A model generated the notes under the pieces. It did not search any database. It saw nothing but the letters and a program-made list of their open reading frames with translations, and was not told the origin of the DNA. The translations under genes and the position numbers were made by a program. DNA of 64,000 nucleotides from Enterovibrio baiacu (GTDB lineage Bacteria; Pseudomonadota; Gammaproteobacteria; Enterobacterales; Vibrionaceae): contig NZ_SCHN01000010.1 in assembly GCF_004120195.1 (NCBI RefSeq), positions 124,001 through 188,000 on the forward strand, given 5' to 3'. How positions within the stretch are numbered: the stretch's first letter is position 1; the number at the start of each line of letters is the position of its first letter. This document shows, in pieces, positions 1 through 64,000 of this stretch.

Positions 1-196
1 AAACAAGCGTGTTGCCATCTTCACTCGCGGCAATAATTTCTGCCGAGCTTTCATGCGTTTTTTCAAGATGGGGAGGAATGTTGTTTGCCGTCGAAAATGC
101 ACTTATACGATGAAACGACGCCGCGTCAGTAGCATGAACACCTGCGCTGACAGATACCGCCAGCAATGAAAATAGTAGAGAGCGTTGTGTACGCAT
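1..196 (-). CDS. N-terminal part of an exported protein, possibly esterase-like/phytase-like
   Basis: The reading frame starts at ATG 196 on the minus strand behind a GGAG ribosome site and is open to the window edge, so only about 65 residues are visible. The first 22 or so residues form a clear signal peptide (MRTQRSLLFSLLAVSVSAGVHA), so the product is exported. The following stretch includes AEIIAASEDGNTLV, which resembles the first blade of beta-propeller proteins annotated as esterase-like activity of phytase family. That family assignment rests on memory of a short motif and is weak. The gene diverges from the polyol operon to its right. Confidence 0.5.
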   Translation of the reverse strand, partial: MRTQRSLLFSLLAVSVSAGVHATDAASFHRISAFSTANNIPPHLEKTHESSAEIIAASEDGNTLV

Positions 197-589
197 GAGG
201 TTACTCCATTAACTTCCGTTGAGGGTCGCTACTTTTCCGATTCAAGGTGACATTGGCATGACATAAACATGGCAGTTCCGTTATGGCATTGAATTGTGGA
301 TTCAATGAAGCATTCAGCATGGATAAAACCGCGCTTTTTCCCTATCTCGATACGCAATAACGGCTTTTCACCCAGAAATCACTGTATTTCAAAGCAGACA
401 CATAACAACAAAAGTCGTCTAATTTTCTCAACGAAACGCAACACACGAAGTAAAAAAATCATCATTCCTCATGAAGAAAAGTACTTTTCTACACCGCTTT
501 TATTCACTCTTGCCTTTTTTTGTACTTTCATTGTTGCACAGATGTTAATTACCCCTAGTCAACATCTTCTTAACCATGAGGAACTAAAA
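197..589 (+). promoter_or_regulatory. Divergent intergenic region upstream of the polyol operon
   Basis: About 390 bp separate the leftward exported-protein gene from the binding-protein gene. An open frame from a GTG at 296 runs into the binding-protein gene, but the signal peptide and ribosome site place the real start at 590, so this stretch is leader. It holds a perfect inverted repeat (287-307) and several A/T-rich runs. No confident -35/-10 pair was recognised. It must carry the promoter of the long operon 590-9367. Confidence 0.5.
287..307. promoter_or_regulatory. Perfect inverted repeat, candidate operator
   Basis: CATTGAAT and ATTCAATG flank a five-base spacer (TGTGG). The symmetry suits a dimeric regulator. 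AraC-type regulators such as the one at 8480 more often use direct repeats, so the binding protein is not identified. Confidence 0.35.
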
Positions 590-1906
590 ATGCTGTCTAC
601 AAGGAAAACGTTAACTGCCTTTGCTGCATGCTGTACCGCCCTCTCTATGTCTGCCAATGCGGCAACAGAATTGACCATTGCCACGGTCAATAATGGTCAC
701 ATGATCGAAATGCAGAAGTTTAGCGAAGTATTTGAAAAGCAAAACCCTGACATCACGCTCAACTGGGTGACTCTAGAGGAAGGAGTTCTTCGCCAACGTG
801 TAACCACAGACATCGCCACCAAAGGCGGCCAATTTGATGTCATGACAATTGGCATGTACGAAACCCCCATTTGGGGCAAAAAAGGCTGGTTGAACGAAAT
901 CAAGACCGATGCTGCCTATGATGCAGATGACTTACTCCCAGCGATGCGTGCAGGCTTGTCTGTGGATGGCAAACTCTACGCCGTGCCTTTCTACGGTGAA
1001 AGCTCCATGGTCATGTACCGTAAAGATCTCGTAGACAAAGCCGGTATGACCGTGCCTGATCGCGCAACATGGGGACACATTCGCGATGTTGCGGCTGCCA
1101 TTCACGATCCTGACAACGGCGTTTACGGCATTTGTTTACGTGGTAAACCCGGTTGGGGTGACAACACGGCGTTCGTGACCACCATGGCAAACTCGTTCGG
1201 TGCCCAATGGTTCGACGAAGATTGGAAACCACAACTTAACTCGCCAGAGTGGAACCATGCTGTGAGCTTCTATGTTGACCTTCTTAACAGCTACGGCCCT
1301 CCAGGCTCAAGTTCAAACAGCTTTAACGAAATCCTCGCCCTGTTTAACGAAGGCAAGTGTGGCATGTGGATTGATGCCACGATCGCTGCTTCGTTCATTA
1401 CCGATCCTAAGCAGAGCAAAGTGCATGACAAAGTGGCGTTCGCGCAATCGCCAGTGGCCGTGACTGACCGCGGTGCTAACTGGTTGTGGGCGTGGGCACT
1501 CGCCGTTCCGTCTGCTTCCAAAAATTCAGAAGCCGCTGAGAAATTCGTGAAATGGGCAACGTCAAAAGAATACATCCAGCTGGTAGCTGAAAACAACGGT
1601 TGGGCAAGCGTACCAACAGGCACCCGTCAATCCACTTACGCAACACAAGCCTTCCTGGATGCTGCATCCTTCGCAGAAGCAGAACTTGCTGCGATTAACT
1701 CTGCCGATCCAAGCAACAGCACCCAGAACCCAAGCCCTTACATCGGTGTTCAGTTTGCTGCCATCCCTGAGTTCCAAGCCATCGGTATTGCCACCGGTCA
1801 GCAGCTTTCCTCTGCACTGGCAGGCAAAACAACCGTAGAAAAAGCACTGCAAAGTGCCAACAAGTCTGCAGACCGCGAAATGCGTAAATCAGGCTACTAC
1901 AAGTAA
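590..1906 (+). CDS. Polyol (mannitol/sorbitol/arabinitol) ABC transporter, periplasmic binding protein
   Basis: This 438-residue family 1 extracellular solute-binding protein captures the polyol in the periplasm and delivers it to the two permeases that follow. ATG 590 is chosen because GAGGAAC sits just upstream and it gives a proper signal peptide (MLSTRKTLTAFAACCTALSMSANA, cleaved before ATEL). The frame stays open upstream to a GTG at 296, but that extension has no signal-peptide character. The mature part, with TIATVNNGHM near its N-terminus and a FDVMTIGMYE segment, resembles SmoE/MtlE proteins of Rhodobacter and Pseudomonas. The dehydrogenases and xylulokinase downstream support polyol specificity; the exact sugar is inferred. 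Confidence 0.88.
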   Translation: MLSTRKTLTAFAACCTALSMSANAATELTIATVNNGHMIEMQKFSEVFEKQNPDITLNWVTLEEGVLRQRVTTDIATKGGQFDVMTIGMYETPIWGKKGWLNEIKTDAAYDADDLLPAMRAGLSVDGKLYAVPFYGESSMVMYRKDLVDKAGMTVPDRATWGHIRDVAAAIHDPDNGVYGICLRGKPGWGDNTAFVTTMANSFGAQWFDEDWKPQLNSPEWNHAVSFYVDLLNSYGPPGSSSNSFNEILALFNEGKCGMWIDATIAASFITDPKQSKVHDKVAFAQSPVAVTDRGANWLWAWALAVPSASKNSEAAEKFVKWATSKEYIQLVAENNGWASVPTGTRQSTYATQAFLDAASFAEAELAAINSADPSNSTQNPSPYIGVQFAAIPEFQAIGIATGQQLSSALAGKTTVEKALQSANKSADREMRKSGYYK

Positions 1907-1915
1907 ATCCCTATC

Positions 1916-1937
1916 GCCGGACAGTGCGCTGTCCGGC
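1916..1937 (+). terminator. Intergenic stem-loop after the binding-protein gene
   Basis: GCCGGACAG and CTGTCCGGC form a perfect 9-bp stem with a TGCG tetraloop, ten bases after the binding-protein stop. There is no strong T-run (TTCTTATCTT), so it is more likely a 3' mRNA-stabilising or partial-termination element. Such an element would raise binding-protein levels over permease levels. A similar hairpin occupies the same position in the second sugar operon (59978-60006). Confidence 0.7.
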
Positions 1938-1966
1938 TTCTTATCTTCCGTTATTGGTAGTCGCTC

Positions 1967-2827
1967 ATGCAAAAATGGTTACCTCGACTGTTGGTTGCGC
2001 CCTCCTTTGTCAGCTTGCTGCTCTGGATGATCGTTCCTCTCTCCATGACGATCTATTTTTCAACCATCAGATATAACCTGCTGTATCCCGGAGAGAACGA
2101 TTTTATCGGGTCAATGAACTTTGAGTTCTTTTACACCGACGATGCATTTTGGCCCGCATTGATCAACACACTGACGCTCGTTGGCATGGTGTTGGTTGTC
2201 ACCGTGGTTGGTGCCTTGCTGATTGCTATTGCATTAGACAAACCGTTTTTGGGTCGCGGCATCGCACGCGTCTTGTTGATTTCACCCTTTTTCATCATGC
2301 CCACCGTCAACGCATTGATTTGGAAAAACATGATGATGCACCCCGTTTATGGCGTATTGGCGGCGTTGTGGGAAAGTGTAGGGTTGGAACCCATAGATTG
2401 GCTTACCGCCTTCCCGCTCGGCTCGATCATTACCATGGTGAGTTGGCAATGGATGCCCTTCGCCTTGCTGATATTTATCACGTCATTGCAATCGATGGAC
2501 CACGAACAGAAAGAAGCAGCGCTGCTTGATGGCGCGACCGGATGGCAAGTGTTTCGTTATCTCACCCTGCCCCATTTGGCGCGCCCGATTGCGGTGGTGA
2601 TGATGATTGAAACCATCTTCATGTTATCGATCTTTGCTGAAATCTTCGTGACCACGGGCGGTGGCCCGGGCTACGAATCGACCAACTTAGCTTTCCTCAT
2701 CTTTGCGCAAGCGTTAATGCAATTTGATGTGGGTGTGGCTTCCGCCGGTGGCTTAATTGCCGTCATTCTCGCCAACATCGTTGCGTTCTTCTTGATACGT
2801 GCGATTGGCAAAAACTTGGTGGCATAG
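1967..2827 (+). CDS. Polyol ABC transporter permease 1 (MalF-like)
   Basis: This 286-residue inner-membrane permease has six predicted hydrophobic segments. The cytoplasmic EAA loop (EAALLDGATGWQVFRYLTLP, around residues 185-205) docks the ATPase. It belongs to the binding-protein-dependent transport family of MtlF/SmoF. It starts 60 bp after the binding-protein gene and ends 9 bp before the second permease, so it is co-transcribed with them. No obvious strong ribosome site precedes the ATG. This fits lower expression than the binding protein. Confidence 0.9.
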   Translation: MQKWLPRLLVAPSFVSLLLWMIVPLSMTIYFSTIRYNLLYPGENDFIGSMNFEFFYTDDAFWPALINTLTLVGMVLVVTVVGALLIAIALDKPFLGRGIARVLLISPFFIMPTVNALIWKNMMMHPVYGVLAALWESVGLEPIDWLTAFPLGSIITMVSWQWMPFALLIFITSLQSMDHEQKEAALLDGATGWQVFRYLTLPHLARPIAVVMMIETIFMLSIFAEIFVTTGGGPGYESTNLAFLIFAQALMQFDVGVASAGGLIAVILANIVAFFLIRAIGKNLVA

Positions 2828-2836
2828 GGAGGCATC

Positions 2837-3670
2837 ATGGCTAAAGACGTTTCACTTATCGATCAAACAGGTTGGTTGCGCCCCATCATTTGCTGGGCCA
2901 TTGCGCTGATTGTGTTCTTTCCCATTTTGATGATGCTGATCACCGCGTTCAAAACCGAACAGCAGGCGATCTCCGTGCCACCGAGCTTTATCTTCGAACC
3001 GACCGTGGAAAACTTCGGCATTGTGCAAGAGCGCAGTGACTACCTGAAGTTTGCGATTAACTCGGTGATCACCGCATTTGGCTCGACCATTTTGGCGCTG
3101 ATCATCGCCATTCCTGCGGCCTATTCCATGGCGTTTTACCCCGCCAAACGCACGAAAGACATGCTGCTGTGGATGCTGTCCACCAAGATGCTGCCTGCGG
3201 TTGGGGTGTTGGTCCCCATCTATGTGCTTTGCCAGAAAACAGGATTACTCGACACCACCTTAGCGCTGACCATCATTTACACGCTGATCAATCTGCCGAT
3301 TGTGGTGTGGATGTTGTTCTCTTACTTCAAAGATATCCCGCGTGACATCTTAGAAGCTGTCCGTCTTGATGGCGCAGATACCTTGGGAGAAATCCGACAT
3401 GTGCTTATTCCTCTGTCTTTGGGAGGTATCGCATCCACCGCGCTGCTCTCAATTGTGCTGAGCTGGAACGAAGCATTTTGGTCAATCAACCTGACCTCTG
3501 CCAATGCGGGTACGCTCGCGACGATGATTTCGACTTACTCAAGCCCGGAAGGCTTGTTCTGGGCAAAACTGTCCGCCGCATCGACGCTAGCCTGCGCACC
3601 TATCATCATTCTCGGTTGGTTCTGTCAGAAACAACTGGTTCAGGGATTAACCTTTGGGGCTGTTAAATGA
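2837..3670 (+). CDS. Polyol ABC transporter permease 2 (MalG-like)
   Basis: This 277-residue second permease has an EAA loop (EAVRLDGADTLGEIRHVLIP, around residues 172-191) and the usual C-terminal membrane helix. It should pair with the preceding permease to form the transmembrane channel. An AGGGAGG ribosome site lies before ATG 2837. The stop overlaps the ATPase start by four bases, which suggests translational coupling. It resembles MtlG/SmoG of polyol importers. Confidence 0.9.
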   Translation: MAKDVSLIDQTGWLRPIICWAIALIVFFPILMMLITAFKTEQQAISVPPSFIFEPTVENFGIVQERSDYLKFAINSVITAFGSTILALIIAIPAAYSMAFYPAKRTKDMLLWMLSTKMLPAVGVLVPIYVLCQKTGLLDTTLALTIIYTLINLPIVVWMLFSYFKDIPRDILEAVRLDGADTLGEIRHVLIPLSLGGIASTALLSIVLSWNEAFWSINLTSANAGTLATMISTYSSPEGLFWAKLSAASTLACAPIIILGWFCQKQLVQGLTFGAVK

Positions 3671-4773
3671 GCTACTTACAAGTCAAACATTTATATAAAA
3701 AGTACGGTGACGTCCTTGCACTCAAGGACATCGATTTTGAGATTAAAAAAGGCGAATTCGTTGTCTTTGTCGGCCCATCCGGTTGTGGGAAATCCACGTT
3801 ACTTAGAACGATTGCAGGCTTAGAGTCATCCTCAGAGGGCGACATTCAATTGGACGGTGAGTCGATCATAGAAACCCACCCGTCCAAGCGCGACGTGGCA
3901 ATGGTGTTCCAAAGCTACGCGCTTTATCCGCACATGTCGGTGAAAGACAACATGTCTTTCGCGCTAAAGCTGGCAAAACGCCCGCAAGACGAAATAGAAC
4001 AAAAGGTCGCAAAAGTATCGAAAGCACTCAAGCTGGATGCGCTGTTAGATCGCAAGCCCAAGGCGTTGTCAGGCGGTCAGCGCCAGCGTGTTGCCATTGG
4101 ACGTGCGATTGTGCGTAACCCGAAAGTGTTCCTGTTTGATGAGCCTCTCTCAAACCTTGATGCCGCGCTTCGTGTTGAAATGCGCATTGAGCTCTCGCGT
4201 CTACACCAAGAGCTTCAAAGCACCATGATTTACGTCACCCACGATCAGATTGAAGCCATGACGCTGGCGGATAAAGTGGTGATCATGAGCCAAGGTGAAG
4301 TCGCACAAATTGGCACACCACTCGAGCTCTACCACCAGCCTGCGAACCGCTTTGTGGCGACCTTTATCGGCACACCAAAAATGAACGTATTGCCCGTCAA
4401 CAAGGTGGTGGCGTCGGGCGAAAACGTAGAAATAACCTTCAACGAAGATGCGCGCACTACGCTGCCAGCAGCCATGTTTGATGAGCGCGCAACCGCATCG
4501 GCGTCTATCGGTTTCCGCCCGGAATCCCTCTCTTTCTGCAGCGCAGATGAAGGCGATGTGAAAGGCGATGTCGAGGTCATCGAGCAGTTGGGCAGTGAAA
4601 CTCTCACGTATATCCGAACCCTGAGCGGTGAAACAGTGGTGGTGCGTGCCGATCCTAAACACACGCCCGAGTTGCGACAAACTATCGGCGTGAAACTGGA
4701 TACACAGCGTGTCTATTTGTTTGATGACCAAGAACAAGCATCTAACATTTACGGTGAGGTAAGCCATGTCTGA
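3667..4773 (+). CDS. Polyol ABC transporter ATPase (MalK-like)
   Basis: This 368-residue ATPase powers the importer from the cytoplasmic side. Visible motifs are the Walker [10 protein letters not shown] (residues 36-44), the signature [14 protein letters not shown], the Walker [13 protein letters not shown], and the switch histidine in YVTHDQIEAM. After residue 235 comes a TOBE/OB regulatory domain typical of MalK, UgpC and SmoK. The start overlaps the permease stop (ATGA), and its end overlaps the next gene by eight bases. The closest functional guess is SmoK/MtlK for polyols. MalK-type ATPases can serve several importers. Confidence 0.92.
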   Translation: MSYLQVKHLYKKYGDVLALKDIDFEIKKGEFVVFVGPSGCGKSTLLRTIAGLESSSEGDIQLDGESIIETHPSKRDVAMVFQSYALYPHMSVKDNMSFALKLAKRPQDEIEQKVAKVSKALKLDALLDRKPKALSGGQRQRVAIGRAIVRNPKVFLFDEPLSNLDAALRVEMRIELSRLHQELQSTMIYVTHDQIEAMTLADKVVIMSQGEVAQIGTPLELYHQPANRFVATFIGTPKMNVLPVNKVVASGENVEITFNEDARTTLPAAMFDERATASASIGFRPESLSFCSADEGDVKGDVEVIEQLGSETLTYIRTLSGETVVVRADPKHTPELRQTIGVKLDTQRVYLFDDQEQASNIYGEVSHV

Positions 4774-6166
4774 CCATAAACGACTTGTTCATTTTGGCAT
4801 TGGTGCATTTCACCGAGGCCATCAAGCCTATTACCTTCAGTTACTTAACGACACGCTGCCAGAAAGCGATCGTTGGTATTACACAGACGTGAATTTACGC
4901 AAAGAGACACGCGTCATTCCGGATGCGCTGCGGGCTCAAAATGGTCAGTATCACTTCAAACGCATTGCCCCGAATGGGGATGCCGAATACATCAAAATTA
5001 GCAGTATTGACCGTGTAGAGGACGCGTCTGCAGACCCTTCAGTGATTAGGCGTATCTTCAATGACGACAAGGTAAAAGCGTTAACGATTACCGTAACGGA
5101 AGGGGGGTATTATCTTAACGACAATGACGACGTTAACCTCTCACACCCGGAAGTGGCGCATGATGTTGGCGTGATCCAACAACAAAACGGACAGCCAAAA
5201 ACGCTGTACGGTTTTCTCGCGCTTGCATTGATTGCACGCCAGAACATGGATGGTGGAGCCATCACCGTCGCGACGTGCGATAACCTTCGCAACAATGGCA
5301 ATCGCCTCGCATCCGCATTTGGTCAGTTTATTGAGGCCGCTCAACTCACCACGCTCAAACAATGGATGGCAACGAACGTCACTTTTCCGTGCTCCATGGT
5401 TGATAGGATCACGCCAGTGCCGCCATCAACCTTGTCTGACGAGGTAAAACAGCAACTTGGGGTTGATGATGCGTGTCCCATTTTGGGCGAAGATTTCGAA
5501 CAATGGGTCATAGAAGACCAATTAGCCAACGAATTTCCGGCACTCGATACGGTAGGCGTGACGTTCACCAAGAACGTTCATGCTTTTGAAGAAGCAAAGA
5601 TCCGCATCTTAAACGGCGGGCATTTTATGTTGTCTTACGTTGGCGCACTGCGCGGTTACCAAACGTTTGACCAAAACATTCATGATGACGAACTCAACGG
5701 ATGGCTAAAGGCTTACCATCAAAAAGATGTCATTCCGACCATCGACGATCGCCCGTTCGATTTAGAAGCCTACCGACAAATTATTATTTCCCGATTCAGC
5801 AATGGCTACATCGCCGATTCCATAGAGCGGATCGCCATGGATAGCATCAGCAAGTTTCCACAGTTTATTTTGCCCACGGTTAGGCTCAACCTCGAACGTG
5901 GACACTTCCCAGTGTCAGCAATCATATTGATTGCGCATTGGTACTGTTTTTTATCCCTGAAAATTAGGGGGCGTATCGCGTTTAACTATAAAGATCCTTA
6001 TCTATCAACCGCCGAAATGTGGATGCATCAACAAGATCCTGTTGGCGCTTTTCTCCATGAGCCTGATATCTGGCAAGGTCTCAATAAACAATATCCAGAA
6101 TTTGGCGAATCCCTTAAAAAGCAAATCACCATCACGATGGACGCATATCAGGAGCGTTACAGATGA
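4766..6166 (+). CDS. Long-chain polyol dehydrogenase (mannitol 2-dehydrogenase / D-arabinitol 4-dehydrogenase family)
   Basis: This 466-residue NAD-dependent oxidoreductase oxidises a sugar alcohol to a ketose (D-mannitol to fructose, or D-arabinitol to D-xylulose). Near the N-terminus is the cofactor-binding GIGAFHRGHQ (11-20). The catalytic lysine, asparagine and histidine sit in EAKIRILNGGHF as K278, N283 and H286, matching the family pattern K-x4-N-x2-H. It overlaps the ATPase gene by eight bases and the next gene by four. The presence of xylulokinase two genes on, and of no fructokinase, favours D-arabinitol as at least one substrate; that is inference. Confidence 0.88.
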   Translation: MSDHKRLVHFGIGAFHRGHQAYYLQLLNDTLPESDRWYYTDVNLRKETRVIPDALRAQNGQYHFKRIAPNGDAEYIKISSIDRVEDASADPSVIRRIFNDDKVKALTITVTEGGYYLNDNDDVNLSHPEVAHDVGVIQQQNGQPKTLYGFLALALIARQNMDGGAITVATCDNLRNNGNRLASAFGQFIEAAQLTTLKQWMATNVTFPCSMVDRITPVPPSTLSDEVKQQLGVDDACPILGEDFEQWVIEDQLANEFPALDTVGVTFTKNVHAFEEAKIRILNGGHFMLSYVGALRGYQTFDQNIHDDELNGWLKAYHQKDVIPTIDDRPFDLEAYRQIIISRFSNGYIADSIERIAMDSISKFPQFILPTVRLNLERGHFPVSAIILIAHWYCFLSLKIRGRIAFNYKDPYLSTAEMWMHQQDPVGAFLHEPDIWQGLNKQYPEFGESLKKQITITMDAYQERYR

Positions 6167-6972
6167 CAATGTCACTAGAGCTTCACGGCAAGCCAACACT
6201 CGAAGGTAAAGTCGCATTATTGACCGGCGCAAATGGCGGCATTGGGCTTGCCGTCGCTTATGCATATCTCGCCAGTGGCGCACGGTGTGTCATTGCTGAC
6301 CTGCCTGTTGAACCTTCTGTGGGTATATCCGCTCTTCTTGATAAGTTTGGCGATAACGTAACTTACCAACATGGTGACATCACAGACGCAGAGACACGCA
6401 GACGCTTAGTGTCCTCAACACTCACGCAATTCGGCAGTATTGATGTCCTGTTCAACAACGCCGCTATTTTTAATATGGCCCCAATATTGGACGCCTCAGA
6501 AGAAGAATTTGATCGCGTGTTTTCCGTGAACGTCAAAGCCATGTTCTTTTTGATGCAAGATGTCGCGAAAGCCATGATAGAAACAGGGAAAGGCGGAAAA
6601 ATCATCAATATGGCGTCTCAAGCAGGCCGTCGAGGAGAAGCGTTAGTTGCGCATTACTGCGCCACAAAAGCCGCCGTCATCAGCTATACCCAATCAGCAG
6701 CGCTCGCTCTGGCTGAGCATGGCATCACGGTGAACGGGATCTCCCCCGGCGTCGTGGATACTCCGATGTGGGACAGTGTCGATGCCTTGTTTGCCAAATA
6801 CGAAAATCGCCAACTTGGCGAGAAGAAAAAATTGGTTGGCGAAGAAGTGCCATTAGGCCGTATGGGTGTGCCGAATGATATTGCGGGCATGGCGCTTTTC
6901 CTTGCCTCTCCCCTTTCTGACTATATTACCGCACAGACGTATAACGTCGATGGCGGCAATGTGATGAGTTAA
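6163..6972 (+). CDS. Short-chain dehydrogenase/reductase, sorbitol-dehydrogenase-like
   Basis: This 269-residue classical SDR has the cofactor motif TGANGGIG (21-28), NNA (98-100), catalytic serine S152 and the Y165-x3-K169 pair in YCATK. In polyol operons of Rhodobacter and relatives an SDR at this position is sorbitol dehydrogenase (SmoS, sorbitol to fructose or galactitol to tagatose). That is the best guess here. The start ATG 6163 overlaps the previous stop. A second ATG three codons later (6169) is also possible. It is four bases short of the xylulokinase gene. Confidence 0.82.
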   Translation: MTMSLELHGKPTLEGKVALLTGANGGIGLAVAYAYLASGARCVIADLPVEPSVGISALLDKFGDNVTYQHGDITDAETRRRLVSSTLTQFGSIDVLFNNAAIFNMAPILDASEEEFDRVFSVNVKAMFFLMQDVAKAMIETGKGGKIINMASQAGRRGEALVAHYCATKAAVISYTQSAALALAEHGITVNGISPGVVDTPMWDSVDALFAKYENRQLGEKKKLVGEEVPLGRMGVPNDIAGMALFLASPLSDYITAQTYNVDGGNVMS

Positions 6973-6975
6973 CCC

Positions 6976-8439
6976 ATGAATACCTATCTAGGTATTGATA
7001 TCGGGACGTCTGCCGTCAAAGTCCTATTGGTCAACATTGATGGCGACGTACTGGATAGCCAGTCGGTGTCTTACGGTACCGACTCCCCTCAAGCGCTATG
7101 GAACGAACAAAACCCATCTGTCTGGTGGCAAAGCACGCTCAATTGTTTTGAAGCGCTCCGTGAACGCAATCAATCCCATTGGCAGCGAGTGGCCGCCATC
7201 GGGCTATCTGGTCAAATGCACGGCGCGGTTTGCCTTGATGAGGAACGAGAGCCTGTCTACCCCGCCATTTTATGGAACGACGGACGTGCCCACAAAGAAA
7301 GCGCCGATCTCAACCGTTTATGCCCCGACATTGGCTACAGCGCGGGGGTGCCAGCCATGCCAGGCTTTACTGCCCCAAAGCTACTGTGGCTGCACGACAA
7401 CGAGCCGGATATCTTCGCGCGAATAGATAAAATTATGTTGCCCAAAGATTACGTGCGCTTAATGCTAACAGGAGAGTGTTGCACTGACGTCAGCGATGCA
7501 GCAGGCACCTTGTGGCTAAATGAAGCAGCGCGTGATTGGGATGATGATCTGCTCAGCGCCTGTCACCTCAAGCGCAAGCACATGCCAACCCTGCTTGAAG
7601 GCAATCAAATCAGTGGCACGCTGTTGGCGGAAATTGCAGATCGTTTGATGCTTCCTGATGGCATTCTCGTCGCAGGCGGTGCGGGTGATGCTTCTGCGGG
7701 CGGCATTGGTATTGGAGCCGTCAATGAAGGTGACGCGTTCCTCTCCCTCGGCACGTCAGGGCAAATCTTTGTCGCCAAAGAACAGCACAGTGCCAATCCT
7801 CAAGGGTACATTCATGCTTTCGCACATGCCTTGCCTGATCGCTGGTGCCATATGGCCTGTTTGCTCAATGGTGCCAGTCCCTTGCTCTGGTTCTCATCCA
7901 TCACATCAACCCCTATCGACGTGTTACTTTCAGAAGCAGAGGCGGCAAACGACCAGCACCGTGGGGTATTTTTTATGCCCTATCTAAACGGTGAGCGCAC
8001 CCCTCATAACAACCCCTTTGCAACGGGCAGTTTTCAAGGGCTGACGGCCCATACATCGCGAAATGAAATGACACAGGCAATACTAGAAGGGATTGCATTC
8101 AGTTTTCGCGATTGCTTACTCGCCTTAGAAAGCGCCAATACGTATTTATCTTCATTGGGCGCGATTGGCGGAGGCGTGAAAAGTGATTACTGGCTACAAA
8201 TGCTTTCAGACGTATTAAATCTGGTGATCCATAAGTACGACGGAGCAGAAACAGGACCGGCGTTGGGTGCAACTCGGCTGGCCATACTCTGCCATACAGA
8301 ACGCTCGATTGAAGCGGTGTGTCAGTCGCCAGCAATCGAAAAAACATTCATGCCCAATGCAGAAAGGCATGCGTTCTACGCCGATAAACACGCGCAATTT
8401 TCGTCACTATTTAAGGTACTAGAGCCAACATATGGATAA
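6976..8439 (+). CDS. xylB: Xylulokinase
   Basis: This 487-residue FGGY-family sugar kinase phosphorylates D-xylulose with ATP to D-xylulose 5-phosphate, feeding the pentose phosphate pathway. Evidence is the N-terminal GIDIGTSAVKVLL phosphate-binding segment, WNEQNPSVWW and GLSGQMHGAV, which are typical of XylB, and the C-terminal GAIGGGVKSDYWLQML ATP-site segment. Length matches the family (480-490). It follows the SDR by three bases. Within the operon it uses xylulose made by the dehydrogenase from arabinitol. FGGY kinases vary in substrate, but the XylB features are good. Confidence 0.9.
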   Translation: MNTYLGIDIGTSAVKVLLVNIDGDVLDSQSVSYGTDSPQALWNEQNPSVWWQSTLNCFEALRERNQSHWQRVAAIGLSGQMHGAVCLDEEREPVYPAILWNDGRAHKESADLNRLCPDIGYSAGVPAMPGFTAPKLLWLHDNEPDIFARIDKIMLPKDYVRLMLTGECCTDVSDAAGTLWLNEAARDWDDDLLSACHLKRKHMPTLLEGNQISGTLLAEIADRLMLPDGILVAGGAGDASAGGIGIGAVNEGDAFLSLGTSGQIFVAKEQHSANPQGYIHAFAHALPDRWCHMACLLNGASPLLWFSSITSTPIDVLLSEAEAANDQHRGVFFMPYLNGERTPHNNPFATGSFQGLTAHTSRNEMTQAILEGIAFSFRDCLLALESANTYLSSLGAIGGGVKSDYWLQMLSDVLNLVIHKYDGAETGPALGATRLAILCHTERSIEAVCQSPAIEKTFMPNAERHAFYADKHAQFSSLFKVLEPTYG

Positions 8440-8479
8440 TAACCGTACGATGTATAAGCCCCTACCCGAGGAGCATCTA

Positions 8480-9367
8480 ATGTCAGAGCCGAGTACGAAA
8501 GACCCCGTTTGGGAGTTCATTCAAATCAATGATGAGTCGGTATACTACAAAGAACATGGGGTTCCTCATCACAGTATCCATTGGCATGTCCATGAGCAGT
8601 ATGAACTTCATTTGATTGTGAAGACAAATGGTAAGGCCATGATTGGTAACCATTTAGGGCCTTTTTCACCCGGCCAGCTCACGCTTGTTGGCCCTTGGCT
8701 TCCTCACAATTGGGAGAGCACGCTGCAACCCGGTGAAACCCATGAGTTACGCGATATGGTGATTCTGTTTAAACCTGACCTTTTTTATACGGCGGCAAAA
8801 TCGTTTCCTGAACTGGCGCAATTCGCGCGCATTTTAGAGCAGGCCAAAATGGGGATTGAGTTTCTTGATGTTCCTTTTGACAGTGCCGTGGATTATTTTC
8901 GTAAAGTAAGAGAAAGTGAGGGCGTGACTAAGCTTGTGCATTTTCTTTCTTTTATCGACTACCTCAGCAAGCGCAATACCCGCGTGCTCTCGAACATGCC
9001 TGCATCTGAAATCAAAGAACCAGGCACAGTGCAAAGCCGAATTAACGAGGTGGTCGATTACGTCATGCAAAACTACCAACACCCCATTCGACTCAAAACG
9101 TTATCAGACAAACTGGGTATGACTGAATCGTACTTCTCACGGTTTTTCCATCAGGCGTCAGGCCATAGATTTACTGACTTTGTAAACCGCGTGCGTATTC
9201 AACGCGCTTGCGTCTTGCTGAGTGATACCAGCGATACTATCGCCGACATCAGTCAAACGGTGGGGTTTCATAACCTCGCGAATTTCAGCCGCCATTTTCG
9301 GAGAATTAACGGATTAAGCCCTCTCGCCTACCGCAAGAAACATGCATCGCAAACCTCAATGACCTGA
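8480..9367 (+). CDS. AraC-family regulator of the polyol operon
   Basis: This 295-residue regulator has an N-terminal cupin-like sugar-sensing domain (histidine-rich PHHSIHWHVHEQYELH near residue 25). Its C-terminus is a pair of helix-turn-helix motifs (IRLKTLSDKLGMTESYFSRF and the segment ending in FSRHFRRINGLSPLAYR). The frame is open from ATG 8432, which overlaps xylB, but GAGGAG lies just before ATG 8480, so that start is preferred. Being last in the operon, it probably activates its own operon when the polyol is present. The target sites were not identified. Confidence 0.85.
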   Translation: MSEPSTKDPVWEFIQINDESVYYKEHGVPHHSIHWHVHEQYELHLIVKTNGKAMIGNHLGPFSPGQLTLVGPWLPHNWESTLQPGETHELRDMVILFKPDLFYTAAKSFPELAQFARILEQAKMGIEFLDVPFDSAVDYFRKVRESEGVTKLVHFLSFIDYLSKRNTRVLSNMPASEIKEPGTVQSRINEVVDYVMQNYQHPIRLKTLSDKLGMTESYFSRFFHQASGHRFTDFVNRVRIQRACVLLSDTSDTIADISQTVGFHNLANFSRHFRRINGLSPLAYRKKHASQTSMT

Positions 9368-9720
9368 ATCGTTGAGTGAGACAAAAATGAGAAAACCCAT
9401 AAAACAGGGGGACTCACAAGTGTCAAACGCGAATCTAGCAGACAATATGTTGCTAGAATTCTGAAATAGAGTGGTTTTTATCTACCTTCATTCCCAATTC
9501 CGACTGCAAATTGATGTTGTATCACTGACACCTTCGATTGATTTCACGTGATGAAGGTTTAACCACAATTTTGACAAGTGTATTTTTTAGAAAGCGCCTT
9601 TGATCTCAATGAAATAGCGCGCGTTCCATTAAGATGGATTCAGTCAATTAGCAGAGGCATTGCGGTTGCCAGTTCGGGCACTTGGACGCACCGCATTGGC
9701 CATATCACCGGAGTGCACCG
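9368..9720. other. Intergenic region without a recognised gene
   Basis: About 350 bp lie between the AraC regulator and the VOC gene. A weak open frame (9578-9919) overlaps the VOC gene in another phase and looks like noise. No convincing terminator was seen after the regulator. The region presumably carries the promoter of the VOC gene. Confidence 0.4.
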
Positions 9721-10074
9721 ATGCATCAACACGGCAAGATCAATTACGTTGAGTTTCCAGCCCGCGATTTACTCGCTACCAAATCCTTTTTCTCTGAAGC
9801 CTTTGGCTGGACATTCACCGACTATGGTCCAGATTACACCGCCTTTTCTGATGAAGGTCTTGATGGGGGCTTTTACCGCGCAGACATGCACTCAGAACCA
9901 AGCCAAGGCGGCGCATTGATCGTGTTTTATAGTGATTCCCTAGAACAAACGGAAATCAACGTTCGCCAAACCGGCGGCAAAATTGTGCAAGCAATCTTCG
10001 ATTTTCCCGGTGGAAGACGCTTCCATTTCGTCGAGCCAAGCGGCAACGAATTTGCAGTGTGGTCAGATAAATAG
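9721..10074 (+). CDS. VOC (glyoxalase/bleomycin-resistance superfamily) protein
   Basis: This 117-residue single-domain protein has the vicinal-oxygen-chelate fold. It opens with INYVEFPARDLLATKSFFSEAFGWTF and closes with RFHFVEPSGNEFAVW, the two beta-alpha-beta modules of the family. The start at 9721 is chosen because GGAG is seven bases upstream; an in-frame start at 9682 would add 13 residues with no ribosome site. It resembles small YkcA-like VOC proteins whose substrates are unknown. It is a single gene with its own terminator at 10108. Confidence 0.8.
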   Translation: MHQHGKINYVEFPARDLLATKSFFSEAFGWTFTDYGPDYTAFSDEGLDGGFYRADMHSEPSQGGALIVFYSDSLEQTEINVRQTGGKIVQAIFDFPGGRRFHFVEPSGNEFAVWSDK

Positions 10075-10107
10075 TGGCCAGATAAATAACAGTCAGTCAT
10101 GGACCAT

Positions 10108-10142
10108 AGGTGCCCTCTCGGTCGAAGGCACCTTCTTTTTTA
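10108..10142 (+). terminator. Rho-independent terminator of the VOC gene
   Basis: AGGTGCC and GGCACCT pair across a 12-base loop and are followed by a T-rich tail (TTCTTTTTT). It lies 34 bp after the VOC stop codon. Confidence 0.8.
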
Positions 10143-10375
10143 TGCGTGACGTTGCTGTTCATGACTTTCATGCATTCACTCCTCACTCTCCAATCACCGC
10201 TTCTATCAAGGGCATATTCCATGCGATAAAGCCTTTTATGAATGATTAAGAAACACCCTACCCTCGCAATATTCCCCGACATTTTCTTCATTACATTTAT
10301 ATCTTTAAATTAAAGCCAAGCATTTAACCCTGTTCTTTTTCCATGCTGTTATAGCGCATATTCCATATCCGATTT

Positions 10376-10390
10376 GTGTATTAGATACAC
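10376..10390. promoter_or_regulatory. Short inverted repeat upstream of the DUF2589 cluster
   Basis: GTGTAT and ATACAC flank TAG, 48 bp before the first DUF2589 gene, inside an AT-rich 295-bp leader (10143-10437) with no other gene. It could be an operator or chance. Confidence 0.25.
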
Positions 10391-10437
10391 CTCAATAATA
10401 ATTTCACCATATTGATTGAGAACAAAAGGGTGAAGTC

Positions 10438-10956
10438 ATGATCAATTTAGATTCGTTAGTATCTGTTGTGCATTTAAGCGTGGCTAATGCTAATCAGAAA
10501 TTACAAGATCAAAACCAAGAACTGTTTCAGCATTTTTTTGATCAGATCCCAAATGAAAATGGAAATTTACAAGACAGCGGAAACCCTAACGCAAACCAAA
10601 CTGATAACCGCACATTATATCGACCTAAATATGTGACGATTGAATACCCTTATGAAACATCGGATGGCATTAAAACAGTGGGGGTCGATGTTCCTCTTCT
10701 TACTATTGTCCCTGTTACTGCGCCAAGAATAAGCGAAGTGAGATTTAAAACAGAATTAGAAGTGGGCGTAAAAGAAGATAACTCATTGGAAATTGCCTTC
10801 CCAAGCACTAAAAAATCCGGATTATTTAATGCCGATAAATCTTCCCATTCATTGGCTGAATTAGAAATTGTCATTAACGCCGATGAACCACCAGAAGGCC
10901 TCAAGAAATTAATTGAAGGCTATGACAGAGCACTCAGAGCACAGATCCCAGGATAG
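10438..10956 (+). CDS. DUF2589-like protein (short form)
   Basis: This 172-residue protein has no signal peptide or membrane segment. The N-terminus (LDSLVSVVHLSVANANQKLQ) is an amphipathic helix, followed by an N/Q-rich linker. A beta-rich core is centred on VDVPLLTIVP (residues 83-92), and the end has PPEGLKKLIEGYDRAL. The same core and ending occur in the next protein, which has typical DUF2589 features, so the two are paralogues. The function of DUF2589 is not known to me. An AAGGGTG ribosome site precedes ATG 10438. Codons are visibly more AT-rich than in the operons to the left, suggesting later acquisition. Confidence 0.7.
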   Translation: MINLDSLVSVVHLSVANANQKLQDQNQELFQHFFDQIPNENGNLQDSGNPNANQTDNRTLYRPKYVTIEYPYETSDGIKTVGVDVPLLTIVPVTAPRISEVRFKTELEVGVKEDNSLEIAFPSTKKSGLFNADKSSHSLAELEIVINADEPPEGLKKLIEGYDRALRAQIPG

Positions 10957-11010
10957 AGGATTTTTGCTGGCGTTACCCCTAGACACTAAACCACAATCAG
11001 GAGCAATATT

Positions 11011-11697
11011 ATGCCAGAAGTAAGCAACGGCCCAGCCCTCGTCTCAATGGCCCAACAATTTGCCGGCCTTCCTATGCGTTCATTGATTGGCGGCCCGCTG
11101 AATGCGGCGGCTCAAGCCAACAGTATGATGGCCGTCACCCAGACGAAATTCATGTTAGATACTTGCTTTAATAAGAACACGGACACGAAAGATGAAACCT
11201 CTCTCACCCCTATTATGGTGACAATGCAAATTACCCGTGGGGTTATTGCTGAAGGGGAAGCCAAAGACGGTGAAAAACCTGATGTGAGTATCGAACAAGT
11301 CACGACTCAATTTGATGTGCCACTCCTTACCATTATTCCATTAAATTCTTTGGGTGTGGAAACAGTGCAAGTTGATTTCGAAATGGAAGTGAAATCTAGC
11401 TATTCTGATGAATCTTCTCAATCGTCATCAAGCAGCACCAGTGAACAAGGAAGTTTCGACGCTAAACTCGGTGAAGGCTGGTGGTCGGTTGAAGTAAAAG
11501 GCAGTATTAGTCATGACAGTCAATCGGCTTCAAGTCAAAAGTCCACGTATCAAAAAAGCAATAATGCAAAATATACTGTGAGTGTTGGTGCAGGGCAATT
11601 ACCATTACCACAAGGTGTCACCACCATTATTCAAGCTTTCTCGAACAGTATTAGTCCAATTACACTCGGCTCCTCAAAAAAAGCTGAAGATGCATAA
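11011..11697 (+). CDS. DUF2589 protein
   Basis: This 228-residue protein has the DUF2589 layout. A helical head comes first (SLIGGPLNAAAQANSMMAVT, residues 24-43). A beta core includes FDVPLLTIIP (101-110) and VETVQVDFEMEV. A serine-rich stretch (about 125-145) leads into a second beta segment (GWWSVEVKGSIS), and the end has LPQGVTTIIQAF. No export signal is visible. It follows its shorter paralogue by 54 bp and is followed by a strong hairpin (11741-11794). The family is often found as adjacent paralogues; its job is unknown. Confidence 0.75.
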   Translation: MPEVSNGPALVSMAQQFAGLPMRSLIGGPLNAAAQANSMMAVTQTKFMLDTCFNKNTDTKDETSLTPIMVTMQITRGVIAEGEAKDGEKPDVSIEQVTTQFDVPLLTIIPLNSLGVETVQVDFEMEVKSSYSDESSQSSSSSTSEQGSFDAKLGEGWWSVEVKGSISHDSQSASSQKSTYQKSNNAKYTVSVGAGQLPLPQGVTTIIQAFSNSISPITLGSSKKAEDA

Positions 11698-11740
11698 TAA
11701 ACAGGTCAAATTTATCTATTCAACTTTATAAAAATATATT

Positions 11741-11794
11741 GCCCGATTTAATAACAAAAACGTCAAAACAACGTTATTAATTCGGGCTGTTTTT
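11741..11794 (+). terminator. Internal terminator-like hairpin in the DUF2589 cluster
   Basis: GCCCGATTTAATAAC pairs with GTTATTAATTCGGGC (15 bp, one mismatch) around a 17-base loop and is followed by TGTTTTT. The T-run is directly followed by the AAGGAA ribosome site of the zinc-ribbon gene. Transcripts either stop here or read through at reduced level. Confidence 0.7.
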
Positions 11795-11807
11795 AAGGAA
11801 TATTATC

Positions 11808-12032
11808 ATGAAGAATCAAATACCTTGCCCAGATTGCAACGTGAGCATTTATTTTGATTTGAATTTACTATTGGCTGGCCGCGCATTTAGTTGTCCACGG
11901 TGCAATGCATCTATCAGTTTGCATCCCGCAAGTCAGCCTCAATTAAGTAAAGCCGTTGAAGGGTTCGCTGAGTTACAAAAGCTGAATGAAAAAGCGAATG
12001 CCGCGTCGGCGAATGCATTAGGAGAACAGTAA
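11808..12032 (+). CDS. Small zinc-ribbon protein
   Basis: This 74-residue protein has two CxxC pairs (CPDC at 8-11 and CPRC at about 35-38) in a zinc-ribbon arrangement. A C-terminal helix rich in alanine and glutamate follows (AVEGFAELQKLNEKANAASA). The N-terminal part resembles MJ0042-type zinc ribbons. An AAGGAATATT ribosome site precedes the ATG. It sits one base before the lipoprotein gene. Its role beside DUF2589 genes is unknown; a regulatory or assembly role is speculation. Confidence 0.75.
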   Translation: MKNQIPCPDCNVSIYFDLNLLLAGRAFSCPRCNASISLHPASQPQLSKAVEGFAELQKLNEKANAASANALGEQ

Positions 12033-12033
12033 G

Positions 12034-12480
12034 ATGACACACTTCAATCATTCGATGCTGAAAAAAGCCCTTATCCCCACTCTCATTCTTTCTATTTTGG
12101 GCTGTAACGGCCAAACCGGGTCATCCGTGTCCGCCGACGATGCGCTTTTGGGCGCGACATTAAAAACCGGATTAGTGATCCGAGCAGGCCAATGCAGCGC
12201 AACCGCGTTTAAAAACGGGAGTGGTGTGCATGTTGCCGGTGATGGCGACACCATTTCAGGACTGAGTGTTAACTGCACCACGGTGACCAGTGATAAAGCG
12301 AAATACGGCAATTACCTCACGGGCATCGGTGGATACGGTCAGTATTGTGTTTCTACCGTCGTGGGGCTCAACAAAATTGGGGCGAAAGTGGTCACGGACC
12401 CTCTTCCCAACAATGCAGACCACTGTTTACTCTCAGGGAAAGCGAGCAAAATTGCAGGCAAGTTGGCAAAGTATCCTTAG
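12034..12480 (+). CDS. Putative lipoprotein of the DUF2589 cluster
   Basis: This 148-residue protein has a hydrophobic N-terminus ending in a lipobox (LSILGC, cysteine near residue 24), so it is probably a lipoprotein. The mature part contains four further cysteines and small-residue-rich stretches (GIGGYGQYC), suggesting a disulphide-bonded periplasmic domain. A GGAG site precedes ATG 12034; ATG 12055 would give a more compact signal peptide. No family was recognised. It is the last gene before a strong terminator, so 10438-12480 forms one cluster. Confidence 0.65.
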   Translation: MTHFNHSMLKKALIPTLILSILGCNGQTGSSVSADDALLGATLKTGLVIRAGQCSATAFKNGSGVHVAGDGDTISGLSVNCTTVTSDKAKYGNYLTGIGGYGQYCVSTVVGLNKIGAKVVTDPLPNNADHCLLSGKASKIAGKLAKYP

Positions 12481-12496
12481 TCTTCATACCAAAGCG

Positions 12497-12542
12497 ACAA
12501 GCCACTTGAATCTTATAAGATTCAAGTGGCTTGTTTGTTTTT
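12497..12542 (+). terminator. Rho-independent terminator of the DUF2589 cluster
   Basis: A perfect 16-bp stem (starting ACAAGCCACTTGAATC) encloses a six-base loop (TTATAA) and is followed by TTGTTTTTA. It separates the plus-strand cluster from the convergent gene ending at 12564. Confidence 0.88.
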
Positions 12543-12563
12543 AGACGCCATCAACATACCGTG

Positions 12564-13775
12564 TTAACAAGAACCCGCAATCGCCGCCCAGCTCATTAAT
12601 ACGCTGTTAAAGCTGCTGTAAAACCCACAACGGCTGTAAACAATCCCAGACCAATTACCGCGTACGGATTCAGGAATGGGCTCTCCTGAAGCAGTGTGTG
12701 TTGCCACTATGGGGTCAGAAACATTGCGGATAAACGCATACTCAAGGCCCGCGCTTTCTGCTTGATGGGCAATCACCGCATCATCCATCTCCAGAAAGCA
12801 ATAAGGGCTGCTGCGTTCGGTTTCTTCTATGTAGTAAAAATCAGTGGTCAGCAGAGGTTGGTCCTTAGCCACTTTGATTTGAGCTTGGGTGAGATTGTCA
12901 GGAGAAAGCGGTGCGTTGATCAAATCCGCATAGTGGTAGGCGACATTCGATGCGCTTGTGTTGCTCGTATCTGGCGCTTCATCCGCGTCATCATTCTGGC
13001 CCTGATTGAGTTCCTCAATGGCGTCGGCAATAGTGTCTGTATTCCAAACTTGGTCCATCGCAAACATCAAGGATTGCTGCGTTGAGGGGTAAAGCGCCTC
13101 TGAAGGGAACCAGGTCTCACAGCGAAACGTTTGATGGTTATACCCACAGGTGTCATTTTCAGGTTTCTCTAAATCAATCTTGGCCATGTTCGTCACGATG
13201 GCCGCCCCTAACATGTCAGTGATAGAGCCGCCTCCCGCCGTCCCTGTTGACACAATACGTTTCGCGCCCGAGTGCGCGAACAAGGTATCAAGCATGGATT
13301 CCAACCCTGCAATCCAAGGGGGATGCGCCAAATGCACCTGCGATTTCACCAACAACACCCGTTGTTGTTCACCCAGCGCGTTGGTAATGCCAACCAGTTG
13401 AAAGTGAAACAGCGGATCGCTGGTTGAATCTTCACTGTATGCATTAATCGTGTTGTCATTGAAATAGCTAAACCATTTCTGACGCCATGCAACATCGTCG
13501 GAAGCACGTGGCGTAGCGCTGTTTAGCATGACATGATCAAGTGCTGACCATTCAGCCGATGTCCAAGTGACAAGAATCATATCGGCGTGAGGGAGACCAT
13601 TAGTAGATAAAGAATGGGTATCGATGTCACCCTCAAGCGGCGTTGGCGCGGTTTGACCAATCGCTTGCCAGTTCACCGCAGGTAAAGGGATCTCAGCGCA
13701 GGCTGAAGGCGGCGTCGAAGCAACAGTCGGGGCTTTAACAGGGGTAATATTGGTATCAGTGTAACGAGACAACAT
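12564..13775 (-). CDS. Nucleoside-phosphorylase-superfamily protein
   Basis: This 403-residue protein has a phosphorylase/nucleosidase core. RIVSTGTAGGGSITDMLGAA near residue 170 matches the family glycine-rich phosphate loop. LEMDDAVIAHQAESAGLEYAFIRNVSDP near residue 340 matches the purine/ribose-binding end (quoted here as two parts: LEMDDAVIAHQAESAG and LEYAFIRNVSDP). An N-terminal extension of about 60 residues and an acidic insert (about 265-285) are unusual. It likely cleaves or binds a nucleoside-like ligand; the substrate is unknown. No signal peptide is seen. It follows the propeller-like gene by nine bases and is probably co-transcribed with it. Confidence 0.72.
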   Translation of the reverse strand: MLSRYTDTNITPVKAPTVASTPPSACAEIPLPAVNWQAIGQTAPTPLEGDIDTHSLSTNGLPHADMILVTWTSAEWSALDHVMLNSATPRASDDVAWRQKWFSYFNDNTINAYSEDSTSDPLFHFQLVGITNALGEQQRVLLVKSQVHLAHPPWIAGLESMLDTLFAHSGAKRIVSTGTAGGGSITDMLGAAIVTNMAKIDLEKPENDTCGYNHQTFRCETWFPSEALYPSTQQSLMFAMDQVWNTDTIADAIEELNQGQNDDADEAPDTSNTSASNVAYHYADLINAPLSPDNLTQAQIKVAKDQPLLTTDFYYIEETERSSPYCFLEMDDAVIAHQAESAGLEYAFIRNVSDPIVATHTASGEPIPESVRGNWSGIVYSRCGFYSSFNSVLMSWAAIAGSC

Positions 13776-13784
13776 AGACGCTCC

Positions 13785-14696
13785 TTATTTGTTTTGACAC
13801 AGCAAGATCAGCACTCTTTCGGGCAGTTGAACCGTATGACGCAGAGAACTGTCCGCAGCCTGTTGGCAAGTGAGTGCCACTTTCCAGCCGTCACAATCAC
13901 CATCAAATCGATTAAACGTCATGCTTCCATCAGGCTGGTAGGTATAGAAATACGGGGCATTGTTAGTGTCATAGAAGGTCTGTACATCCGTTAGCCCTAA
14001 CATGAGTGGCGTGGCCGATTCATTCAGCACGGGATGAGAACCCAGATTGATGCTGTCCATGAAATGATCGATGTTCACCTTGCTGTATTTTTCGTTGGTT
14101 TTAATGAAGAAGTTTTCTCCCCCTAAACGAAAGAAGGCAAACCGCGTCCAGCCTTGCGCCCAAGTAGCAGACCAACTCACCTGACAATAAAGCGGTGAAT
14201 AGGCTGGCGACATCATTTGATACTTCGCCACGGCACCCGTGTTTTTGTTGTAGGCCACAAAAAACACGTCGTTGCGATAGTAAAGCGGGGCGATGGTCGT
14301 GAACCCTGTCCCTACGCGCGTCGCGACCACTTTCTCTAACGTCAGATCTGCTGTGTTGATTCGGTAACATTGCGAATATTCAAAGTCCGAGTGATAGCAG
14401 ATAAGCCAGGGTTGGTCGCCAAAATAAAAGCCTTTTAACGTTTCAACGGGGTGCTCAAGCGTGATCGTCCTGTCTTCGACAAAATAGGCATCAGAGGAAG
14501 CATCATAGCTTTTACAGAGAGTAAGGCTGACTGCATCCTCTTGAATAAATATTGAATATGACTGTCCATTGATACCAATACTGGTGCTCGCGATGGCATT
14601 ATTACAAAAAGCGGGGATGTGTACATCGGACAAAGATTTCAAAGAAATTGAAGTATCAGGTAATACCGTCACATCAACCAGTGTGCTTTTACTCAT
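13785..14696 (-). CDS. Propeller/lectin-like protein of unknown function
   Basis: This 303-residue protein is rich in aromatic residues, with repeated beta-blade-like units such as WAQGWTRFAFFRLGGENFF and LKGFYFGDQPWLICYH. The W-x2-GWT-x3-FF pattern resembles tachylectin-like or WD-type propeller blades. No signal peptide or catalytic motif is visible. It starts MSKSTLVDV and ends nine bases before the phosphorylase-like gene, so the two are probably one unit. A carbohydrate-binding or recognition role is possible but unproven. Confidence 0.6.
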   Translation of the reverse strand: MSKSTLVDVTVLPDTSISLKSLSDVHIPAFCNNAIASTSIGINGQSYSIFIQEDAVSLTLCKSYDASSDAYFVEDRTITLEHPVETLKGFYFGDQPWLICYHSDFEYSQCYRINTADLTLEKVVATRVGTGFTTIAPLYYRNDVFFVAYNKNTGAVAKYQMMSPAYSPLYCQVSWSATWAQGWTRFAFFRLGGENFFIKTNEKYSKVNIDHFMDSINLGSHPVLNESATPLMLGLTDVQTFYDTNNAPYFYTYQPDGSMTFNRFDGDCDGWKVALTCQQAADSSLRHTVQLPERVLILLCQNK

Positions 14697-14866
14697 AATT
14701 AACTCCTATTCATCATGACATTAAAGAACGATTAAGGGGATTACGCACTGTGATATTTCTTAATTGGCCATCATTAAATCCGAAATCAATATGAAACAAT
14801 ATTAAGATCGGAATTTAATAACATTAAAATAAAACGATCGTGTTTTTTATTACGTGTTAAAAACCA

Positions 14867-15634
14867 TTACGGTGATAAGCGAACATCGAGCGCTTGACCT
14901 GAAGTAACATTTATTCCTGGATCGTTTTTGCAAAAAAGTGTGTCAACGAAAGTGAGGTGATGAAACGTTTTCAACGCCAATGTGCTTTGCATTCGCGTTA
15001 GCATTTGAACAATATCGTGTGGAAACTCTGCCGCACTCGCGGCGAACCAGAGCACCCCATATTGACGCCGAAGCACGGTGATGATTTCAACGGTGTTCGC
15101 GTCATTTTTTAGGGTGTCAGCACATAACCCCAGCAGTTCTGTCGCATTGAGCGAGTTATCCCCTTCCGCCCATTCCCAAATCATCACCCCTACATTTAAT
15201 ATTTTCCAATCAATGGCTTGACCAGAAAAATAAAAGGGGACGTTCCATTTAAAAGAGGCATTCCCTTGATAAATAATGGGAAAATCAGACGTACTCGCAG
15301 GGATGTCTGTTGCGGAAAAATTGAAGACGGTACTGTGAAGCGCACCGTAAGATCGCCCCGCAACGGAACCTTTGCTGGCTGCTGTATAAACATCTTGGGA
15401 AGGATAACCGACCAATGCCACTTCGTCAGGCAAGGCAGACAAACGGGATGACCCAGCGTGCGGAACAATGGACGGATAGTACATATTCAGACCCATAGGG
15501 GTCATCAGTTGCACGGTGATAGGAATAAATATATCCCCAAGTTTTTTCAAGAAGCCATTAATATCGTTGCGGTACAGTTCATTGCGATAACCTTGCCATA
15601 TACGAATTCCATCCGGTGTTATTTTATTACTCAT
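14867..15634 (-). CDS. Protein of unknown function
   Basis: This 255-residue protein (from ATG 15634, MSNKITPDG) matches no family I recognise. It is soluble by appearance, with central aromatic patches (NASFKWNVPFYFSGQAIDWK) and a helical C-terminal half. ATG 15643 and TTG 15646 are alternative starts; no ribosome site decides clearly. A 170-bp AT-rich gap separates it from the propeller-like gene downstream. It shares strand and neighbourhood with that pair and may belong to the same accessory set. Confidence 0.55.
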   Translation of the reverse strand: MSNKITPDGIRIWQGYRNELYRNDINGFLKKLGDIFIPITVQLMTPMGLNMYYPSIVPHAGSSRLSALPDEVALVGYPSQDVYTAASKGSVAGRSYGALHSTVFNFSATDIPASTSDFPIIYQGNASFKWNVPFYFSGQAIDWKILNVGVMIWEWAEGDNSLNATELLGLCADTLKNDANTVEIITVLRRQYGVLWFAASAAEFPHDIVQMLTRMQSTLALKTFHHLTFVDTLFCKNDPGINVTSGQALDVRLSP

Positions 15635-15798
15635 GGTTACCATCAATCCGACATAACAGTGTATGCTTGAGTATGGAGAGCATAAGTAAAAGTGACAAGT
15701 CGACTTTGTTATAGCCCTTATAACAAATTAGATTTTCAATTTTCCATTAAAAGAACAAACATTAAACTCCCTGCGAAAACGTATTGATAGGGGGTAAA

Positions 15799-16122
15799 AT
15801 GTTCAAAAAAACCATTATAAACAACACAGAGTGGTGCATTATTGTCACGTTACTTCTTGGCAGTGACAGTGAAAAAAGACCACAAGTATCAGAAACAAAA
15901 ACATTTACTGTAAAGGCATTCAATTCGGTTCAAATAGAATATGGGAATCTAAAAAATGGCTTTATTAATGGCATTCGAATTCTGAGCGATATCGGTGATC
16001 GAAAAGTGGACATCACTCAAACCATTCGCGATGAAAATCAGGAACTTGATGACATGCTGAATAACAGCTTTGCCTTAGAAGTGAATTCATTGAACCCATT
16101 GAAAATCCAAAAGATCAGCTAG
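15799..16122 (+). CDS. Small protein of unknown function
   Basis: This 107-residue protein starts at ATG 15799 behind an AGGGGG ribosome site; an ATG 15 bases upstream is less well placed. It begins MFKKTIINNTEWCIIVTLLL and looks like a compact beta-rich protein with a polar C-terminus. No signal cleavage site or known motif is obvious. Its AT-rich codons match the DUF2589 region. It diverges from the unknown gene at 14867-15634 and lies just upstream of the LysR gene. Confidence 0.55.
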   Translation: MFKKTIINNTEWCIIVTLLLGSDSEKRPQVSETKTFTVKAFNSVQIEYGNLKNGFINGIRILSDIGDRKVDITQTIRDENQELDDMLNNSFALEVNSLNPLKIQKIS

Positions 16123-16158
16123 GCAACTTTCTTACATTCAAGAAAAGGCGGTATTACC

Positions 16159-17076
16159 ATGATGCATTTGGATCCGAAGCTGTTTAGGGCATTTAAGGCT
16201 GTCGCGGAATCACGAAGTTTCAATGATGCCGCTGACATTGCCGCCATGACACAAGCCAACATCAGCAAACACATCAAAAGCTTAGAAGAGCAAGTGGGCT
16301 ATGAGCTGTTTGTTCGCACCCCCAAATGCCCCATCATCACGGATGCGGGCAAAAAATTACTGCAACACATCAAAAACCTCGAAGATTTGAACAGCGATTT
16401 TTCTCTGGAAGTGAAGAACGACTACCACCAGATAGAAGGCATCGTGTCCTACGCCATGCCGCCCTCTTGCTTGCTGTCGCCGCACTTTCCCATGCTTTTA
16501 GAACGTCGGCTCAACTACCCCGAGCTCGAAATAGACCTCACGCTCACACACAACAAACAGGTCTTTGAGAAAGTGTTATCTGGGCAGGTTGATTTTGGGT
16601 TCGTCACCGAGAAGGTGGATCACCCACGTCTGAAATACTACGAATTCTGTCAGGAGGAGTATGTCATGGTGGGCGCGCCAATCACCGACGTATCTGGCTT
16701 AAATGAAAAAAGCATGCTCAATTACAACTACATCGAATACCCCGGCATGGGGGTGTATTTCAATTATTGGCGTCAGCATTTCTTCCCGCAACTCGATTCA
16801 GTCAACGACCTCTCCGTTCACTTTGCAGGCCGTATCAACAGCATCGAAGGCGCTATTTTGATGGTTCTGGGTGGCCTTGGTATCTCCATTTTCCCCCGGC
16901 ACTGCATACAGCAATACCTCGACAGTGGGCAAATGAACGAGTGGCATGTTAACGCTGAGGACTCGAAGCCATTATTCAACGACATTTACATTGTAAAACT
17001 GAATCCGGGCAGCGAGCCAAAACGCGTTGAGAAGGTCATTTCTTGGTTTATGGCGATATCTCAGGGAAAGCATTAA
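16159..17076 (+). CDS. LysR-family transcriptional regulator
   Basis: This 305-residue regulator has an N-terminal winged helix (FRAFKAVAESRSFNDAADIA, then MTQANISKHIKSLEEQVG, residues 9-47). An effector-binding domain follows from about residue 95 (PBP2 fold, GQVDFGFVTEKVDHPRLKYY). ATG 16159 and 16162 are adjacent alternatives. LysR regulators often control divergent neighbours, but the genes on either side are not divergent metabolic genes, so the target is unknown. Confidence 0.85.
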   Translation: MMHLDPKLFRAFKAVAESRSFNDAADIAAMTQANISKHIKSLEEQVGYELFVRTPKCPIITDAGKKLLQHIKNLEDLNSDFSLEVKNDYHQIEGIVSYAMPPSCLLSPHFPMLLERRLNYPELEIDLTLTHNKQVFEKVLSGQVDFGFVTEKVDHPRLKYYEFCQEEYVMVGAPITDVSGLNEKSMLNYNYIEYPGMGVYFNYWRQHFFPQLDSVNDLSVHFAGRINSIEGAILMVLGGLGISIFPRHCIQQYLDSGQMNEWHVNAEDSKPLFNDIYIVKLNPGSEPKRVEKVISWFMAISQGKH

Positions 17077-17125
17077 CGCTTATCACAGCATCGCTTTTTG
17101 CTTGAGAAAGCATCACACGCCCTCG

Positions 17126-17512
17126 TTAGATAATCAGCCATGAATGCAGTAATCGGCCCGGCATGAACGCGAACGATCCAGCAACCACCAGCGCCATCAC
17201 GTAAAGGATCACCATCGCATTACGGTGTTTCTTGATATCGCCTCGTCTTATCGCAAAGAACGCTTCTGGTACTGTGTACAAGGTAACGAGGCTGAGAATG
17301 TGAATATAGCCAAAATGGTAAAACACTTGTGGGCCAACTTGAGCGGGAATAAACAACGCTGACATGGCCGTTGCCAACATTAACAGCATGTATACCTTCC
17401 CCAATTGCTTGTGGTTTTGACTCCCTTTTCGCCTGATAAGCAAAAACGACCCAATACAAAACGATGCAACTGCCGTCATTAAGTGAAAGTAAACCAACCC
17501 CATGTTTTCCAT
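17126..17512 (-). CDS. DUF2306-like membrane protein
   Basis: This 128-residue protein from ATG 17512 (MENMGLVYFHLMTAVASF) has four hydrophobic helices. A conserved-looking histidine-rich pattern lies between helices (KGSQNHKQLGKVYML, YHFGYIHILS, KKHRNAMVILY), as in DUF2306 and haem-binding-like small membrane proteins. A GACGGA sequence sits just upstream. The open frame extends 19 codons further upstream without membrane features. Function is unknown. Confidence 0.7.
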   Translation of the reverse strand: MENMGLVYFHLMTAVASFCIGSFLLIRRKGSQNHKQLGKVYMLLMLATAMSALFIPAQVGPQVFYHFGYIHILSLVTLYTVPEAFFAIRRGDIKKHRNAMVILYVMALVVAGSFAFMPGRLLHSWLII

Positions 17513-17755
17513 TTCCGTCTCCGTCCCTCTTCGCCAGGTTTCTTCATCACCGTAACAAACGGGCCACAATCAACGAAAAGCAGCACCATATTTTTCGACA
17601 GATATCTGAAACGCACTTAGCAATAGCGGGGATTTAACGAAAATCACCGACGTCCAAGTTCGAGACGAGGGTTCTTAAATCGGCTGGTTGTTACTGGCAG
17701 GAAAGTGCTTCGGAGCAAAATACGTTTGCGTGTGCCTTTGCGTCGCTGAAACAAT

Positions 17756-17780
17756 AAAAAAGGGCACCCATTAGGCACCC
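17756..17780 (-). terminator. Terminator of alaE
   Basis: On the minus strand GGGTGCC and GGGTGCCC can pair (with two G-U pairs) around a short loop, followed by TTTTTT. It lies about 40 bp after the alaE stop. Confidence 0.6.
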
Positions 17781-17817
17781 TCTCTTTCTGGTATTGCTCT
17801 GGCTTGCGCCACTCACA

Positions 17818-18288
17818 TCATGCGTTCATTTGTGCATTCATTGAGGCATCAACCTGTATTGGCGCAGGTACGCGGAACAAGCGGCGACAGCGCTCTAGGA
17901 ACACCCCGTAGAACATACCGAGTACACCAGACAGCAATGCGTTACTGGCAACAGCGGTCAGAATCTGGCTTGGGTCTGCACCCACCGTGAGCAAGATCGC
18001 CGCGTAAACCGGGGATTGAAAGGTCACGTAAGCGAAGAAATCAGCCACGCGCTTGGTTAAACGAGAGGCGAAACTGCGCTGTGCAAATTTGATCACGCTG
18101 TCGCGGAAAACACCATAAGGCCACGCGATCAGAATGTTGACGGGAATAGACAACAGACGCGATGCTAACGACTGTTCTAACGTCATACCAGACACGAAAA
18201 TCTCGATCATCATGCCAGTAACAAAACAAAACACTACCATGGCAAACATGTCAGCCACGACACTCCGAACGCGGGAAGCGCCTTTCAT
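17818..18288 (-). CDS. alaE: L-alanine exporter AlaE
   Basis: This 156-residue inner-membrane protein has four predicted helices. It exports surplus L-alanine from the cytoplasm. The sequence follows the AlaE family, including [19 protein letters not shown] near the N-terminus and [20 protein letters not shown] near residue 45. Length is close to the E. coli protein (149). It is a single gene with its own terminator. Confidence 0.9.
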
Positions 18289-18484
18289 CTATCTCACACC
18301 CTCAAAATCGCAATCAAAACAGTGGCAAAGGGGCCACGAAATCGATCACTATTAAAACAAAACATGGGTGGAGTTAGGCGCTATATTTTAAAATATATCC
18401 AGTTATTTATTCTTATTTGAACCCAAAAAATAGCCTCATGAACTATTAGAATTATCACAATTAAAGACACTGATTATGAATTGT

Positions 18485-19003
18485 TCAATCCTGCTTTCTA
18501 TTGAGGTCTCTTGCCATGATAAGCGCGAGGCCAAAGACTTGAAGGAACAATGCGAGATTTCGATAGGCAGAGATTTTGCGGTTAAATTCGTACTGATTTT
18601 CCGCCATTTGGAGGTTATCCAGATATAGCGTGTCTATCTTATTTCTTAGGAGATCCTGCTGGTCATTAATTTTAGCCATGATGGACGGCATATTTTCACG
18701 GGTGAGCGGGGTGTCATTCATGTCCGTGAAGGCATCTAACAGTGTGACAGCCACAGACTCGGACACTCGGATGTCGGCAGGGGTTAACGCGAGTACAACC
18801 AAGATCGCCTCTCTGCGTCGCTCTAAGGCGTCTGCTTGTTGCCAACTGAGCTGAATGAGTTGGTTGTTATTGGTTTGACGCTCCGCCACCGCAGTCGCTT
18901 TCTCGCCTAAATCATCAATCACAAAGTTTGTCATGAGTGCCGCTGCCACGTTCAGCACTAAGCCTGTTGCCACAATAGCCCATGTGGGTATTGGTAATCG
19001 CAT
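18485..19003 (-). CDS. Membrane-anchored protein of unknown function, sensor-like topology
   Basis: This 172-residue protein has one N-terminal membrane helix (residues about 7-27) and one near the C-terminus (about 150-168). Between them is a helical, probably periplasmic, segment of about 120 residues (four-helix-bundle-like, as in chemoreceptor sensor domains). There is no kinase or methyl-accepting domain. ATG 19003 is preferred because GAGAGG lies nine bases upstream; ATG 19012 adds three residues. No family was recognised. Confidence 0.6.
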   Translation of the reverse strand: MRLPIPTWAIVATGLVLNVAAALMTNFVIDDLGEKATAVAERQTNNNQLIQLSWQQADALERRREAILVVLALTPADIRVSESVAVTLLDAFTDMNDTPLTRENMPSIMAKINDQQDLLRNKIDTLYLDNLQMAENQYEFNRKISAYRNLALFLQVFGLALIMARDLNRKQD

Positions 19004-19192
19004 GTCCTTCATCCTCTCAACGTCCCTTCACACCGCTTTTTAAAAGTGGCATGCACAATGACCCGACATTCGACCCTTTTCTTCATTGCTTACTTACATT
19101 TATAGCTCAACATCACATTCCACTTGGCTTCGTGAAAGAAAACGCGGTGCCTGAGATACCCAAGTCACCGGAAGAGATTAGGCTCCAAAGAC

Positions 19193-19218
19193 AAAAAAGC
19201 CCGCGAGGGCGGGCTTTT
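19193..19218 (-). terminator. Terminator for the minus-strand gene 19241-19714
   Basis: GCCCGC and GCGGGC pair around GAGG. Six T's follow on the minus strand (A-run at 19193-19198). It lies about 25 bp after the stop of the upstream minus-strand gene. Confidence 0.82.
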
Positions 19219-19240
19219 GGATTGGATATCGCGTCGTGAG

Positions 19241-19714
19241 TTATGCGCTTTCAGCAACCGGAACGACATGAGCGATTTTGAGGTAGGCATGCAGCTCGCC
19301 ATTTTTATATTCGATCGCGGAGTGAATGTTCACGGCTTTGTTGGCAATCACTCGACTGCGATACGTGTTTTCGCCTTTGGTGATGTCGAGATCAAGCACA
19401 CCTTGTTCAAGTTTCCATGACCCTTTGGTCGGCAGTCGATTAAAGAGTGTGAATTCTTCGAGGGTGCCATCGTGGTGCAGGAACAATTCGGTGACATACC
19501 CTGCACTGCAGGATTTTATCCAACGTTGTCCGCTCACTTCTTGATGAGTAAAAGGGCGTTTTCCAGACATCCAGTCAAACAACGCAATGGCGTCGACATC
19601 AGACATGTCAGGAAGTTGTTCAATATCGAGCAAAGCTGCCGTGCTCGACTCGCGCATGAAAAGCTGTAAATACGAACTATTGACCTGTTTTTGCATAAGT
19701 TGTGTCGTTGTCAT
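19241..19714 (-). CDS. Conserved-looking protein of unknown function
   Basis: This 157-residue soluble protein starts MTTTQLMQKQVNSSYLQLFM, immediately after an AGGGA sequence that leaves little spacing. The C-terminal half is beta-rich (GSWKLEQGVLDLDITKGEN). It resembles a lipocalin-like or stress-type domain in general form, but I do not recognise a family. It is an isolated gene with its own terminator. Confidence 0.6.
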   Translation of the reverse strand: MTTTQLMQKQVNSSYLQLFMRESSTAALLDIEQLPDMSDVDAIALFDWMSGKRPFTHQEVSGQRWIKSCSAGYVTELFLHHDGTLEEFTLFNRLPTKGSWKLEQGVLDLDITKGENTYRSRVIANKAVNIHSAIEYKNGELHAYLKIAHVVPVAESA

Positions 19715-19918
19715 TCCCTGAAAGAGATGAAGATAACGCCTACTTTTTCTGTCATCACCTCTCTTTTCGCAGGAATGTTAACCAACGCTGACTTTGTAAC
19801 CAGTTTCGTGACCTTCTCAAAAATTGAACGGGTTCGACAATGAGAATGCAGTCTCAGTTGAGAGGCGGTAAACCGTAGACTATCTTTAAACATACGGTCA
19901 CTACGCTAGGTCAAGATT

Positions 19919-20248
19919 ATGCGCTACCCCCTTGTAAAATCGATAGTATTTGGCATCGCGCTTCTTCCAGGAATGGCCTCAGCAGAAAAAACTGAGCTTG
20001 GGGAAGTCGTCACTGAACGCAACGAGTCTATTTGTAAGCAAAAATTCACACAGGAACTGTTCACGCAGCAGCGTATTTTCAGTTCAACCCGAAACGGACC
20101 TGATAAACGACGCATTGCAGAGCGAAAGATTGCGGCATCACGTGAGAAATACAGCCTCACTGCAAGCTATTGCGATGCCTACGACGTGATCATTACGTTT
20201 GAACCTGAAACACTTGATCGCCGCCCAGGGGATGCGCAATTCGATTAA
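19919..20248 (+). CDS. Small exported protein of unknown function
   Basis: This 109-residue protein has a clear signal peptide (MRYPLVKSIVFGIALLPGMASA, cut before EKTE). The mature part of about 87 residues is charged and carries two cysteines (SICKQKF and ASYCDAY) that could form a disulphide. It starts at ATG 19919 with AGGTC upstream and is followed by a good terminator. No family was recognised. Confidence 0.65.
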   Translation: MRYPLVKSIVFGIALLPGMASAEKTELGEVVTERNESICKQKFTQELFTQQRIFSSTRNGPDKRRIAERKIAASREKYSLTASYCDAYDVIITFEPETLDRRPGDAQFD

Positions 20249-20550
20249 TTGCCACCGCGAGCCCTCTTTGTCAAAGCATGACGCACGCCCAACTCCACCG
20301 GCGTGCGTTTTCATTCTCTACACTTTTATCGCCTGTTAGTGCGGCAAAATGTGTGCTCGGTGCGTACCCGCATCGAAGAAATCTTTGCCTTATCACTCAC
20401 TTTTCGGTGACTCAGACTTCCACTGTGCAGTCTTTGTTTTTCCGATGGATGGTTTTTGTCGAATCATTGTGAAAATTGAAAGAGATATGACAACTTAAGC
20501 CACCACTGTTACAGTGCATTGTTACTTCATTTCGATAGGTTTTTAAGGTT
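20249..20550. other. Intergenic region with a terminator and the creA promoter
   Basis: About 300 bp. The terminator at 20281-20311 ends the small exported-protein gene. The remainder, up to the creA ribosome site AAGG at 20545, shows no gene; a 64-residue open frame here has no coding features. Confidence 0.4.
20281..20311 (+). terminator. Rho-independent terminator
   Basis: ACGCACGCC and GGCGTGCGT pair around a ten-base loop and run into TTTT. It lies 33 bp after the stop of the gene at 19919. Confidence 0.8.
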
Positions 20551-21057
20551 ATGTTGCCACGCTCAATGATTGATTCATTCAAAACTTATGCGCGCCCTGT
20601 TTTTGCGGCTACCGTTATCGCTTTGACTGTCTCGGCTTGTTCCGACGATGAAGTGGGTGACGTAAGCTTGGGCTTGTTCACCACCAAAGACATCAAGATC
20701 CAAATTTTCAACGATCCTGAGGTGCCAGGGGTGACCTGTCACATTAGCCATGTGAAAGCAGATTTGGATTTTTCAGACCCTTCTGACATGGGCATTTCAT
20801 GCCGTCAGACCGGTGAAATTACCGACGAGATGATCGCGAACGTTGACCGTTCAAAATCAGGTGAAGTGGTGTTTACGGCTTCGAAAAGTATCTTGTTCAA
20901 ATCGATGAAGATCCGCCGTATTTTCGATGCTCAAAACCAAACGCTGATGTATTTGTCTTACTCAACCAAAGAAACACAAGGCAGCCATAAACACAGCTTG
21001 TCTACTGTGCCACTTTGGGGAACCAAGGCGTGGAAAGCGCCAACCGAGGTTGAGTAA
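20551..21057 (+). CDS. creA: CreA family protein
   Basis: This 168-residue protein is exported. The N-terminus ends in a lipobox-like VSAC (cysteine near residue 30), so it may be a lipoprotein here. The body carries family features: DIKIQIFNDPEVPGVTCHIS, DPSDMGISCRQTGEI and LMYLSYSTKETQGSHKHSLS. Length is close to E. coli CreA (157). The function of CreA is not settled. ATG 20551 follows AAGG. Single gene. Confidence 0.87.
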   Translation: MLPRSMIDSFKTYARPVFAATVIALTVSACSDDEVGDVSLGLFTTKDIKIQIFNDPEVPGVTCHISHVKADLDFSDPSDMGISCRQTGEITDEMIANVDRSKSGEVVFTASKSILFKSMKIRRIFDAQNQTLMYLSYSTKETQGSHKHSLSTVPLWGTKAWKAPTEVE

Positions 21058-21141
21058 TACCCCTTTTCGCGCCTTTCATGAAGAACCTCCTGTCTTCGTG
21101 AGAGGCGCGAATCCTCTCTGAAAACCCCGCCAACATTTCAC

Positions 21142-21396
21142 CTAGCACGGTAATTTTCGCTCGTATCTGCCCACGATATAGGTGACGTAACCCACTTTAA
21201 ACACGCCAGCCAATACGATGGTCATGATGTGTGCAATGGTTTGATGGGTGATGGAAAATGCATCTGCAAAGGGAAAACTCACCAGCAGAGAACCAATCAT
21301 CATCAGCGCTGACAAAAACATGAGCACACCACCGACCTGCGTTACTCGCTTAAAATCAATACCTTGAGGGTTGTCTAACATCACTTGTGTCGTCAT
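21142..21396 (-). CDS. Small two-helix membrane protein
   Basis: This 84-residue protein starts at ATG 21396 (MTTQVMLDNPQGIDFKRVTQ) behind AAGGAAA. Two hydrophobic helices follow (GGVLMFLSALMMIGSLLVSF and HIMTIVLAGVFKVGYVTYIV). A longer frame upstream lacks a ribosome site. It resembles short uncharacterised membrane proteins common in Vibrionaceae. Function is unknown. Confidence 0.65.
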   Translation of the reverse strand: MTTQVMLDNPQGIDFKRVTQVGGVLMFLSALMMIGSLLVSFPFADAFSITHQTIAHIMTIVLAGVFKVGYVTYIVGRYERKLPC

Positions 21397-21639
21397 TATG
21401 CTTTTCCTTTTAAAGATGCATTTAAAATACACTTTAAAAGATCAAATGACGTTATTCAAGAGAAATGCGAATGATTTTCAACCAGCGCGGTTTCAATACA
21501 TCAGATGCGAGAGGCGATTTTTAAGGAAAAACAGTCACTTCGTTACCCCAAAATAAACGAAGAATAAACACGAGGTAATCGTTGGGTTTCCCAGGTTACG
21601 CCGTTAAGATACCCTGTCTCAACAATTCAGGATCTACCC

Positions 21640-22218
21640 ATGACATCCACACACACTGCTTCTCTTCAAGACGTAGAAGCGCAAACAACAGAATGGCTAG
21701 AAAACGTCGTTATCGGCTTGAACCTCTGCCCTTTCGCTGCAAAACCACAGCGCAATAAACAGATCAAAATCGAAGTGTGTGAAGGAAACACTGATGAAGC
21801 GGTCATGGAGAGCTTGCTGACGGAACTGAATCTGCTAGAAAGCAGCGACGTGGCCAATCTTGAAACCACCTTGGTCGTGACACCGAATTACTTTCAAGAC
21901 TTTGATGACTACAACCAGTTTTTGGATGTCGCAGACATGATCATCGAGCAATTCGGCTGGCGCGGGATTTATCAGATTGCCAGCTTCCACCCCGATTATT
22001 GCTTTGCGGATGTCGAGCCTGAAGATGAAAGTAACCTGACCAACCGATCTCCGTATCCGGTGTTTCACCTGATCCGTGAAGCCAGCATTGAAAAGGCATT
22101 GAAGTATTACGGCGGCGATGCCGATGCCATTCCTGACATTAACATCGACCGCGTCTGTTCTTTGTCGAATGACGAGAAGAAAGCATTATTCCCGTATCTG
22201 TTCCGCGCACACGGGTAA
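21640..22218 (+). CDS. DUF1415 family protein
   Basis: This 192-residue cytoplasmic protein has the DUF1415 pattern: WLENVVIGLNLCPFAAKP (residues 19-36), an aspartate-rich FDDYNQFLDVAD, YQIASFHPDYCFADV and RSPYPVFHLIREASIEKAL. The conserved cysteine and histidine residues suggest a metal or redox site, but no activity is known to me. An AGGATC sequence precedes ATG 21640. Single gene. Confidence 0.85.
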   Translation: MTSTHTASLQDVEAQTTEWLENVVIGLNLCPFAAKPQRNKQIKIEVCEGNTDEAVMESLLTELNLLESSDVANLETTLVVTPNYFQDFDDYNQFLDVADMIIEQFGWRGIYQIASFHPDYCFADVEPEDESNLTNRSPYPVFHLIREASIEKALKYYGGDADAIPDINIDRVCSLSNDEKKALFPYLFRAHG

Positions 22219-22249
22219 TTTCTCACTCACCATTGCACGACATAGCGAT

Positions 22250-22912
22250 TTACGCAGACACTTCACAGCGACACTGCGCTAAAACGTCACCCGATAAGGT
22301 TAAGGTCAGCACATCGCCATCATTGAGCTGACCAACGCCTTTTGGCGTGCCTGTTAACACGATATCTCCCGGTAGCAAGGTAAAGTACTGACTCACATGA
22401 CTGAGCAGAGTCAGCACTGGCGTGATCATTAAGGCGGTATCCCCGCGCTGACGCGCTGCGCCATTGATGTCTAGCCCATACTCCGTGCCCGCGAGATCGT
22501 GCTGATACGGTACGAAAGGGCTTTGTACGCAGCTACCATCAAACGCTTTTGCCAACTCCCATGGCAGCCCTTTGGCTTTCAGTTCACTCTGTGCTTCTCG
22601 CCGCGTTAAATCGAGCGCAACGCCGATGCCCGCAATGGCATCTTCCGCTTGTTCAGCAGTAGCCTTCGTTAACGGTTTTCCGATGAGAATCGACAACTCC
22701 GCTTCATAGTGAATAGGCGCTAACTGTTCACGGAGTAACAGAGGAGCATCGGCACTGACCAAGGCTGTTGACGGTTTCAAAAACAACACAGGCTCATCAG
22801 GGATTGGGTTGTTCAGTTCTTTCGCATGTTCTGCGTAGTTGCGCCCAATGCACACCACTTTTCCTACTAACAACAGTGCGTTATCACCTGTCTTCCACGT
22901 ATGTTGGTACAT
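22250..22912 (-). CDS. Fumarylacetoacetate hydrolase family protein (YcgM-like)
   Basis: This 220-residue enzyme has the C-terminal FAH fold. KVVCIGRNYAEHAKELNN opens the domain. Acidic metal ligands appear in IHYEAELSILIG. The family ending GDIVLTGTPKGVGQL is present near residue 190. Proteins of this size hydrolyse acylpyruvates or decarboxylate oxaloacetate in central or aromatic metabolism. A GGAG site lies before ATG 22912. Single gene; the exact substrate is not shown by the sequence. Confidence 0.85.
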   Translation of the reverse strand: MYQHTWKTGDNALLLVGKVVCIGRNYAEHAKELNNPIPDEPVLFLKPSTALVSADAPLLLREQLAPIHYEAELSILIGKPLTKATAEQAEDAIAGIGVALDLTRREAQSELKAKGLPWELAKAFDGSCVQSPFVPYQHDLAGTEYGLDINGAARQRGDTALMITPVLTLLSHVSQYFTLLPGDIVLTGTPKGVGQLNDGDVLTLTLSGDVLAQCRCEVSA

Positions 22913-23101
22913 GTGCCACTCCTTGTGCGCTAACCCTTTGTTTCACTTTTGATAAAACTCGATCTGAGATCGGTTTTTTCGTTCCTAAAGGGAAGATGGT
23001 AAGACCTAGATAGCAAATTGCCAAATGCCCCGTTGTTGTAATTGCTAGTCAGGTTAAGGATTACAGTATCCCACTCTGCTAATAAGGTTGGCTGAACGCA
23101 A

Positions 23102-23794
23102 ATGAATGCCTTTGACTACGACGCCCCCCTTTCCTGCGTGATCTTCGATTGCGACGGTACACTTGTGGATAGTGAAGTGCTTAGCCAAATGGCGATCGTT
23201 GAGGTGTTTGCACACTACGGGGTTGTTCTTGATTTACAAGAATGTATGGACAATTTCCAAGGCGGAAAACTGGCAGATGTCTTACTGCAAACGTGTGAGC
23301 GTCACCAACTGTCCATATCCCTCGATGAGCTAGAGCCACTCTACCGTGAAAAGAGTGCCGCCTTGTTTGAACATCACCTCAAACCCATTGAAGGCGTGCC
23401 TGATTTATTGCACATGCTTGAAGGTGAAGGCGTGGATGTCTGTGTCGCATCAAATGGCCCTGTCAGTAAGATGAAATTGACCCTCGAAATGACAGGTTTA
23501 CTTCCTCATTTTATCGGACGCCTATTCAGTGCGTTTGACACCAACAGTTGGAAACCTGCGCCCGATCTTATCCATTACTCAGCCATGAACATGGCAACGC
23601 CTCTCGACCAGTGTTTATTTGTGGATGACACCAGTCTCGGCGTTCAAGCGGGCATCAATGCAGGTATTCGCACAATTTATTTCAACACAGGCAACAAGGC
23701 GAATATCGATCACCCTTTGGTGTTATCCGTCTCGTCGATGCAGGAACTTCGCTCCTTGATGAAACAACTGCCGCTGTCGAACGGATGGATGTAG
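23102..23794 (+). CDS. HAD-superfamily phosphatase (beta-phosphoglucomutase/GPH-like)
   Basis: This 230-residue HAD hydrolase carries the nucleophile motif VIFDCDGTLVDSE (residues 13-25), motif II CVASNGPVSKMKL and motif IV FVDDTSLGVQAG. The cap domain lies between motifs I and II. It resembles YieH, a 6-phosphogluconate and purine phosphatase, and YniC-type sugar phosphatases; the substrate cannot be fixed. It is convergent with putP across a shared terminator. Confidence 0.85.
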   Translation: MNAFDYDAPLSCVIFDCDGTLVDSEVLSQMAIVEVFAHYGVVLDLQECMDNFQGGKLADVLLQTCERHQLSISLDELEPLYREKSAALFEHHLKPIEGVPDLLHMLEGEGVDVCVASNGPVSKMKLTLEMTGLLPHFIGRLFSAFDTNSWKPAPDLIHYSAMNMATPLDQCLFVDDTSLGVQAGINAGIRTIYFNTGNKANIDHPLVLSVSSMQELRSLMKQLPLSNGWM

Positions 23795-23821
23795 CAGACG
23801 CTAACGCGTTTTTGAGGAATG

Positions 23822-23849
23822 AAAAAAGGGACGCCATGGCGTCCCTTTT
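23822..23849. terminator. Bidirectional terminator between the HAD gene and putP
   Basis: A perfect palindrome (GGGACGCC joined to GGCGTCCC through AT) is flanked by six A's and four T's. It therefore serves both convergent genes. Confidence 0.85.
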
Positions 23850-23902
23850 ACGTTCTGTTTTATGCTTTCAGCATGCAGTGCCCAGCATGATGGGTTAGAC
23901 GT

Positions 23903-25399
23903 TTACGGCAGTGTTTTTAGGCTCTGCTCGTAGTCGTCGAATGTCGTCATCACGCGCTCGCTCGCACCGCCCGTCAGCTTGCTCACAAGGATGATTGAAA
24001 CACCTGCCAAGATAAAGCCAGGGACGATTTCGTAGATATCGAAAATGCCACCTGTCAGCTGTTTCCAAACCACCACGGTAATGCCGCCCACTAACACACC
24101 CGCCAGTGCGCCGTTGCGGTTCATGTCTTTCCAGAAAAGGCTCAAAAGCAATGCTGGGCCAAATGCCGCACCAAAACCTGCCCACGCGTAAGACACAAGG
24201 CCAAGCACGCTGCTGTCAGGGTTCATTGCCAGCATGAGTGCCAGAATTGAAATACCGATAACTGCCACACGGCCGACCATCACCACTTCGCCCGTTGATG
24301 CTTCTGGACGGAAAACTTGCTTATAGAAATCTTCGGCCAACGCGGAAGAAGACACCAACAGTTGCGAATCGGCTGTACTCATGACTGCCGCCAAAATCGC
24401 CGCCAGCAAAATACCTGCGATGATCGGGTGGAATGCCGCGTTAACCAAGATCATGAAAATGGTCTCGCCATCCGCCAGCTCGCCACTCAAGTGGGTATCC
24501 ACGTACAAAATACCGACCAAACCGATCATCACCGCGCCAGCCATGGAGATTGCACTCCAGCACACGGCGATGCGACGTGCCGTGGTGATGTCTTTGTTGC
24601 TGCGGGTTGCTTTAAAACGCGCCAAGATATGAGGCTGACCAAAGTAACCCAAGCCCCACGCCACCAGCGAAATGATCGCAATCGCTGAAAGCGGCTCGCC
24701 TTTCGCGTCATTCCAAAGCGTCAGCAATTCCGGATTTTTCGCTTCCAGTGCCATAGCAACATCAGAGAACGACCCTTCCATGGTGGCAATGGGCACGATC
24801 AACAGCGCTGCCGCCATCAACAAGCCTTGCACCAAATCCGTCCAAGAAACCGCAAGAAAACCACCGAATAGGGTGTAAGACACCACACACACGGTGCCGA
24901 TAATCACGGCGGTGCTGTAATCCAAACCGAACACAGCCTCAAACAATTTACCGCCTGCAACCAAACCTGAACTGGTATAGAAAAGGAAGAAAAGCAAAAT
25001 GAAGAAAGCAGAAATCGTTTGTAATGCTTTTGACTTGTCATCAAAACGGCGCGACAAGAATTCAGGCAAGGTCAGTGCGTTATCCACTTCGATACTGAAC
25101 GTACGAAGCCTTTTTGCACAGATTAACCAGTTTAAGTAAGTACCCGCTAACAAACCTGCTGCTAGCCAAAGCGATTCAATACCGGCCGCATACGCATAAC
25201 CCGGCAAACCAAGGAGGAGCCAACCACTCATATCAGATGCACCTGCTGATATTGCGGCAGGCCAGGGGCCTAAAGAGCGTCCACCTAAAAAGTAATCTTC
25301 TGAATTGGCGGTTCGCTTATAGGCGTACACACCAATGCCTAGCATCAGTACCAAATACACGATAAACGTGGCGCTGATAGCAAAGCTATTCTCAATCAT
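23903..25399 (-). CDS. putP: Sodium/proline symporter PutP
   Basis: This 498-residue inner-membrane protein of the solute:sodium symporter family takes up proline with Na+. It has about 13 membrane helices and the PutP signatures EDYFLGGRSLGPWPAAIS and SAGASDMSGWLLLGLPG near residues 33-65. AVMSTADSQLLVSSSALAED near residue 340 marks the sodium-site region. It follows the putA operon on the same strand but behind a strong terminator (25412-25442) whose T-run touches the putP ribosome site. Confidence 0.93.
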   Translation of the reverse strand: MIENSFAISATFIVYLVLMLGIGVYAYKRTANSEDYFLGGRSLGPWPAAISAGASDMSGWLLLGLPGYAYAAGIESLWLAAGLLAGTYLNWLICAKRLRTFSIEVDNALTLPEFLSRRFDDKSKALQTISAFFILLFFLFYTSSGLVAGGKLFEAVFGLDYSTAVIIGTVCVVSYTLFGGFLAVSWTDLVQGLLMAAALLIVPIATMEGSFSDVAMALEAKNPELLTLWNDAKGEPLSAIAIISLVAWGLGYFGQPHILARFKATRSNKDITTARRIAVCWSAISMAGAVMIGLVGILYVDTHLSGELADGETIFMILVNAAFHPIIAGILLAAILAAVMSTADSQLLVSSSALAEDFYKQVFRPEASTGEVVMVGRVAVIGISILALMLAMNPDSSVLGLVSYAWAGFGAAFGPALLLSLFWKDMNRNGALAGVLVGGITVVVWKQLTGGIFDIYEIVPGFILAGVSIILVSKLTGGASERVMTTFDDYEQSLKTLP

Positions 25400-25411
25400 T
25401 CATTTTCCCTC

Positions 25412-25442
25412 AAAAAAAAACTGAGCACCGCTCTCGGTGCTC
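25412..25442 (-). terminator. Terminator between the putA operon and putP
   Basis: On the minus strand GAGCACCG and CGGTGCTC form an 8-bp stem with an AGAG loop, then nine T's. GAGGG (the putP ribosome site) comes immediately after. It should cut most putA-operon transcripts before putP. Confidence 0.82.
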
Positions 25443-25456
25443 ATATCCGGATTGTT

Positions 25457-26194
25457 TTAATGTTCACCACTGCCGAGTTCCAGAAGTGTGGCATTGCCAC
25501 CCACTGCAGTGATGTTGATGGTTCTCGTTCGCTCCGTAATGAAACGAAGTTGGTACGCTGGCGAAGCAAGTAGCGGTAAGTGAATGCCGTCGCTCTCCGC
25601 GACAAATTGCACCAACACGCCGTCTCTTTCGGCCAATTTTCGGTTCATTGCCACTAGCACATCGGCCTCGGCAACGGCTGCAACGCCTTTCAACGGTGCA
25701 GTTTCAATCACATCGTTAAGCGCATTTTCATCTAATCTCTGAGCCAAGCGGCTTGGGGCGCTGGCTTTTACAAGATCAGACAACAGGGCATCTGCGGTGT
25801 CGTTTAGCCCAGAAGGCACAACAACCAAGGCAGCATTGCCCGCCACTAAAGACGCAGTAAGCTGACCCGCTAATGACACGGCAGACAAACTGTCATCGCC
25901 CGTCACCAAAAACAGTCCGCGCCCTGCGATATACAATTCATTCGTTTCGCCCGTCGGCCCCGGCATCAGGTGCACAGGTGCAAGCACCTCACCGGCTTGC
26001 TTAACCTGATAACGGATCATGTTTGCAGCAGCGTTAAACTCTCCGCCCCGTGCCGCAACGATATCGGCCCACAGAGACAGCACAGCTTGACGCCCTTCCA
26101 CCCCTGCGCCGTTCCATTCTTCCCACACCGCTACACACTGAGAAGCAACACGCTCAACCTGCGTCATTTGATTGTTACCGTGATTGAAGATCAT
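25457..26194 (-). CDS. Stand-alone PutA C-terminal (ALDH-like) domain protein
   Basis: This 245-residue protein overlaps the end of putA by four bases (ATGA) and is clearly co-translated. It looks like an inactive aldehyde-dehydrogenase-superfamily fold (SAVSLAGQLTASLVAGNAAL, NITAVGGNATLLELGSGE) without a catalytic cysteine motif. Long PutA proteins of other bacteria carry such an ALDH-like domain at their C-terminus, where it completes the substrate channel. Here it seems to be a separate subunit. The assignment is inference from composition and position. Confidence 0.72.
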   Translation of the reverse strand: MIFNHGNNQMTQVERVASQCVAVWEEWNGAGVEGRQAVLSLWADIVAARGGEFNAAANMIRYQVKQAGEVLAPVHLMPGPTGETNELYIAGRGLFLVTGDDSLSAVSLAGQLTASLVAGNAALVVVPSGLNDTADALLSDLVKASAPSRLAQRLDENALNDVIETAPLKGVAAVAEADVLVAMNRKLAERDGVLVQFVAESDGIHLPLLASPAYQLRFITERTRTINITAVGGNATLLELGSGEH

Positions 26195-29100
26195 GCCGTT
26201 ACCTCCTTGTTCGCGACAGAATTGTCATTGGTGAGTTGCAGTTGTTCTTGAGTGAAGCGGTACAGATAGTGCGGACCGCCAGCTTTCGGACCCGTTCCCG
26301 AGAGACCTTGTCCGCCGAACGGTTGCACGCCAACCACAGCACCAACCTGATCGCGGTTGATGTAGCAGTTACCCACACGTGCTCGCGCATCAATGTGGCG
26401 ATAGGTGCTTTCATTGCGGCTATGTACGCCAAGGGTAAGGCCAAAGCCTGAGTGGTTGATGTCATCAATCACGGCATCGAGCTCATCGGCTTTAAAGCGG
26501 ATCACATGAAGGATCGGCCCAAAGTGCTCTTGGTCAAGCTGGGAAATGCTGTCGATTTCAAATGCCACAGGCGTGATGAAGGTGCCGACGCGGGTATCGC
26601 TTGCCATCGGCACTTTGGCGATAAAGCGCCCTTCTTTGAACAATTGGTTGATGTGGTTTTGCAGCTTCGCTTGCGCAGCTTCGTCAATCACAGGGCCAAC
26701 GTCCGTTGAATGCAGATACGGCAAACCTACGCTCATTTCCGCCATCGCACCTTTCACCAAATCCAACACACGATCAGCCACGTCGTTTTGTACGTAAAGC
26801 ACACGCAGGGCTGAACAGCGTTGGCCAGCAGACGCAAAGGCAGAACGCAGCACATCACGCACCACCTGTTCAGGGAGCGCAGTGCTGTCTACAATCATCG
26901 CATTCTGGCCGCCCGTTTCCGCAATGAAGGGAACAGGTAAGCTATCTCGTGATGCCAAGGTTTGGTTAATGCGCTGCGCGGTCGGCGTTGAGCCGGTAAA
27001 CGCGACGCCCGCGATGCGTGGATCGCTGGTAAGTTTCGCGCCAACCGTCGCGCCGGTTCCCGGAAGAAGATGAATCACCCCTTCTGGGATCCCTGTTTCC
27101 AGCAGCAACTCAATGGTACGGAAAGCAATCAGTGACGTTTGTTCCGCAGGCTTTGCAACAACGGTGTTACCCGTGACGAGCGCAGCTGAGATTTGGCCAA
27201 TGAAAATCGCCAGCGGGAAGTTCCACGGGCTAATACAGGTGAAAACACCGCGACCCGCGCGCGTTAACGTGACATGTTCACCGTCAAAACGTGGGAAAGT
27301 TTTTGCTTCTGCCATCATGGCGTCAGCTTCTAGCGGATAGAAACGCAAGAAATCGACGGCTTCGCGCACTTCATCAATGCTGTCGTGAATGGTTTTACCC
27401 GCTTCACGGTGACACAGTGCTACCAGCTCGCCCATGTTCTCTTCAAGCTTGTTCGCCAGCGATAGTAGGTACTTACCTCTTTCTTTGGCTGGCAGTGCTT
27501 GCCAAGCATCCACACTGTCATGTGCTGCTTGCAATGCGGCATCGACATCGCTTTCGGTTGACCAATTGATGGTGCCTACATCAAGGCGATGATCATAAGG
27601 CGCAACAATGCGGTGTTCTTCGCCCACTCGGCGCTCGCCATTGACGATGGGGCCCGCTTTCCAGTTGGACGCCATGAACGTTTGTACCGATTGATTGTAC
27701 GTTTCCCATTCGCTTTCAATATCAATCGCAACGCCTTTCGAATTCGGACGATCTTCGCCAAAAATCGCACCCGGCAGTGGGATATTGGTGTTGTGTAACG
27801 TTGGACGTGACAACAACACATCGACTGGGTGTTTGGTCAAATCTGCAATCGGACAACGTGCATCTACAAGGCGGTGAACAAACGAGCTGTTCGCGCCGTT
27901 TTCAAGCAGACGACGAACCAAATACGGCAGCAAATCTTTGTGATTGCCCACAGGCGCGTATATGCGCACCGGGTGCTCAAACATTTCTTTCGCGTGGTAG
28001 TAAAGCGAATCGCCCATGCCATGAAGACGCTGGAACTCGTAAGTATCGTGTTGCGCCATGGCATAAATTGCAGAGATGGTCTGAGCGTTGTGGCTGGCAA
28101 ATTGCGGGTAAATCAACCCCTCAACATGCTTTGATAACAAGAAACGGGCACACGCAAGGTAGGCCACATCAGTGCCTTCTTTACGGGTGTAGACCGGATA
28201 ACCTGGCAGGCCGTTTTGCTGTGACAATTTGATTTCGCTGTCCCAATACGCGCCTTTCACCAAACGCATCGGCACAACGGTGCCGTGTTCTTTGGCCAGC
28301 GCCGCTAACCACACCAATACGGGCAGTGCGCGCTTTGAATACGCTTGAACCACAAGGCCAAACAGCCCCCAGCCTTTAATGTCTGGATGCGTGAAAAGCT
28401 TCTCAAACAGTTTGAGTGACAGTTCCAAACGATCCGCTTCTTCCGCATCAATGGTGATCGCCACGTTTAATTCACGTGCGCGTTTGAGTAGCGTTAAGAC
28501 CGTATCAAACATTTCTGTCATAACACGTTCTTCGTTCGCCACTTCATAGCGTGGGTGCAATGCAGAAAGCTTGATCGACACTGAAGGCGCTGGCCCGTTG
28601 CCGACAGATAAGTTCTGTCCCACGGTTTCAATCGCTTCGATGTAGTCGTTAAAGTATTTTTTGGCGTCTGCTTTGGTCAGCGCCGCTTCGCCCAGCATGT
28701 CGAACGAATAGGTGAAGCCGCTTTCGCGTGGCTTTTTGCCGTTGTCTAGTGCTTCATCAATGTCACGGCCCAGCACGAACTGATGCCCCATGATCTTCAT
28801 GGCTTGGTGCATGGCTTGACGAATAACAGGCTCGGAGAACTTGTTCACCAAACGGTTCAATACCGCTGTCGGACGACCCTCTTCGCGCTCATCTACGTTC
28901 ACGACCTTGCCAGTTAGCATCAGTCCCCACGTAGAGGCATTCACGAAGAGTGAATTAGAGTTTTTGAGGTGCGCTTTCCAATCCGCGACGCCCAAACGAT
29001 CACGAATGAAAGCATCCGCCGTTTTTGCATCAGGAATGCGCATCAGCGCTTCTGCCAAACACATCAGCAAAATGCCTTCGCGGGTATCAAGGCTGTATTC

Positions 29101-29337
29101 CAGCAACAGGGCATCAATCATCTGCACGGCTTTCTTATCAGCGCGTACACGCGCAATCAGATCCGCCGCATGCTTTTCCGTTGCAGCACGTTCAGATTCT
29201 GATGGCGTCGCCAACGGGATCAATGCTTCAAGTACCTGACTTTCGTCCACACAGTACTGACTTGAAATGTGTTGCCAAAGGGATGCTTTCGGTTGCTCAA
29301 GCAGGCTTGGCACCAGTACATCGGTCGCTTTGAACAT
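26191..29337 (-). CDS. putA: Bifunctional proline dehydrogenase / P5C dehydrogenase PutA
   Basis: This 1048-residue enzyme oxidises proline to glutamate in two steps. The N-terminal half is the FAD proline dehydrogenase barrel (SVSIKLSALHPRYEVANEER, LVKGAYWDSEIK). The C-terminal half is the NAD-dependent P5C dehydrogenase, with catalytic glutamate in FIAETGGQNAMIVD and catalytic cysteine in FASAGQRCSALRV. The ribbon-helix-helix DNA-binding domain of E. coli PutA is absent, so it should not repress its own genes. That agrees with a separate regulator upstream. The usual extra C-terminal domain is split off into the next gene. Confidence 0.95.
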   Translation of the reverse strand: MFKATDVLVPSLLEQPKASLWQHISSQYCVDESQVLEALIPLATPSESERAATEKHAADLIARVRADKKAVQMIDALLLEYSLDTREGILLMCLAEALMRIPDAKTADAFIRDRLGVADWKAHLKNSNSLFVNASTWGLMLTGKVVNVDEREEGRPTAVLNRLVNKFSEPVIRQAMHQAMKIMGHQFVLGRDIDEALDNGKKPRESGFTYSFDMLGEAALTKADAKKYFNDYIEAIETVGQNLSVGNGPAPSVSIKLSALHPRYEVANEERVMTEMFDTVLTLLKRARELNVAITIDAEEADRLELSLKLFEKLFTHPDIKGWGLFGLVVQAYSKRALPVLVWLAALAKEHGTVVPMRLVKGAYWDSEIKLSQQNGLPGYPVYTRKEGTDVAYLACARFLLSKHVEGLIYPQFASHNAQTISAIYAMAQHDTYEFQRLHGMGDSLYYHAKEMFEHPVRIYAPVGNHKDLLPYLVRRLLENGANSSFVHRLVDARCPIADLTKHPVDVLLSRPTLHNTNIPLPGAIFGEDRPNSKGVAIDIESEWETYNQSVQTFMASNWKAGPIVNGERRVGEEHRIVAPYDHRLDVGTINWSTESDVDAALQAAHDSVDAWQALPAKERGKYLLSLANKLEENMGELVALCHREAGKTIHDSIDEVREAVDFLRFYPLEADAMMAEAKTFPRFDGEHVTLTRAGRGVFTCISPWNFPLAIFIGQISAALVTGNTVVAKPAEQTSLIAFRTIELLLETGIPEGVIHLLPGTGATVGAKLTSDPRIAGVAFTGSTPTAQRINQTLASRDSLPVPFIAETGGQNAMIVDSTALPEQVVRDVLRSAFASAGQRCSALRVLYVQNDVADRVLDLVKGAMAEMSVGLPYLHSTDVGPVIDEAAQAKLQNHINQLFKEGRFIAKVPMASDTRVGTFITPVAFEIDSISQLDQEHFGPILHVIRFKADELDAVIDDINHSGFGLTLGVHSRNESTYRHIDARARVGNCYINRDQVGAVVGVQPFGGQGLSGTGPKAGGPHYLYRFTQEQLQLTNDNSVANKEVTA

Positions 29338-29784
29338 AAGCAGATTCCTCTTCTCTTACCCGGCAAATTAGTGGCATATGTTACGTGTATGTTAGATTAA
29401 CGACCGATTCTATGGACGATATGCCGGAGAGTCTTTCAAAATCCTGCGGCATTATTGCAAAAAACTCCGATGATTAACAAACAGAGAACCCTAACTTCCA
29501 ACGCACCAAACAATTGTTTTCATGATTTTTTTCCAAACCGCCTGAAAATGCAGGAATTAACCCGATTTGTCGGAGTTTTGGCGAGAAATGCTTAGCGAAA
29601 ATAGCGTGAAATTCGTGAGAAACAGGGCTTACTGAAAATAAGGTCGGCGTTTTTGACAAAAGAAAGGCAGAGGAAAAAATGCAGCGTGGTTAATTTTTTG
29701 TGAAATAAAATGAAGCAGTTACGAAAGGAAGGTCTCGCTAATACCCAAGAAAAAACATCACGCGAAACCGGAGGAAGAAACCGA
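29338..29784. promoter_or_regulatory. putA upstream region
   Basis: About 450 AT-rich bases lie between the PutR-like gene and putA on the same strand. The ORFs in this stretch look random. It must carry the putA promoter and, presumably, activator sites; none was identified with confidence. Confidence 0.45.
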
Positions 29785-30558
29785 TCAGTGATCGTGGCGA
29801 TACCGAGAAGGTGAAACACCGAAGTAGCGCGAAAAGGCAGAGGTGAACCCACTTTGGCTGGAAAAACCACAGCTGTCGGAGATTTGAGCAAGGTTCAATT
29901 GGCTGGTGCTCAGTAGCTCTTGCGCGAGCTCGAAACGCTTTTTCAGCACATATTGATGAGGCGTTACGCCAACTTGCGCTTTAAAAAGCTGATGGAATTG
30001 GCTTTCCGCTAGAAATACCGAACCTGCCATCTGGGCGACGCTGATTTTTCTGCTGATGTGCTGACGAATATACAGATCGATAATGTCCATATTCAGTCGG
30101 TGACCTTGGCGACGGGGAGCGAGTTGATCCCTAAAATGACGCTCCATCACACACAACAAGGTGTCAGCACATGCTCGACCTAAAATCACATCGTGCGGAT
30201 TCGCTATCATTTCGCCAGTGAGGGCTTTTACCAAGGTTTGGGCTTGCGCATCGAGTTGGAAGTAAACGTCTCGCTCAAAGAGCGCTTCCACTTTTTGCTT
30301 CATTGATGACTCACCAAGCAACACAGATTCTGGCAAGTTAATGACGAGAATTTCATTTTGACCGATACCAGAGAAAGCATGCAGCTCTGCTTCAGACACC
30401 AAGCACCCTTGGCCCGGGCCAACCAGACTGCCACGTCCAGATAGCTCAAACTCGGTTTGCCCTTGCAGCCCAATCACAACCTGACGGTAATCGTGCGCAT
30501 GCAACGACGGGTGATTAGGTAAGGCAATAACTTGTGAATGTGTAAACTCTGATGCCAT
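29785..30558 (-). CDS. putR: AraC-family regulator, PutR-like
   Basis: This 257-residue protein (from ATG 30558, MASEFTHSQVIALP) has an N-terminal cupin domain (HPSLHAHDYRQVVIGLQGQT). Its C-terminus is the AraC DNA-binding domain (KISVAQMAGSVFLAESQFHQ, then the segment ending SAFSRYFGVSPSRYR). In Vibrio an AraC/XylS protein called PutR activates put genes when proline is present. Position directly upstream of putA and the lack of a DNA-binding domain in PutA support that role. Starts at 30597, 30645 and TTG 30651 are possible; the longest would overlap an RctB-site-like sequence. Confidence 0.75.
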   Translation of the reverse strand: MASEFTHSQVIALPNHPSLHAHDYRQVVIGLQGQTEFELSGRGSLVGPGQGCLVSEAELHAFSGIGQNEILVINLPESVLLGESSMKQKVEALFERDVYFQLDAQAQTLVKALTGEMIANPHDVILGRACADTLLCVMERHFRDQLAPRRQGHRLNMDIIDLYIRQHISRKISVAQMAGSVFLAESQFHQLFKAQVGVTPHQYVLKKRFELAQELLSTSQLNLAQISDSCGFSSQSGFTSAFSRYFGVSPSRYRHDH

Positions 30559-30633
30559 ACAACGACTAGTGTCAAACAACAAAATGAAAGAAGGCATTTT
30601 GCCACGCGAAGAAGCTATCGCGAAGTAAAATAA

Positions 30634-30652
30634 CCTCGGAAACATGATCAAG
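30634..30652 (-). promoter_or_regulatory. RctB-iteron-like site, remote copy 1
   Basis: Minus strand CTTGATCATGTTTCCGAGG. It shares the CTTGATCAT core and TTTCCGAG tail with origin sites at 54848 and 54926. It contains a Dam GATC. Confidence 0.55.
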
Positions 30653-30835
30653 AGTAGGCCAAACTACGGCCGACGTCATTTTGAACCTAAAAATGTGCAA
30701 GATCTCAACGTCTGATGGCTAAAATTTGACGTAGTCTTGAGAAAACGCATCGCCCTTCGAAACCATGATTCACTCAAACCACTGTTTTAAATGATTAATT
30801 TTAAGTTCTGAATCGATTTACATCATTCGATGACA

Positions 30836-30854
30836 CTTGATCATCTTTCCGAGC
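30836..30854 (+). promoter_or_regulatory. RctB-iteron-like site, remote copy 2
   Basis: Plus strand CTTGATCATCTTTCCGAGC. The first 16 bases are identical to the origin site at 54848-54863. Confidence 0.6.
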
Positions 30855-30874
30855 GTTTAACAGCAGGATCATTC

Positions 30875-30893
30875 CCTGATCATCGTTCCGAGG
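30875..30893 (+). promoter_or_regulatory. RctB-iteron-like site, remote copy 3
   Basis: Plus strand CCTGATCATCGTTCCGAGG, 39 bp after remote copy 2 in the same direction. Between them is a further half-like GGATCATTCCC. Confidence 0.55.
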
Positions 30894-31383
30894 AAAAGGA
30901 TCGTAAAGGCGATCGGCAAGAAAACAGAAAAAACGCTGTAGACCAGTAAAAATGGGATGCTTAAGAAAAAACGCTTTTGATAATTCACCACGATCCAACC
31001 GAAATACACGCAAAATTACCGATGTAAATTGAAAAGGAAAAGGCGTAAATGGCATGGAAACGTGCCGCTTCCGTTGAGACTCATTAATATTTCCCATGGC
31101 TCGGTTGAAAACATAAAAAGCGTCAATAATATGTCGCCAAATATTAATTAACGTCAAATAATTGCTATTTTCTTTGCACACCTATCATGAGTAAACGTTA
31201 TTTTCATCGATAAAAAGAGATGAGCTAAAATAATTGAGTAACTTATCAAAATATGGCATTTGAATAATAACGATAAGCATCAAATAATTAGTATCATGGA
31301 AAGGCCATTTGGCATTTACGTGTTAATCTAGTTATTTGGGACAACGCTTTTCTATTGGAATTCTGAGAATAAGCAAGGGACAT

Positions 31384-33222
31384 ATGAAAAGTAATCGCAT
31401 AGCTGCGTTAGCTTTCGCGTTAACACCGATACTTCTTAGTAGTCATGCACTTGCCAATGACACCACAGCCGCAACGGATGATCCGGTTGTCGCTCTGGAA
31501 CAGAAGCTTGCAGATAAAAGAAGTGAAATTGGCAATCACGCTGAAAACCTTCAAACGCAAAGAGATAAATTGGACGCATTATTAGCTGAACGTGAAACGT
31601 TAGCGAATAAAGCAATGGAATTAGAGAAACGACGCACACTGGCTCAAGAGCGTCTGGATGAACAATTCCGCCGTCTTATTGAAAATCCTGATACAGACCT
31701 CAACCAGTACAAAGACGATTATCAAGCGGCTTGGCAAGCAGTGAAAGATAATCAAAAGTCCACGCTTCAAAATGACCAAGCTGTCGCAGAGCAACAGCGT
31801 ATTGTCGAAGGCGAAAATCGCCAGAAACAATTGCTCGTAAGTGCGATGGAAAACCTTCAAGAAGCGAAAAAAGAGGCGCGTGTTAAACGTCTTCGTCAGG
31901 AACTTACGTTCTCAGATTCAATTGAAGTCGTGCATACCATTACGTGTAGCGAATCAATGACGCTGGCTGCGTGTTCAAATCAAGGCAAAACCCTGACCAT
32001 GCAGAAAGCCGTTAATACCTTCCAATCACACGTGCTGGACAAAGTGACAGAATCAACCACGGCGAAGCTGAACGCGAACCGTGTGTCATTCAATATTCAT
32101 GTCATGAACAGCAATGTGGTCGACAGTGGCTTCAGTGGTGATAACCGCTACATTACTCGCCTACAGGCAGAAATGAAGAGCCAACCAGACGAAAACGCGG
32201 CGTGTAAACTCCTCGATTTTGCTGAACGTTATTGTGTTGAGAAGTCGTTCACCACGGCCAAATCAACCCCTAAACAGCAGGCTAAGCGCTGGGTCAATGT
32301 AAAGATCCGTTCGAACCGCTACGAAGACAACGTGACCATCAATGGTGTGACCTACGGTTCAACACCTGTTGAGATCATGCTGCCAGCGGGTCAGCATCAG
32401 CTTACGGTTGAAAAGTCAGGCTTCGAACCGTACAGCCGTCAGATGTTCATGAACAAAGATTCCGTTGTTTGGGCAAACCTGAGGGAACAGGAGAACCGAC
32501 CTAAACCGGGAAAGCAATTCGCTGACAAACTCTCTAACAACCGACAGGCACCACAAATGGTCGTCATTGGTGCGGGTCAGTACCGCGTTGGCTTTGAAGC
32601 CAAACAGCCTGTTGTTGTAGACCAACCTTTCTCTATCGCTGCAACGCCAGTCACAGTGAAGCAATTTGGAGAGTTTGTCGCTGCGACTGGGTACGTCACA
32701 GAAGCAGAAGAGGGACAAGGTTGTACGGCGCTGGATAACGGTGAACCGAAACAGCTGCTCAACCACAGTTGGCGCAAGCCAGGTTTTGAACAGGCGGATA
32801 ACTCCCCTGTTGTTTGTATCACCCGTGATGATGCCAACATGTATTCAAAATGGTTAAGCACCCAAACCGGCTTCAACTACAGCCTTCCTTCTGAAGTGCA
32901 GTGGGAAGTGGCAGCACGCGCAGGCAGCGAATCAGACTTTTGGTGGGGCAACGACATTGGTGTGGGTAACGCAAACACCGGTTGGAGCGGCACGGTGTGG
33001 TCGAACAAAAGCACCTCCCCCGTTGCGAGTTTCCCAGCAAACCCATTTGGTATCTATGACACCGCGGGTAACGTTTGGGAATGGGCGGGCCACCAAACAC
33101 CTGTTGCACGTGGTGGCGCATGGAGTTTCTCTCCAAGCAGCGCGCGCGTAGCAGAGCGTTTAGAGTTAAAATCTGACCTCAGTGCAAATTATGTCGGTTT
33201 CCGTGTGGTGCGAAATATTTAG
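31384..33222 (+). CDS. Envelope protein with coiled coil, PEGA and formylglycine-generating-enzyme-like domain
   Basis: This 612-residue exported protein starts at ATG 31384 behind AAGGGA. A signal peptide (residues 1-25, ending SSHALA) is followed by a long charged coiled coil (about 35-190). A cysteine-containing segment comes next, then a PEGA domain (VTINGVTYGSTPVEIMLPAG, about 330-390). The C-terminus is a SUMF1/FGE-sulfatase domain (about 415-612; NSPVVCITRDDANMYSKWLS, NPFGIYDTAGNVWEWAG, ARGGAWSFSPSSARV, YVGFRVVR). In such proteins the FGE fold is often a binding module rather than a sulfatase-activating enzyme. The role is probably structural or signalling in the periplasm. Confidence 0.85.
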   Translation: MKSNRIAALAFALTPILLSSHALANDTTAATDDPVVALEQKLADKRSEIGNHAENLQTQRDKLDALLAERETLANKAMELEKRRTLAQERLDEQFRRLIENPDTDLNQYKDDYQAAWQAVKDNQKSTLQNDQAVAEQQRIVEGENRQKQLLVSAMENLQEAKKEARVKRLRQELTFSDSIEVVHTITCSESMTLAACSNQGKTLTMQKAVNTFQSHVLDKVTESTTAKLNANRVSFNIHVMNSNVVDSGFSGDNRYITRLQAEMKSQPDENAACKLLDFAERYCVEKSFTTAKSTPKQQAKRWVNVKIRSNRYEDNVTINGVTYGSTPVEIMLPAGQHQLTVEKSGFEPYSRQMFMNKDSVVWANLREQENRPKPGKQFADKLSNNRQAPQMVVIGAGQYRVGFEAKQPVVVDQPFSIAATPVTVKQFGEFVAATGYVTEAEEGQGCTALDNGEPKQLLNHSWRKPGFEQADNSPVVCITRDDANMYSKWLSTQTGFNYSLPSEVQWEVAARAGSESDFWWGNDIGVGNANTGWSGTVWSNKSTSPVASFPANPFGIYDTAGNVWEWAGHQTPVARGGAWSFSPSSARVAERLELKSDLSANYVGFRVVRNI

Positions 33223-33250
33223 TTCGAACTCTACTGAAATCCGTTTATTC

Positions 33251-33280
33251 AAACCCGCTTTCATGGCGGGTTTTCTTTTA
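33251..33280 (+). terminator. Rho-independent terminator
   Basis: AAACCCGC and GCGGGTTT pair around a seven-base loop, followed by TTCTTTT. It lies about 30 bp after the stop of the PEGA/FGE-like gene. Confidence 0.85.
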
Positions 33281-33344
33281 CCTGTATTCTTATCAATACA
33301 CGATCAGCGTGAAGGGAATCTAAAACGCGATCTCTCTCTATAAT

Positions 33345-33609
33345 AAAAAACAATGTTATCAGTTACATGCAAATTAGTGCATTCCCCCCCTGTCCGATTT
33401 TCTGGCAGCTATGTATAGTACTCAACGAACAGCGCATATTGCAGTATGTTGCTGTTTAATCACTGAAATTTACCTCGGTGAAACATCTGCTCTCATGGTA
33501 ACAACCCTCGTGCCATGGATGTGGATGACCTCTTCTACACGTCGTACAGGAATTCGCTCTTTTAGAGCAAACTCTTGTCTTTACCGGCTCCTACGAGCCG
33601 GTTTTTTTC
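33345..33609 (+). ncRNA. Candidate small RNA ending in a strong terminator
   Basis: Between the terminator at 33251 and the LuxR gene is a second, very strong terminator (33583-33608) with no convincing ORF in front. Upstream of it are small hairpins: CATGG/CCATG (33494-33517) and GCTCT/AGAGC (33556-33568). A TATAAT lies at 33339-33344, but its -35 is poor. A 73-residue open frame (33411-33632) runs through the terminator stem and looks non-coding. This pattern fits an sRNA of up to about 265 nt; the 5' end is a guess. No known family was recognised. Confidence 0.4.
33583..33608 (+). terminator. Strong Rho-independent terminator, no gene directly upstream
   Basis: ACCGGCTC and GAGCCGGT form a perfect 8-bp stem with a CTAC loop, then seven T's. 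Confidence 0.88.
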
Positions 33610-33699
33610 CCTTTGTAACGCCCAATTTGTGATACATTTCATGCAAACGGAATTATCGTTACAATACACTGTTAGTTATTTCCTTTATTAATCATTTTT

Positions 33700-34410
33700 A
33701 TGAATAGCACACCCAAGGCCCCCCCTCCCACATGCACGCTTTTTGAACAACTCCCAGGTTGTTGGGGATGCAAAGACATCAATTCAAATTTTGTGTATGT
33801 GAATCAGAATTATGCCGATCTGGTGGGCGTATCTAGCCACCACGATTTAATCGGTAAAACCAACTTCGACATGCCCGGTCGTTTAACCGCGTGCGCTGAG
33901 ATTTTTCAGCAACAAGACCAAACAGTGATGTCGAGCGGCAAGAAAATGCAGGTGCTTAATATTCATCCTTATCCCGATGGGGAGTGGCACGCGCATATTT
34001 TCACGAAGATGCCGTGGTATAGCGAAAGCGGTGAACTTATCGGTGTGATTTTTCATGGCCAAGCCATCAACGAATTTGCAGCCCTTGAAGTGGGGCAATG
34101 GATTTGCCGCGCCATTGGATCGTCGAAAACAGACCTCACCATTGGAAAAAAAACCAAACCGCATCCCCCACTTTCGCCGCGAGAGTCTGAAGTTCTCTTT
34201 CTTCACATGTATGGCAAGAAGCCCCAATTCATTGCCAATGCATTAGGTGTCTCGGTAAAAACCATTGAGAACCACTTTGCGAACCTTCGATTGAAACTCG
34301 GCGTGAAAACCAAAACAGATTTAACAGATAAAGCACTGGAGTTGGGCGTAGGCTCTGCCATTCCATCGAGCCTCATGAAACATCAACTCAGTGTCGTGTT
34401 GTCTGCATAA
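33700..34410 (+). CDS. PAS-LuxR transcriptional regulator
   Basis: This 236-residue protein has an N-terminal PAS-like sensor (residues about 10-125; GCWGCKDINSNFVYVNQNYA, GVSSHHDLIGKTNFDMP). A C-terminal LuxR-type helix-turn-helix follows (LSPRESEVLFLHMYGKKPQF then IANALGVSVKTIENHFANLR, about 160-215). There is no receiver domain, so it probably senses a ligand or redox state directly. It is a single gene with its own terminator; targets are unknown. Confidence 0.83.
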   Translation: MNSTPKAPPPTCTLFEQLPGCWGCKDINSNFVYVNQNYADLVGVSSHHDLIGKTNFDMPGRLTACAEIFQQQDQTVMSSGKKMQVLNIHPYPDGEWHAHIFTKMPWYSESGELIGVIFHGQAINEFAALEVGQWICRAIGSSKTDLTIGKKTKPHPPLSPRESEVLFLHMYGKKPQFIANALGVSVKTIENHFANLRLKLGVKTKTDLTDKALELGVGSAIPSSLMKHQLSVVLSA

Positions 34411-34463
34411 GCGAAAATACGGCGTCTCAAGCCAAGAAAAATGCAGCAGGGATCATTAGCACG

Positions 34464-34490
34464 AAAAAAGCAGCCATTGGCTGCTTTTTT
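34464..34490. terminator. Bidirectional terminator between the LuxR gene and pdxH
   Basis: GCAGCC and GGCTGC pair around ATT, flanked by six A's and six T's. It serves both convergent genes. Confidence 0.88.
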
Positions 34491-34531
34491 GATGGTTCTT
34501 TTCACTCAACGCTACCTGGCGATAATAGACA

Positions 34532-35170
34532 TTACGGCGCTAAGCGCTCGATATCCCATTGGCCTTTTTCTTCACCTTGGTAGATAAAGCGATCATGCAA
34601 ACGGTGTTCGCCGCCTTGCCAGAATTCGAACGATTCCGGTTTCACGCGAAAGCCTCCCCAGAACGTCGGCACAGGGACTTCGCCTTTGTCGAATTGCTGC
34701 TTCAACTCCATGTACTTGCTTTCCAACGCGGAGCGCGCAGAAATGCGTTCACTTTGGCGACTCGCCCACGCAGCAAGCTGGCTCTCTTTTGGTCGTGATA
34801 AGAAATACTTCATCACTTCCATTTTACTCAGCTTGGTCGCTTCGCCTGTAATGTGTACCTGACGCTCGAGAGGGTGCCACGGGAAATGCAGGCTGATCTT
34901 TGCATTATCGGCCAGTTGCTTCGCTTTGCGGCTACCGAGGTTGGTATAAAACACAAAGCCACCATCATCGACATGCTTCAACAACACGATACGCTGAAAA
35001 GGCTGGCCTGTTTCATCCACCGTTGCCACTATCATAGCCGTTGGGTCTGGTAATTTGGCATCAATGGCTTGTTTGAGCCAGTGCTCAAAGAATTGAATAG
35101 GGTTTTCAGGCAGGTCTTTGCGTCTCAATCCACCTTGGTTATATTCTCTTCGAATATCAAACAAATCCAT
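34532..35170 (-). CDS. pdxH: Pyridoxamine 5'-phosphate oxidase
   Basis: This 212-residue FMN enzyme oxidises pyridoxine or pyridoxamine 5'-phosphate to pyridoxal 5'-phosphate, the last step of vitamin B6 synthesis and salvage. Family motifs are [20 protein letters not shown] at the N-terminus, [20 protein letters not shown] in the FMN site, [17 protein letters not shown], and the C-terminal [23 protein letters not shown] 35170 follows GGAGCAAC with good spacing; an in-frame start four codons upstream is less likely. It diverges from the DctB-like gene. Confidence 0.95.
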
Positions 35171-35267
35171 GTGTTGCTCCAATTAAGGTTTTTGCCATTT
35201 TGCGGCGGGTTGCGGCATTTCTCAAGTGAATTTCTTCGCTTCACGCCCTTCACACATCAAGGAACAT

Positions 35268-37082
35268 ATGCGCCGAATACAATTTCTAGCAGCGGTTTCC
35301 GCGATGGGTTTTGTCCTCACAACAGTCGTTGCCGCATTTACGTACTTTTCAGTGGAGAATCGATACACCAATGATATCCAAAATGATGTCTACCAACTTC
35401 ACGAAAAGCTGTCTGCCGAGCTTGCTCGGTACAGCGAGATCCCTGTTGTCCTGTCTGCCGACCCTCGCTTAAAACGTCTATTACGCGTACCTAATAGCGA
35501 ACGTTTGCTCGCCCAAACCAATGCCATTCTAGAAAGCTGGAACAACCGACTGAACAGCGACGTACTTTATCTGATGGACAAAGATGGCTTAACACTCGCA
35601 GCCAGTAATTTTGAGTCCAGTACCACCTTTATTGGGCACAATTACCATTATCGCCCTTATTTCCATCAAGCCATGGAAGGGGAAAAAGGGCAATACTACG
35701 CGCTAGGCGTTGTCTCCGATAAGCGAGGGTATTACTTCTCGTATCCGATTTGGGATCACGATGAGATCGTCGGCGTGTTAGTACTCAAGGTTGATCTCTC
35801 CATCATCGACAGGATCTGGGATCAACAACAATTCGACTATTTGATTGCCGATCCGCTCGGCGTGGTGTTTTACAGCTCACACAGTGATTGGCTTTACCAG
35901 TCTCTCGCGAAACTCACCGAGAACCAAAAGAACGCGATTCGCGACTCACGCCGTTACGGTGACAGTGCGCTGAACAGCCTGACGGAATACCAAGAACTCG
36001 ACACGCTAAAGCCTTTGAACAGCTTATCTTTAGGCTTATCGACCACAGACAGAGATCGCGTATTGGTAGCCAGTACTGAACTTGGCAGTGCGGGCTGGCG
36101 TATCTATGGTTTTGTGCCTGTCAGCAAACTTTGGCCAATGGTGATGCAATCCGCGCTGCTTTTCGCCACCTTCTACGGTTTGTTGGTGCTGGTCATGACT
36201 GCGTGGTTACAAACCGTAAAAACCCAACGCAAACTCGCCTTACTCAACGATGAGCTCGAACAGAAAGTGGCCGCTCGCACATCAAGCTTGGAAGATACCA
36301 ACGCCGCGCTACGTGACAGCATTACTCAATACGAGGAAACACAACGCGCGCTAAGGCAAACCGAATCGGAGTTAATTCAAGCAGCCAAACTCGCCATGCT
36401 CGGTGAGCTCTCCGCCAGTATTAACCACGAAATCAATCAACCTCTTGCTGCCATGCGCACCTACACAGAAAACAGCATTAAATTGATGGAGCGCGAACGG
36501 TATCAAGATGTGCGGAAGAACCTGGCCTCAATCCATGAACTGATCGGCTTGGTCGCTGATATCATCGCGCGCTTCAAGGTATTTGCCCGCAAGCAAGGGG
36601 AAGAGAGCCGACGCCTCGCTGTTCTCGATGATGTGATTCATGCCTCGTTGGTACTTTCAGAAGCCAGTTTTAACAAGAAGGGAATACACATCGAGTGTGT
36701 CATTCCCGAAAACAACATAAAGGTAAATGCCGACCCCGTTCAGCTCGAGCAAGTGATTCTGAACTTACTCAGTAACGCTGCGCATGCGGTTCGTGATACA
36801 GATAACCCCGCTATCGGCATCACAGTGTCAACACACCTTGATTGGGTGAATGTGCATGTTTGGGATAACGGCCCCGGCATGGATAACGACACCAAGAAGC
36901 ACGTGTTCTCTCCCTTCTACACCACGAAAAAAGAGGGATTGGGATTGGGCTTAACCATTTGTCGCCGCATTATAGAAGCGTTCGACGGTCGATTACGCGC
37001 CGAGGATCACACGGGCGGCGGTGCAGAATTTATCGTCAGCTTAAAACGCCTTCAAGATGGAGACACATCCCATGACGCATGA
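35268..37082 (+). CDS. DctB-like sensor histidine kinase
   Basis: This 604-residue membrane kinase has two membrane helices (about 5-25 and 285-310) bracketing a large periplasmic double-Cache sensor. FIGHNYHYRPYFHQAMEGEK and ALGVVSDKRGYYFSYPI are typical of C4-dicarboxylate sensors of the DctB type. A coiled linker leads to the H-box (SINHEINQPLAAM, phospho-accepting H387). The ATP domain follows (NLLSNAAHAV, DNGPGMDND, GLGLGLTICRRII). ATG 35268 follows AAGGAAC. It overlaps the response-regulator gene by 11 bases. Dicarboxylate sensing is inferred from family; no dct transporter is adjacent. Confidence 0.87.
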   Translation: MRRIQFLAAVSAMGFVLTTVVAAFTYFSVENRYTNDIQNDVYQLHEKLSAELARYSEIPVVLSADPRLKRLLRVPNSERLLAQTNAILESWNNRLNSDVLYLMDKDGLTLAASNFESSTTFIGHNYHYRPYFHQAMEGEKGQYYALGVVSDKRGYYFSYPIWDHDEIVGVLVLKVDLSIIDRIWDQQQFDYLIADPLGVVFYSSHSDWLYQSLAKLTENQKNAIRDSRRYGDSALNSLTEYQELDTLKPLNSLSLGLSTTDRDRVLVASTELGSAGWRIYGFVPVSKLWPMVMQSALLFATFYGLLVLVMTAWLQTVKTQRKLALLNDELEQKVAARTSSLEDTNAALRDSITQYEETQRALRQTESELIQAAKLAMLGELSASINHEINQPLAAMRTYTENSIKLMERERYQDVRKNLASIHELIGLVADIIARFKVFARKQGEESRRLAVLDDVIHASLVLSEASFNKKGIHIECVIPENNIKVNADPVQLEQVILNLLSNAAHAVRDTDNPAIGITVSTHLDWVNVHVWDNGPGMDNDTKKHVFSPFYTTKKEGLGLGLTICRRIIEAFDGRLRAEDHTGGGAEFIVSLKRLQDGDTSHDA

Positions 37083-38388
37083 AGTTTGGATCATTGATGA
37101 CGAGCGTTCGATCCGGGACTCGCTTCAACAGACGTTAGACATCGAAGGCTACCAAGCCCGCGCATTTGCCTCTGCCCCGGAAGCCCTCAACGCCCTCTCC
37201 AATACATTTGAAGGCGTCATTGTTTCTGATATCAACATGCCAAAAATGAGCGGATTGGCGTTTTTAAAGCATGCGTTACAGATTGATGCTGAGTTATCTG
37301 TCGTCATGCTAACTGGTCACGGTGATATTTCTACAGCCGTTTCAGCCATGCGTGATGGCGCGTATGATTTTCTTGAAAAGCCCTTTTCAACCGACCACCT
37401 GTTAGATGTTATCCGCCGTGGCATTGATAAACGCCAGCTCGTGATGGAAAACCGAGAGCTTAAGCGAGAACTGGAAACACACAGCGCGCCCGGCCCGCGT
37501 ATTTTGGGGAATTCGGAACAGATTAAACAGCTGCGCCGCTCGCTGTTCCATCTCAAAGATCTGGATTGTGATGTATTGATGCAGGGTGAACGTGGCACAG
37601 GCAAAGAGCTCGCTGCCCGCTTTATGCATGATCAAGGCACTCGACAAGACGAACCTTTTGTCGCGGTGAAATGCCGCCAAGTGCCCGAGGCGTTGTTGGA
37701 GCTGGAATTGTTTGGGCCAGAACAAACTGGCTTTTCCACCCATCCCTTTTATAAAAACAGCAAGCTCGCCGCGGCGGGGACAGGCACTTTGTTTTTAGAT
37801 GGCATCGAAGCCCTTCCTAGCCATGTTCAAGCACGCTTGGCCAACATTATCGCCAGTGACAACACCTCGCCCCGACCAAGAATCATGGCATCGACCCGCG
37901 TCGATCTCACCAGCAGTGTTCAACAAGGCATGTTCGATCAAGATCTCTATGCTGCCCTCTCTGCTATCTCAGTACCCTTTTCGCCGCTGCGCGAACGCGG
38001 TGATGATGTGATTACTTTGTGCCAGAACTTTTTCCGCACAACCGCGTCCCGTTTTGGCATCGCACCACCCAGCCTTAAAGACGAACACAAAGCCACGCTG
38101 AAACAACACCAATGGCAAGGCAACATCACAGAACTTCGTAATTTTGCCGAACGTTGGGTTTTGATGGGCGAGCAACAAGCCATGCTGACCAATGTCAGTT
38201 TGCGGGAGAAAGAACACGACACGTTGTCGGAAAGAATGCAAAAAGTAGAGCGTGCGATCCTAAGCGATGCGCTAAATAGACACAGTGGAAGATTGAAAGA
38301 AATTCAGTCAGAACTGGGGCTTGCGCGTAAAACGCTATACGAAAAATTGAAAAAATATGGTCTCGATAAAGAGAATTTCAAGGCCTAG
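37072..38388 (+). CDS. DctD-like response regulator with a degenerate sigma-54 activator domain
   Basis: This 438-residue protein has a receiver domain (acidic pair D9-D10, phospho-aspartate D53, K103), an AAA+ domain and a Fis-type HTH at the end (LKEIQSELGLARKTLYEKLK). The Walker A is intact (GERGTGKE, 172-179). The GAFTGA loop that contacts sigma-54 is missing (about residues 216-223 read GPEQTGFS). The Walker B lacks its catalytic glutamate (FLDG, 241-244, instead of FLDE). It may therefore not activate sigma-54 promoters normally and could act as a plain DNA-binding regulator. ATG 37072 has GGAG upstream. Confidence 0.85.
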   Translation: MTHEVWIIDDERSIRDSLQQTLDIEGYQARAFASAPEALNALSNTFEGVIVSDINMPKMSGLAFLKHALQIDAELSVVMLTGHGDISTAVSAMRDGAYDFLEKPFSTDHLLDVIRRGIDKRQLVMENRELKRELETHSAPGPRILGNSEQIKQLRRSLFHLKDLDCDVLMQGERGTGKELAARFMHDQGTRQDEPFVAVKCRQVPEALLELELFGPEQTGFSTHPFYKNSKLAAAGTGTLFLDGIEALPSHVQARLANIIASDNTSPRPRIMASTRVDLTSSVQQGMFDQDLYAALSAISVPFSPLRERGDDVITLCQNFFRTTASRFGIAPPSLKDEHKATLKQHQWQGNITELRNFAERWVLMGEQQAMLTNVSLREKEHDTLSERMQKVERAILSDALNRHSGRLKEIQSELGLARKTLYEKLKKYGLDKENFKA

Positions 38389-38399
38389 TCTCTAGGCCT
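38381..38399 (+). terminator. Hairpin at the end of the two-component operon
   Basis: AGGCCTAG and CTAGGCCT pair around TCT and overlap the stop codon. The tail (CTTCCCTTCT) is pyrimidine-rich but has few T's, so termination may be partial. Confidence 0.45.
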
Positions 38400-38570
38400 C
38401 TTCCCTTCTAAGCCCCCGTCAGCTCTCGCATCTTACTGATTATCAACATTCTTATCACTGAGATCATGGACTTGGATCATCATCTGTAGACTGTCCGCGA
38501 TTAGTGAATATCCGTTACTTAAACTACGCTTAGTAGAAAGTGTTTCGAAGTTTTTATAGTTGGCAAAACA

Positions 38571-39971
38571 ATGAGAAAACGAGATAAATCTGCATCAACA
38601 CTGCCAGCCAGTGAACATTTAGATTACATCGACGACAAAACCGCCGCCCTTTTGCTTTCAACGCCGAGAAGTGCGCGCGTGTTGTTATGGGTCATTATTG
38701 CGTTTCTAGTCGTGACGGCAGTGTGGGCGTCCTACGCCGAATTGGACAAAGTGACTGTCGGTCAGGGCAAGGTGATTCCCTCTTCACAACTGCAAGTGGT
38801 GCAGAACCTTGAAGGCGGATTGGTGAAAGAACTGTTGATCCGTGAAGGCGACATTGTCACCAAAGATCAACAGCTTCTGTTGATCGATGACACCATGTTC
38901 CGATCTGACTTCCGTGAACGTGTGCAAGAGCTAACAAGCTTGCAAGGCGATGCTGTTACGCTGAAAGCCCTCACCGATTCCGTTGTCGTTAACCCGGAAG
39001 TGCAAGTCAGTGACTGGAAGCAGAGCGTCACACTCTTTCGCAGCGAACTCATCTTTGAAGCTGATTTCATTAAAGAGCACCGCACCGTTGTGTCTCGTCA
39101 ACGTGCCGCTTACAAAGAAAAACTCAACAACCTCGAAAACCAATTATCTGTGACATCTCAACAGATCCGTCAGAAAGAACAAGAAGTGATCGAGGTGAAA
39201 GCGCGCGTACAAAACCTGAAGCAAAGCTACAGGTATGCGCGTGAAGAATACAACATCACCAAACCCCTCGCCGATGAGGGCGTTGTGCCGCAAATTGACC
39301 TGCTCAAACTGCAACGACAAGTGAACGACACCAAACGTGAGCTTTCTTCTGCCGAGCTGTCTTTGCCTTCTTTGACCTCTTCGTTGCAGGAGTTTGTTTT
39401 CAAACACATCGATGTAGCACTGAAATTCCGCGCCGAGCAACAAGAACGCTTAAACGATATCGAAGATAAACTTCTTGCCATGACAGAAACGCGCGTCACC
39501 TTGGAAGACAGGGTCGAACGTACCGTGGTGCTTAGCCCTGTCGATGGCACCATCAAAAAACTGCACGTAAATACCGTGGGCGGTGTTATTCAGCCCGGCA
39601 TGGATCTCGTCGAAATTGTACCTAGCGAAGACAACTTGTTAATTGAGGCGAAGATTGCCCCACAAGACATCGCCTTCCTTCGCCCGGGTCTCGACGCCAT
39701 CATTAAATTTAGCGCCTATGACTTTACCGTGTACGGCGGCCTAAATGGCATTTTAGAAACCATCAGCGCCGACACGATTCAAGATGAAGAAGGAAACAGT
39801 TTTTACCTTGTAAAAATCAGAACCGAATCTAACAACCTCGGTGATGGATCTGAGCTTCCTATTATTCCAGGTATGACGGCATCTGCCGACATCATTACAG
39901 GGAAGCGCAGCGTGTTGGACTACCTATTAAAACCAATATTACAAGCGCAGAAATCAGCATTGCGTGAATAG
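38571..39971 (+). CDS. lapC: Type I secretion membrane fusion protein LapC-like
   Basis: This 466-residue HlyD-family adaptor has a short cytoplasmic N-terminus, one membrane helix (about 38-58) and a long periplasmic coiled coil (about 130-310). It ends with a beta-barrel/lipoyl part (VLSPVDGTIKKLHVNTVGGV, ending RSVLDYLLKPILQAQ). It bridges the LapB ABC transporter and the LapE outer-membrane channel for secretion of a large adhesin. It is the first gene of the lap operon and lies 180 bp after the two-component genes. No clear ribosome site precedes ATG 38571. Confidence 0.88.
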   Translation: MRKRDKSASTLPASEHLDYIDDKTAALLLSTPRSARVLLWVIIAFLVVTAVWASYAELDKVTVGQGKVIPSSQLQVVQNLEGGLVKELLIREGDIVTKDQQLLLIDDTMFRSDFRERVQELTSLQGDAVTLKALTDSVVVNPEVQVSDWKQSVTLFRSELIFEADFIKEHRTVVSRQRAAYKEKLNNLENQLSVTSQQIRQKEQEVIEVKARVQNLKQSYRYAREEYNITKPLADEGVVPQIDLLKLQRQVNDTKRELSSAELSLPSLTSSLQEFVFKHIDVALKFRAEQQERLNDIEDKLLAMTETRVTLEDRVERTVVLSPVDGTIKKLHVNTVGGVIQPGMDLVEIVPSEDNLLIEAKIAPQDIAFLRPGLDAIIKFSAYDFTVYGGLNGILETISADTIQDEEGNSFYLVKIRTESNNLGDGSELPIIPGMTASADIITGKRSVLDYLLKPILQAQKSALRE

Positions 39972-40018
39972 AACACTTTTTGGGAATGTATTGCCAACCC
40001 ATTGATGGGAGACGTATT

Positions 40019-41338
40019 TTGAACTGGAAAAAATGGATTGTTTTAACAACAGTCAGCGCCATTGCTGCGCCGACTTGGGCATTTTCTGTCGAACAGGCAG
40101 TCGCGACGACCATCGCGACTGACCCCGAATTGAAAAGTGCATTCAATGATTTTATGAGCTCTCGTGAGGACATTGAATCCGCACAAGGCGGCTACCTTCC
40201 AGCAGTAGACCTGAGCGCAGGTTTTGGATACGAATACGTCAATAACAGCACCACCGAGGCCTCTGGCGACAAGAGTTTTAACCGCAAAGACGCCACGTTG
40301 AGCCTGACCCAGCTCATATGGGATGGCACAACCAGCAACAACATCGAGCGTTCGGAGTTTGAAGCCGAAGCGCAGCGATTCCAATTATTGTCAGACGCGC
40401 AAGACAAGACTTTACGAGTCACTGAAGTCTATGTTGCCGTGCTACAAGCCGCACAATTGCTATCCTTGTCAGAAGCGAACGTCGAAGTGCACGAGAAAAT
40501 TCTTGCCGACATTAAACGTCGTGCAGAATCTGGCATTGGTTCGACCGCGGATTTATCACAAGTGGAAGCTCGTGTTGCTCGCGCCTTTACCAACATGCTG
40601 GCAGCCCGCAGTAACTTAGAAGATGCAGAGACTGAGTTTTACCGTGTGGTCGGTGCAGAGCCGGTGAATACCGTCGACCCAGAAGTAGATGAGCTGTCTC
40701 TACCTACAACACGCGATGCCGCTTTGGAGCGCGCCATTGAGCTCAACCCTGTGATAAAGCTCGCAACGTATGACATTGATGCTGCCCGCGCACAGTATCG
40801 ATTAAACAAAGGCAATTTCTACCCCACGCTGTCGTTTGAAGCCAGCCAAAACTGGAGTGACGACGCAGGCGGTGTGGAAGAACAAGTCGACGAATTTAGC
40901 GCCATGCTGCGATTACGCGTCAACCTCTACAACGGTGGGGCAGACACTGCCGACGTTCGCAGAAGCGCATACCAACTCAATAAATCGAAAGACATTTTTG
41001 ACAATGCCTATCGGTTATTGGAAGAGAGCACTCGCTTATCTTGGAGTGCATATCAGCTGACGGAACAGCAAAAAATCTACTTAGCAGAGCACGTTGATGC
41101 GGCATCTGAAACGGTCATTGCTTATGAGAAGCAATTTCGTATCGGCCGACGCACACTGCTCGACTTGCTAAACACTGAAAATGAGCTGTTCGAGGCACGT
41201 CGTTCGTATCTAGATGCTCATTACGCGAATATCACCGCAAAGTACCGAGTACTGAACAGTACAGGCTCGTTATTAGATGCACTTCGCGTGGACGTACCTC
41301 AAGAATGGCTCGAACCTGTAATAGATGGTGAGGGTTAA
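40019..41338 (+). CDS. lapE: TolC-like outer-membrane channel LapE
   Basis: This 439-residue outer-membrane efflux protein (TolC family) has two OEP repeats with long coiled-coil helices, e.g. LLSLSEANVEVHEKILADIK and YEKQFRIGRRTLLDLLNTEN. TTG 40019 is preferred as start. GGGAG lies upstream at good distance, and it gives an ideal signal peptide (MNWKKWIVLTTVSAIAAPTWA). An ATG at 39986 adds 11 residues that spoil the signal peptide and has no spaced ribosome site. It forms the exit channel with LapB and LapC. It ends two bases before the next gene. Confidence 0.87.
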   Translation: MNWKKWIVLTTVSAIAAPTWAFSVEQAVATTIATDPELKSAFNDFMSSREDIESAQGGYLPAVDLSAGFGYEYVNNSTTEASGDKSFNRKDATLSLTQLIWDGTTSNNIERSEFEAEAQRFQLLSDAQDKTLRVTEVYVAVLQAAQLLSLSEANVEVHEKILADIKRRAESGIGSTADLSQVEARVARAFTNMLAARSNLEDAETEFYRVVGAEPVNTVDPEVDELSLPTTRDAALERAIELNPVIKLATYDIDAARAQYRLNKGNFYPTLSFEASQNWSDDAGGVEEQVDEFSAMLRLRVNLYNGGADTADVRRSAYQLNKSKDIFDNAYRLLEESTRLSWSAYQLTEQQKIYLAEHVDAASETVIAYEKQFRIGRRTLLDLLNTENELFEARRSYLDAHYANITAKYRVLNSTGSLLDALRVDVPQEWLEPVIDGEG

Positions 41339-41340
41339 AA

Positions 41341-41931
41341 ATGAAACATCTCTTGTTACTCGGTCTTCTCGTATCGGTTGGTGGCTGTTCGCTGTCTGCC
41401 GAGCCTCCTGCCTTGGCCGAGCAGCGCTCAGATTTAATGGATGATGATAACGACGGTGTTATCAACGCACGCGATTTGTGCGATGAAACAGAAGCCAGTG
41501 CTGTTATCGATAATGATGGGTGCCCAACGTACCTTTTAATTGAAAGTGATAATTCTCTCAGGATTCAGTTTGCAAACGACTCGTCAATTGTGGCACCCGC
41601 TTACAGTGAAGAACTGGACAAAATGGCGGAATTCCTTAAGCTCTATCCTGAAACCTCTCTTGAACTTCAAGGACATACAAGTTCTCCAGGCTCCAACGAC
41701 TACAACAAAAACTTGTCTGTTCAACGTGCAAAAGCAGTCAAAGCGCAATTGGAACAAAGAGGCATTGATGCCGATCGTCTCACTCTCGTTGGATTGGGTG
41801 AAGACGACTTAATACTGACCGATAAAACCGAAACACCACAACTGGTGAATCGTCGTGTTGTTGGTCGTGTAAAAGGATTTAAAGGAGATATTGAAGAAGC
41901 ATGGACCATCTTTACCCGACGGGAACAATAG
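41341..41931 (+). CDS. OmpA-family lipoprotein of the lap operon
   Basis: This 196-residue lipoprotein has a lipobox at VGGC (cysteine about residue 16). A short calcium-binding-type segment follows (MDDDNDGVINARDLC, thrombospondin type 3-like). The rest is an OmpA C-terminal peptidoglycan-binding domain (LELQGHTSSPGSNDYNKNLS, RLTLVGLGEDDL, NRRVVGRV). It should anchor to the outer membrane and bind the cell wall. Its place between lapE and lapG suggests it supports the adhesin secretion or retention apparatus; similar genes accompany some Vibrio lap loci. Confidence 0.87.
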   Translation: MKHLLLLGLLVSVGGCSLSAEPPALAEQRSDLMDDDNDGVINARDLCDETEASAVIDNDGCPTYLLIESDNSLRIQFANDSSIVAPAYSEELDKMAEFLKLYPETSLELQGHTSSPGSNDYNKNLSVQRAKAVKAQLEQRGIDADRLTLVGLGEDDLILTDKTETPQLVNRRVVGRVKGFKGDIEEAWTIFTRREQ

Positions 41932-41947
41932 TTATTGAGGTCGCCTA

Positions 41948-42616
41948 ATGCAAAAAAGGGCAACACTGTTTCTACTGTTCTTGTTGCCGTCGATCGTTAC
42001 GTTTGCACTCACTGGCACTGATGCACAGTGGGTGAATAAAGTATCAGCATTTTACGGAGAAAGAGCTGGGAAGCGCGTTACCGCTTGGAGAAATGTGGTT
42101 GCGGAATCTAGCAACCTCTCCGAGCGGGAAAAACTCGCTGCTGTAAACGCTTTTTTTAACCAGCTTTATTTCGTTAACGATATCGACCTATGGGGCAAGA
42201 AGGATTACTGGGCCACGCCACTCGAGTTTTTGGGCAGCGCGGCGGGCGATTGTGAAGACTTCAGCATTGCAAAGTACTTCACATTGCGTGAACTAGGCAT
42301 CGACGATAAGAAATTGCGATTGGTTTATGTCAAAGCCATCAAACTGAATCAATTTCACATGGTTGTTGCCTACTACCCAACCGCATCTTCGGAGCCGGTG
42401 CTTCTCGACAATATCGACCCTGAAATCAAACTGGCATCAAAACGACGTGACCTCCTGCCTGTCTACAGCTTCAACGGTAGCAGGCTTTGGCTTATGAAAG
42501 AACGCGGTAAAGGTGAACTGGCTGGGAAGTCTTCACGCTTAGGATTGTGGAATGATCTTAGAGCGCGAATGGGCACAGTGAAGCTTAAACGACCGATCAA
42601 AAACTATGATGGGTAA
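41948..42616 (+). CDS. lapG: Periplasmic adhesin protease LapG
   Basis: This 222-residue exported cysteine protease of the BTLCP family (DUF920) has catalytic residues C102 (AAGDCEDFSIAKYF), H137 (NQFHMVVAYY) and D154 (VLLDNID). The spacing matches P. putida LapG. A signal peptide covers residues 1-20. LapG cuts the N-terminal anchor of a RTX-type surface adhesin to free it when LapD does not hold LapG. LapG needs calcium in known cases. A GAGG site precedes ATG 41948. It is followed six bases later by lapD. Confidence 0.93.
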   Translation: MQKRATLFLLFLLPSIVTFALTGTDAQWVNKVSAFYGERAGKRVTAWRNVVAESSNLSEREKLAAVNAFFNQLYFVNDIDLWGKKDYWATPLEFLGSAAGDCEDFSIAKYFTLRELGIDDKKLRLVYVKAIKLNQFHMVVAYYPTASSEPVLLDNIDPEIKLASKRRDLLPVYSFNGSRLWLMKERGKGELAGKSSRLGLWNDLRARMGTVKLKRPIKNYDG

Positions 42617-42622
42617 ATCTCT

Positions 42623-44554
42623 ATGACTCTGTACCGGCAACTGTTTACATGGATGTTGGCAATTTTCTTTCTGTTGATCATCGCGGTCACAGGGATTGAA
42701 TTGAACACGACACGTAACTTCCTGCTGACTCAGCAAACTGCTGAGGTAAACAATACGATCAACTCGATGGGTCTTGCATTAGCCCCCTATCTCGAATCAG
42801 ACGATAAGGTTGCGACGGAATCCGTCATCAATGCCCTTTTCGACGGCGGCTTCTACCAAGAAGTGCGCCTAAAAATGCTGTCTGATGGCAGTGAAATCAT
42901 CCGCCAATATCCGGTGACGGTGGACGGTGTTCCCGATTGGTATATTGGTCTCGACCTCTTCCCTGTGATCACTGAAGAACGTACATTCACCAGCGGTTGG
43001 TTACAACTTGCAGAAGTGGTGGTGGTGTCTCACCCAGGCTTTGCTTACAAGGAAATGTGGAGCGCCACGATTCAACTCGGTGTGTGGATTGGTATTTTGT
43101 TTGCCATCGCCATGTTCATCATTGGTTTGCAACTCAGCCGCTCTTTACGCCCCCTTGCGTTGATCACCACGCGAGCCAAAGACATTGCGCGTAATAAGTT
43201 CGGTGAACCTATTCCTTTGCCTCCAACGTCTGAACTAAAAACCGTTGTTAAAGCCATCAACCAAATGAGCAAGCAGCTTGAAGATTACTTTGAGCAGCAA
43301 GCCAAAGAAGCAGATCGCCTCCGTGAACATGCCTACCGTGACGCCGTGTCAGGCTTAGGTAATCGCAGCTTCTTCGTCGGCCAATTGAAATCTTGGTTAG
43401 CGGAATCTGCAGTCGGTGGTTTGGTCATGGCGAAAGTGGACTTGATCACTGACACCTACAAGAACCAGGGTTTTGAACAAGGTGATAGCCTGGTCAGCCA
43501 GTTCGCGAAAAAACTGAATACCACGATCACCGATGCAGATTACACGGCATCGCGTATTTCTAAAGATGAGTTTGTCATCCTCGCACCTAATGCGACAAAC
43601 GAAGACATGCGCATAATTGGTGAAAGCTTGTTAGCCATCGTGACTGACATGCAGCAAGACCCTATGGGCATCAGCCCACCAAAAGTCGCGATTGGTTTAG
43701 TCGTGAACGGCGCAGGTAACCGCGATGCAAGTGTGGTGCTCGCACAAGCCGACAACGCGTTAACCCAAGCGCGCAACTCGCCCAATCATCCTATCTCGAT
43801 GCTGGATCAAGCGGCCAATGATTCTTCGATGGGCAGACAGCAATGGAAATCGCTTATTTTGGATGCCATTGCACACGATTGGTTTGTGTTTAAGCTCCAG
43901 TCTGCGTCTAACAGCGACAAGTCCGTTATCCACCAAGAGGTGTTCTCTGCCATCGAACGCGGTGACGAATACTTTGGCGCAGCGCACTTCCTCGGCGCGG
44001 TTGAGCAACTGGAACTGGGCGAATCGTTTGACCGTTATGTGGTGTCCCACATGATTGGCAAGCTTTCTGATGACCCAGAGATGGGTCCGATTGCTATCAA
44101 CTTGACCCAAAACAGTGTGACGGATGCGTCTTTCATTCGCTGGCTAACGACAGTCATGCAGAAGAACCGCGCACTTGCAGGACGCTTGTTCTTTGAAATC
44201 CCAGAAAGCGTGTTTGTTCGTTACCCAGATCATGTGGGTCTTCTGACGGAGCAAGCGCACCGATTTAACTTCGGTTTCGGGGTGGATAACTACGGACGAA
44301 ACTTCCAGTCGCTGGATTACTTGAACAAATTCAAGCCTTCATACGTGAAGATCGACTTCGCATATACCAGTAACTTAGACGACGAAGCACAAACCCATGT
44401 GCTAGCCTCAATATGCCGTACGGCACACAACTTGAATATCACCACAATCGCCACGCGTGTCGAAACCGAAGCACAGCTCAATAAACTGTCAGAACTCTTT
44501 GTTAACGGTTTCCAAGGGTTCATCTTCGAGAAAAAAGTAGAGCATCATGGTTAA
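42623..44554 (+). CDS. lapD: c-di-GMP receptor LapD
   Basis: This 643-residue inner-membrane receptor has a membrane helix (5-24), a periplasmic LapD/MoxY-type domain that binds LapG (about 25-150), a second helix (about 152-172) and HAMP. Degenerate GGDEF (RISKDEFVIL in place of GGDEF) and degenerate EAL domains follow. It should have no cyclase or phosphodiesterase activity. When c-di-GMP fills the EAL domain it sequesters LapG and the adhesin stays on the cell. Its end overlaps lapB by eight bases. Confidence 0.93.
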   Translation: MTLYRQLFTWMLAIFFLLIIAVTGIELNTTRNFLLTQQTAEVNNTINSMGLALAPYLESDDKVATESVINALFDGGFYQEVRLKMLSDGSEIIRQYPVTVDGVPDWYIGLDLFPVITEERTFTSGWLQLAEVVVVSHPGFAYKEMWSATIQLGVWIGILFAIAMFIIGLQLSRSLRPLALITTRAKDIARNKFGEPIPLPPTSELKTVVKAINQMSKQLEDYFEQQAKEADRLREHAYRDAVSGLGNRSFFVGQLKSWLAESAVGGLVMAKVDLITDTYKNQGFEQGDSLVSQFAKKLNTTITDADYTASRISKDEFVILAPNATNEDMRIIGESLLAIVTDMQQDPMGISPPKVAIGLVVNGAGNRDASVVLAQADNALTQARNSPNHPISMLDQAANDSSMGRQQWKSLILDAIAHDWFVFKLQSASNSDKSVIHQEVFSAIERGDEYFGAAHFLGAVEQLELGESFDRYVVSHMIGKLSDDPEMGPIAINLTQNSVTDASFIRWLTTVMQKNRALAGRLFFEIPESVFVRYPDHVGLLTEQAHRFNFGFGVDNYGRNFQSLDYLNKFKPSYVKIDFAYTSNLDDEAQTHVLASICRTAHNLNITTIATRVETEAQLNKLSELFVNGFQGFIFEKKVEHHG

Positions 44555-46664
44555 AGATCCACTATTGCAATCTCTGGTCTACGTAAGCCGTTACTTCGGT
44601 CAAGCAAACTCGCCGGATGCTTTGGTATCTGGATTGCCGATTTCTGACGGCTACCTCTCCCCTTTCCTCTTCCCTCGCGCAGCGGAAAGGGCGGGTATTG
44701 TCGCCAAAGAAGCAAAAATGGATATCAGTGAACTCTCTTTGCTTCTTTGCCCTTGCATCATGTTACTCAAAGGCAATGAAGCTTGTGTCCTGCTTAGCAT
44801 TAGCCATGAAACAGGCGAAGCTGAAGTCGTTACACCGCACACTGACACAACCACGAATGTGGTAAAAATTGAAGACCTGAAAGAGGATTACCTCGGACGG
44901 GTTTTCTTATTGAAAAAGCAATTCCGTTACGACGAACGCTCACCGGAGATGCTAAAAGAACGCAGTGGTCACTGGTTCTGGAGTACCTTGTGGGAATCAC
45001 GTTCTATTTACCGTGATGTATTGCTCGCCTCAATCTTCATCAATGCTTTTGCCATCGCAACGCCGCTGTTTTCACGGATTGTGTATGACAAGGTTGTTCC
45101 TAACCTCGCCTTCGATTCTCTTTGGGTACTCGCGAGTGGTATTTTTGTCATCTTCATCTTTGACTTAATACTCAAGCTGCTCCGAAGTTACTTCATCGAC
45201 ATCTCCGGCAAAAAATCTGACTTGTTGATTTCCTCGCGCATCTTCCAAAAAGTCATGGGGATCCGTATGGAAGCGAGACCCCCTTCGGTGGGGGCTTTCG
45301 CGAGGCACATGCAAGAGTTCGAATCGATACGGGATTTCTTTACGTCAGCATCGGTCTCGGCGTTAATCGACCTCCCGTTTGCGTTCTTCTTCCTGTTCAT
45401 CATTTGGATTGTGGCAGGTCCGCTGGTCATCGTGCCCATCGTGGCGGTTGTTTGCTTGATGATTCACGCCATGATCATTCAAAAGCCGCTGCGACACACC
45501 ATCGAAGAAGGCTCTCGTTTGTCATCGCAAAAGAACGCCAACTTGATCGAAAGTTTGGCCGGCCTTGAAACCATCAAGTTGTTTGGTGCAGAAAGCCAGT
45601 TCCAATACCGCTGGGAAGAAGCCGTTGCTCACATGTCTAACTGGGGCATCAAAACGCGCCGTTTAACGGATTCGGTTCAAAACGCTGCGGGCTTCATTCA
45701 ACAGTTTGTGTCTGTCGCCATGATTGTGTTTGGTGTGTATTTGATTGCAAATGGCGACCTCACCATGGGTGGCTTGATAGCTGCATCTATGCTGAGTTCA
45801 CGCGCTGTTGGCCCAATGGTTCAACTTTCATTGCTGTCGACACGCTACAACCAAGCCAAATCGGCTATGGCCATCATCGACCAGTTGATGAACATGCCAT
45901 CTGAGCAAGAAGATGGGCGTCGTTACATTCACCGTCCTATCATGCGCGGCAAGATTGAATTCGACCGTGTGAACTTTAGCTATCCCAATACTGACGTCGC
46001 GGCGCTGCGTGATATTTCATTCACCATCCTTCCAGGTGAAAAGGTTGCCATCATCGGCCGTATCGGTTCAGGTAAAACAACATTAAGCCGTCTCTTAATG
46101 GGTCTGTATCGCCCCACAGCAGGTTCTGTGCGTATAGATGAAACAGACATCTCCCAGATCCACAACATCGACATACGACGCAATATAGGCTGTGTACCGC
46201 AGGACCCGACGTTATTCTTTGGCTCAATCAGAGATAACATCACGCTAGGACGTCCGCTTGCTGATGACCGCGACATTTTGGATGCGGCAAACCGTTCAGG
46301 TGTCACCACATTTACACAGCGCGACCCTTCAGGGTTGGAGCGTCAAGTGGGTGAAGGGGGCAATCAGCTGTCTGGTGGTCAACGACAAGCCATTGCGATA
46401 GCGCGAGCCATGTTAGGTCGCCCACCCGTGCTGTTGATGGATGAACCCACCAGTGCGATGGATAACCGTTCCGAGCAATACATTAAGCAGCAACTTGCTT
46501 CAATGCGTCGCGATGAGACCCTTATCTTGAACACACACAAAACGGGCATGCTCGATATCGTAGACCGCATCATTGTGGTTGAACAAGGCAGCATTGTGGC
46601 TGATGGTCCTAAGCTTGCGGTGCTTCAAGCGCTGAAAGAAGGCAAGGTGCAAAAAGCCGGTTAG
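44547..46664 (+). CDS. lapB: Type I secretion ABC transporter LapB
   Basis: This 705-residue transporter has three parts. An N-terminal C39-like domain lacks the catalytic cysteine box. A six-helix membrane domain spans about 150-430. The ATPase domain (about 470-700) has Walker A GRIGSGKTT, signature QLSGGQRQAIAIARAM and Walker B VLLMDEPTSAMDN. It exports the large adhesin through LapC and LapE in one step. The degenerate peptidase domain is a substrate-docking module in this class. Last gene of the operon, followed by a strong terminator. Confidence 0.92.
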   Translation: MVKDPLLQSLVYVSRYFGQANSPDALVSGLPISDGYLSPFLFPRAAERAGIVAKEAKMDISELSLLLCPCIMLLKGNEACVLLSISHETGEAEVVTPHTDTTTNVVKIEDLKEDYLGRVFLLKKQFRYDERSPEMLKERSGHWFWSTLWESRSIYRDVLLASIFINAFAIATPLFSRIVYDKVVPNLAFDSLWVLASGIFVIFIFDLILKLLRSYFIDISGKKSDLLISSRIFQKVMGIRMEARPPSVGAFARHMQEFESIRDFFTSASVSALIDLPFAFFFLFIIWIVAGPLVIVPIVAVVCLMIHAMIIQKPLRHTIEEGSRLSSQKNANLIESLAGLETIKLFGAESQFQYRWEEAVAHMSNWGIKTRRLTDSVQNAAGFIQQFVSVAMIVFGVYLIANGDLTMGGLIAASMLSSRAVGPMVQLSLLSTRYNQAKSAMAIIDQLMNMPSEQEDGRRYIHRPIMRGKIEFDRVNFSYPNTDVAALRDISFTILPGEKVAIIGRIGSGKTTLSRLLMGLYRPTAGSVRIDETDISQIHNIDIRRNIGCVPQDPTLFFGSIRDNITLGRPLADDRDILDAANRSGVTTFTQRDPSGLERQVGEGGNQLSGGQRQAIAIARAMLGRPPVLLMDEPTSAMDNRSEQYIKQQLASMRRDETLILNTHKTGMLDIVDRIIVVEQGSIVADGPKLAVLQALKEGKVQKAG

Positions 46665-46700
46665 CCGCTAGCCAAAACCATTACAATGATCGCCAGATCG

Positions 46701-46727
46701 AAAAAAGCACCCTGAGGGTGCTTTTTT
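46701..46727. terminator. Terminator after lapB
   Basis: GCACCC and GGGTGC pair around TGA, flanked by six A's and six T's. It can serve lapB and the convergent DUF342 gene. Confidence 0.9.
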
Positions 46728-46769
46728 ATTTGTTTCAAGGGTATAACGAAGAACGCGCATACCTTCATA

Positions 46770-46782
46770 TTTACACTGTAAA
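46770..46782. other. parS2: parS2-like site 1
   Basis: TTTACACTGTAAA is a palindrome that fits the Vibrio parS2 consensus TTTACANTGTAAA, the site bound by ParB2 to partition chromosome II. It lies between lapB and the DUF342 gene. Confidence 0.8.
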
Positions 46783-46835
46783 GGCCAAGGTTAAGATGAA
46801 GGCCGCGGCATAAAATGGAAACAAGAAAGAGAAGG

Positions 46836-48494
46836 TTACAAAGGCTCTGGGTACACTTCCTTGCCATTCGTCACAAGACGACAGGCACCAAGTTCATTCG
46901 TAACGGGTAACGTCGATTCACCAATCTGGCAATACACGCCCGGGAAACAATGCTTCAACACATCAATCGTATGGCTACGATACAAAGAGTTCAATTCAGA
47001 TGACGAGGAGTCCATCTTGGCTTTGATCTCTGCAATGCGTTCAAAGTGATGGGTTTTGGTCCACGCAAGGCGCTCAATCAACGCCTCAGGGCGTTTATTC
47101 GCAGGTTGCTGGAGCAACTTCATCTCAGCGTCTTTCACCTTCATCAGTTGCTCATGCTCGCTCTCCAACTCTTTACCCAGCTGGATCGTTTCTGTCATCA
47201 TGGCTTCTAGGCCAGTAAAGGCATGAACACGCGTCACCACACCGGAGGTCGCCCCCAAGGTCACCACTTTCACGCCACAGCGTGCAACGTGATTGCCCCC
47301 TGTTAACGTTCCTGTGCGCTGGGTTTGATCACAGATGTAGAGGTTACTGTTAGTGCGCGTTGTACAGTGCATCGCATGTTGGCTGATGATGATGTCACCC
47401 TCAGCTTCAATGTGTGCATACTGCGCAAATTTCACAATCACCGAGCCCTTTGCCCGCATTCGCGTTGTGATTTCTTGGTCGCCCTGAAGCTGCTTACCCA
47501 AAATACCGTTATGAATGATGATGTCGCCACCGGCTTCAAGAAACGCGGTTTCTACCACACCACCCACAGTGATCGAACCCGTTGCGCTCACACGCATGCC
47601 CGCATTCACATCACCGTTAATGACCACGCTACCTTCGAAGTCGACATGGCCCGTCGCCACCGTCACTGACTTCATGCACAACGCGTTATCCACTTCCACA
47701 CCTTCGGGGTGCAAAATAGGCATGCCGGACGTTGTCGCAATAACAATGTTTTCATCGTTACTGCTGAAATCACTTCCAGGGAAAAGACGCAATGGAATAT
47801 CTTTACCAGGCGTTGTAGGTAGTACTTTCCCGTCTACACGGAAACCTTCAATGCCTTTTGTTGGCGGAATACGTTTCGCGAGAGGTTGACCTTCTGAAAC
47901 CGTGACCATCTTACCGAGATCACGCATATCTACCGTGCCATCTTCGCGCTCTTGCGGGCGCAAGATACGCGCTTTACTGTCTTGAACGAGGTAAGCCAAC
48001 TTCGAATCTTCGCCCGGAATGGGCCACTTACCCGCAGCGATTGGCGCTTCAAGATATTCACCCGGTTTGAGTCGCGCGGAGGCGGTGAGAAGTTTTTGAA
48101 GCGTTTGCTTTTTCACACCACGAACAATTTGAGCTTCCTTCAACGAGGCAAGCAAATCACTTCCTTTAATAGGGTTACCACCACACGCACCATTTACACG
48201 AAGAAAGGCTGTCATTTTCTGCTCGTCAAAACGTGCGCTTACCGTCGCATCGCGTCTTTCGGCAATCACAACATCGTCAGGCTCACCTTTCCATTCGTCA
48301 TTGGACGCATTGATTTTTTCCAGCACTTTAGCAATGGTATCTTCAAAACGAAAAAAGCTCGCGACCTTGTGGTCGATCAACCATTCTACGATGTGCTTCT
48401 TCTCAATCTGGGGTGTATTTTCGTCTGCCTTCGGAATGACGGTCATATAAACCCTGCGACCATCACTAGACAGCCGCAAAAGCTGTTGCAGCAT
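46836..48494 (-). CDS. FapA-family (DUF342) protein
   Basis: This 552-residue cytoplasmic protein has an N-terminal regulatory part and a central DUF342 beta-helix. Typical segments are VATGHVDFEGSVVINGDVNA, AGMRVSATGSITVGGVVETA and FLEAGGDIIIHNGILGKQLQ (about 280-350). A C-terminal coiled coil follows (about 430-500). The family is called flagellar assembly protein A. Some members in Vibrio influence polar-flagellar or signalling proteins at the pole; the role here is not shown. Single gene. Confidence 0.83.
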   Translation of the reverse strand: MLQQLLRLSSDGRRVYMTVIPKADENTPQIEKKHIVEWLIDHKVASFFRFEDTIAKVLEKINASNDEWKGEPDDVVIAERRDATVSARFDEQKMTAFLRVNGACGGNPIKGSDLLASLKEAQIVRGVKKQTLQKLLTASARLKPGEYLEAPIAAGKWPIPGEDSKLAYLVQDSKARILRPQEREDGTVDMRDLGKMVTVSEGQPLAKRIPPTKGIEGFRVDGKVLPTTPGKDIPLRLFPGSDFSSNDENIVIATTSGMPILHPEGVEVDNALCMKSVTVATGHVDFEGSVVINGDVNAGMRVSATGSITVGGVVETAFLEAGGDIIIHNGILGKQLQGDQEITTRMRAKGSVIVKFAQYAHIEAEGDIIISQHAMHCTTRTNSNLYICDQTQRTGTLTGGNHVARCGVKVVTLGATSGVVTRVHAFTGLEAMMTETIQLGKELESEHEQLMKVKDAEMKLLQQPANKRPEALIERLAWTKTHHFERIAEIKAKMDSSSSELNSLYRSHTIDVLKHCFPGVYCQIGESTLPVTNELGACRLVTNGKEVYPEPL

Positions 48495-48776
48495 GTAATC
48501 CCCTAAAATAGATCATTAAAAATACGAACCAATATCACACTTACATTCTACATAGATAAATGCTGTCTCATGCCTAATAGTCGGCTCAAGTTGGATACAG
48601 ATCGCATTAAATTACTGACTAAAATCTCAATAAAGACACTACGTCATATAAATGAATTATAGAGAGTTTTACTTAATATGCCGCACTCGCCCGCGGATTA
48701 ATTGAACTTCGTTTAGAGAAAAGTAACGCAGTAAAATACTGCGCTATTAAAATCAGTGTCTTAAAGAAGAGAAAGG

Positions 48777-49163
48777 TTATACAGACAAGCGTTGATGATT
48801 CTCTTCAGACAGCCATTCATCAAGACTAAAGCCATATCGATACTGACCGTCAGCTTCTTCGTTACGATAGATGAGCGTGCCTTGTACTGGCGTCAAATTC
48901 ACAACATGTAACATGCAAAGCGAATCCAGCGCTAACTCGTCATGACAAAGAAGTCCAATGCCACTTCTGCTGACATCACGAATGATGACCTTATGGCCAA
49001 AATCATCATCTTCATGATCAACCTCCAAATACGGATGAACATGTAAACGTGCGAGTATTCCGCCGTTGCCTAACTCAACCCTTTCTTGAAAACGTTTACA
49101 GTTTTCTTCCCCACCAGATTCGCCGATCAGGGCATCACAAAGCTTTTCGAATTCTTCCGCCAT
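48777..49163 (-). CDS. PilZ-like protein
   Basis: This 128-residue protein starts at ATG 49163 behind a strong GGGAGG site. The central part (VIIRDVSRSGIGLLCHDELA) matches the PilZ D/N-x-S-x3-G segment. The usual RxxxR arginine motif before it is not clear (the nearest is CKRFQERV). It may bind c-di-GMP weakly or have lost binding. It lies on the same strand as the DUF342 gene but 280 bp upstream. In this neighbourhood (LapD) a c-di-GMP link is plausible. Confidence 0.7.
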   Translation of the reverse strand: MAEEFEKLCDALIGESGGEENCKRFQERVELGNGGILARLHVHPYLEVDHEDDDFGHKVIIRDVSRSGIGLLCHDELALDSLCMLHVVNLTPVQGTLIYRNEEADGQYRYGFSLDEWLSEENHQRLSV

Positions 49164-49338
49164 ACTGCCTCCCAACCACTACTGCCAAGACAGCCCACTA
49201 AGCAGCAAAATTTAAGTATATGCGTATATTATTTCAAATATTGTATTGAATGTTAGATGCTTACGTTCGAGTAATACACGGGCACAGCATTCAGATTTGA
49301 CAGGCTAGGCCTCCCCGATTTCAGTACCGATTGCCTAC

Positions 49339-49351
49339 TTTACAGTGTAAA
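49339..49351. other. parS2: parS2-like site 2
   Basis: TTTACAGTGTAAA matches TTTACANTGTAAA. It lies just beyond the stop of the PHP-domain gene. Confidence 0.82.
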
Positions 49352-49355
49352 TCGA

Positions 49356-50105
49356 TTATTCAGCGAGAAGCGCTGACACCTTACGTTTTCGAATGGCTTG
49401 ACGCTTTTCAAGATACTCTTCAAAAATCGATGCCTGACTTGTGACGACTTGCGACTCGCTGAGTCCCACCTTTTTGATGATGTTCGCCACATCATCGAGT
49501 CGACCAATGTCATTAGCAAAGTGCGCATCAGAACCTGTTGAAATGAATGCGCCGCAATCGCGGGCAATTTCGGCGATTTCTAAACAGTTAGGTTCGCTTC
49601 CCTTTCGGGAACCATTCAGTGAGGAGTTATTGAGCTCAAGCGCAACGCCATGTGCAGCCGCCGTTTTGATAACTGCTTCCGTGTCGATAGGAAAAGAAGG
49701 ATTGCCGGGGTGGGCAATCGCATCCACCAACCCAGTTTTTATCGCCCCTATCATCGCAGAGGTATGCGCAGCCTTCGTGGATGGGCGGAAGACAGGCTCA
49801 TGCAAGCTGGCATTCACCCACTCTAAATTGCCGTAAACATAGGTCGGCATATCCAGCTCGCCGTGTTCGTTGAGTATGTTTGCTTCCGTTCCTCTGATGA
49901 TGCGTACATCGCTCAAAAAATCGGGGATCACGCGTTGATTCACAAAGTGCCAAAAGTGAGGAGCGCCGGGCATTGTCGATGCATGGTCAGTCAAACATAA
50001 ATAAGCCAGCCCGGCCTCTTTCGCCGCCTTGGCATTTTCTATGACAGTGCTGTACGCGTGGCCACTTGCTAACGTATGAGTGTGCGTGTCCGCAACGAGT
50101 TTCAT
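49356..50105 (-). CDS. PHP-domain phosphatase (YcdX-like)
   Basis: This 249-residue metal-dependent phosphatase has PHP metal-binding motifs: DTHTHTLASGHAYST (residues 6-20), LTDHASTMPGAPHFWHF, GTEANIL, DAIAHPGNPSF and ISTGSDAHF. They form the trinuclear zinc site of the YcdX family. The physiological substrate is not known. It lies 17 bp after tmcA on the same strand and is probably co-transcribed with it. Confidence 0.9.
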   Translation of the reverse strand: MKLVADTHTHTLASGHAYSTVIENAKAAKEAGLAYLCLTDHASTMPGAPHFWHFVNQRVIPDFLSDVRIIRGTEANILNEHGELDMPTYVYGNLEWVNASLHEPVFRPSTKAAHTSAMIGAIKTGLVDAIAHPGNPSFPIDTEAVIKTAAAHGVALELNNSSLNGSRKGSEPNCLEIAEIARDCGAFISTGSDAHFANDIGRLDDVANIIKKVGLSESQVVTSQASIFEEYLEKRQAIRKRKVSALLAE

Positions 50106-50122
50106 TTTTCATCCCTATCTGT

Positions 50123-52207
50123 TTAAAGGTGCTGTGCGACCCACTGTCGCATCGCCAATTCCGTGTCTTTTCGCCCTTGATACCCAAACTCATTAGCAAC
50201 CGCATCCCAAGCTTGTCGATGCAATACACGCGCAACCATCAAGGTACAACCTTTCTCTTCGAGCTTAGCCGTGTTGTTTTGACGAGATAACCAAGAGACC
50301 ATCCATGCAGACAAACTGCCCGTAACCAGATCATAGCCAAGCGCACCCGATGCAAACAGGGCAACTTGCGTAGTCTGAGCGTCTGACAAAGTGGCAGGCT
50401 TCGCGACGAGATTCAGCAGCAACGCAGAAAGACGCGGATCAAGCTGGCGGAATTGCTCTGACAATTGAGCATAGAAGTTAGAGGCAAACAGTGCCTGAAT
50501 ATCATCAAACCAGGCGGGTGGCGCAGACAGCGCCTTAATCAATTGCAGCGAATGCGTTCCACTTGCTGCATCTCGCTGAATACCCAAACGTGCAGGTAGG
50601 TAACCTTGCGATGACCAAAACTGCCAAAGAGAAGGTGTCACACCAAAGCTGGTTCCCATGACGTCAATGCCGTCTTTAGATGCTTGGGTCTGTGTCGCAT
50701 TCAGCAACAAGGTGCCGATGCCGCGTCGTTGAAGCGACGGCAATACCGCTATACGTGATACTCGCACTAACTCTGATGTCAGCGCATCCACGGTGCCGGT
50801 ATGAGACGCCAGACTTTGCGCCAACAAATGTCCCCGAAGTCTACGCTTACCCCCAACGACATCTGCCGCCAATGCGTCGTCAAAGCCGCCTTCTTTCTGA
50901 GCGAGCAACGCGCCGACCACAGTGTCATTGGCAAACGCCCCAAACACCGTCAGTGATTCGTCATCAAGCAACTGCAGCAAATCATTCGGCGATGTTTGAT
51001 AGTGCGCAGTCACCAATATACTGAACAACTGCCTGAGCATCGCTTCGTCTTGAAGTAACGCATCACGGTTGATACGTCGCACCGAAATATCGCCAATGTC
51101 ATCGGGGTAAACGGGCTCCGCGTCAAACAAGAACGCATCAAACAGCCAGCGTTCTAACGGATCGTCTTGCGCCCATCTGACAGGCTGAGTCAGGGTGACT
51201 TCCTTCCACCCTTTGGCTTTTTCATTGAGCAGGTTTCTAAAGCGAAGGCTGAACGCCCTGCCCGTTCCTTCGTACCCGTGTTCCGTGGTAGAAAAACCGA
51301 TGCGGCTGTAGCTTGCCAACATTTGGTTGAGCATGGGAACAGGTATTGCAGCGGCTTCATCAACCAAGAGCAAATCGCATGTTGGTGTATCTTGAAGCAA
51401 GGCGTCAGGTGCAACAAACTTTAATTGGCTGCCATTGCTGTACGTCACCAAGTATTTGTTGGCCCTCGTGCAATCACCGCCCAGTAGCGCATGTTGAAAC
51501 AGGGTTTCTGCATTCGCGATCGACGGTGCTGTCACCAACACCGTCTTTACCTCAGACGACAACATCTGTTTTGCTGCGATGCCCATGGCTGAAGACTTGC
51601 CGCGACCACGGTCAGCGACGATAAGCACAGGGCGACGACGATGACCTTTGAGAACTTGCTTGATGGCATCCACGGCCAATTGCTGATCGTGTGTCATGCC
51701 CTCTGACGTAAACAACGAGGTGTATTCAGGACCGTGCCCAGAGAACGACAGGGATTGAGGAAGCGTCATGCTTTCGGTTTGGCTTACGTGCTGACTTTTT
51801 TGTTGAATAAGCGTCGCTGCATCAGCATGGTGATAGAAGGTTCGAAAACGTTGGTAGAAGCGGCTTTCACTTATCCCCTCTTCACCATCCACCAAAAAAT
51901 ACACCAACTCGCCGCCACGAACGCATCCAGCCACGGCACACAACTTTTCGACATCGAGGGCTTGGCGAATATCAAGCGCGAGAGAGTGCGTTTCCTGCCC
52001 CAATAAACGCTTCACCTGATTCCAAGGCGTTGCGTCAGGCAATACATCACTCACAATCAATGACGGGGATGCTAACGCCAAAAAGTTGGAAAGATAAGCC
52101 TCATCGCCAGCAACAAAAACAGGATATCGAACCACACGTTTTGTTGCGGCTTCTTGAAGCGATTGAAGAAATTCGTTTGGAGTCACGGTCATGGCCAAGG
52201 TTGTCAT
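50123..52207 (-). CDS. tmcA: tRNA(Met) cytidine acetyltransferase TmcA
   Basis: This 694-residue enzyme makes N4-acetylcytidine at the wobble position of elongator tRNA-Met, using ATP and acetyl-CoA. It has an N-terminal domain (about 1-160), a RecD-like helicase domain with Walker A ADRGRGKSS (198-206) and DEAA (LLLVDEAAAIPVPML), and a GNAT acetyltransferase domain around residue 490 (IAVLPSLQRRGIGTLLL). A C-terminal tRNA-binding tail follows. It is a housekeeping gene next to the par genes and downstream of their terminator. Confidence 0.94.
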   Translation of the reverse strand: MTTLAMTVTPNEFLQSLQEAATKRVVRYPVFVAGDEAYLSNFLALASPSLIVSDVLPDATPWNQVKRLLGQETHSLALDIRQALDVEKLCAVAGCVRGGELVYFLVDGEEGISESRFYQRFRTFYHHADAATLIQQKSQHVSQTESMTLPQSLSFSGHGPEYTSLFTSEGMTHDQQLAVDAIKQVLKGHRRRPVLIVADRGRGKSSAMGIAAKQMLSSEVKTVLVTAPSIANAETLFQHALLGGDCTRANKYLVTYSNGSQLKFVAPDALLQDTPTCDLLLVDEAAAIPVPMLNQMLASYSRIGFSTTEHGYEGTGRAFSLRFRNLLNEKAKGWKEVTLTQPVRWAQDDPLERWLFDAFLFDAEPVYPDDIGDISVRRINRDALLQDEAMLRQLFSILVTAHYQTSPNDLLQLLDDESLTVFGAFANDTVVGALLAQKEGGFDDALAADVVGGKRRLRGHLLAQSLASHTGTVDALTSELVRVSRIAVLPSLQRRGIGTLLLNATQTQASKDGIDVMGTSFGVTPSLWQFWSSQGYLPARLGIQRDAASGTHSLQLIKALSAPPAWFDDIQALFASNFYAQLSEQFRQLDPRLSALLLNLVAKPATLSDAQTTQVALFASGALGYDLVTGSLSAWMVSWLSRQNNTAKLEEKGCTLMVARVLHRQAWDAVANEFGYQGRKDTELAMRQWVAQHL

Positions 52208-52242
52208 CTACCTTTTCATCATACCGTATCCAAGAGACAAGC

Positions 52243-52267
52243 AAAAAAAAACGTGCCGTCAGGCACG
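52243..52267 (-). terminator. Terminator of the parA2-parB2 operon
   Basis: On the minus strand CGTGCC and GGCACG pair around TGAC and are followed by nine T's. Confidence 0.88.
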
Positions 52268-52292
52268 TTTAGTTTGGTTCGCTGTTTTGTAC

Positions 52293-53258
52293 TCAGCCAA
52301 GTCGAGATTCAATAAAATCCAGAATGGCTTGCGCATCATCATCACTCATCTTTTTAAGGTTGATCGACAATGCATCACCTTTACGGCGGTAGCTAACACG
52401 CCCCTTAATCAGATCCGTTGCCGGCGACTCTTTCTTCACTGAAGGCTTCAGTGATTCACGCCAATCTTCAATAATGATCGTCACTTCACGGGTTATACGA
52501 CTCACACCATGGGCATCAACCGTTTGCCAAAGTGGCGCTTCGCCGAGCTTCGTCAGAAGCTGAGATTGCTCGTCATGACTCAGCGAAAAGAACAAGCGGT
52601 GAAGTTTCACGATTGTCGGACGGCCAAGCTCAGCAACACTTGGATAAGCTTGAAGTACAGGCAATGGCAAAGAAGCCGCTTTAAGCGCACCACTTACCAG
52701 CGCTTCACTGCACTGACACACCTTCGCCAGCTCTTTTTGATCGAGCACATCGCCGCGATCAAGCATGGCTTGCATCTCTTTACCGCGCTCAAACAGAGAA
52801 AGCGGTTTATGCGCGTTGGCGACATCAGACAAGAATTTTGCGTGCTTGCTGTTAATGCCCTTGGCGACGTAAACCAGGAAGTCTTGTTTCGCCAAAATAC
52901 ACGACATGCGACGACGGCTACCGTCGAGCACTTCAATCTTGTTATCGTCTAACCAACGACCAACCGCAGGATATTGCTGACCACGGTCTTTCAAGGTCAC
53001 CAAAATATCGGATAACGCGAGTTCGTTTAGAAACGATTGTTCACGGGCATTTTCTGCAAACACAGACGTACGAGAAACCACGTCCCCTGCTGCCACGCGC
53101 ACGAGTTCAAATTCAACCGTCGCTTCGCCAGCAACAGAAAGCTCAATCACCGCCGCTTTTTCTGAGGCTGCTTTTTGCGCTTCTTGCGCGGTGGTTGCAC
53201 GTCGTTTATCTGCTTTACCGAACAGACGCGCGTTCAATTCTGAAGTTTTAATCGCCAT
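52293..53258 (-). CDS. parB2: Chromosome II partition protein ParB2
   Basis: This 321-residue CTP-dependent DNA-binding protein loads at parS2 sites and spreads to form the partition complex of chromosome II. A nucleotide-binding ParB/Srx fold covers about 60-130, with the arginine patch DGSRRRMSC. A central HTH follows (QKELAKVCQCSEALVSGALK, about 170-195), then a C-terminal dimer domain. It resembles plasmid-type and Vibrio ParB2 rather than chromosome I ParB. An AGGAG site overlaps the parA2 end. Three matching parS2 sites are in this window. Confidence 0.9.
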   Translation of the reverse strand: MAIKTSELNARLFGKADKRRATTAQEAQKAASEKAAVIELSVAGEATVEFELVRVAAGDVVSRTSVFAENAREQSFLNELALSDILVTLKDRGQQYPAVGRWLDDNKIEVLDGSRRRMSCILAKQDFLVYVAKGINSKHAKFLSDVANAHKPLSLFERGKEMQAMLDRGDVLDQKELAKVCQCSEALVSGALKAASLPLPVLQAYPSVAELGRPTIVKLHRLFFSLSHDEQSQLLTKLGEAPLWQTVDAHGVSRITREVTIIIEDWRESLKPSVKKESPATDLIKGRVSYRRKGDALSINLKKMSDDDAQAILDFIESRLG

Positions 53259-53261
53259 TTA

Positions 53262-54485
53262 TCACTCCTGATTTCGCTGCGACCAATGGCTGTGAAGCAC
53301 GCGTTCTAGCTCCAGCCCTGCACGGTGAACCGCTTCTTGTGCGGTAGATAAGGTTTTTTTGCCGCCTTCAAAGTCTTGCGCGGTCAAATCAAACACAGTG
53401 CTGTAGGTATCAGCACAGGTTTCAAATGCACGGCTACGAGGAATGGTGGCCATCATGACTTGGTCACTCAGCAGATAATTCATCTCCGTCAGCACCGACA
53501 CTTGCTTCTTATTGTCGTCCTCAAACATGGTTGGCATCAAGCGAACAAACTCGAGACCAGGCCAATCTTCAGGGAACATTTCGTAAACCGTTGGCAAATG
53601 CTGGAAGAAATTCACGGTAGATGCCCAGTCCAAGCGCTTTGCCGCACACGGAATGATCAAAGCATTCGACGCGTACATGGCGTTCCACACCAATGGATCG
53701 ATGTGTGGGCCAGTATCAATCATGATGATGTCAAACTCGTCAGCAATCGTGTCGATCACTTTCTCTTTCAGCAACTGAACCACATCCAACGAGCCGTTTG
53801 TCGCCAGATTTTGCCATGCTTCAGCGTTAAACATTGCGTCTTCTGGGAAGGCTGCAATGGTTTTCAAATTCGGGTATTGGGTTGGCAAGAGAACATTTTT
53901 CATCATGAACTCTTTATCAGCGTCTTGTGGCGTGTTTTCCAACATCACGTCCACCGCAGAGTAAATGCCCTCTTGCTCGTTAACGCTGATCATAGGGTTG
54001 AGGAAAAGACGCAAAGAGCCCTGTGGATCAAGGTCAATCAAGCAAATGCGGTAGCGCTTTTCGAGGTTCAATGCCATGCAAGCAGCCATATGAACCGCAC
54101 TCATGGATTTACCCGTACCACCTTTTTGGTTCTGAATATTGATAACCCAAGGCTTATGCCCTGCACCTTTACCTTGATGAAAAGCAGGCATTTTTGCCGC
54201 TTCCATAATCTGGTGAGCTTCATCTAAGGTAATCGAGTAATGGTTTGCATTGTTCTTAGTAAACTGATGACCCGCTTCTTCCATGCGGCTGATCGCTTCA
54301 TCAAGCTTACGTCGGGTTAACCCAGAACGTGTTTCCATCAACGCTTTAGACATAGGTGGGAACAATTGATCGTGACGCTCTTCCATCACAATCTCAATGC
54401 GGTCAGCTTGAACCTGCTTGGTTTGCTCTGCAATAGATTGCAGATTTTGTATCGTCTTTTCCCTATTCATTTTTCTTTTCGCCAT
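53262..54485 (-). CDS. parA2: Chromosome II partition ATPase ParA2
   Basis: This 407-residue ParA ATPase of the P1/plasmid (type Ia) class moves ParB2-parS2 complexes to segregate chromosome II origins. An N-terminal HTH extension of about 110 residues precedes the deviant Walker A (KGGTGKS, 121-127) and Walker B (IIMIDTGPHID). The extra N-terminal domain allows autoregulation in this class. ATG 54470 (MNREKTIQ) is an alternative start and closer to the start I recall for V. cholerae ParA2. The gene diverges from the origin. Confidence 0.92.
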   Translation of the reverse strand: MAKRKMNREKTIQNLQSIAEQTKQVQADRIEIVMEERHDQLFPPMSKALMETRSGLTRRKLDEAISRMEEAGHQFTKNNANHYSITLDEAHQIMEAAKMPAFHQGKGAGHKPWVINIQNQKGGTGKSMSAVHMAACMALNLEKRYRICLIDLDPQGSLRLFLNPMISVNEQEGIYSAVDVMLENTPQDADKEFMMKNVLLPTQYPNLKTIAAFPEDAMFNAEAWQNLATNGSLDVVQLLKEKVIDTIADEFDIIMIDTGPHIDPLVWNAMYASNALIIPCAAKRLDWASTVNFFQHLPTVYEMFPEDWPGLEFVRLMPTMFEDDNKKQVSVLTEMNYLLSDQVMMATIPRSRAFETCADTYSTVFDLTAQDFEGGKKTLSTAQEAVHRAGLELERVLHSHWSQRNQE

Positions 54486-54663
54486 AAAAGAGAATTAAAT
54501 TAATTGTACAGCACTTTACAGAACGCACAATAAAAAGCTGAACGTGCTGCATAAAAAGTAAGACGGCGCTCACTTTATGACAAAGCCTTGAAAAAATTCG
54601 ACAAAATTATGTGACTTTGTCATGGCGTAAAATGGCAGATTTAAAGTGTTACAGCGTCACCTT

Positions 54664-54676
54664 TTTACAATGTAAA
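54664..54676. other. parS2: parS2-like site 3, at the origin
   Basis: TTTACAATGTAAA matches TTTACANTGTAAA exactly. It lies 179 bp upstream of the parA2 start, between parA2 and the iteron region. Confidence 0.88.
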
Positions 54677-54847
54677 CCGATATTGAAGCTAAAAATTACG
54701 CACTTTCCCCGGAACAGTGATAAGAACGCGCTAAATTACGGACGTTGTCGATTCAACTAGCGATCATGCTGAAAATCACCAGTACAAAATAAATAACGTG
54801 AAAAGCTTACAGTGAAAAGGGGAGGGTAAAGCGAGTTTATCCCTTTA

Positions 54848-54877
54848 CTTGATCATCTTTCCGAAACGATGATCAAG
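54848..54877. repeat. Inverted pair of RctB-type iterons
   Basis: Plus strand CTTGATCATCTTTCCG and minus strand CTTGATCATCGTTTCGG overlap by three bases head to tail. Both contain GATC. Confidence 0.8.
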
Positions 54878-54925
54878 AGAGCGGTACTTTCTAAGATTTA
54901 CATTGCGAATCACTCCTCGCCTATC

Positions 54926-54964
54926 CTTGATCATCTTTCCAAGCCAAAACCGGATTAATGGATG
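54926..54964 (+). repeat. 39-mer-like element 1
   Basis: It begins with the iteron CTTGATCATCTTTCC and continues AAGCCAAAACCGGATTAA. The end TTTCC and GGATTAA are partly inverted. Element 2 at 55383 has the same order. A reverse iteron (CCTTGATCATTCATCC, minus strand) abuts at 54960-54975. It resembles the 39-mers through which RctB inhibits oriCII in V. cholerae. Confidence 0.65.
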
Positions 54965-55026
54965 AATGATCAAGGTGTTAATGCGCACAAAATTTCAACA
55001 CTTCATAGAATTCGACGATCCTATTA

Positions 55027-55046
55027 GCCCGAATAAATGATCAAGG
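55027..55046 (-). repeat. Single RctB-type iteron
   Basis: Minus strand CCTTGATCATTTATTCGGGC. It is in the rctA-like half of the origin region. Confidence 0.65.
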
Positions 55047-55220
55047 GAAATAACGGTGAAATGGAGAGGATAAATCGCGCCGGAACGATATTGAGTCCCG
55101 ACGAAATTACGGTACATGCCTTTTCAATACTGGATCTATGGGCTTAACTCAATGAAAAGAGGGTAAAGATGAAGCTCGAACTCATGTTCATATGACAATA
55201 TTGAAATGCAGAGACACACA

Positions 55221-55239
55221 CTTGATCATTGTTTCGGGC
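55221..55239 (+). repeat. Single RctB-type iteron
   Basis: Plus strand CTTGATCATTGTTTCGGGC. It stands alone between the two 39-mer-like elements. Confidence 0.7.
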
Positions 55240-55382
55240 ATCGGACACATATTGTGTGCCGTCTAAAATACGTTGGTTGTCGTTTCAACTTGTGTAAATG
55301 GACTGGCTTCGGCCACCAGCCTATATGTACCTTGCTGGAATAATGCGCTTTAAAGGCGGAAACATGGTCAAAAAGACGTTCT

Positions 55383-55418
55383 CTTGATCATTTATCCAAG
55401 GCCAAATACCGGATAAAA
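55383..55418 (+). repeat. 39-mer-like element 2
   Basis: CTTGATCATTTATCC followed by AAGGCCAAATACCGGATAA. TTATCC and GGATAA are an inverted pair around a 13-base centre shared with element 1. It lies about 80 bp from the DnaA box. Confidence 0.65.
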
Positions 55419-55460
55419 GCACATAAGAGGGCAGGGGAGGGCGAAGTTATTATTTTGGCT

Positions 55461-55469
55461 TGTGGATAA
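55461..55469 (-). promoter_or_regulatory. Perfect DnaA box
   Basis: Plus strand TGTGGATAA, i.e. TTATCCACA on the minus strand. It sits 15 bp before the first phased iteron, where oriCII of V. cholerae also needs DnaA. Confidence 0.9.
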
Positions 55470-55483
55470 CATGTGCAGTTGCC

Positions 55484-55617
55484 ATGATCATGCTTTTGGC
55501 GGTTCGATGATCACGTTTTCGATATTCTGATGATCATCGTTTCAGGCTTCTAATGATCATGCTTTCATGCGTTTAATGATCATCTTTCCATGTTTAACAT
55601 GATCATGCTTTCGAAAG
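55484..55617 (+). repeat. Array of six RctB iterons with 23-bp period
   Basis: ATGATCA begins at 55484, 55507, 55530, 55553, 55576 and 55599, exactly 23 bp apart. Each is followed by a T-rich tail such as TGCTTTC, TCGTTTC or TCTTTCC. All are in the same direction and all contain GATC. Two helical turns per unit place RctB on one face of the DNA. This is the core iteron array of the origin. Confidence 0.95.
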
Positions 55618-55621
55618 CGCT

Positions 55622-55750
55622 CTATTTTTAATTAACATTTATCAATCACTTATAGCATCGCGAACGGCCAGATCATAAGATCATATAATCAGTAAGATCA
55701 TACTTAATCAAAAAGATCAGTTAAAAGGGAACAATAAAAAAGATCTTTCT
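55622..55750. other. AT-rich unwinding element with ATCA repeats
   Basis: A strongly A/T-rich stretch follows the iterons. ATCA recurs at 55672, 55680, 55688, 55697, 55707 and 55716, every 8-10 bp, with two more at 55641-55648. In V. cholerae RctB binds such repeats in single-stranded form to open the origin. Confidence 0.8.
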
Positions 55751-55773
55751 TTCTTATTTTTTTTCTATTAATC

Positions 55774-55800
55774 TTCTCGGAAAGATGGCTCATTTACGGC
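55774..55800 (-). promoter_or_regulatory. Candidate rctB operator
   Basis: Minus strand GAGCCATCTTTCCGAGAAG carries the CATCTTTCCGAG tail of the iterons without the full TGATCAT core. It lies 49 bp before the rctB start. RctB represses its own promoter through a related 29-mer in V. cholerae. Confidence 0.6.
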
Positions 55801-55848
55801 CACATGTATTCTGATAACTTTACAGGCTTAACAAGGAGCTGTGGCAAG

Positions 55849-57831
55849 ATGGCCTCAAGTCCCTCGGAAAAAATTCTGATCCCCGCACCACGATCGCACA
55901 AGGATGGTCACCTTTTTGAAGTACATGCGCAATTGATCGATTGGTTACCCCAGTACGAGCATTTCCGTGGTGTCACCAAAAGTATTCTTGAATTGCTTAA
56001 CCTTATCTCACTTCGAGGCTTCGCTTCAAAAGACGGTGTCGTTTCAACCACCGAGCTTGTTGAGGCAACGGAAGGGCAATTAACCCGCGCTGCCATTCAG
56101 CAACGTTTGAGAGCGGCGGTACAGATAGGTTTGTTTACACAACAAGGTGTCCGATTCGAAGAGGGTTTGGCGGGCAAAACCATGCTGCACCGTTTTGTTA
56201 ACCCAAGTCAGTTGATCTCAGTGCTAGGCTCTGCGGGCCTGCAATCTGAAAAAACCAAGGTGATGGAAAAGCAAAAGCGTTCCAAAGCATTGGCACAAAA
56301 TCACGTCAATAAGCAGCTGCTTAGCGAGCATGGTTTGGGCATTCCACCGTCGATGCAAGATGAGAAAGATCATATCGTGATCGCGCCGACCAGTTGGGCC
56401 GGGATCATCGACCAAGCGCTTGCTCCGCCAAGAACGAAAAAGAGTTATCAAAAATCGATGGTGGCGATCAGCGGCACTAAAGCGATCATCGAAACACGAT
56501 CGTCAAAGTCGATCATGACCGTTGATGATCTGATGACCTTGTTTGCACTGTTTACGTTGACCGTGCAGTACCATGATCATCATTTGCCAAACTACGAGCT
56601 ACAGACGCAGAAAGTGGGAAATAAAACGCCCGTCTATATCACTGATATTCTGTCGTTACGTGGCAAAAAGGACAGCGGTCCAGCCCGTGATTCCATCCGT
56701 GAAAGTATCGACCGTATTGAATTTACGGACTTCCAGCTTCATGAACTGACAGGGCGCTGGTTGAGTGAAAACATGCCTGAAGGTTTTAAAAGTGATCGTT
56801 TTCGCTTTATTGCCCGCACCATCACTGCGTCGGAAGAAGCACCACGTGAAGGTGAAGATGGCGAAATTCGTATTAAGCCGAATTTGTACATCCTGGTCTG
56901 GGAACCGTCATTTTTCGAAGAATTGATGACGCGAGACTACTTTTTCTTGTTCCCACCAGAGATTTTGCGCCAGCATACCTTGGTATTCCAGCTCTATAGC
57001 CTCTTCAGAAGCCGCCTATCGCGTCGATTGGAAGATTCCATGACATTGAGCGACCTGAACCAGAAAATGGCGAGAAACATCGAATGGCGACGTTTTTCGA
57101 GTGATTTGATCAGAGAGCTGCGAAAACTGGCGAAAAAAGAAACCCAAACCGAGGATGTGTTTGCGGTGAACTTGTGGGGTTATCACTTAACCGTGTATCA
57201 ACTCGACAATGATAAGAAACACCCAGATTACCGTTTGGACATCAAATGTAATGTGGATGAGGTGATCCGTTTTTCTCGTGCTAAAACCTACAACGAAGGA
57301 AAACGATCTTTGGCACCGACCATGCCAAACCCTCTTCGCAATGAGATCATGCCGAAGCAAGACCTTGATCAGCTTTCCGAGATCATTGACGGTGAATTCG
57401 AACCAATTCAGCGTAAAGAAAAGCGGGGAGGACGCTTAGGGCGCCGCGTTAAGCTGCGTAAGCACCTGGTTGAGATCAATGCTGATGAACTGACGATCAC
57501 CTTGTCGAAGTACACCTCCCCCGAGGCGATGCAGCGCAGTATTACGGCATTGTCAGCCATGACAGGGCACCCTGCGGCGACCATTACTGAAGAATGTCAA
57601 AGCTACATGGACAAATTGGATTGGTTACGTGTGGATGGCGAAATCATGTCATACGAAACCTTGAGCCGCACGATCGAGTTTTACAACAGCCAAAACGAAG
57701 CGGGGCATTTGTCGATCGAGCGCTTAATCTCAGGCTTGGCCGTACGTCGTAAGGTATGTCGTCAGGTATTTGATGGCCATTTAGATGGCACCGTGTTGGC
57801 CGTTTTAGACGAAGTGGCTGCCGGAGGATAA
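55849..57831 (+). CDS. rctB: Chromosome II replication initiator RctB
   Basis: This 660-residue initiator binds iterons and 39-mers and starts chromosome II replication. It keeps RctB family sequence throughout: HKDGHLFEV, GVTKSILELLNLISLRGFAS, LTRAAIQQRLRAAV, WAGIIDQALAPPRTKKSYQK, KKDSGPARDSIRESIDRIEF, SFFEELMTRDYFFLFPPEIL and KHLVEINADELTITLS. ATG 55849 (MASSPSEKILIP) follows AAGGAG; the frame is open from ATG 55804 but that start has no ribosome site and would overlap the operator region. Length agrees with V. cholerae RctB (658). It contains an iteron-like sequence at 57364-57381. Confidence 0.96.
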   Translation: MASSPSEKILIPAPRSHKDGHLFEVHAQLIDWLPQYEHFRGVTKSILELLNLISLRGFASKDGVVSTTELVEATEGQLTRAAIQQRLRAAVQIGLFTQQGVRFEEGLAGKTMLHRFVNPSQLISVLGSAGLQSEKTKVMEKQKRSKALAQNHVNKQLLSEHGLGIPPSMQDEKDHIVIAPTSWAGIIDQALAPPRTKKSYQKSMVAISGTKAIIETRSSKSIMTVDDLMTLFALFTLTVQYHDHHLPNYELQTQKVGNKTPVYITDILSLRGKKDSGPARDSIRESIDRIEFTDFQLHELTGRWLSENMPEGFKSDRFRFIARTITASEEAPREGEDGEIRIKPNLYILVWEPSFFEELMTRDYFFLFPPEILRQHTLVFQLYSLFRSRLSRRLEDSMTLSDLNQKMARNIEWRRFSSDLIRELRKLAKKETQTEDVFAVNLWGYHLTVYQLDNDKKHPDYRLDIKCNVDEVIRFSRAKTYNEGKRSLAPTMPNPLRNEIMPKQDLDQLSEIIDGEFEPIQRKEKRGGRLGRRVKLRKHLVEINADELTITLSKYTSPEAMQRSITALSAMTGHPAATITEECQSYMDKLDWLRVDGEIMSYETLSRTIEFYNSQNEAGHLSIERLISGLAVRRKVCRQVFDGHLDGTVLAVLDEVAAGG

Positions 57832-57895
57832 GACAAAAGGGTTAGATAAAATGACCAAGCGTTGACAAAACGCTGACATGTGCGCACGGCCAGCC

Positions 57896-58003
57896 TACTA
57901 GGATTATTAGCGAATAGATACCTTTGTCCTATTGGCATCCGGGCTCCCACCCGATGCACATTTTGCTAACCCTTTCACGAGCCTACTCCGGCTCGTTTTT
58001 TTT
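57896..58003 (+). ncRNA. Structured 3' UTR of rctB or small RNA
   Basis: Three hairpins follow one another: AATAG/CTATT (57912-57933), GCATC-GGG/CCC-GATGC (57935-57957, one bulge) and the terminator CGAGCC/GGCTCG with eight T's (57978-58003). CTGACA (57873) and TACTAG (57896) are 17 bp apart and could be a weak promoter. It may simply be the rctB 3' end. Confidence 0.35.
57978..58003 (+). terminator. Rho-independent terminator downstream of rctB
   Basis: CGAGCC and GGCTCG pair around TACTCC and are followed by eight T's. Confidence 0.88.
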
Positions 58004-58301
58004 GCCTGTCATTCAGGAATGCTGCCTAAATAGCTGTTCAAATTTCAGTCGAATTCACTACTGATAAATTAATTTTTAAGCGAGTGATCCAGCTCTCATC
58101 GATATATTGCAAATATGTTAATGCGGTGATAGCGTTTCATTCTGAGTCGCAGATATCGACTTGCCGCCCACGTGGCAAAGCGCACGCAATATCTACCACC
58201 CTAAAAATTCAAGAATTTGGTTGTCACCCCGGAAGGGATGTGTGCTGTGAGTGGGCCGCTGCGTGCGTATTTTCACCGGTCAATGATCCTTAAGGAACAC
58301 T

Positions 58302-58673
58302 GTGGCATCCATGGTCCCGTCAGCCGCTGACATTAAAAATTTCAAGCGGTTAGCTAAACAACAAAAGCGTCTCTTGCATTGTTCTCATATGCAGGCGTTG
58401 GAGTGTGTTGCGCGTCAGCACGGGTACGACAGTTGGCATCAAGTGCTCAAAATCGCCGATCAAGGGATTTTGTTTCATGTGCCTGATGACACCCCTAATG
58501 CACAACGTGTTCTGCTTGATAACCCCCTATACTCGTCCGTTCCGGTCGGGTGGTTGATCGGTCGAAAGCCCTACCCAGACTTTGCTCTCCGCCAAGGCGA
58601 CAGTGCTTCACCAGACAAGATGACTGAGCTGGAAGTACCATCTTCTCGTTGGCAAGCGGAAAAGAAAGGGTAA
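58302..58673 (+). CDS. Small protein with a glyoxalase-superfamily-type N-terminal helix pair
   Basis: This 123-residue protein is read from GTG 58302, five bases after AAGGA; ATG 58311 is poorly spaced. Residues 10-55 (FKRLAKQQKRLLHCSHMQAL, ECVARQHGYDSWHQVL) resemble a short domain seen in glyoxalase-superfamily and plasmid proteins (ALE-x-VAR-x2-G-x3-W). The C-terminal half is unlike anything I recognise. It sits between rctB and the alpha-glucoside importer, and no ribosome-linked coupling to either is seen. Function unknown. Confidence 0.6.
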   Translation: MASMVPSAADIKNFKRLAKQQKRLLHCSHMQALECVARQHGYDSWHQVLKIADQGILFHVPDDTPNAQRVLLDNPLYSSVPVGWLIGRKPYPDFALRQGDSASPDKMTELEVPSSRWQAEKKG

Positions 58674-58702
58674 CGCCGGGATGACCCGACAGGGAGTTAT
58701 CC

Positions 58703-59965
58703 ATGAAACGTTCGATCTTCGGAGCTGTTGTTGCTTCAACTTTTTTGAGCTTTAGTGCGCAAGCGGAAACAGTTTCTATCTCATGTGGTGCGGTTGGGCA
58801 GGAGCTTGAACTGTGTCAACAAGGTGTTGCTGCGTGGGAAAAGGAAACTGGCCACACCGCTAAAATCGTCACAACCCCTAACTCGACCACTGAACGTCTT
58901 GCGCTCTATCAGCAGCTTCTTGCTGCGGGTGCCAAAGACATCGACGTCTTCCAAATTGATGTGATTTGGCCAGGTATTCTGGGTAATCACTTTATCGATC
59001 TAACCGAATACACCAATGGCGCACAAGACGCGCACTTCCCTGCCATCGTGGCGAATAACACAGTGCGAGATCGCTTTGTCGCCATGCCTTGGTTCACCGA
59101 TGCTGGTGTACTGTATTACCGCACTGATCTGCTCGAAAAGTATGGCGAAACGCCGCCTGTTACTTGGGAACAACTGACTACTACGGCCGAAAAAGTGATG
59201 AGCGGCGAGCGTGAAGCGGGCAATGACAAAATGTGGGGCTTTGTATGGCAAGGCCGTGCTTATGAAGGGTTGACCTGTGATGCCCTTGAGTGGGTAGCGT
59301 CTTATAACGGTGGCACCATTGTTGATGAGAAAGGCAAGATCACCATCAACAACGACAGTGCGAAACAAGCACTCACCACGGCGGCAGGGTGGGTTGATAC
59401 CATTTCCCCTCCAGGCGTATTGAACTACGGCGAAGAAGAAGCGCGTGGTGTGTTCCAAACCGGTAACGCTGTGTTCATGCGTAATTGGCCGTATGCATGG
59501 TCGCTGGGCAACAGCGAAGACTCCCCTGTGAAAGGCAAGATCGGTGTTGTTGCACTGCCAAAAGGCGGTGAAGACGGCAGCCATGCTGGCACCTTGGGAG
59601 GGTGGCAGCTTGCTGTGTCCAAATATTCTGAAAACCCTGACGTGGCTGCAAGCCTCGTGACTTACCTCACCTCTTTTGAAGAGCAAAAGCGCCGCGCAAT
59701 CGTAGGTTCTTATAACCCAACCATTGAAGCGCTTTACCAAGACGAAGAAGTCCTGACCGCAGTGCCATTCTTTGGCAGCTTGTACACCACCTTTGCAAAC
59801 GGCACACCGCGTCCGTCGTCTGCAACGGGAGCGAAGTACAACCAAGTGTCAAACGCATTCTGGAACGCCACGCATGGCGTGTTGTCAGGGCGTACGGATG
59901 CCGATGCGGCTTTGACCAAACTGCAGAAAGATCTGAAGCGCATTAGCCGCGGCGGTCGCTGGTAA
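58703..59965 (+). CDS. Alpha-glucoside ABC transporter, periplasmic binding protein
   Basis: This 420-residue family 1 solute-binding protein has a signal peptide (MKRSIFGAVVASTFLSFSAQA). It resembles AglE/ThuE-type proteins for maltose, trehalose, sucrose or other alpha-glucosides, e.g. DVFQIDVIWPGILGNHFIDL and NAVFMRNWPYAWSL. An AGGGAG site precedes the ATG. It is the first gene of the operon with two permeases, a GH13 alpha-glucosidase and an ATPase. The hydrolase suggests that the sugar is cut after uptake. Confidence 0.88.
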   Translation: MKRSIFGAVVASTFLSFSAQAETVSISCGAVGQELELCQQGVAAWEKETGHTAKIVTTPNSTTERLALYQQLLAAGAKDIDVFQIDVIWPGILGNHFIDLTEYTNGAQDAHFPAIVANNTVRDRFVAMPWFTDAGVLYYRTDLLEKYGETPPVTWEQLTTTAEKVMSGEREAGNDKMWGFVWQGRAYEGLTCDALEWVASYNGGTIVDEKGKITINNDSAKQALTTAAGWVDTISPPGVLNYGEEEARGVFQTGNAVFMRNWPYAWSLGNSEDSPVKGKIGVVALPKGGEDGSHAGTLGGWQLAVSKYSENPDVAASLVTYLTSFEEQKRRAIVGSYNPTIEALYQDEEVLTAVPFFGSLYTTFANGTPRPSSATGAKYNQVSNAFWNATHGVLSGRTDADAALTKLQKDLKRISRGGRW

Positions 59966-59977
59966 TTCTTCGTTATA

Positions 59978-60006
59978 GCCATCAAACGCGCTGAGCGTTT
60001 GATGGC
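59978..60006 (+). terminator. Intergenic stem-loop after the binding-protein gene
   Basis: GCCATCAAACGC and GCGTTTGATGGC form a perfect 12-bp stem with a GCTGA loop. No T-run follows. Position and form match the hairpin at 1916-1937. Confidence 0.75.
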
Positions 60007-60026
60007 GCTATTCAAAAGGACATTAT

Positions 60027-60947
60027 ATGGAACAGACCAGCGCACTCACGCGAAAACGCGTACGCGCCGCCTGGTGGTTTCTAGCGCCAATGCTCATTAC
60101 GCTCGCTATGGTGGCAGGCTGGCCATTGCTAAGAACGTTTTGGTTCAGTTTGACCAACGCGACTTTGGATGGCAGCGGCGTTGCTGAATTTATTGGTTTT
60201 GATAACTACCTGATTTACGAAGACGGCGAATTTTACGGCATCTTGGTTGATCCGACATGGTGGCAAGCGGTGTGGAACACCCTCTACTTTGCCATTGTCT
60301 CTGTCAGCTTGGAGACCATGCTAGGCATCATTGTGGCGCTCGTGCTCAACACCAAGTTCAAAGGACAAGGGTTGGTGCGTGCGGCAGTGTTGGTGCCGTG
60401 GGCGATCCCTACCATCGTCTCCGCCAAAATGTGGGGGTGGATGCTGCACGATCAATTCGGGATCGTGAACGACTTCCTCATGACCCTGGGCTTGATCGCC
60501 GCACCGCTTGCTTGGACTGCTGACAGTGATCTCTCTCTGAACGTGGTGATTGCGGTGGATGTGTGGAAAACCACGCCGTTCATGGCGCTGCTTATCCTCG
60601 CTGCGCTGCAAATGCTGCCGTCTGACTGCTACGAAGCCGCCAAAATCGATGGCATTCATCCGCTTAAAGTGTTCTTCAAAGTCACATTGCCACTCATCAT
60701 GCCAGCCGTGATGGTTGCCGTGGTCTTCCGTGCCTTGGATGCGTTGCGGGTGTTTGATTTGATCTATGTGCTCACACCGTCCAATGAACAAACCATGTCG
60801 ATGTCGATTTACGCGCGGCAAAACTTGGTGGATTTCCAAGACGTGGGTTACGGCTCCGCGGCCTCAACGCTTCTCTTCCTAATCGTTGCACTGTGCACCA
60901 TTGCGTATTTGTACGTTGGGCGCAAAAGCATGAATGAGGGCTCTTAA
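60027..60947 (+). CDS. Alpha-glucoside ABC transporter permease 1 (MalF-like)
   Basis: This 306-residue permease has six membrane segments. The EAA loop is [20 protein letters not shown] around residue 205. It starts with AGGACATTAT before ATG 60027. It is the AglF-type partner of the next permease. Its TAA is one base before the next start. Confidence 0.9.
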
Positions 60948-60948
60948 T

Positions 60949-61779
60949 ATGTCGAAGAAATGGTATTGGCAAGTCGGGTTCTACCTCTTGGTTGCAGCCA
61001 TTGTGCTGTTCTCCGTCTTCCCGTTTTATTACGCCATTGTCACCTCATTCAAGTCAGGATCTGCCTTGTTTGAAGTGGAATACTTCCCGTCTGTGTTTGA
61101 CTGGGCGAACTACGCCAACGTCTTCTCTGGCGGCACGTTTGGGCGAAATCTACTGAACTCAGTCATGGTGTCGACCGTGGTGGTGGCGATCTCCTTGTTG
61201 CTGGGTGTGACGGCGTCTTACGCGCTAGGCCGCATTCGCTTCCGTGGTCGAAACGTCGTATTGATGACCATTCTAGGGGTCTCGATGTTCCCGCAGGTGG
61301 CCGTGTTGTCAGGCTTGTTTGAGCTTATCCGTGCGATGGGGCTGTATAACTCCATGCCGGGGTTGGCACTGGCTTACATGATCTTCACCTTGCCGTTCAC
61401 TGTGTGGGTGCTCACCACGTTCATGCAGCAATTGCCGCTTGAACTTGAAGAAGCCGCCATCGTTGATGGTGCGACGCCGTGGCAGATTATCGTCAAAGTA
61501 TTGATGCCGCTGTTGTGGCCAGCACTGGTCACTACGGGCCTGTTGGCGTTTATCGCGGCGTGGAACGAATTCTTGTTCGCGCTCACTTTCACACTCACCA
61601 ACGAACAGCGCACCGTGCCTGTCGCCATCGCGCTTATTTCGGGTGCGGGTCAGTACGAATTGCCGTGGGGCACCATCATGGCAGCTTCCGTTATCGTGAC
61701 CGTTCCACTCATCGTCATGGTGTTGGTGTTCCAACGACGCATTGTATCTGGCCTCACCGCAGGCGCAGTTAAGGGATAA
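60949..61779 (+). CDS. Alpha-glucoside ABC transporter permease 2 (MalG-like)
   Basis: This 276-residue permease starts at ATG 60949 ([14 protein letters not shown]) behind GAGGG; an in-frame start at 60934 inside the previous gene is less likely. The EAA loop is [20 protein letters not shown] around residue 172. It ends with the family tail [14 protein letters not shown]. It lies seven bases before the glucosidase gene. Confidence 0.9.
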
Positions 61780-61786
61780 ATAAAAC

Positions 61787-63430
61787 ATGAAAGATCAACA
61801 ATTGCCTTGGTGGCGCGGGGCAGTCATTTATCAAATTTACCCACGTAGCTTTAGCGATGCTAACCAAGATGGCATCGGGGATTTGCCGGGGATCACCCAG
61901 CAACTTCCGTATGTGGCGGCGCTGGGGGCCGATGCGATCTGGCTATCGCCCTTTTTCCGTTCGCCAATGAAAGATTTTGGCTATGACGTCTCTGACTACT
62001 GCGACGTGGATCCGCTGTTTGGATCCTTGGATGATTTCAGAACGCTGATCAAGGTGGCGCACGAGCTTGGTTTGAAAGTGATGATCGACCAAGTGTTGAG
62101 TCATACCTCGGATGAACACGCATGGTTTCAAGAAAGCCGTCAAAGCAAAGATAATACGAAGGCAGATTGGTATGTCTGGGCTGACCCCAAGCCTGATGGG
62201 ACACCGCCAAACAACTGGTTATCCATCTTTGGTGGGTGTGCGTGGCAGTGGGAAAGCCGCCGTCAACAGTACTACCTTCATAACTTCTTGGTCAGTCAGC
62301 CAGATCTGAACTTCCACAACCCTGAAGTGGTTGAGCACTTGTTGGAGACGGTAAAGTTCTGGCTTGATCTCGGCGTGGATGGGTACCGACTCGATACCGT
62401 GAACTTCTATACCCACGATCGCCAGCTACGCGATAACCCGCCTCTGTCAGAGGGGGACGCCAAATCATTGGGTGTTCCGGGGACCAACCCTTACTCCATG
62501 CAGCGTCACCAATACGACATTTCACAACCTGAAAACTTGTCGTTCCTGAAAAAGCTGCGTCAGTTGCTCGACCAATATGACGACATCACGACCGTCGGGG
62601 AGATCGGTGACGACAATCCTCTGGCATTGATGGCGGAGTACACGAGCGGCAACGACAAGCTGCACATGGCGTACACCTTCGACCTGCTGAATGTGCACCG
62701 CACACCGGCTTACTTGGCGTCGGTGATTGAGAACATTGAAGCTGCGATTGGCGATGGTTGGCCGTGTTGGGCGCTGTCTAATCACGACGTGGTGCGTGCC
62801 ATCACCCGTTGGGGGGAAAACGAAGCGGATCAGCATGCTTACGGCAAAGTGCTGCTCGCCTTGCTGACCTCATTGCGCGGCAGTGTGTGTTTGTATCAAG
62901 GGGAAGAGCTTGGTTTGCCGGAAGCAGAGATCCCGTTTGAGAAGATCCAAGACCCGTATGGCATCCCTTTCTGGCCTGAATACAAAGGCCGTGATGGTTG
63001 CCGCACGCCGATCCCTTGGGTCGCTGGCTCTGAAAACGCAGGCTTTAGCCATGCACAACCTTGGTTGCCTGTTGATGAGCGCCATGTGCCGCTCTCAGTG
63101 GACGCGCAAGAAACATTGAGTGACAGCATGCTGGCGCACTACCGCACATTCCTGCGTTGGCGCAAGCAGCACCCTGCGTTGGTGCAAGGCGACATCAGTG
63201 ATGTGAAGGCCAATGATCAAGGGCTGCAATTTGTCCGCACAGACACCCAATCGCCCGATAACGCTCGCGTTCTGGTGGTGCTCAATTTGTCTGATGCGCC
63301 GATGACGGTATCGCTCCCGAAAGGCACTTGGCGCGCCTTGGATGGGCATGGTTTCACCTTCGACCTTAGCAACGAGAAGGTTAGCGTTCCGCCCTATCAG
63401 GCGGCATTTGCAACAGATTCAACCGGGTAA
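61787..63430 (+). CDS. GH13 alpha-glucosidase (oligo-1,6-glucosidase/AglA type)
   Basis: This 547-residue cytoplasmic enzyme cleaves alpha-glucosidic bonds in imported oligosaccharides. GH13 regions are visible: YQIYPRSFSDANQDGIGDLP at the start, catalytic aspartate in DGYRLDTVNFYTHD (about 206), acid glutamate in TTVGEIGDDN (about 270) and the transition-state aspartate in ALSNHDVVRAI (about 330). No signal peptide. Position between the permeases and ATPase couples hydrolysis to uptake. Preference for maltose, isomaltose, sucrose or trehalose cannot be read off. Confidence 0.92.
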   Translation: MKDQQLPWWRGAVIYQIYPRSFSDANQDGIGDLPGITQQLPYVAALGADAIWLSPFFRSPMKDFGYDVSDYCDVDPLFGSLDDFRTLIKVAHELGLKVMIDQVLSHTSDEHAWFQESRQSKDNTKADWYVWADPKPDGTPPNNWLSIFGGCAWQWESRRQQYYLHNFLVSQPDLNFHNPEVVEHLLETVKFWLDLGVDGYRLDTVNFYTHDRQLRDNPPLSEGDAKSLGVPGTNPYSMQRHQYDISQPENLSFLKKLRQLLDQYDDITTVGEIGDDNPLALMAEYTSGNDKLHMAYTFDLLNVHRTPAYLASVIENIEAAIGDGWPCWALSNHDVVRAITRWGENEADQHAYGKVLLALLTSLRGSVCLYQGEELGLPEAEIPFEKIQDPYGIPFWPEYKGRDGCRTPIPWVAGSENAGFSHAQPWLPVDERHVPLSVDAQETLSDSMLAHYRTFLRWRKQHPALVQGDISDVKANDQGLQFVRTDTQSPDNARVLVVLNLSDAPMTVSLPKGTWRALDGHGFTFDLSNEKVSVPPYQAAFATDSTG

Positions 63431-63439
63431 GGATGCATT

Positions 63440-64000
63440 ATGGCTGAGGTAGTTTTAAATAAAGTGAATAAGAAGTTCGGCAAAGTCCATGTCACCAAAG
63501 ATGTTGATTTGCACATCAACAAAGGTGATTTCGTGGTGTTTGTTGGGCCATCTGGTTGTGGTAAATCAACGCTTCTTCGTTTGATTGCAGGCTTGGAAGA
63601 CATCACTGAAGGTGTGTTGAGCATTGATGGTCAAGTCTGTAACGACTTGCCACCGCCTGAGCGCGGCATCGGCATGGTGTTCCAGTCCTACGCGCTGTAC
63701 CCGCACATGACGGTTTACGAGAACATGGCGTTTGGCCTGCAGTTGGCAAAAACAGACGCCAATGCGGTGAAAGACAAAGTGATGGGCGTGGCGAAAGCGC
63801 TGCAACTTGAACCTTTGCTTGAGCGTAAACCGAAAGAGTTGTCGGGCGGTCAGCGTCAACGTGTGGCCATTGGCCGTGCGATTGTGCGTGAGCCAAAAGT
63901 CTTCTTGTTTGATGAGCCATTGTCGAACTTGGATGCTTCGTTGCGTGTGCAAATGCGCATGGAAATCGCGCGTCTTCACGAGCGTTTGGGGGCGACGATG
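63440..64000 (+). CDS. Alpha-glucoside ABC transporter ATPase (partial, MalK-like)
   Basis: It starts at ATG 63440 behind AAGGA and is cut by the window edge after 187 codons. Walker A ([11 protein letters not shown]), Q-loop ([13 protein letters not shown]), signature ([16 protein letters not shown]) and Walker B ([13 protein letters not shown]) are present. It is similar to the polyol ATPase at 3667 but from its own operon. The C-terminal TOBE domain is outside the window. Confidence 0.9.

Follow-up and report, generated by a model that had tools for sequence, protein, structure and literature searches.

The DNA described here carries a complete RctB-dependent origin of chromosome II (ori2, also oriCII), a new member of an ori2 family whose system itself is textbook. 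It lies in a window of 64,000 nucleotides, the whole stretch analysed, which covers positions 124001-188000 of contig C44 in a 5.37-Mb assembly (52 contigs, completeness 100). The origin itself is known biology, and what a comparison with relatives adds is the state of the iteron array, a third 39-mer-like site and, above all, a rule of spacing in whole turns of the helix. Taken as a whole, we consider it very probable that this is the origin of chromosome II (chromid) in what is most likely an Enterovibrio, that it works in the manner of the Vibrio cholerae origin with an ori2-inc region that is probably phased, and that the extra 39-mer-like site is usual on the non-Vibrio side of the family. 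The sequence itself establishes the parts and how they are ordered, together with the linked genes and a single crtS-like site, and the activities of the parts would be those that the literature describes for V. cholerae.

Sites of the origin and adjacent genes

Six iterons (the 12-mer array, 55484..55621, + strand) stand head to tail. The first-pass annotation had reported ATGATCA at 55484, 55507, 55530, 55553, 55576 and 55599, each unit having a GATC and a T-rich tail, and both observations were borne out: all five steps are exactly 23 bp, and direct reading of the sequence found the T-rich stretch after the GATC in every unit. The region 54486-55848 holds nine copies of ATGATCA, compared with a mean of 0.25 and a maximum of 3 in 2000 dinucleotide shuffles, and a chance origin of the array was rejected because none of these shuffles gave even two copies 23 bp apart. 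The density of GATC is 15.4 per kb in the origin versus 4.7 per kb in the whole window, and the genome encodes both Dam and SeqA. The perfect DnaA box annotated at 55461 is indeed present (TGTGGATAA, that is, TTATCCACA on the - strand; 55461..55469, - strand); it precedes the array's first TGATCA by 24 bp and is the only perfect copy on either strand of the window.

Beyond the array, TATCAATCACTTA (55640..55652, +) is a candidate IHF site, the sole match to the IHF consensus in 54400-56000. The ATCA repeats, previously noted at 8-10 bp steps in an AT-rich stretch, number six in the DUE (55672..55719, +), with starts at 55672, 55680, 55688, 55697, 55707 and 55716 and steps of 8, 8, 9, 10 and 9 bp; A+T is 0.73 across 55620-55780, and three other ATCA occur in 55600-55850, at 55602 (within iteron 6), 55641 and 55645. 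A predicted 29-mer-like RctB operator, CTCATTTACGGCCACATGTATTCTGATAA, lies in the rctB promoter region (55789..55817, +), with a weak score of 12.6 from a matrix to which sites of this kind contribute; matches of this type are found at -85 to -40 from the rctB ATG in 55 of the 80 loci introduced below, where they stand 182-191 bp from iteron 6.

The features first listed were a partial set, to which we add the 39-mer-like and 29-mer-like sites, the seven TGATCA sites of ori2-inc and parS2. Leftmost is a parS2-like palindrome, TTTACAATGTAAA (54664..54676), found by a pattern scan with the parS2 motif; the window contains four palindromes of this type (TTTACANTGTAAA, at 16985, 46770, 49339 and 54664), and most relatives have a parS2-like copy ahead of their array. 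A family matrix, grown from the two clear copies 39L and 39R of the window, predicts three 39-mer-like RctB sites on the + strand and gives a weak match at 55789: a left site (39L, 54731..54769, score 29.9, the site itself having seeded the matrix), a central site (39C, 55102..55140, score 28.8) and a third site (39R, 55263..55301, score 22.1, this site too being among the seeds). Five TGATCA sites of 11/12-mer type, oriented from their flanking bases, are located at 54850(+), 54870(-), 54928(+), 54967(-) and 55038(-), spanning 54850..55043, and the sequence scan found two more, s2 (55223..55228, +) and s1 (55385..55390, +, 100 bp before iteron 1). The two outermost TGATCA of ori2-inc form an inverted pair 20 bp apart (54850-54875); an outer inverted pair of 20-21 bp is also seen in the loci L002-L011 and L014-L017, and the Vibrio loci present a different outer pair.

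The gene downstream of the origin is rctB (55849..57831, +), encoding the chromosome II replication initiator of 660 aa, with AAGGAG at 55833-55838. It was identified through the Pfam RctB models PF11826 (RctB_central, E 4.8e-187, residues 157-486) and PF18622 (RctB HTH, E 4.6e-58, residues 15-121), and NCBIfam assigned no family to its product. The RctB of Enterovibrio norvegicus DSM 15893 (L002) shares 100% protein identity with it, and this identity despite a DNA difference of about 9% in the surrounding 11 kb points to a very strong constraint on the initiator. From the two values, we take the window to come from an Enterovibrio that is near this strain yet distinct from it. On the - strand, a parA2-like gene (53262..54485, 407 aa) encodes a partition ATPase matching AAA_31 (E 4e-22) and other models, as well as TIGR03453 (E 2.4e-37), the latter with a score short of the model's cut-off. 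The parB2-like partition gene (52293..53258, -, 321 aa) matches TIGR00180 parB_part with 65.7 bits for a cut-off of 58.45, and with default thresholds Pfam gave no family for its product.

Spacing of the RctB sites

For the comparison, we used the best 80 of 187 RctB loci found; we excluded one of them, L035, which has 82 bp of sequence ahead of rctB, and the first set of 80 therefore consists of 79 named loci and the window. A six-iteron array is present upstream of rctB in the window and in all 79 loci with enough upstream sequence. The non-Vibrio side comprises L002-L043 and the window (L035 not measured), including L043 (Vibrio sp. Of7-15) on account of its array and 39R type, and the Vibrio side comprises L044-L081. 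Since the spacing pattern had been noticed ahead of its test, a held-out set was drawn from 138 further loci (L083-L220): after removal of L209, which could not be oriented, of 33 loci with 97% identity or more to the first set and of one such duplicate of another held-out locus, 103 distinct origins remained. The search patterns for these loci fix the array (and in one search also the DnaA box at 24 bp) and leave the ori2-inc distances free, 100 of the loci being hand-picked from match listings in which many near-identical arrays were skipped.

The distances of the ori2-inc TGATCA sites from the array form clusters separated by about 10-11 bp. Those of s1 are 76-78, 87-92, 98-103, 110-111 and 120-122 bp in the first set, and the same clusters recur in the held-out set in a broader form, with values of 80, 93, 97 and 109 also present. 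Five adjacent intervals were then followed (s4-s3, s3-39C, 39C-s2, s2-s1 and s1-iteron 1). Their changes, counted by parsimony along an RctB protein tree in the first set and along a tree of the DNA from the array to the rctB start in the held-out set, were compared with a jitter null of our own design with 20,000 draws. In the first set, 82 changes were of 1-2 bp, 1 of 3-7, 32 of 8-13, 4 of 14-17, 6 of 18-24 and 6 larger. The 47 changes of 5-45 bp gave a mean cos(2 pi d/10.5) of 0.545, for a null of -0.04 (sd 0.10), a value reached in 0 of the 20,000 draws, and the best-fitting period was 10.9-11.0 (0.57). The held-out origins, of which 16-24 of the 103 had no recognisable site pair for a given interval, showed 90 changes of 1-2 bp, 8 of 3-7, 42 of 8-13, 3 of 14-17, 10 of 18-24 and 3 larger; 58 changes entered the test and gave a mean cos of 0.551 (0/20,000 null draws), with a best period of 10.4-10.5. 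In both sets, the signal persists when the threshold is varied between 3 and 7 bp and when any one interval is removed. Taken singly, all five intervals reached p < 0.05 in the first set and three of the five in the held-out set, where s3-39C (p 0.25) and s4-s3 (p 0.07) were not significant alone.

These results suggest that the net spacings between the RctB sites of ori2-inc change mostly in whole helical turns, and ori2-inc is therefore probably a phased, helically aligned assembly. Selection for helical phase, which would agree with a looped OFF complex, seems to us somewhat the more probable cause. Steps of about 10.5 bp could also come from mutation rather than selection, if duplications and deletions of one turn are common in AT-rich, repeat-rich DNA. 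The interval from iteron 6 to the rctB ATG, taken as a control, does have 8 changes of 8-13 bp among its 44, and it is unphased (cos 0.017, p 0.24, with only 17 usable changes); the ratio of 3-7 bp to 8-13 bp changes is 9:8 there, compared with 1:32 and 8:42 in the first and held-out sets (Fisher p 8e-5 and 0.007, respectively). In favour of mutation, a leaning to phase is also seen further upstream, where parS2-39L, at first meant as a control, is weakly phased (cos 0.291, p 0.007) and parA-parS2 tends the same way (cos 0.176, p 0.10); 39L-39C is weakly phased as well (cos 0.270, p 0.0175), and parA-parB offered only 2 usable changes (cos -0.95). The leaning of parS2-39L, 39L-39C and parA-parS2 could belong to the phased assembly itself or express a general tendency of mutation. 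On the other hand, among individual alignment gaps of 5-45 bp in 36 sister pairs, neither the 36 in ori2-inc (cos -0.09) nor the 41 in the rctB 3' flank (cos -0.24) showed a 10.5-bp preference. This argues against a mutational origin and, within ori2-inc, counts against the helical reading as well. The discord between gaps and net distances means either that small indels sum to whole turns, which would point to selection on net distance, or that the aligner splits gaps. On balance, we regard a purely mutational cause as doubtful while leaving it some weight.

A fuller picture is that of ori2-inc as a phase-locked looped machine, in which RctB sites must keep to one face of the helix across the Vibrionaceae with spacings in whole turns, and the geometry between brake and array differs by side of the family. 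To this picture we give an even chance.

The third 39-mer-like site and the period of the array

Because 39R was among the seeds of the family matrix, circularity was avoided with a Vibrio-only matrix, for which 73 left and central sites, all from L044-L081, were used. Between 260 and 130 bp ahead of iteron 1, this matrix gives the window a score of 15.2, with maxima of 10.3 in 400 shuffled stretches and of 12.5 in 160 stretches of rctB genes. With 12.5 as a strict threshold, the site is called in 30/42 loci of the non-Vibrio side (Photobacterium 18/23, Grimontia 1/2) versus 2/38 of the Vibrio side; relaxing the threshold to 3.8, which is the 99% level of the shuffles, gives 34/42 and 3/38. 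The held-out loci reaching at least 12.5 are 14/19 in g8, 5/109 in g12 and 0/8 in g2, the codes g1, g2, g8, g9 and g12 standing for genera that we infer. That 39R might be a chance or decayed sequence rather than an RctB site is suggested by the 12 of 42 non-Vibrio-side loci that stay under the strict threshold, among them all three Salinivibrio and Grimontia celer, one of the two Grimontia. Against this stand the score of the Vibrio-only matrix, above both control maxima, and the distance from 39C, which is 147-161 bp in the 35 loci where the family matrix calls both sites, and we find chance or decay unlikely. The ori2-inc of the non-Vibrio side would accordingly be predicted to carry, usually, one more 39-mer-like site of the inhibitory type; for V. 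cholerae, PMC11711613 reports two 39-mers and one 29-mer, versus the three 39-mer-like sites of the window.

The array also separates the two sides. Of the first 80 loci, 41 have spacings of 23 bp throughout (23x5), 31 have 23-23-22-23-23 and the other 8 are spread over five less common patterns. All 42/42 loci of the Enterovibrio/Photobacterium side have a third spacing of 23, and all 38/38 Vibrio/Aliivibrio loci one of 22; among the held-out loci fetched it is 22 in 109/109 of g12, 23 in 19/19 of g8 and 22 in 7/8 of g2. The exact 23-bp period is therefore characteristic of the Enterovibrio/Photobacterium side; on the V. cholerae side, iterons 3 and 4 are one base closer together, as in V. 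metoecus (L076; 23,23,22,23,23). PMC6090056 gives V. cholerae spacers of 10 or 11 bp, which differs from the exact 23x5 of the window. The statement that the window shows the same features as V. cholerae oriCII holds for the parts, which are common to both, and fails for the exact 23-bp period, absent from the V. cholerae side; nor could a single sequence define the conserved bases, as had been proposed, for which the comparison of relatives was needed. At 10.5 bp per turn, 23 bp make 2.19 turns, so the iterons would not lie on one face but wind round the helix.

At the genome level, a search pattern with a middle gap of 15-18 matches 276/329 genomes of the family, and the exact 23x5 pattern is present in 85/329: 0/227 in g12, 52/52 in g8, 16/18 in g1, 7/8 in g9, 2/14 in g2 and 8/10 in the other eight genera. 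The two g1 genomes without it measure 2.1 and 2.6 Mb; in G016 (2.1 Mb) and G020 (2.6 Mb), which belong to the genus of the window, neither of the two iteron-array patterns searched was found. Two g2 genomes (G005 and G014), from a genus otherwise of the 22 type, carry the 23x5 array by reversal, retention or independent gain. The symbiont Candidatus Enterovibrio escacola (L012) has an irregular array (24,23,23,22,23), one upstream TGATCA in the stretch scanned and no 39R, and its brake seems to be decaying. The DnaA box stands 24 bp from the array in 67/80 loci, 25 bp in 1 and 35-36 bp in 12, and its two positions are related by a shift of 11-12 bp. Together, two geometries emerge: non-Vibrio origins usually combine a third 39-mer-like site with an even 23-bp array, and Vibrio origins nearly always do without that site and are a base shorter from iteron 3 to iteron 4.

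Replicon, related systems and proposed working

The claim of a complete chromosome II origin is supported by rctB downstream, by the divergent ParA/ParB-like genes, by a single rctB in the 5.37-Mb assembly, by a crtS-like site and by the GC skew, mostly negative before about 55 kb of the window and positive after, which switches sign near the origin. A second copy of rctB or ori2 in the same assembly was rejected, only one rctB match being present. The crtS search string, taken from PMC5854411 and allowed up to 3 mismatches, gave exactly one match, on contig C12 with 1 mismatch, the window being on C44. The reversed-pattern control gave 0 matches. The crtS-like site lies about 0.35 kb after a GTPase gene, which from our reading of its sequence we take to be der. 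A remnant or plasmid-borne copy of ori2, such as a second RctB replicon, is very improbable, since, while RctB branches from Vibrionales plasmids do appear in a figure legend of PMC8826520, the assembly with a completeness of 100 has one rctB match, the named origin parts are all present and RctB is identical over 660 aa to that of E. norvegicus DSM 15893 though the surrounding 11 kb of DNA are only 90.9% identical.

As a chromosome II origin, the region is closest in its description to V. cholerae ori2, with which, according to PMC6090056 and PMC11711613, it shares the 11/12-mers and 39-mers of ori2-inc, one DnaA box, six head-to-tail GATC iterons, a DUE with six ATCA, rctB and parS2; the IHF site and the 29-mer in the rctB promoter have weak candidates here. 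In V. cholerae, crtS is on chromosome 1; the crtS-like site found here is on contig C12. V. metoecus has six TGATCA upstream of the array versus seven in the window. Photobacterium, Grimontia and Salinivibrio have the 23x5 array in all measured named loci, as in the window, and differ from it in interval lengths, often by whole helical turns. The iteron plasmids F, P1 and R6K are not known to have a crtS. They share with ori2 the initiator-bound iterons and a handcuffing or looping brake (PMC11711613, PMC8826520) and differ in that, according to PMC11711613, their initiators bind iterons only, hence without separate 39-mer brake sites. The RctB chromid origin of Plesiomonas shigelloides has an RctB relative, six regular GATC repeats, a DnaA box and parAB, but its 8-mer and 10-mer repeats are of other sequence and it belongs to another bacterial order (PMC8826520).

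Four papers (PMC6090056, PMC3141006, PMC11711613, PMC3937223) describe for V. cholerae that RctB binds Dam-methylated iterons and unwinds the DUE, that the 39-mers and the 29-mer inhibit through RctB-bridged loops, and that ParB2 from parS2 competes with this inhibition, which the copying of crtS releases; PMC11711613 adds that RctB holds the six ATCA repeats in the single strand of the opened DUE. By analogy, RctB on the six Dam-methylated iterons would open the adjacent AT-rich DUE, where the single-strand ATCA repeats would keep it, and together with DnaA and IHF it may recruit the helicase, the DnaA, IHF and helicase steps drawing on one box, one consensus match and the literature. The ori2-inc would act as a brake, RctB on the 39-mers and the 29-mer looping the region and hiding the iterons. 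ParB2 from parS2 would compete with the RctB-bound brake, and duplication of crtS on chromosome 1 would release it.

The OFF-state loop model (2025; PMC11711613) has RctB bridging its sites, and we reason that such bridging would favour sites that face each other. In the literature searched, mostly without subscription papers and some of it seen in part, we found no prior statement on helical phasing with RctB, on the state of the array or on 39-mers in Photobacterium. A Photobacterium profundum ori2 replicon is reported in PMC5854411 to fail, without explanation, to respond to the Vibrio crtS; the different geometry of brake and array could underlie this insensitivity. P. profundum has no named locus among the best 80 of 187. 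The spacing data of the whole family look like the footprint of the OFF-state loop, and they give a directly testable structural constraint by singling out intervals for half-turn versus full-turn alteration. Natural origins with two or three 39-mer-like sites also bear on how many brake sites crtS must release.
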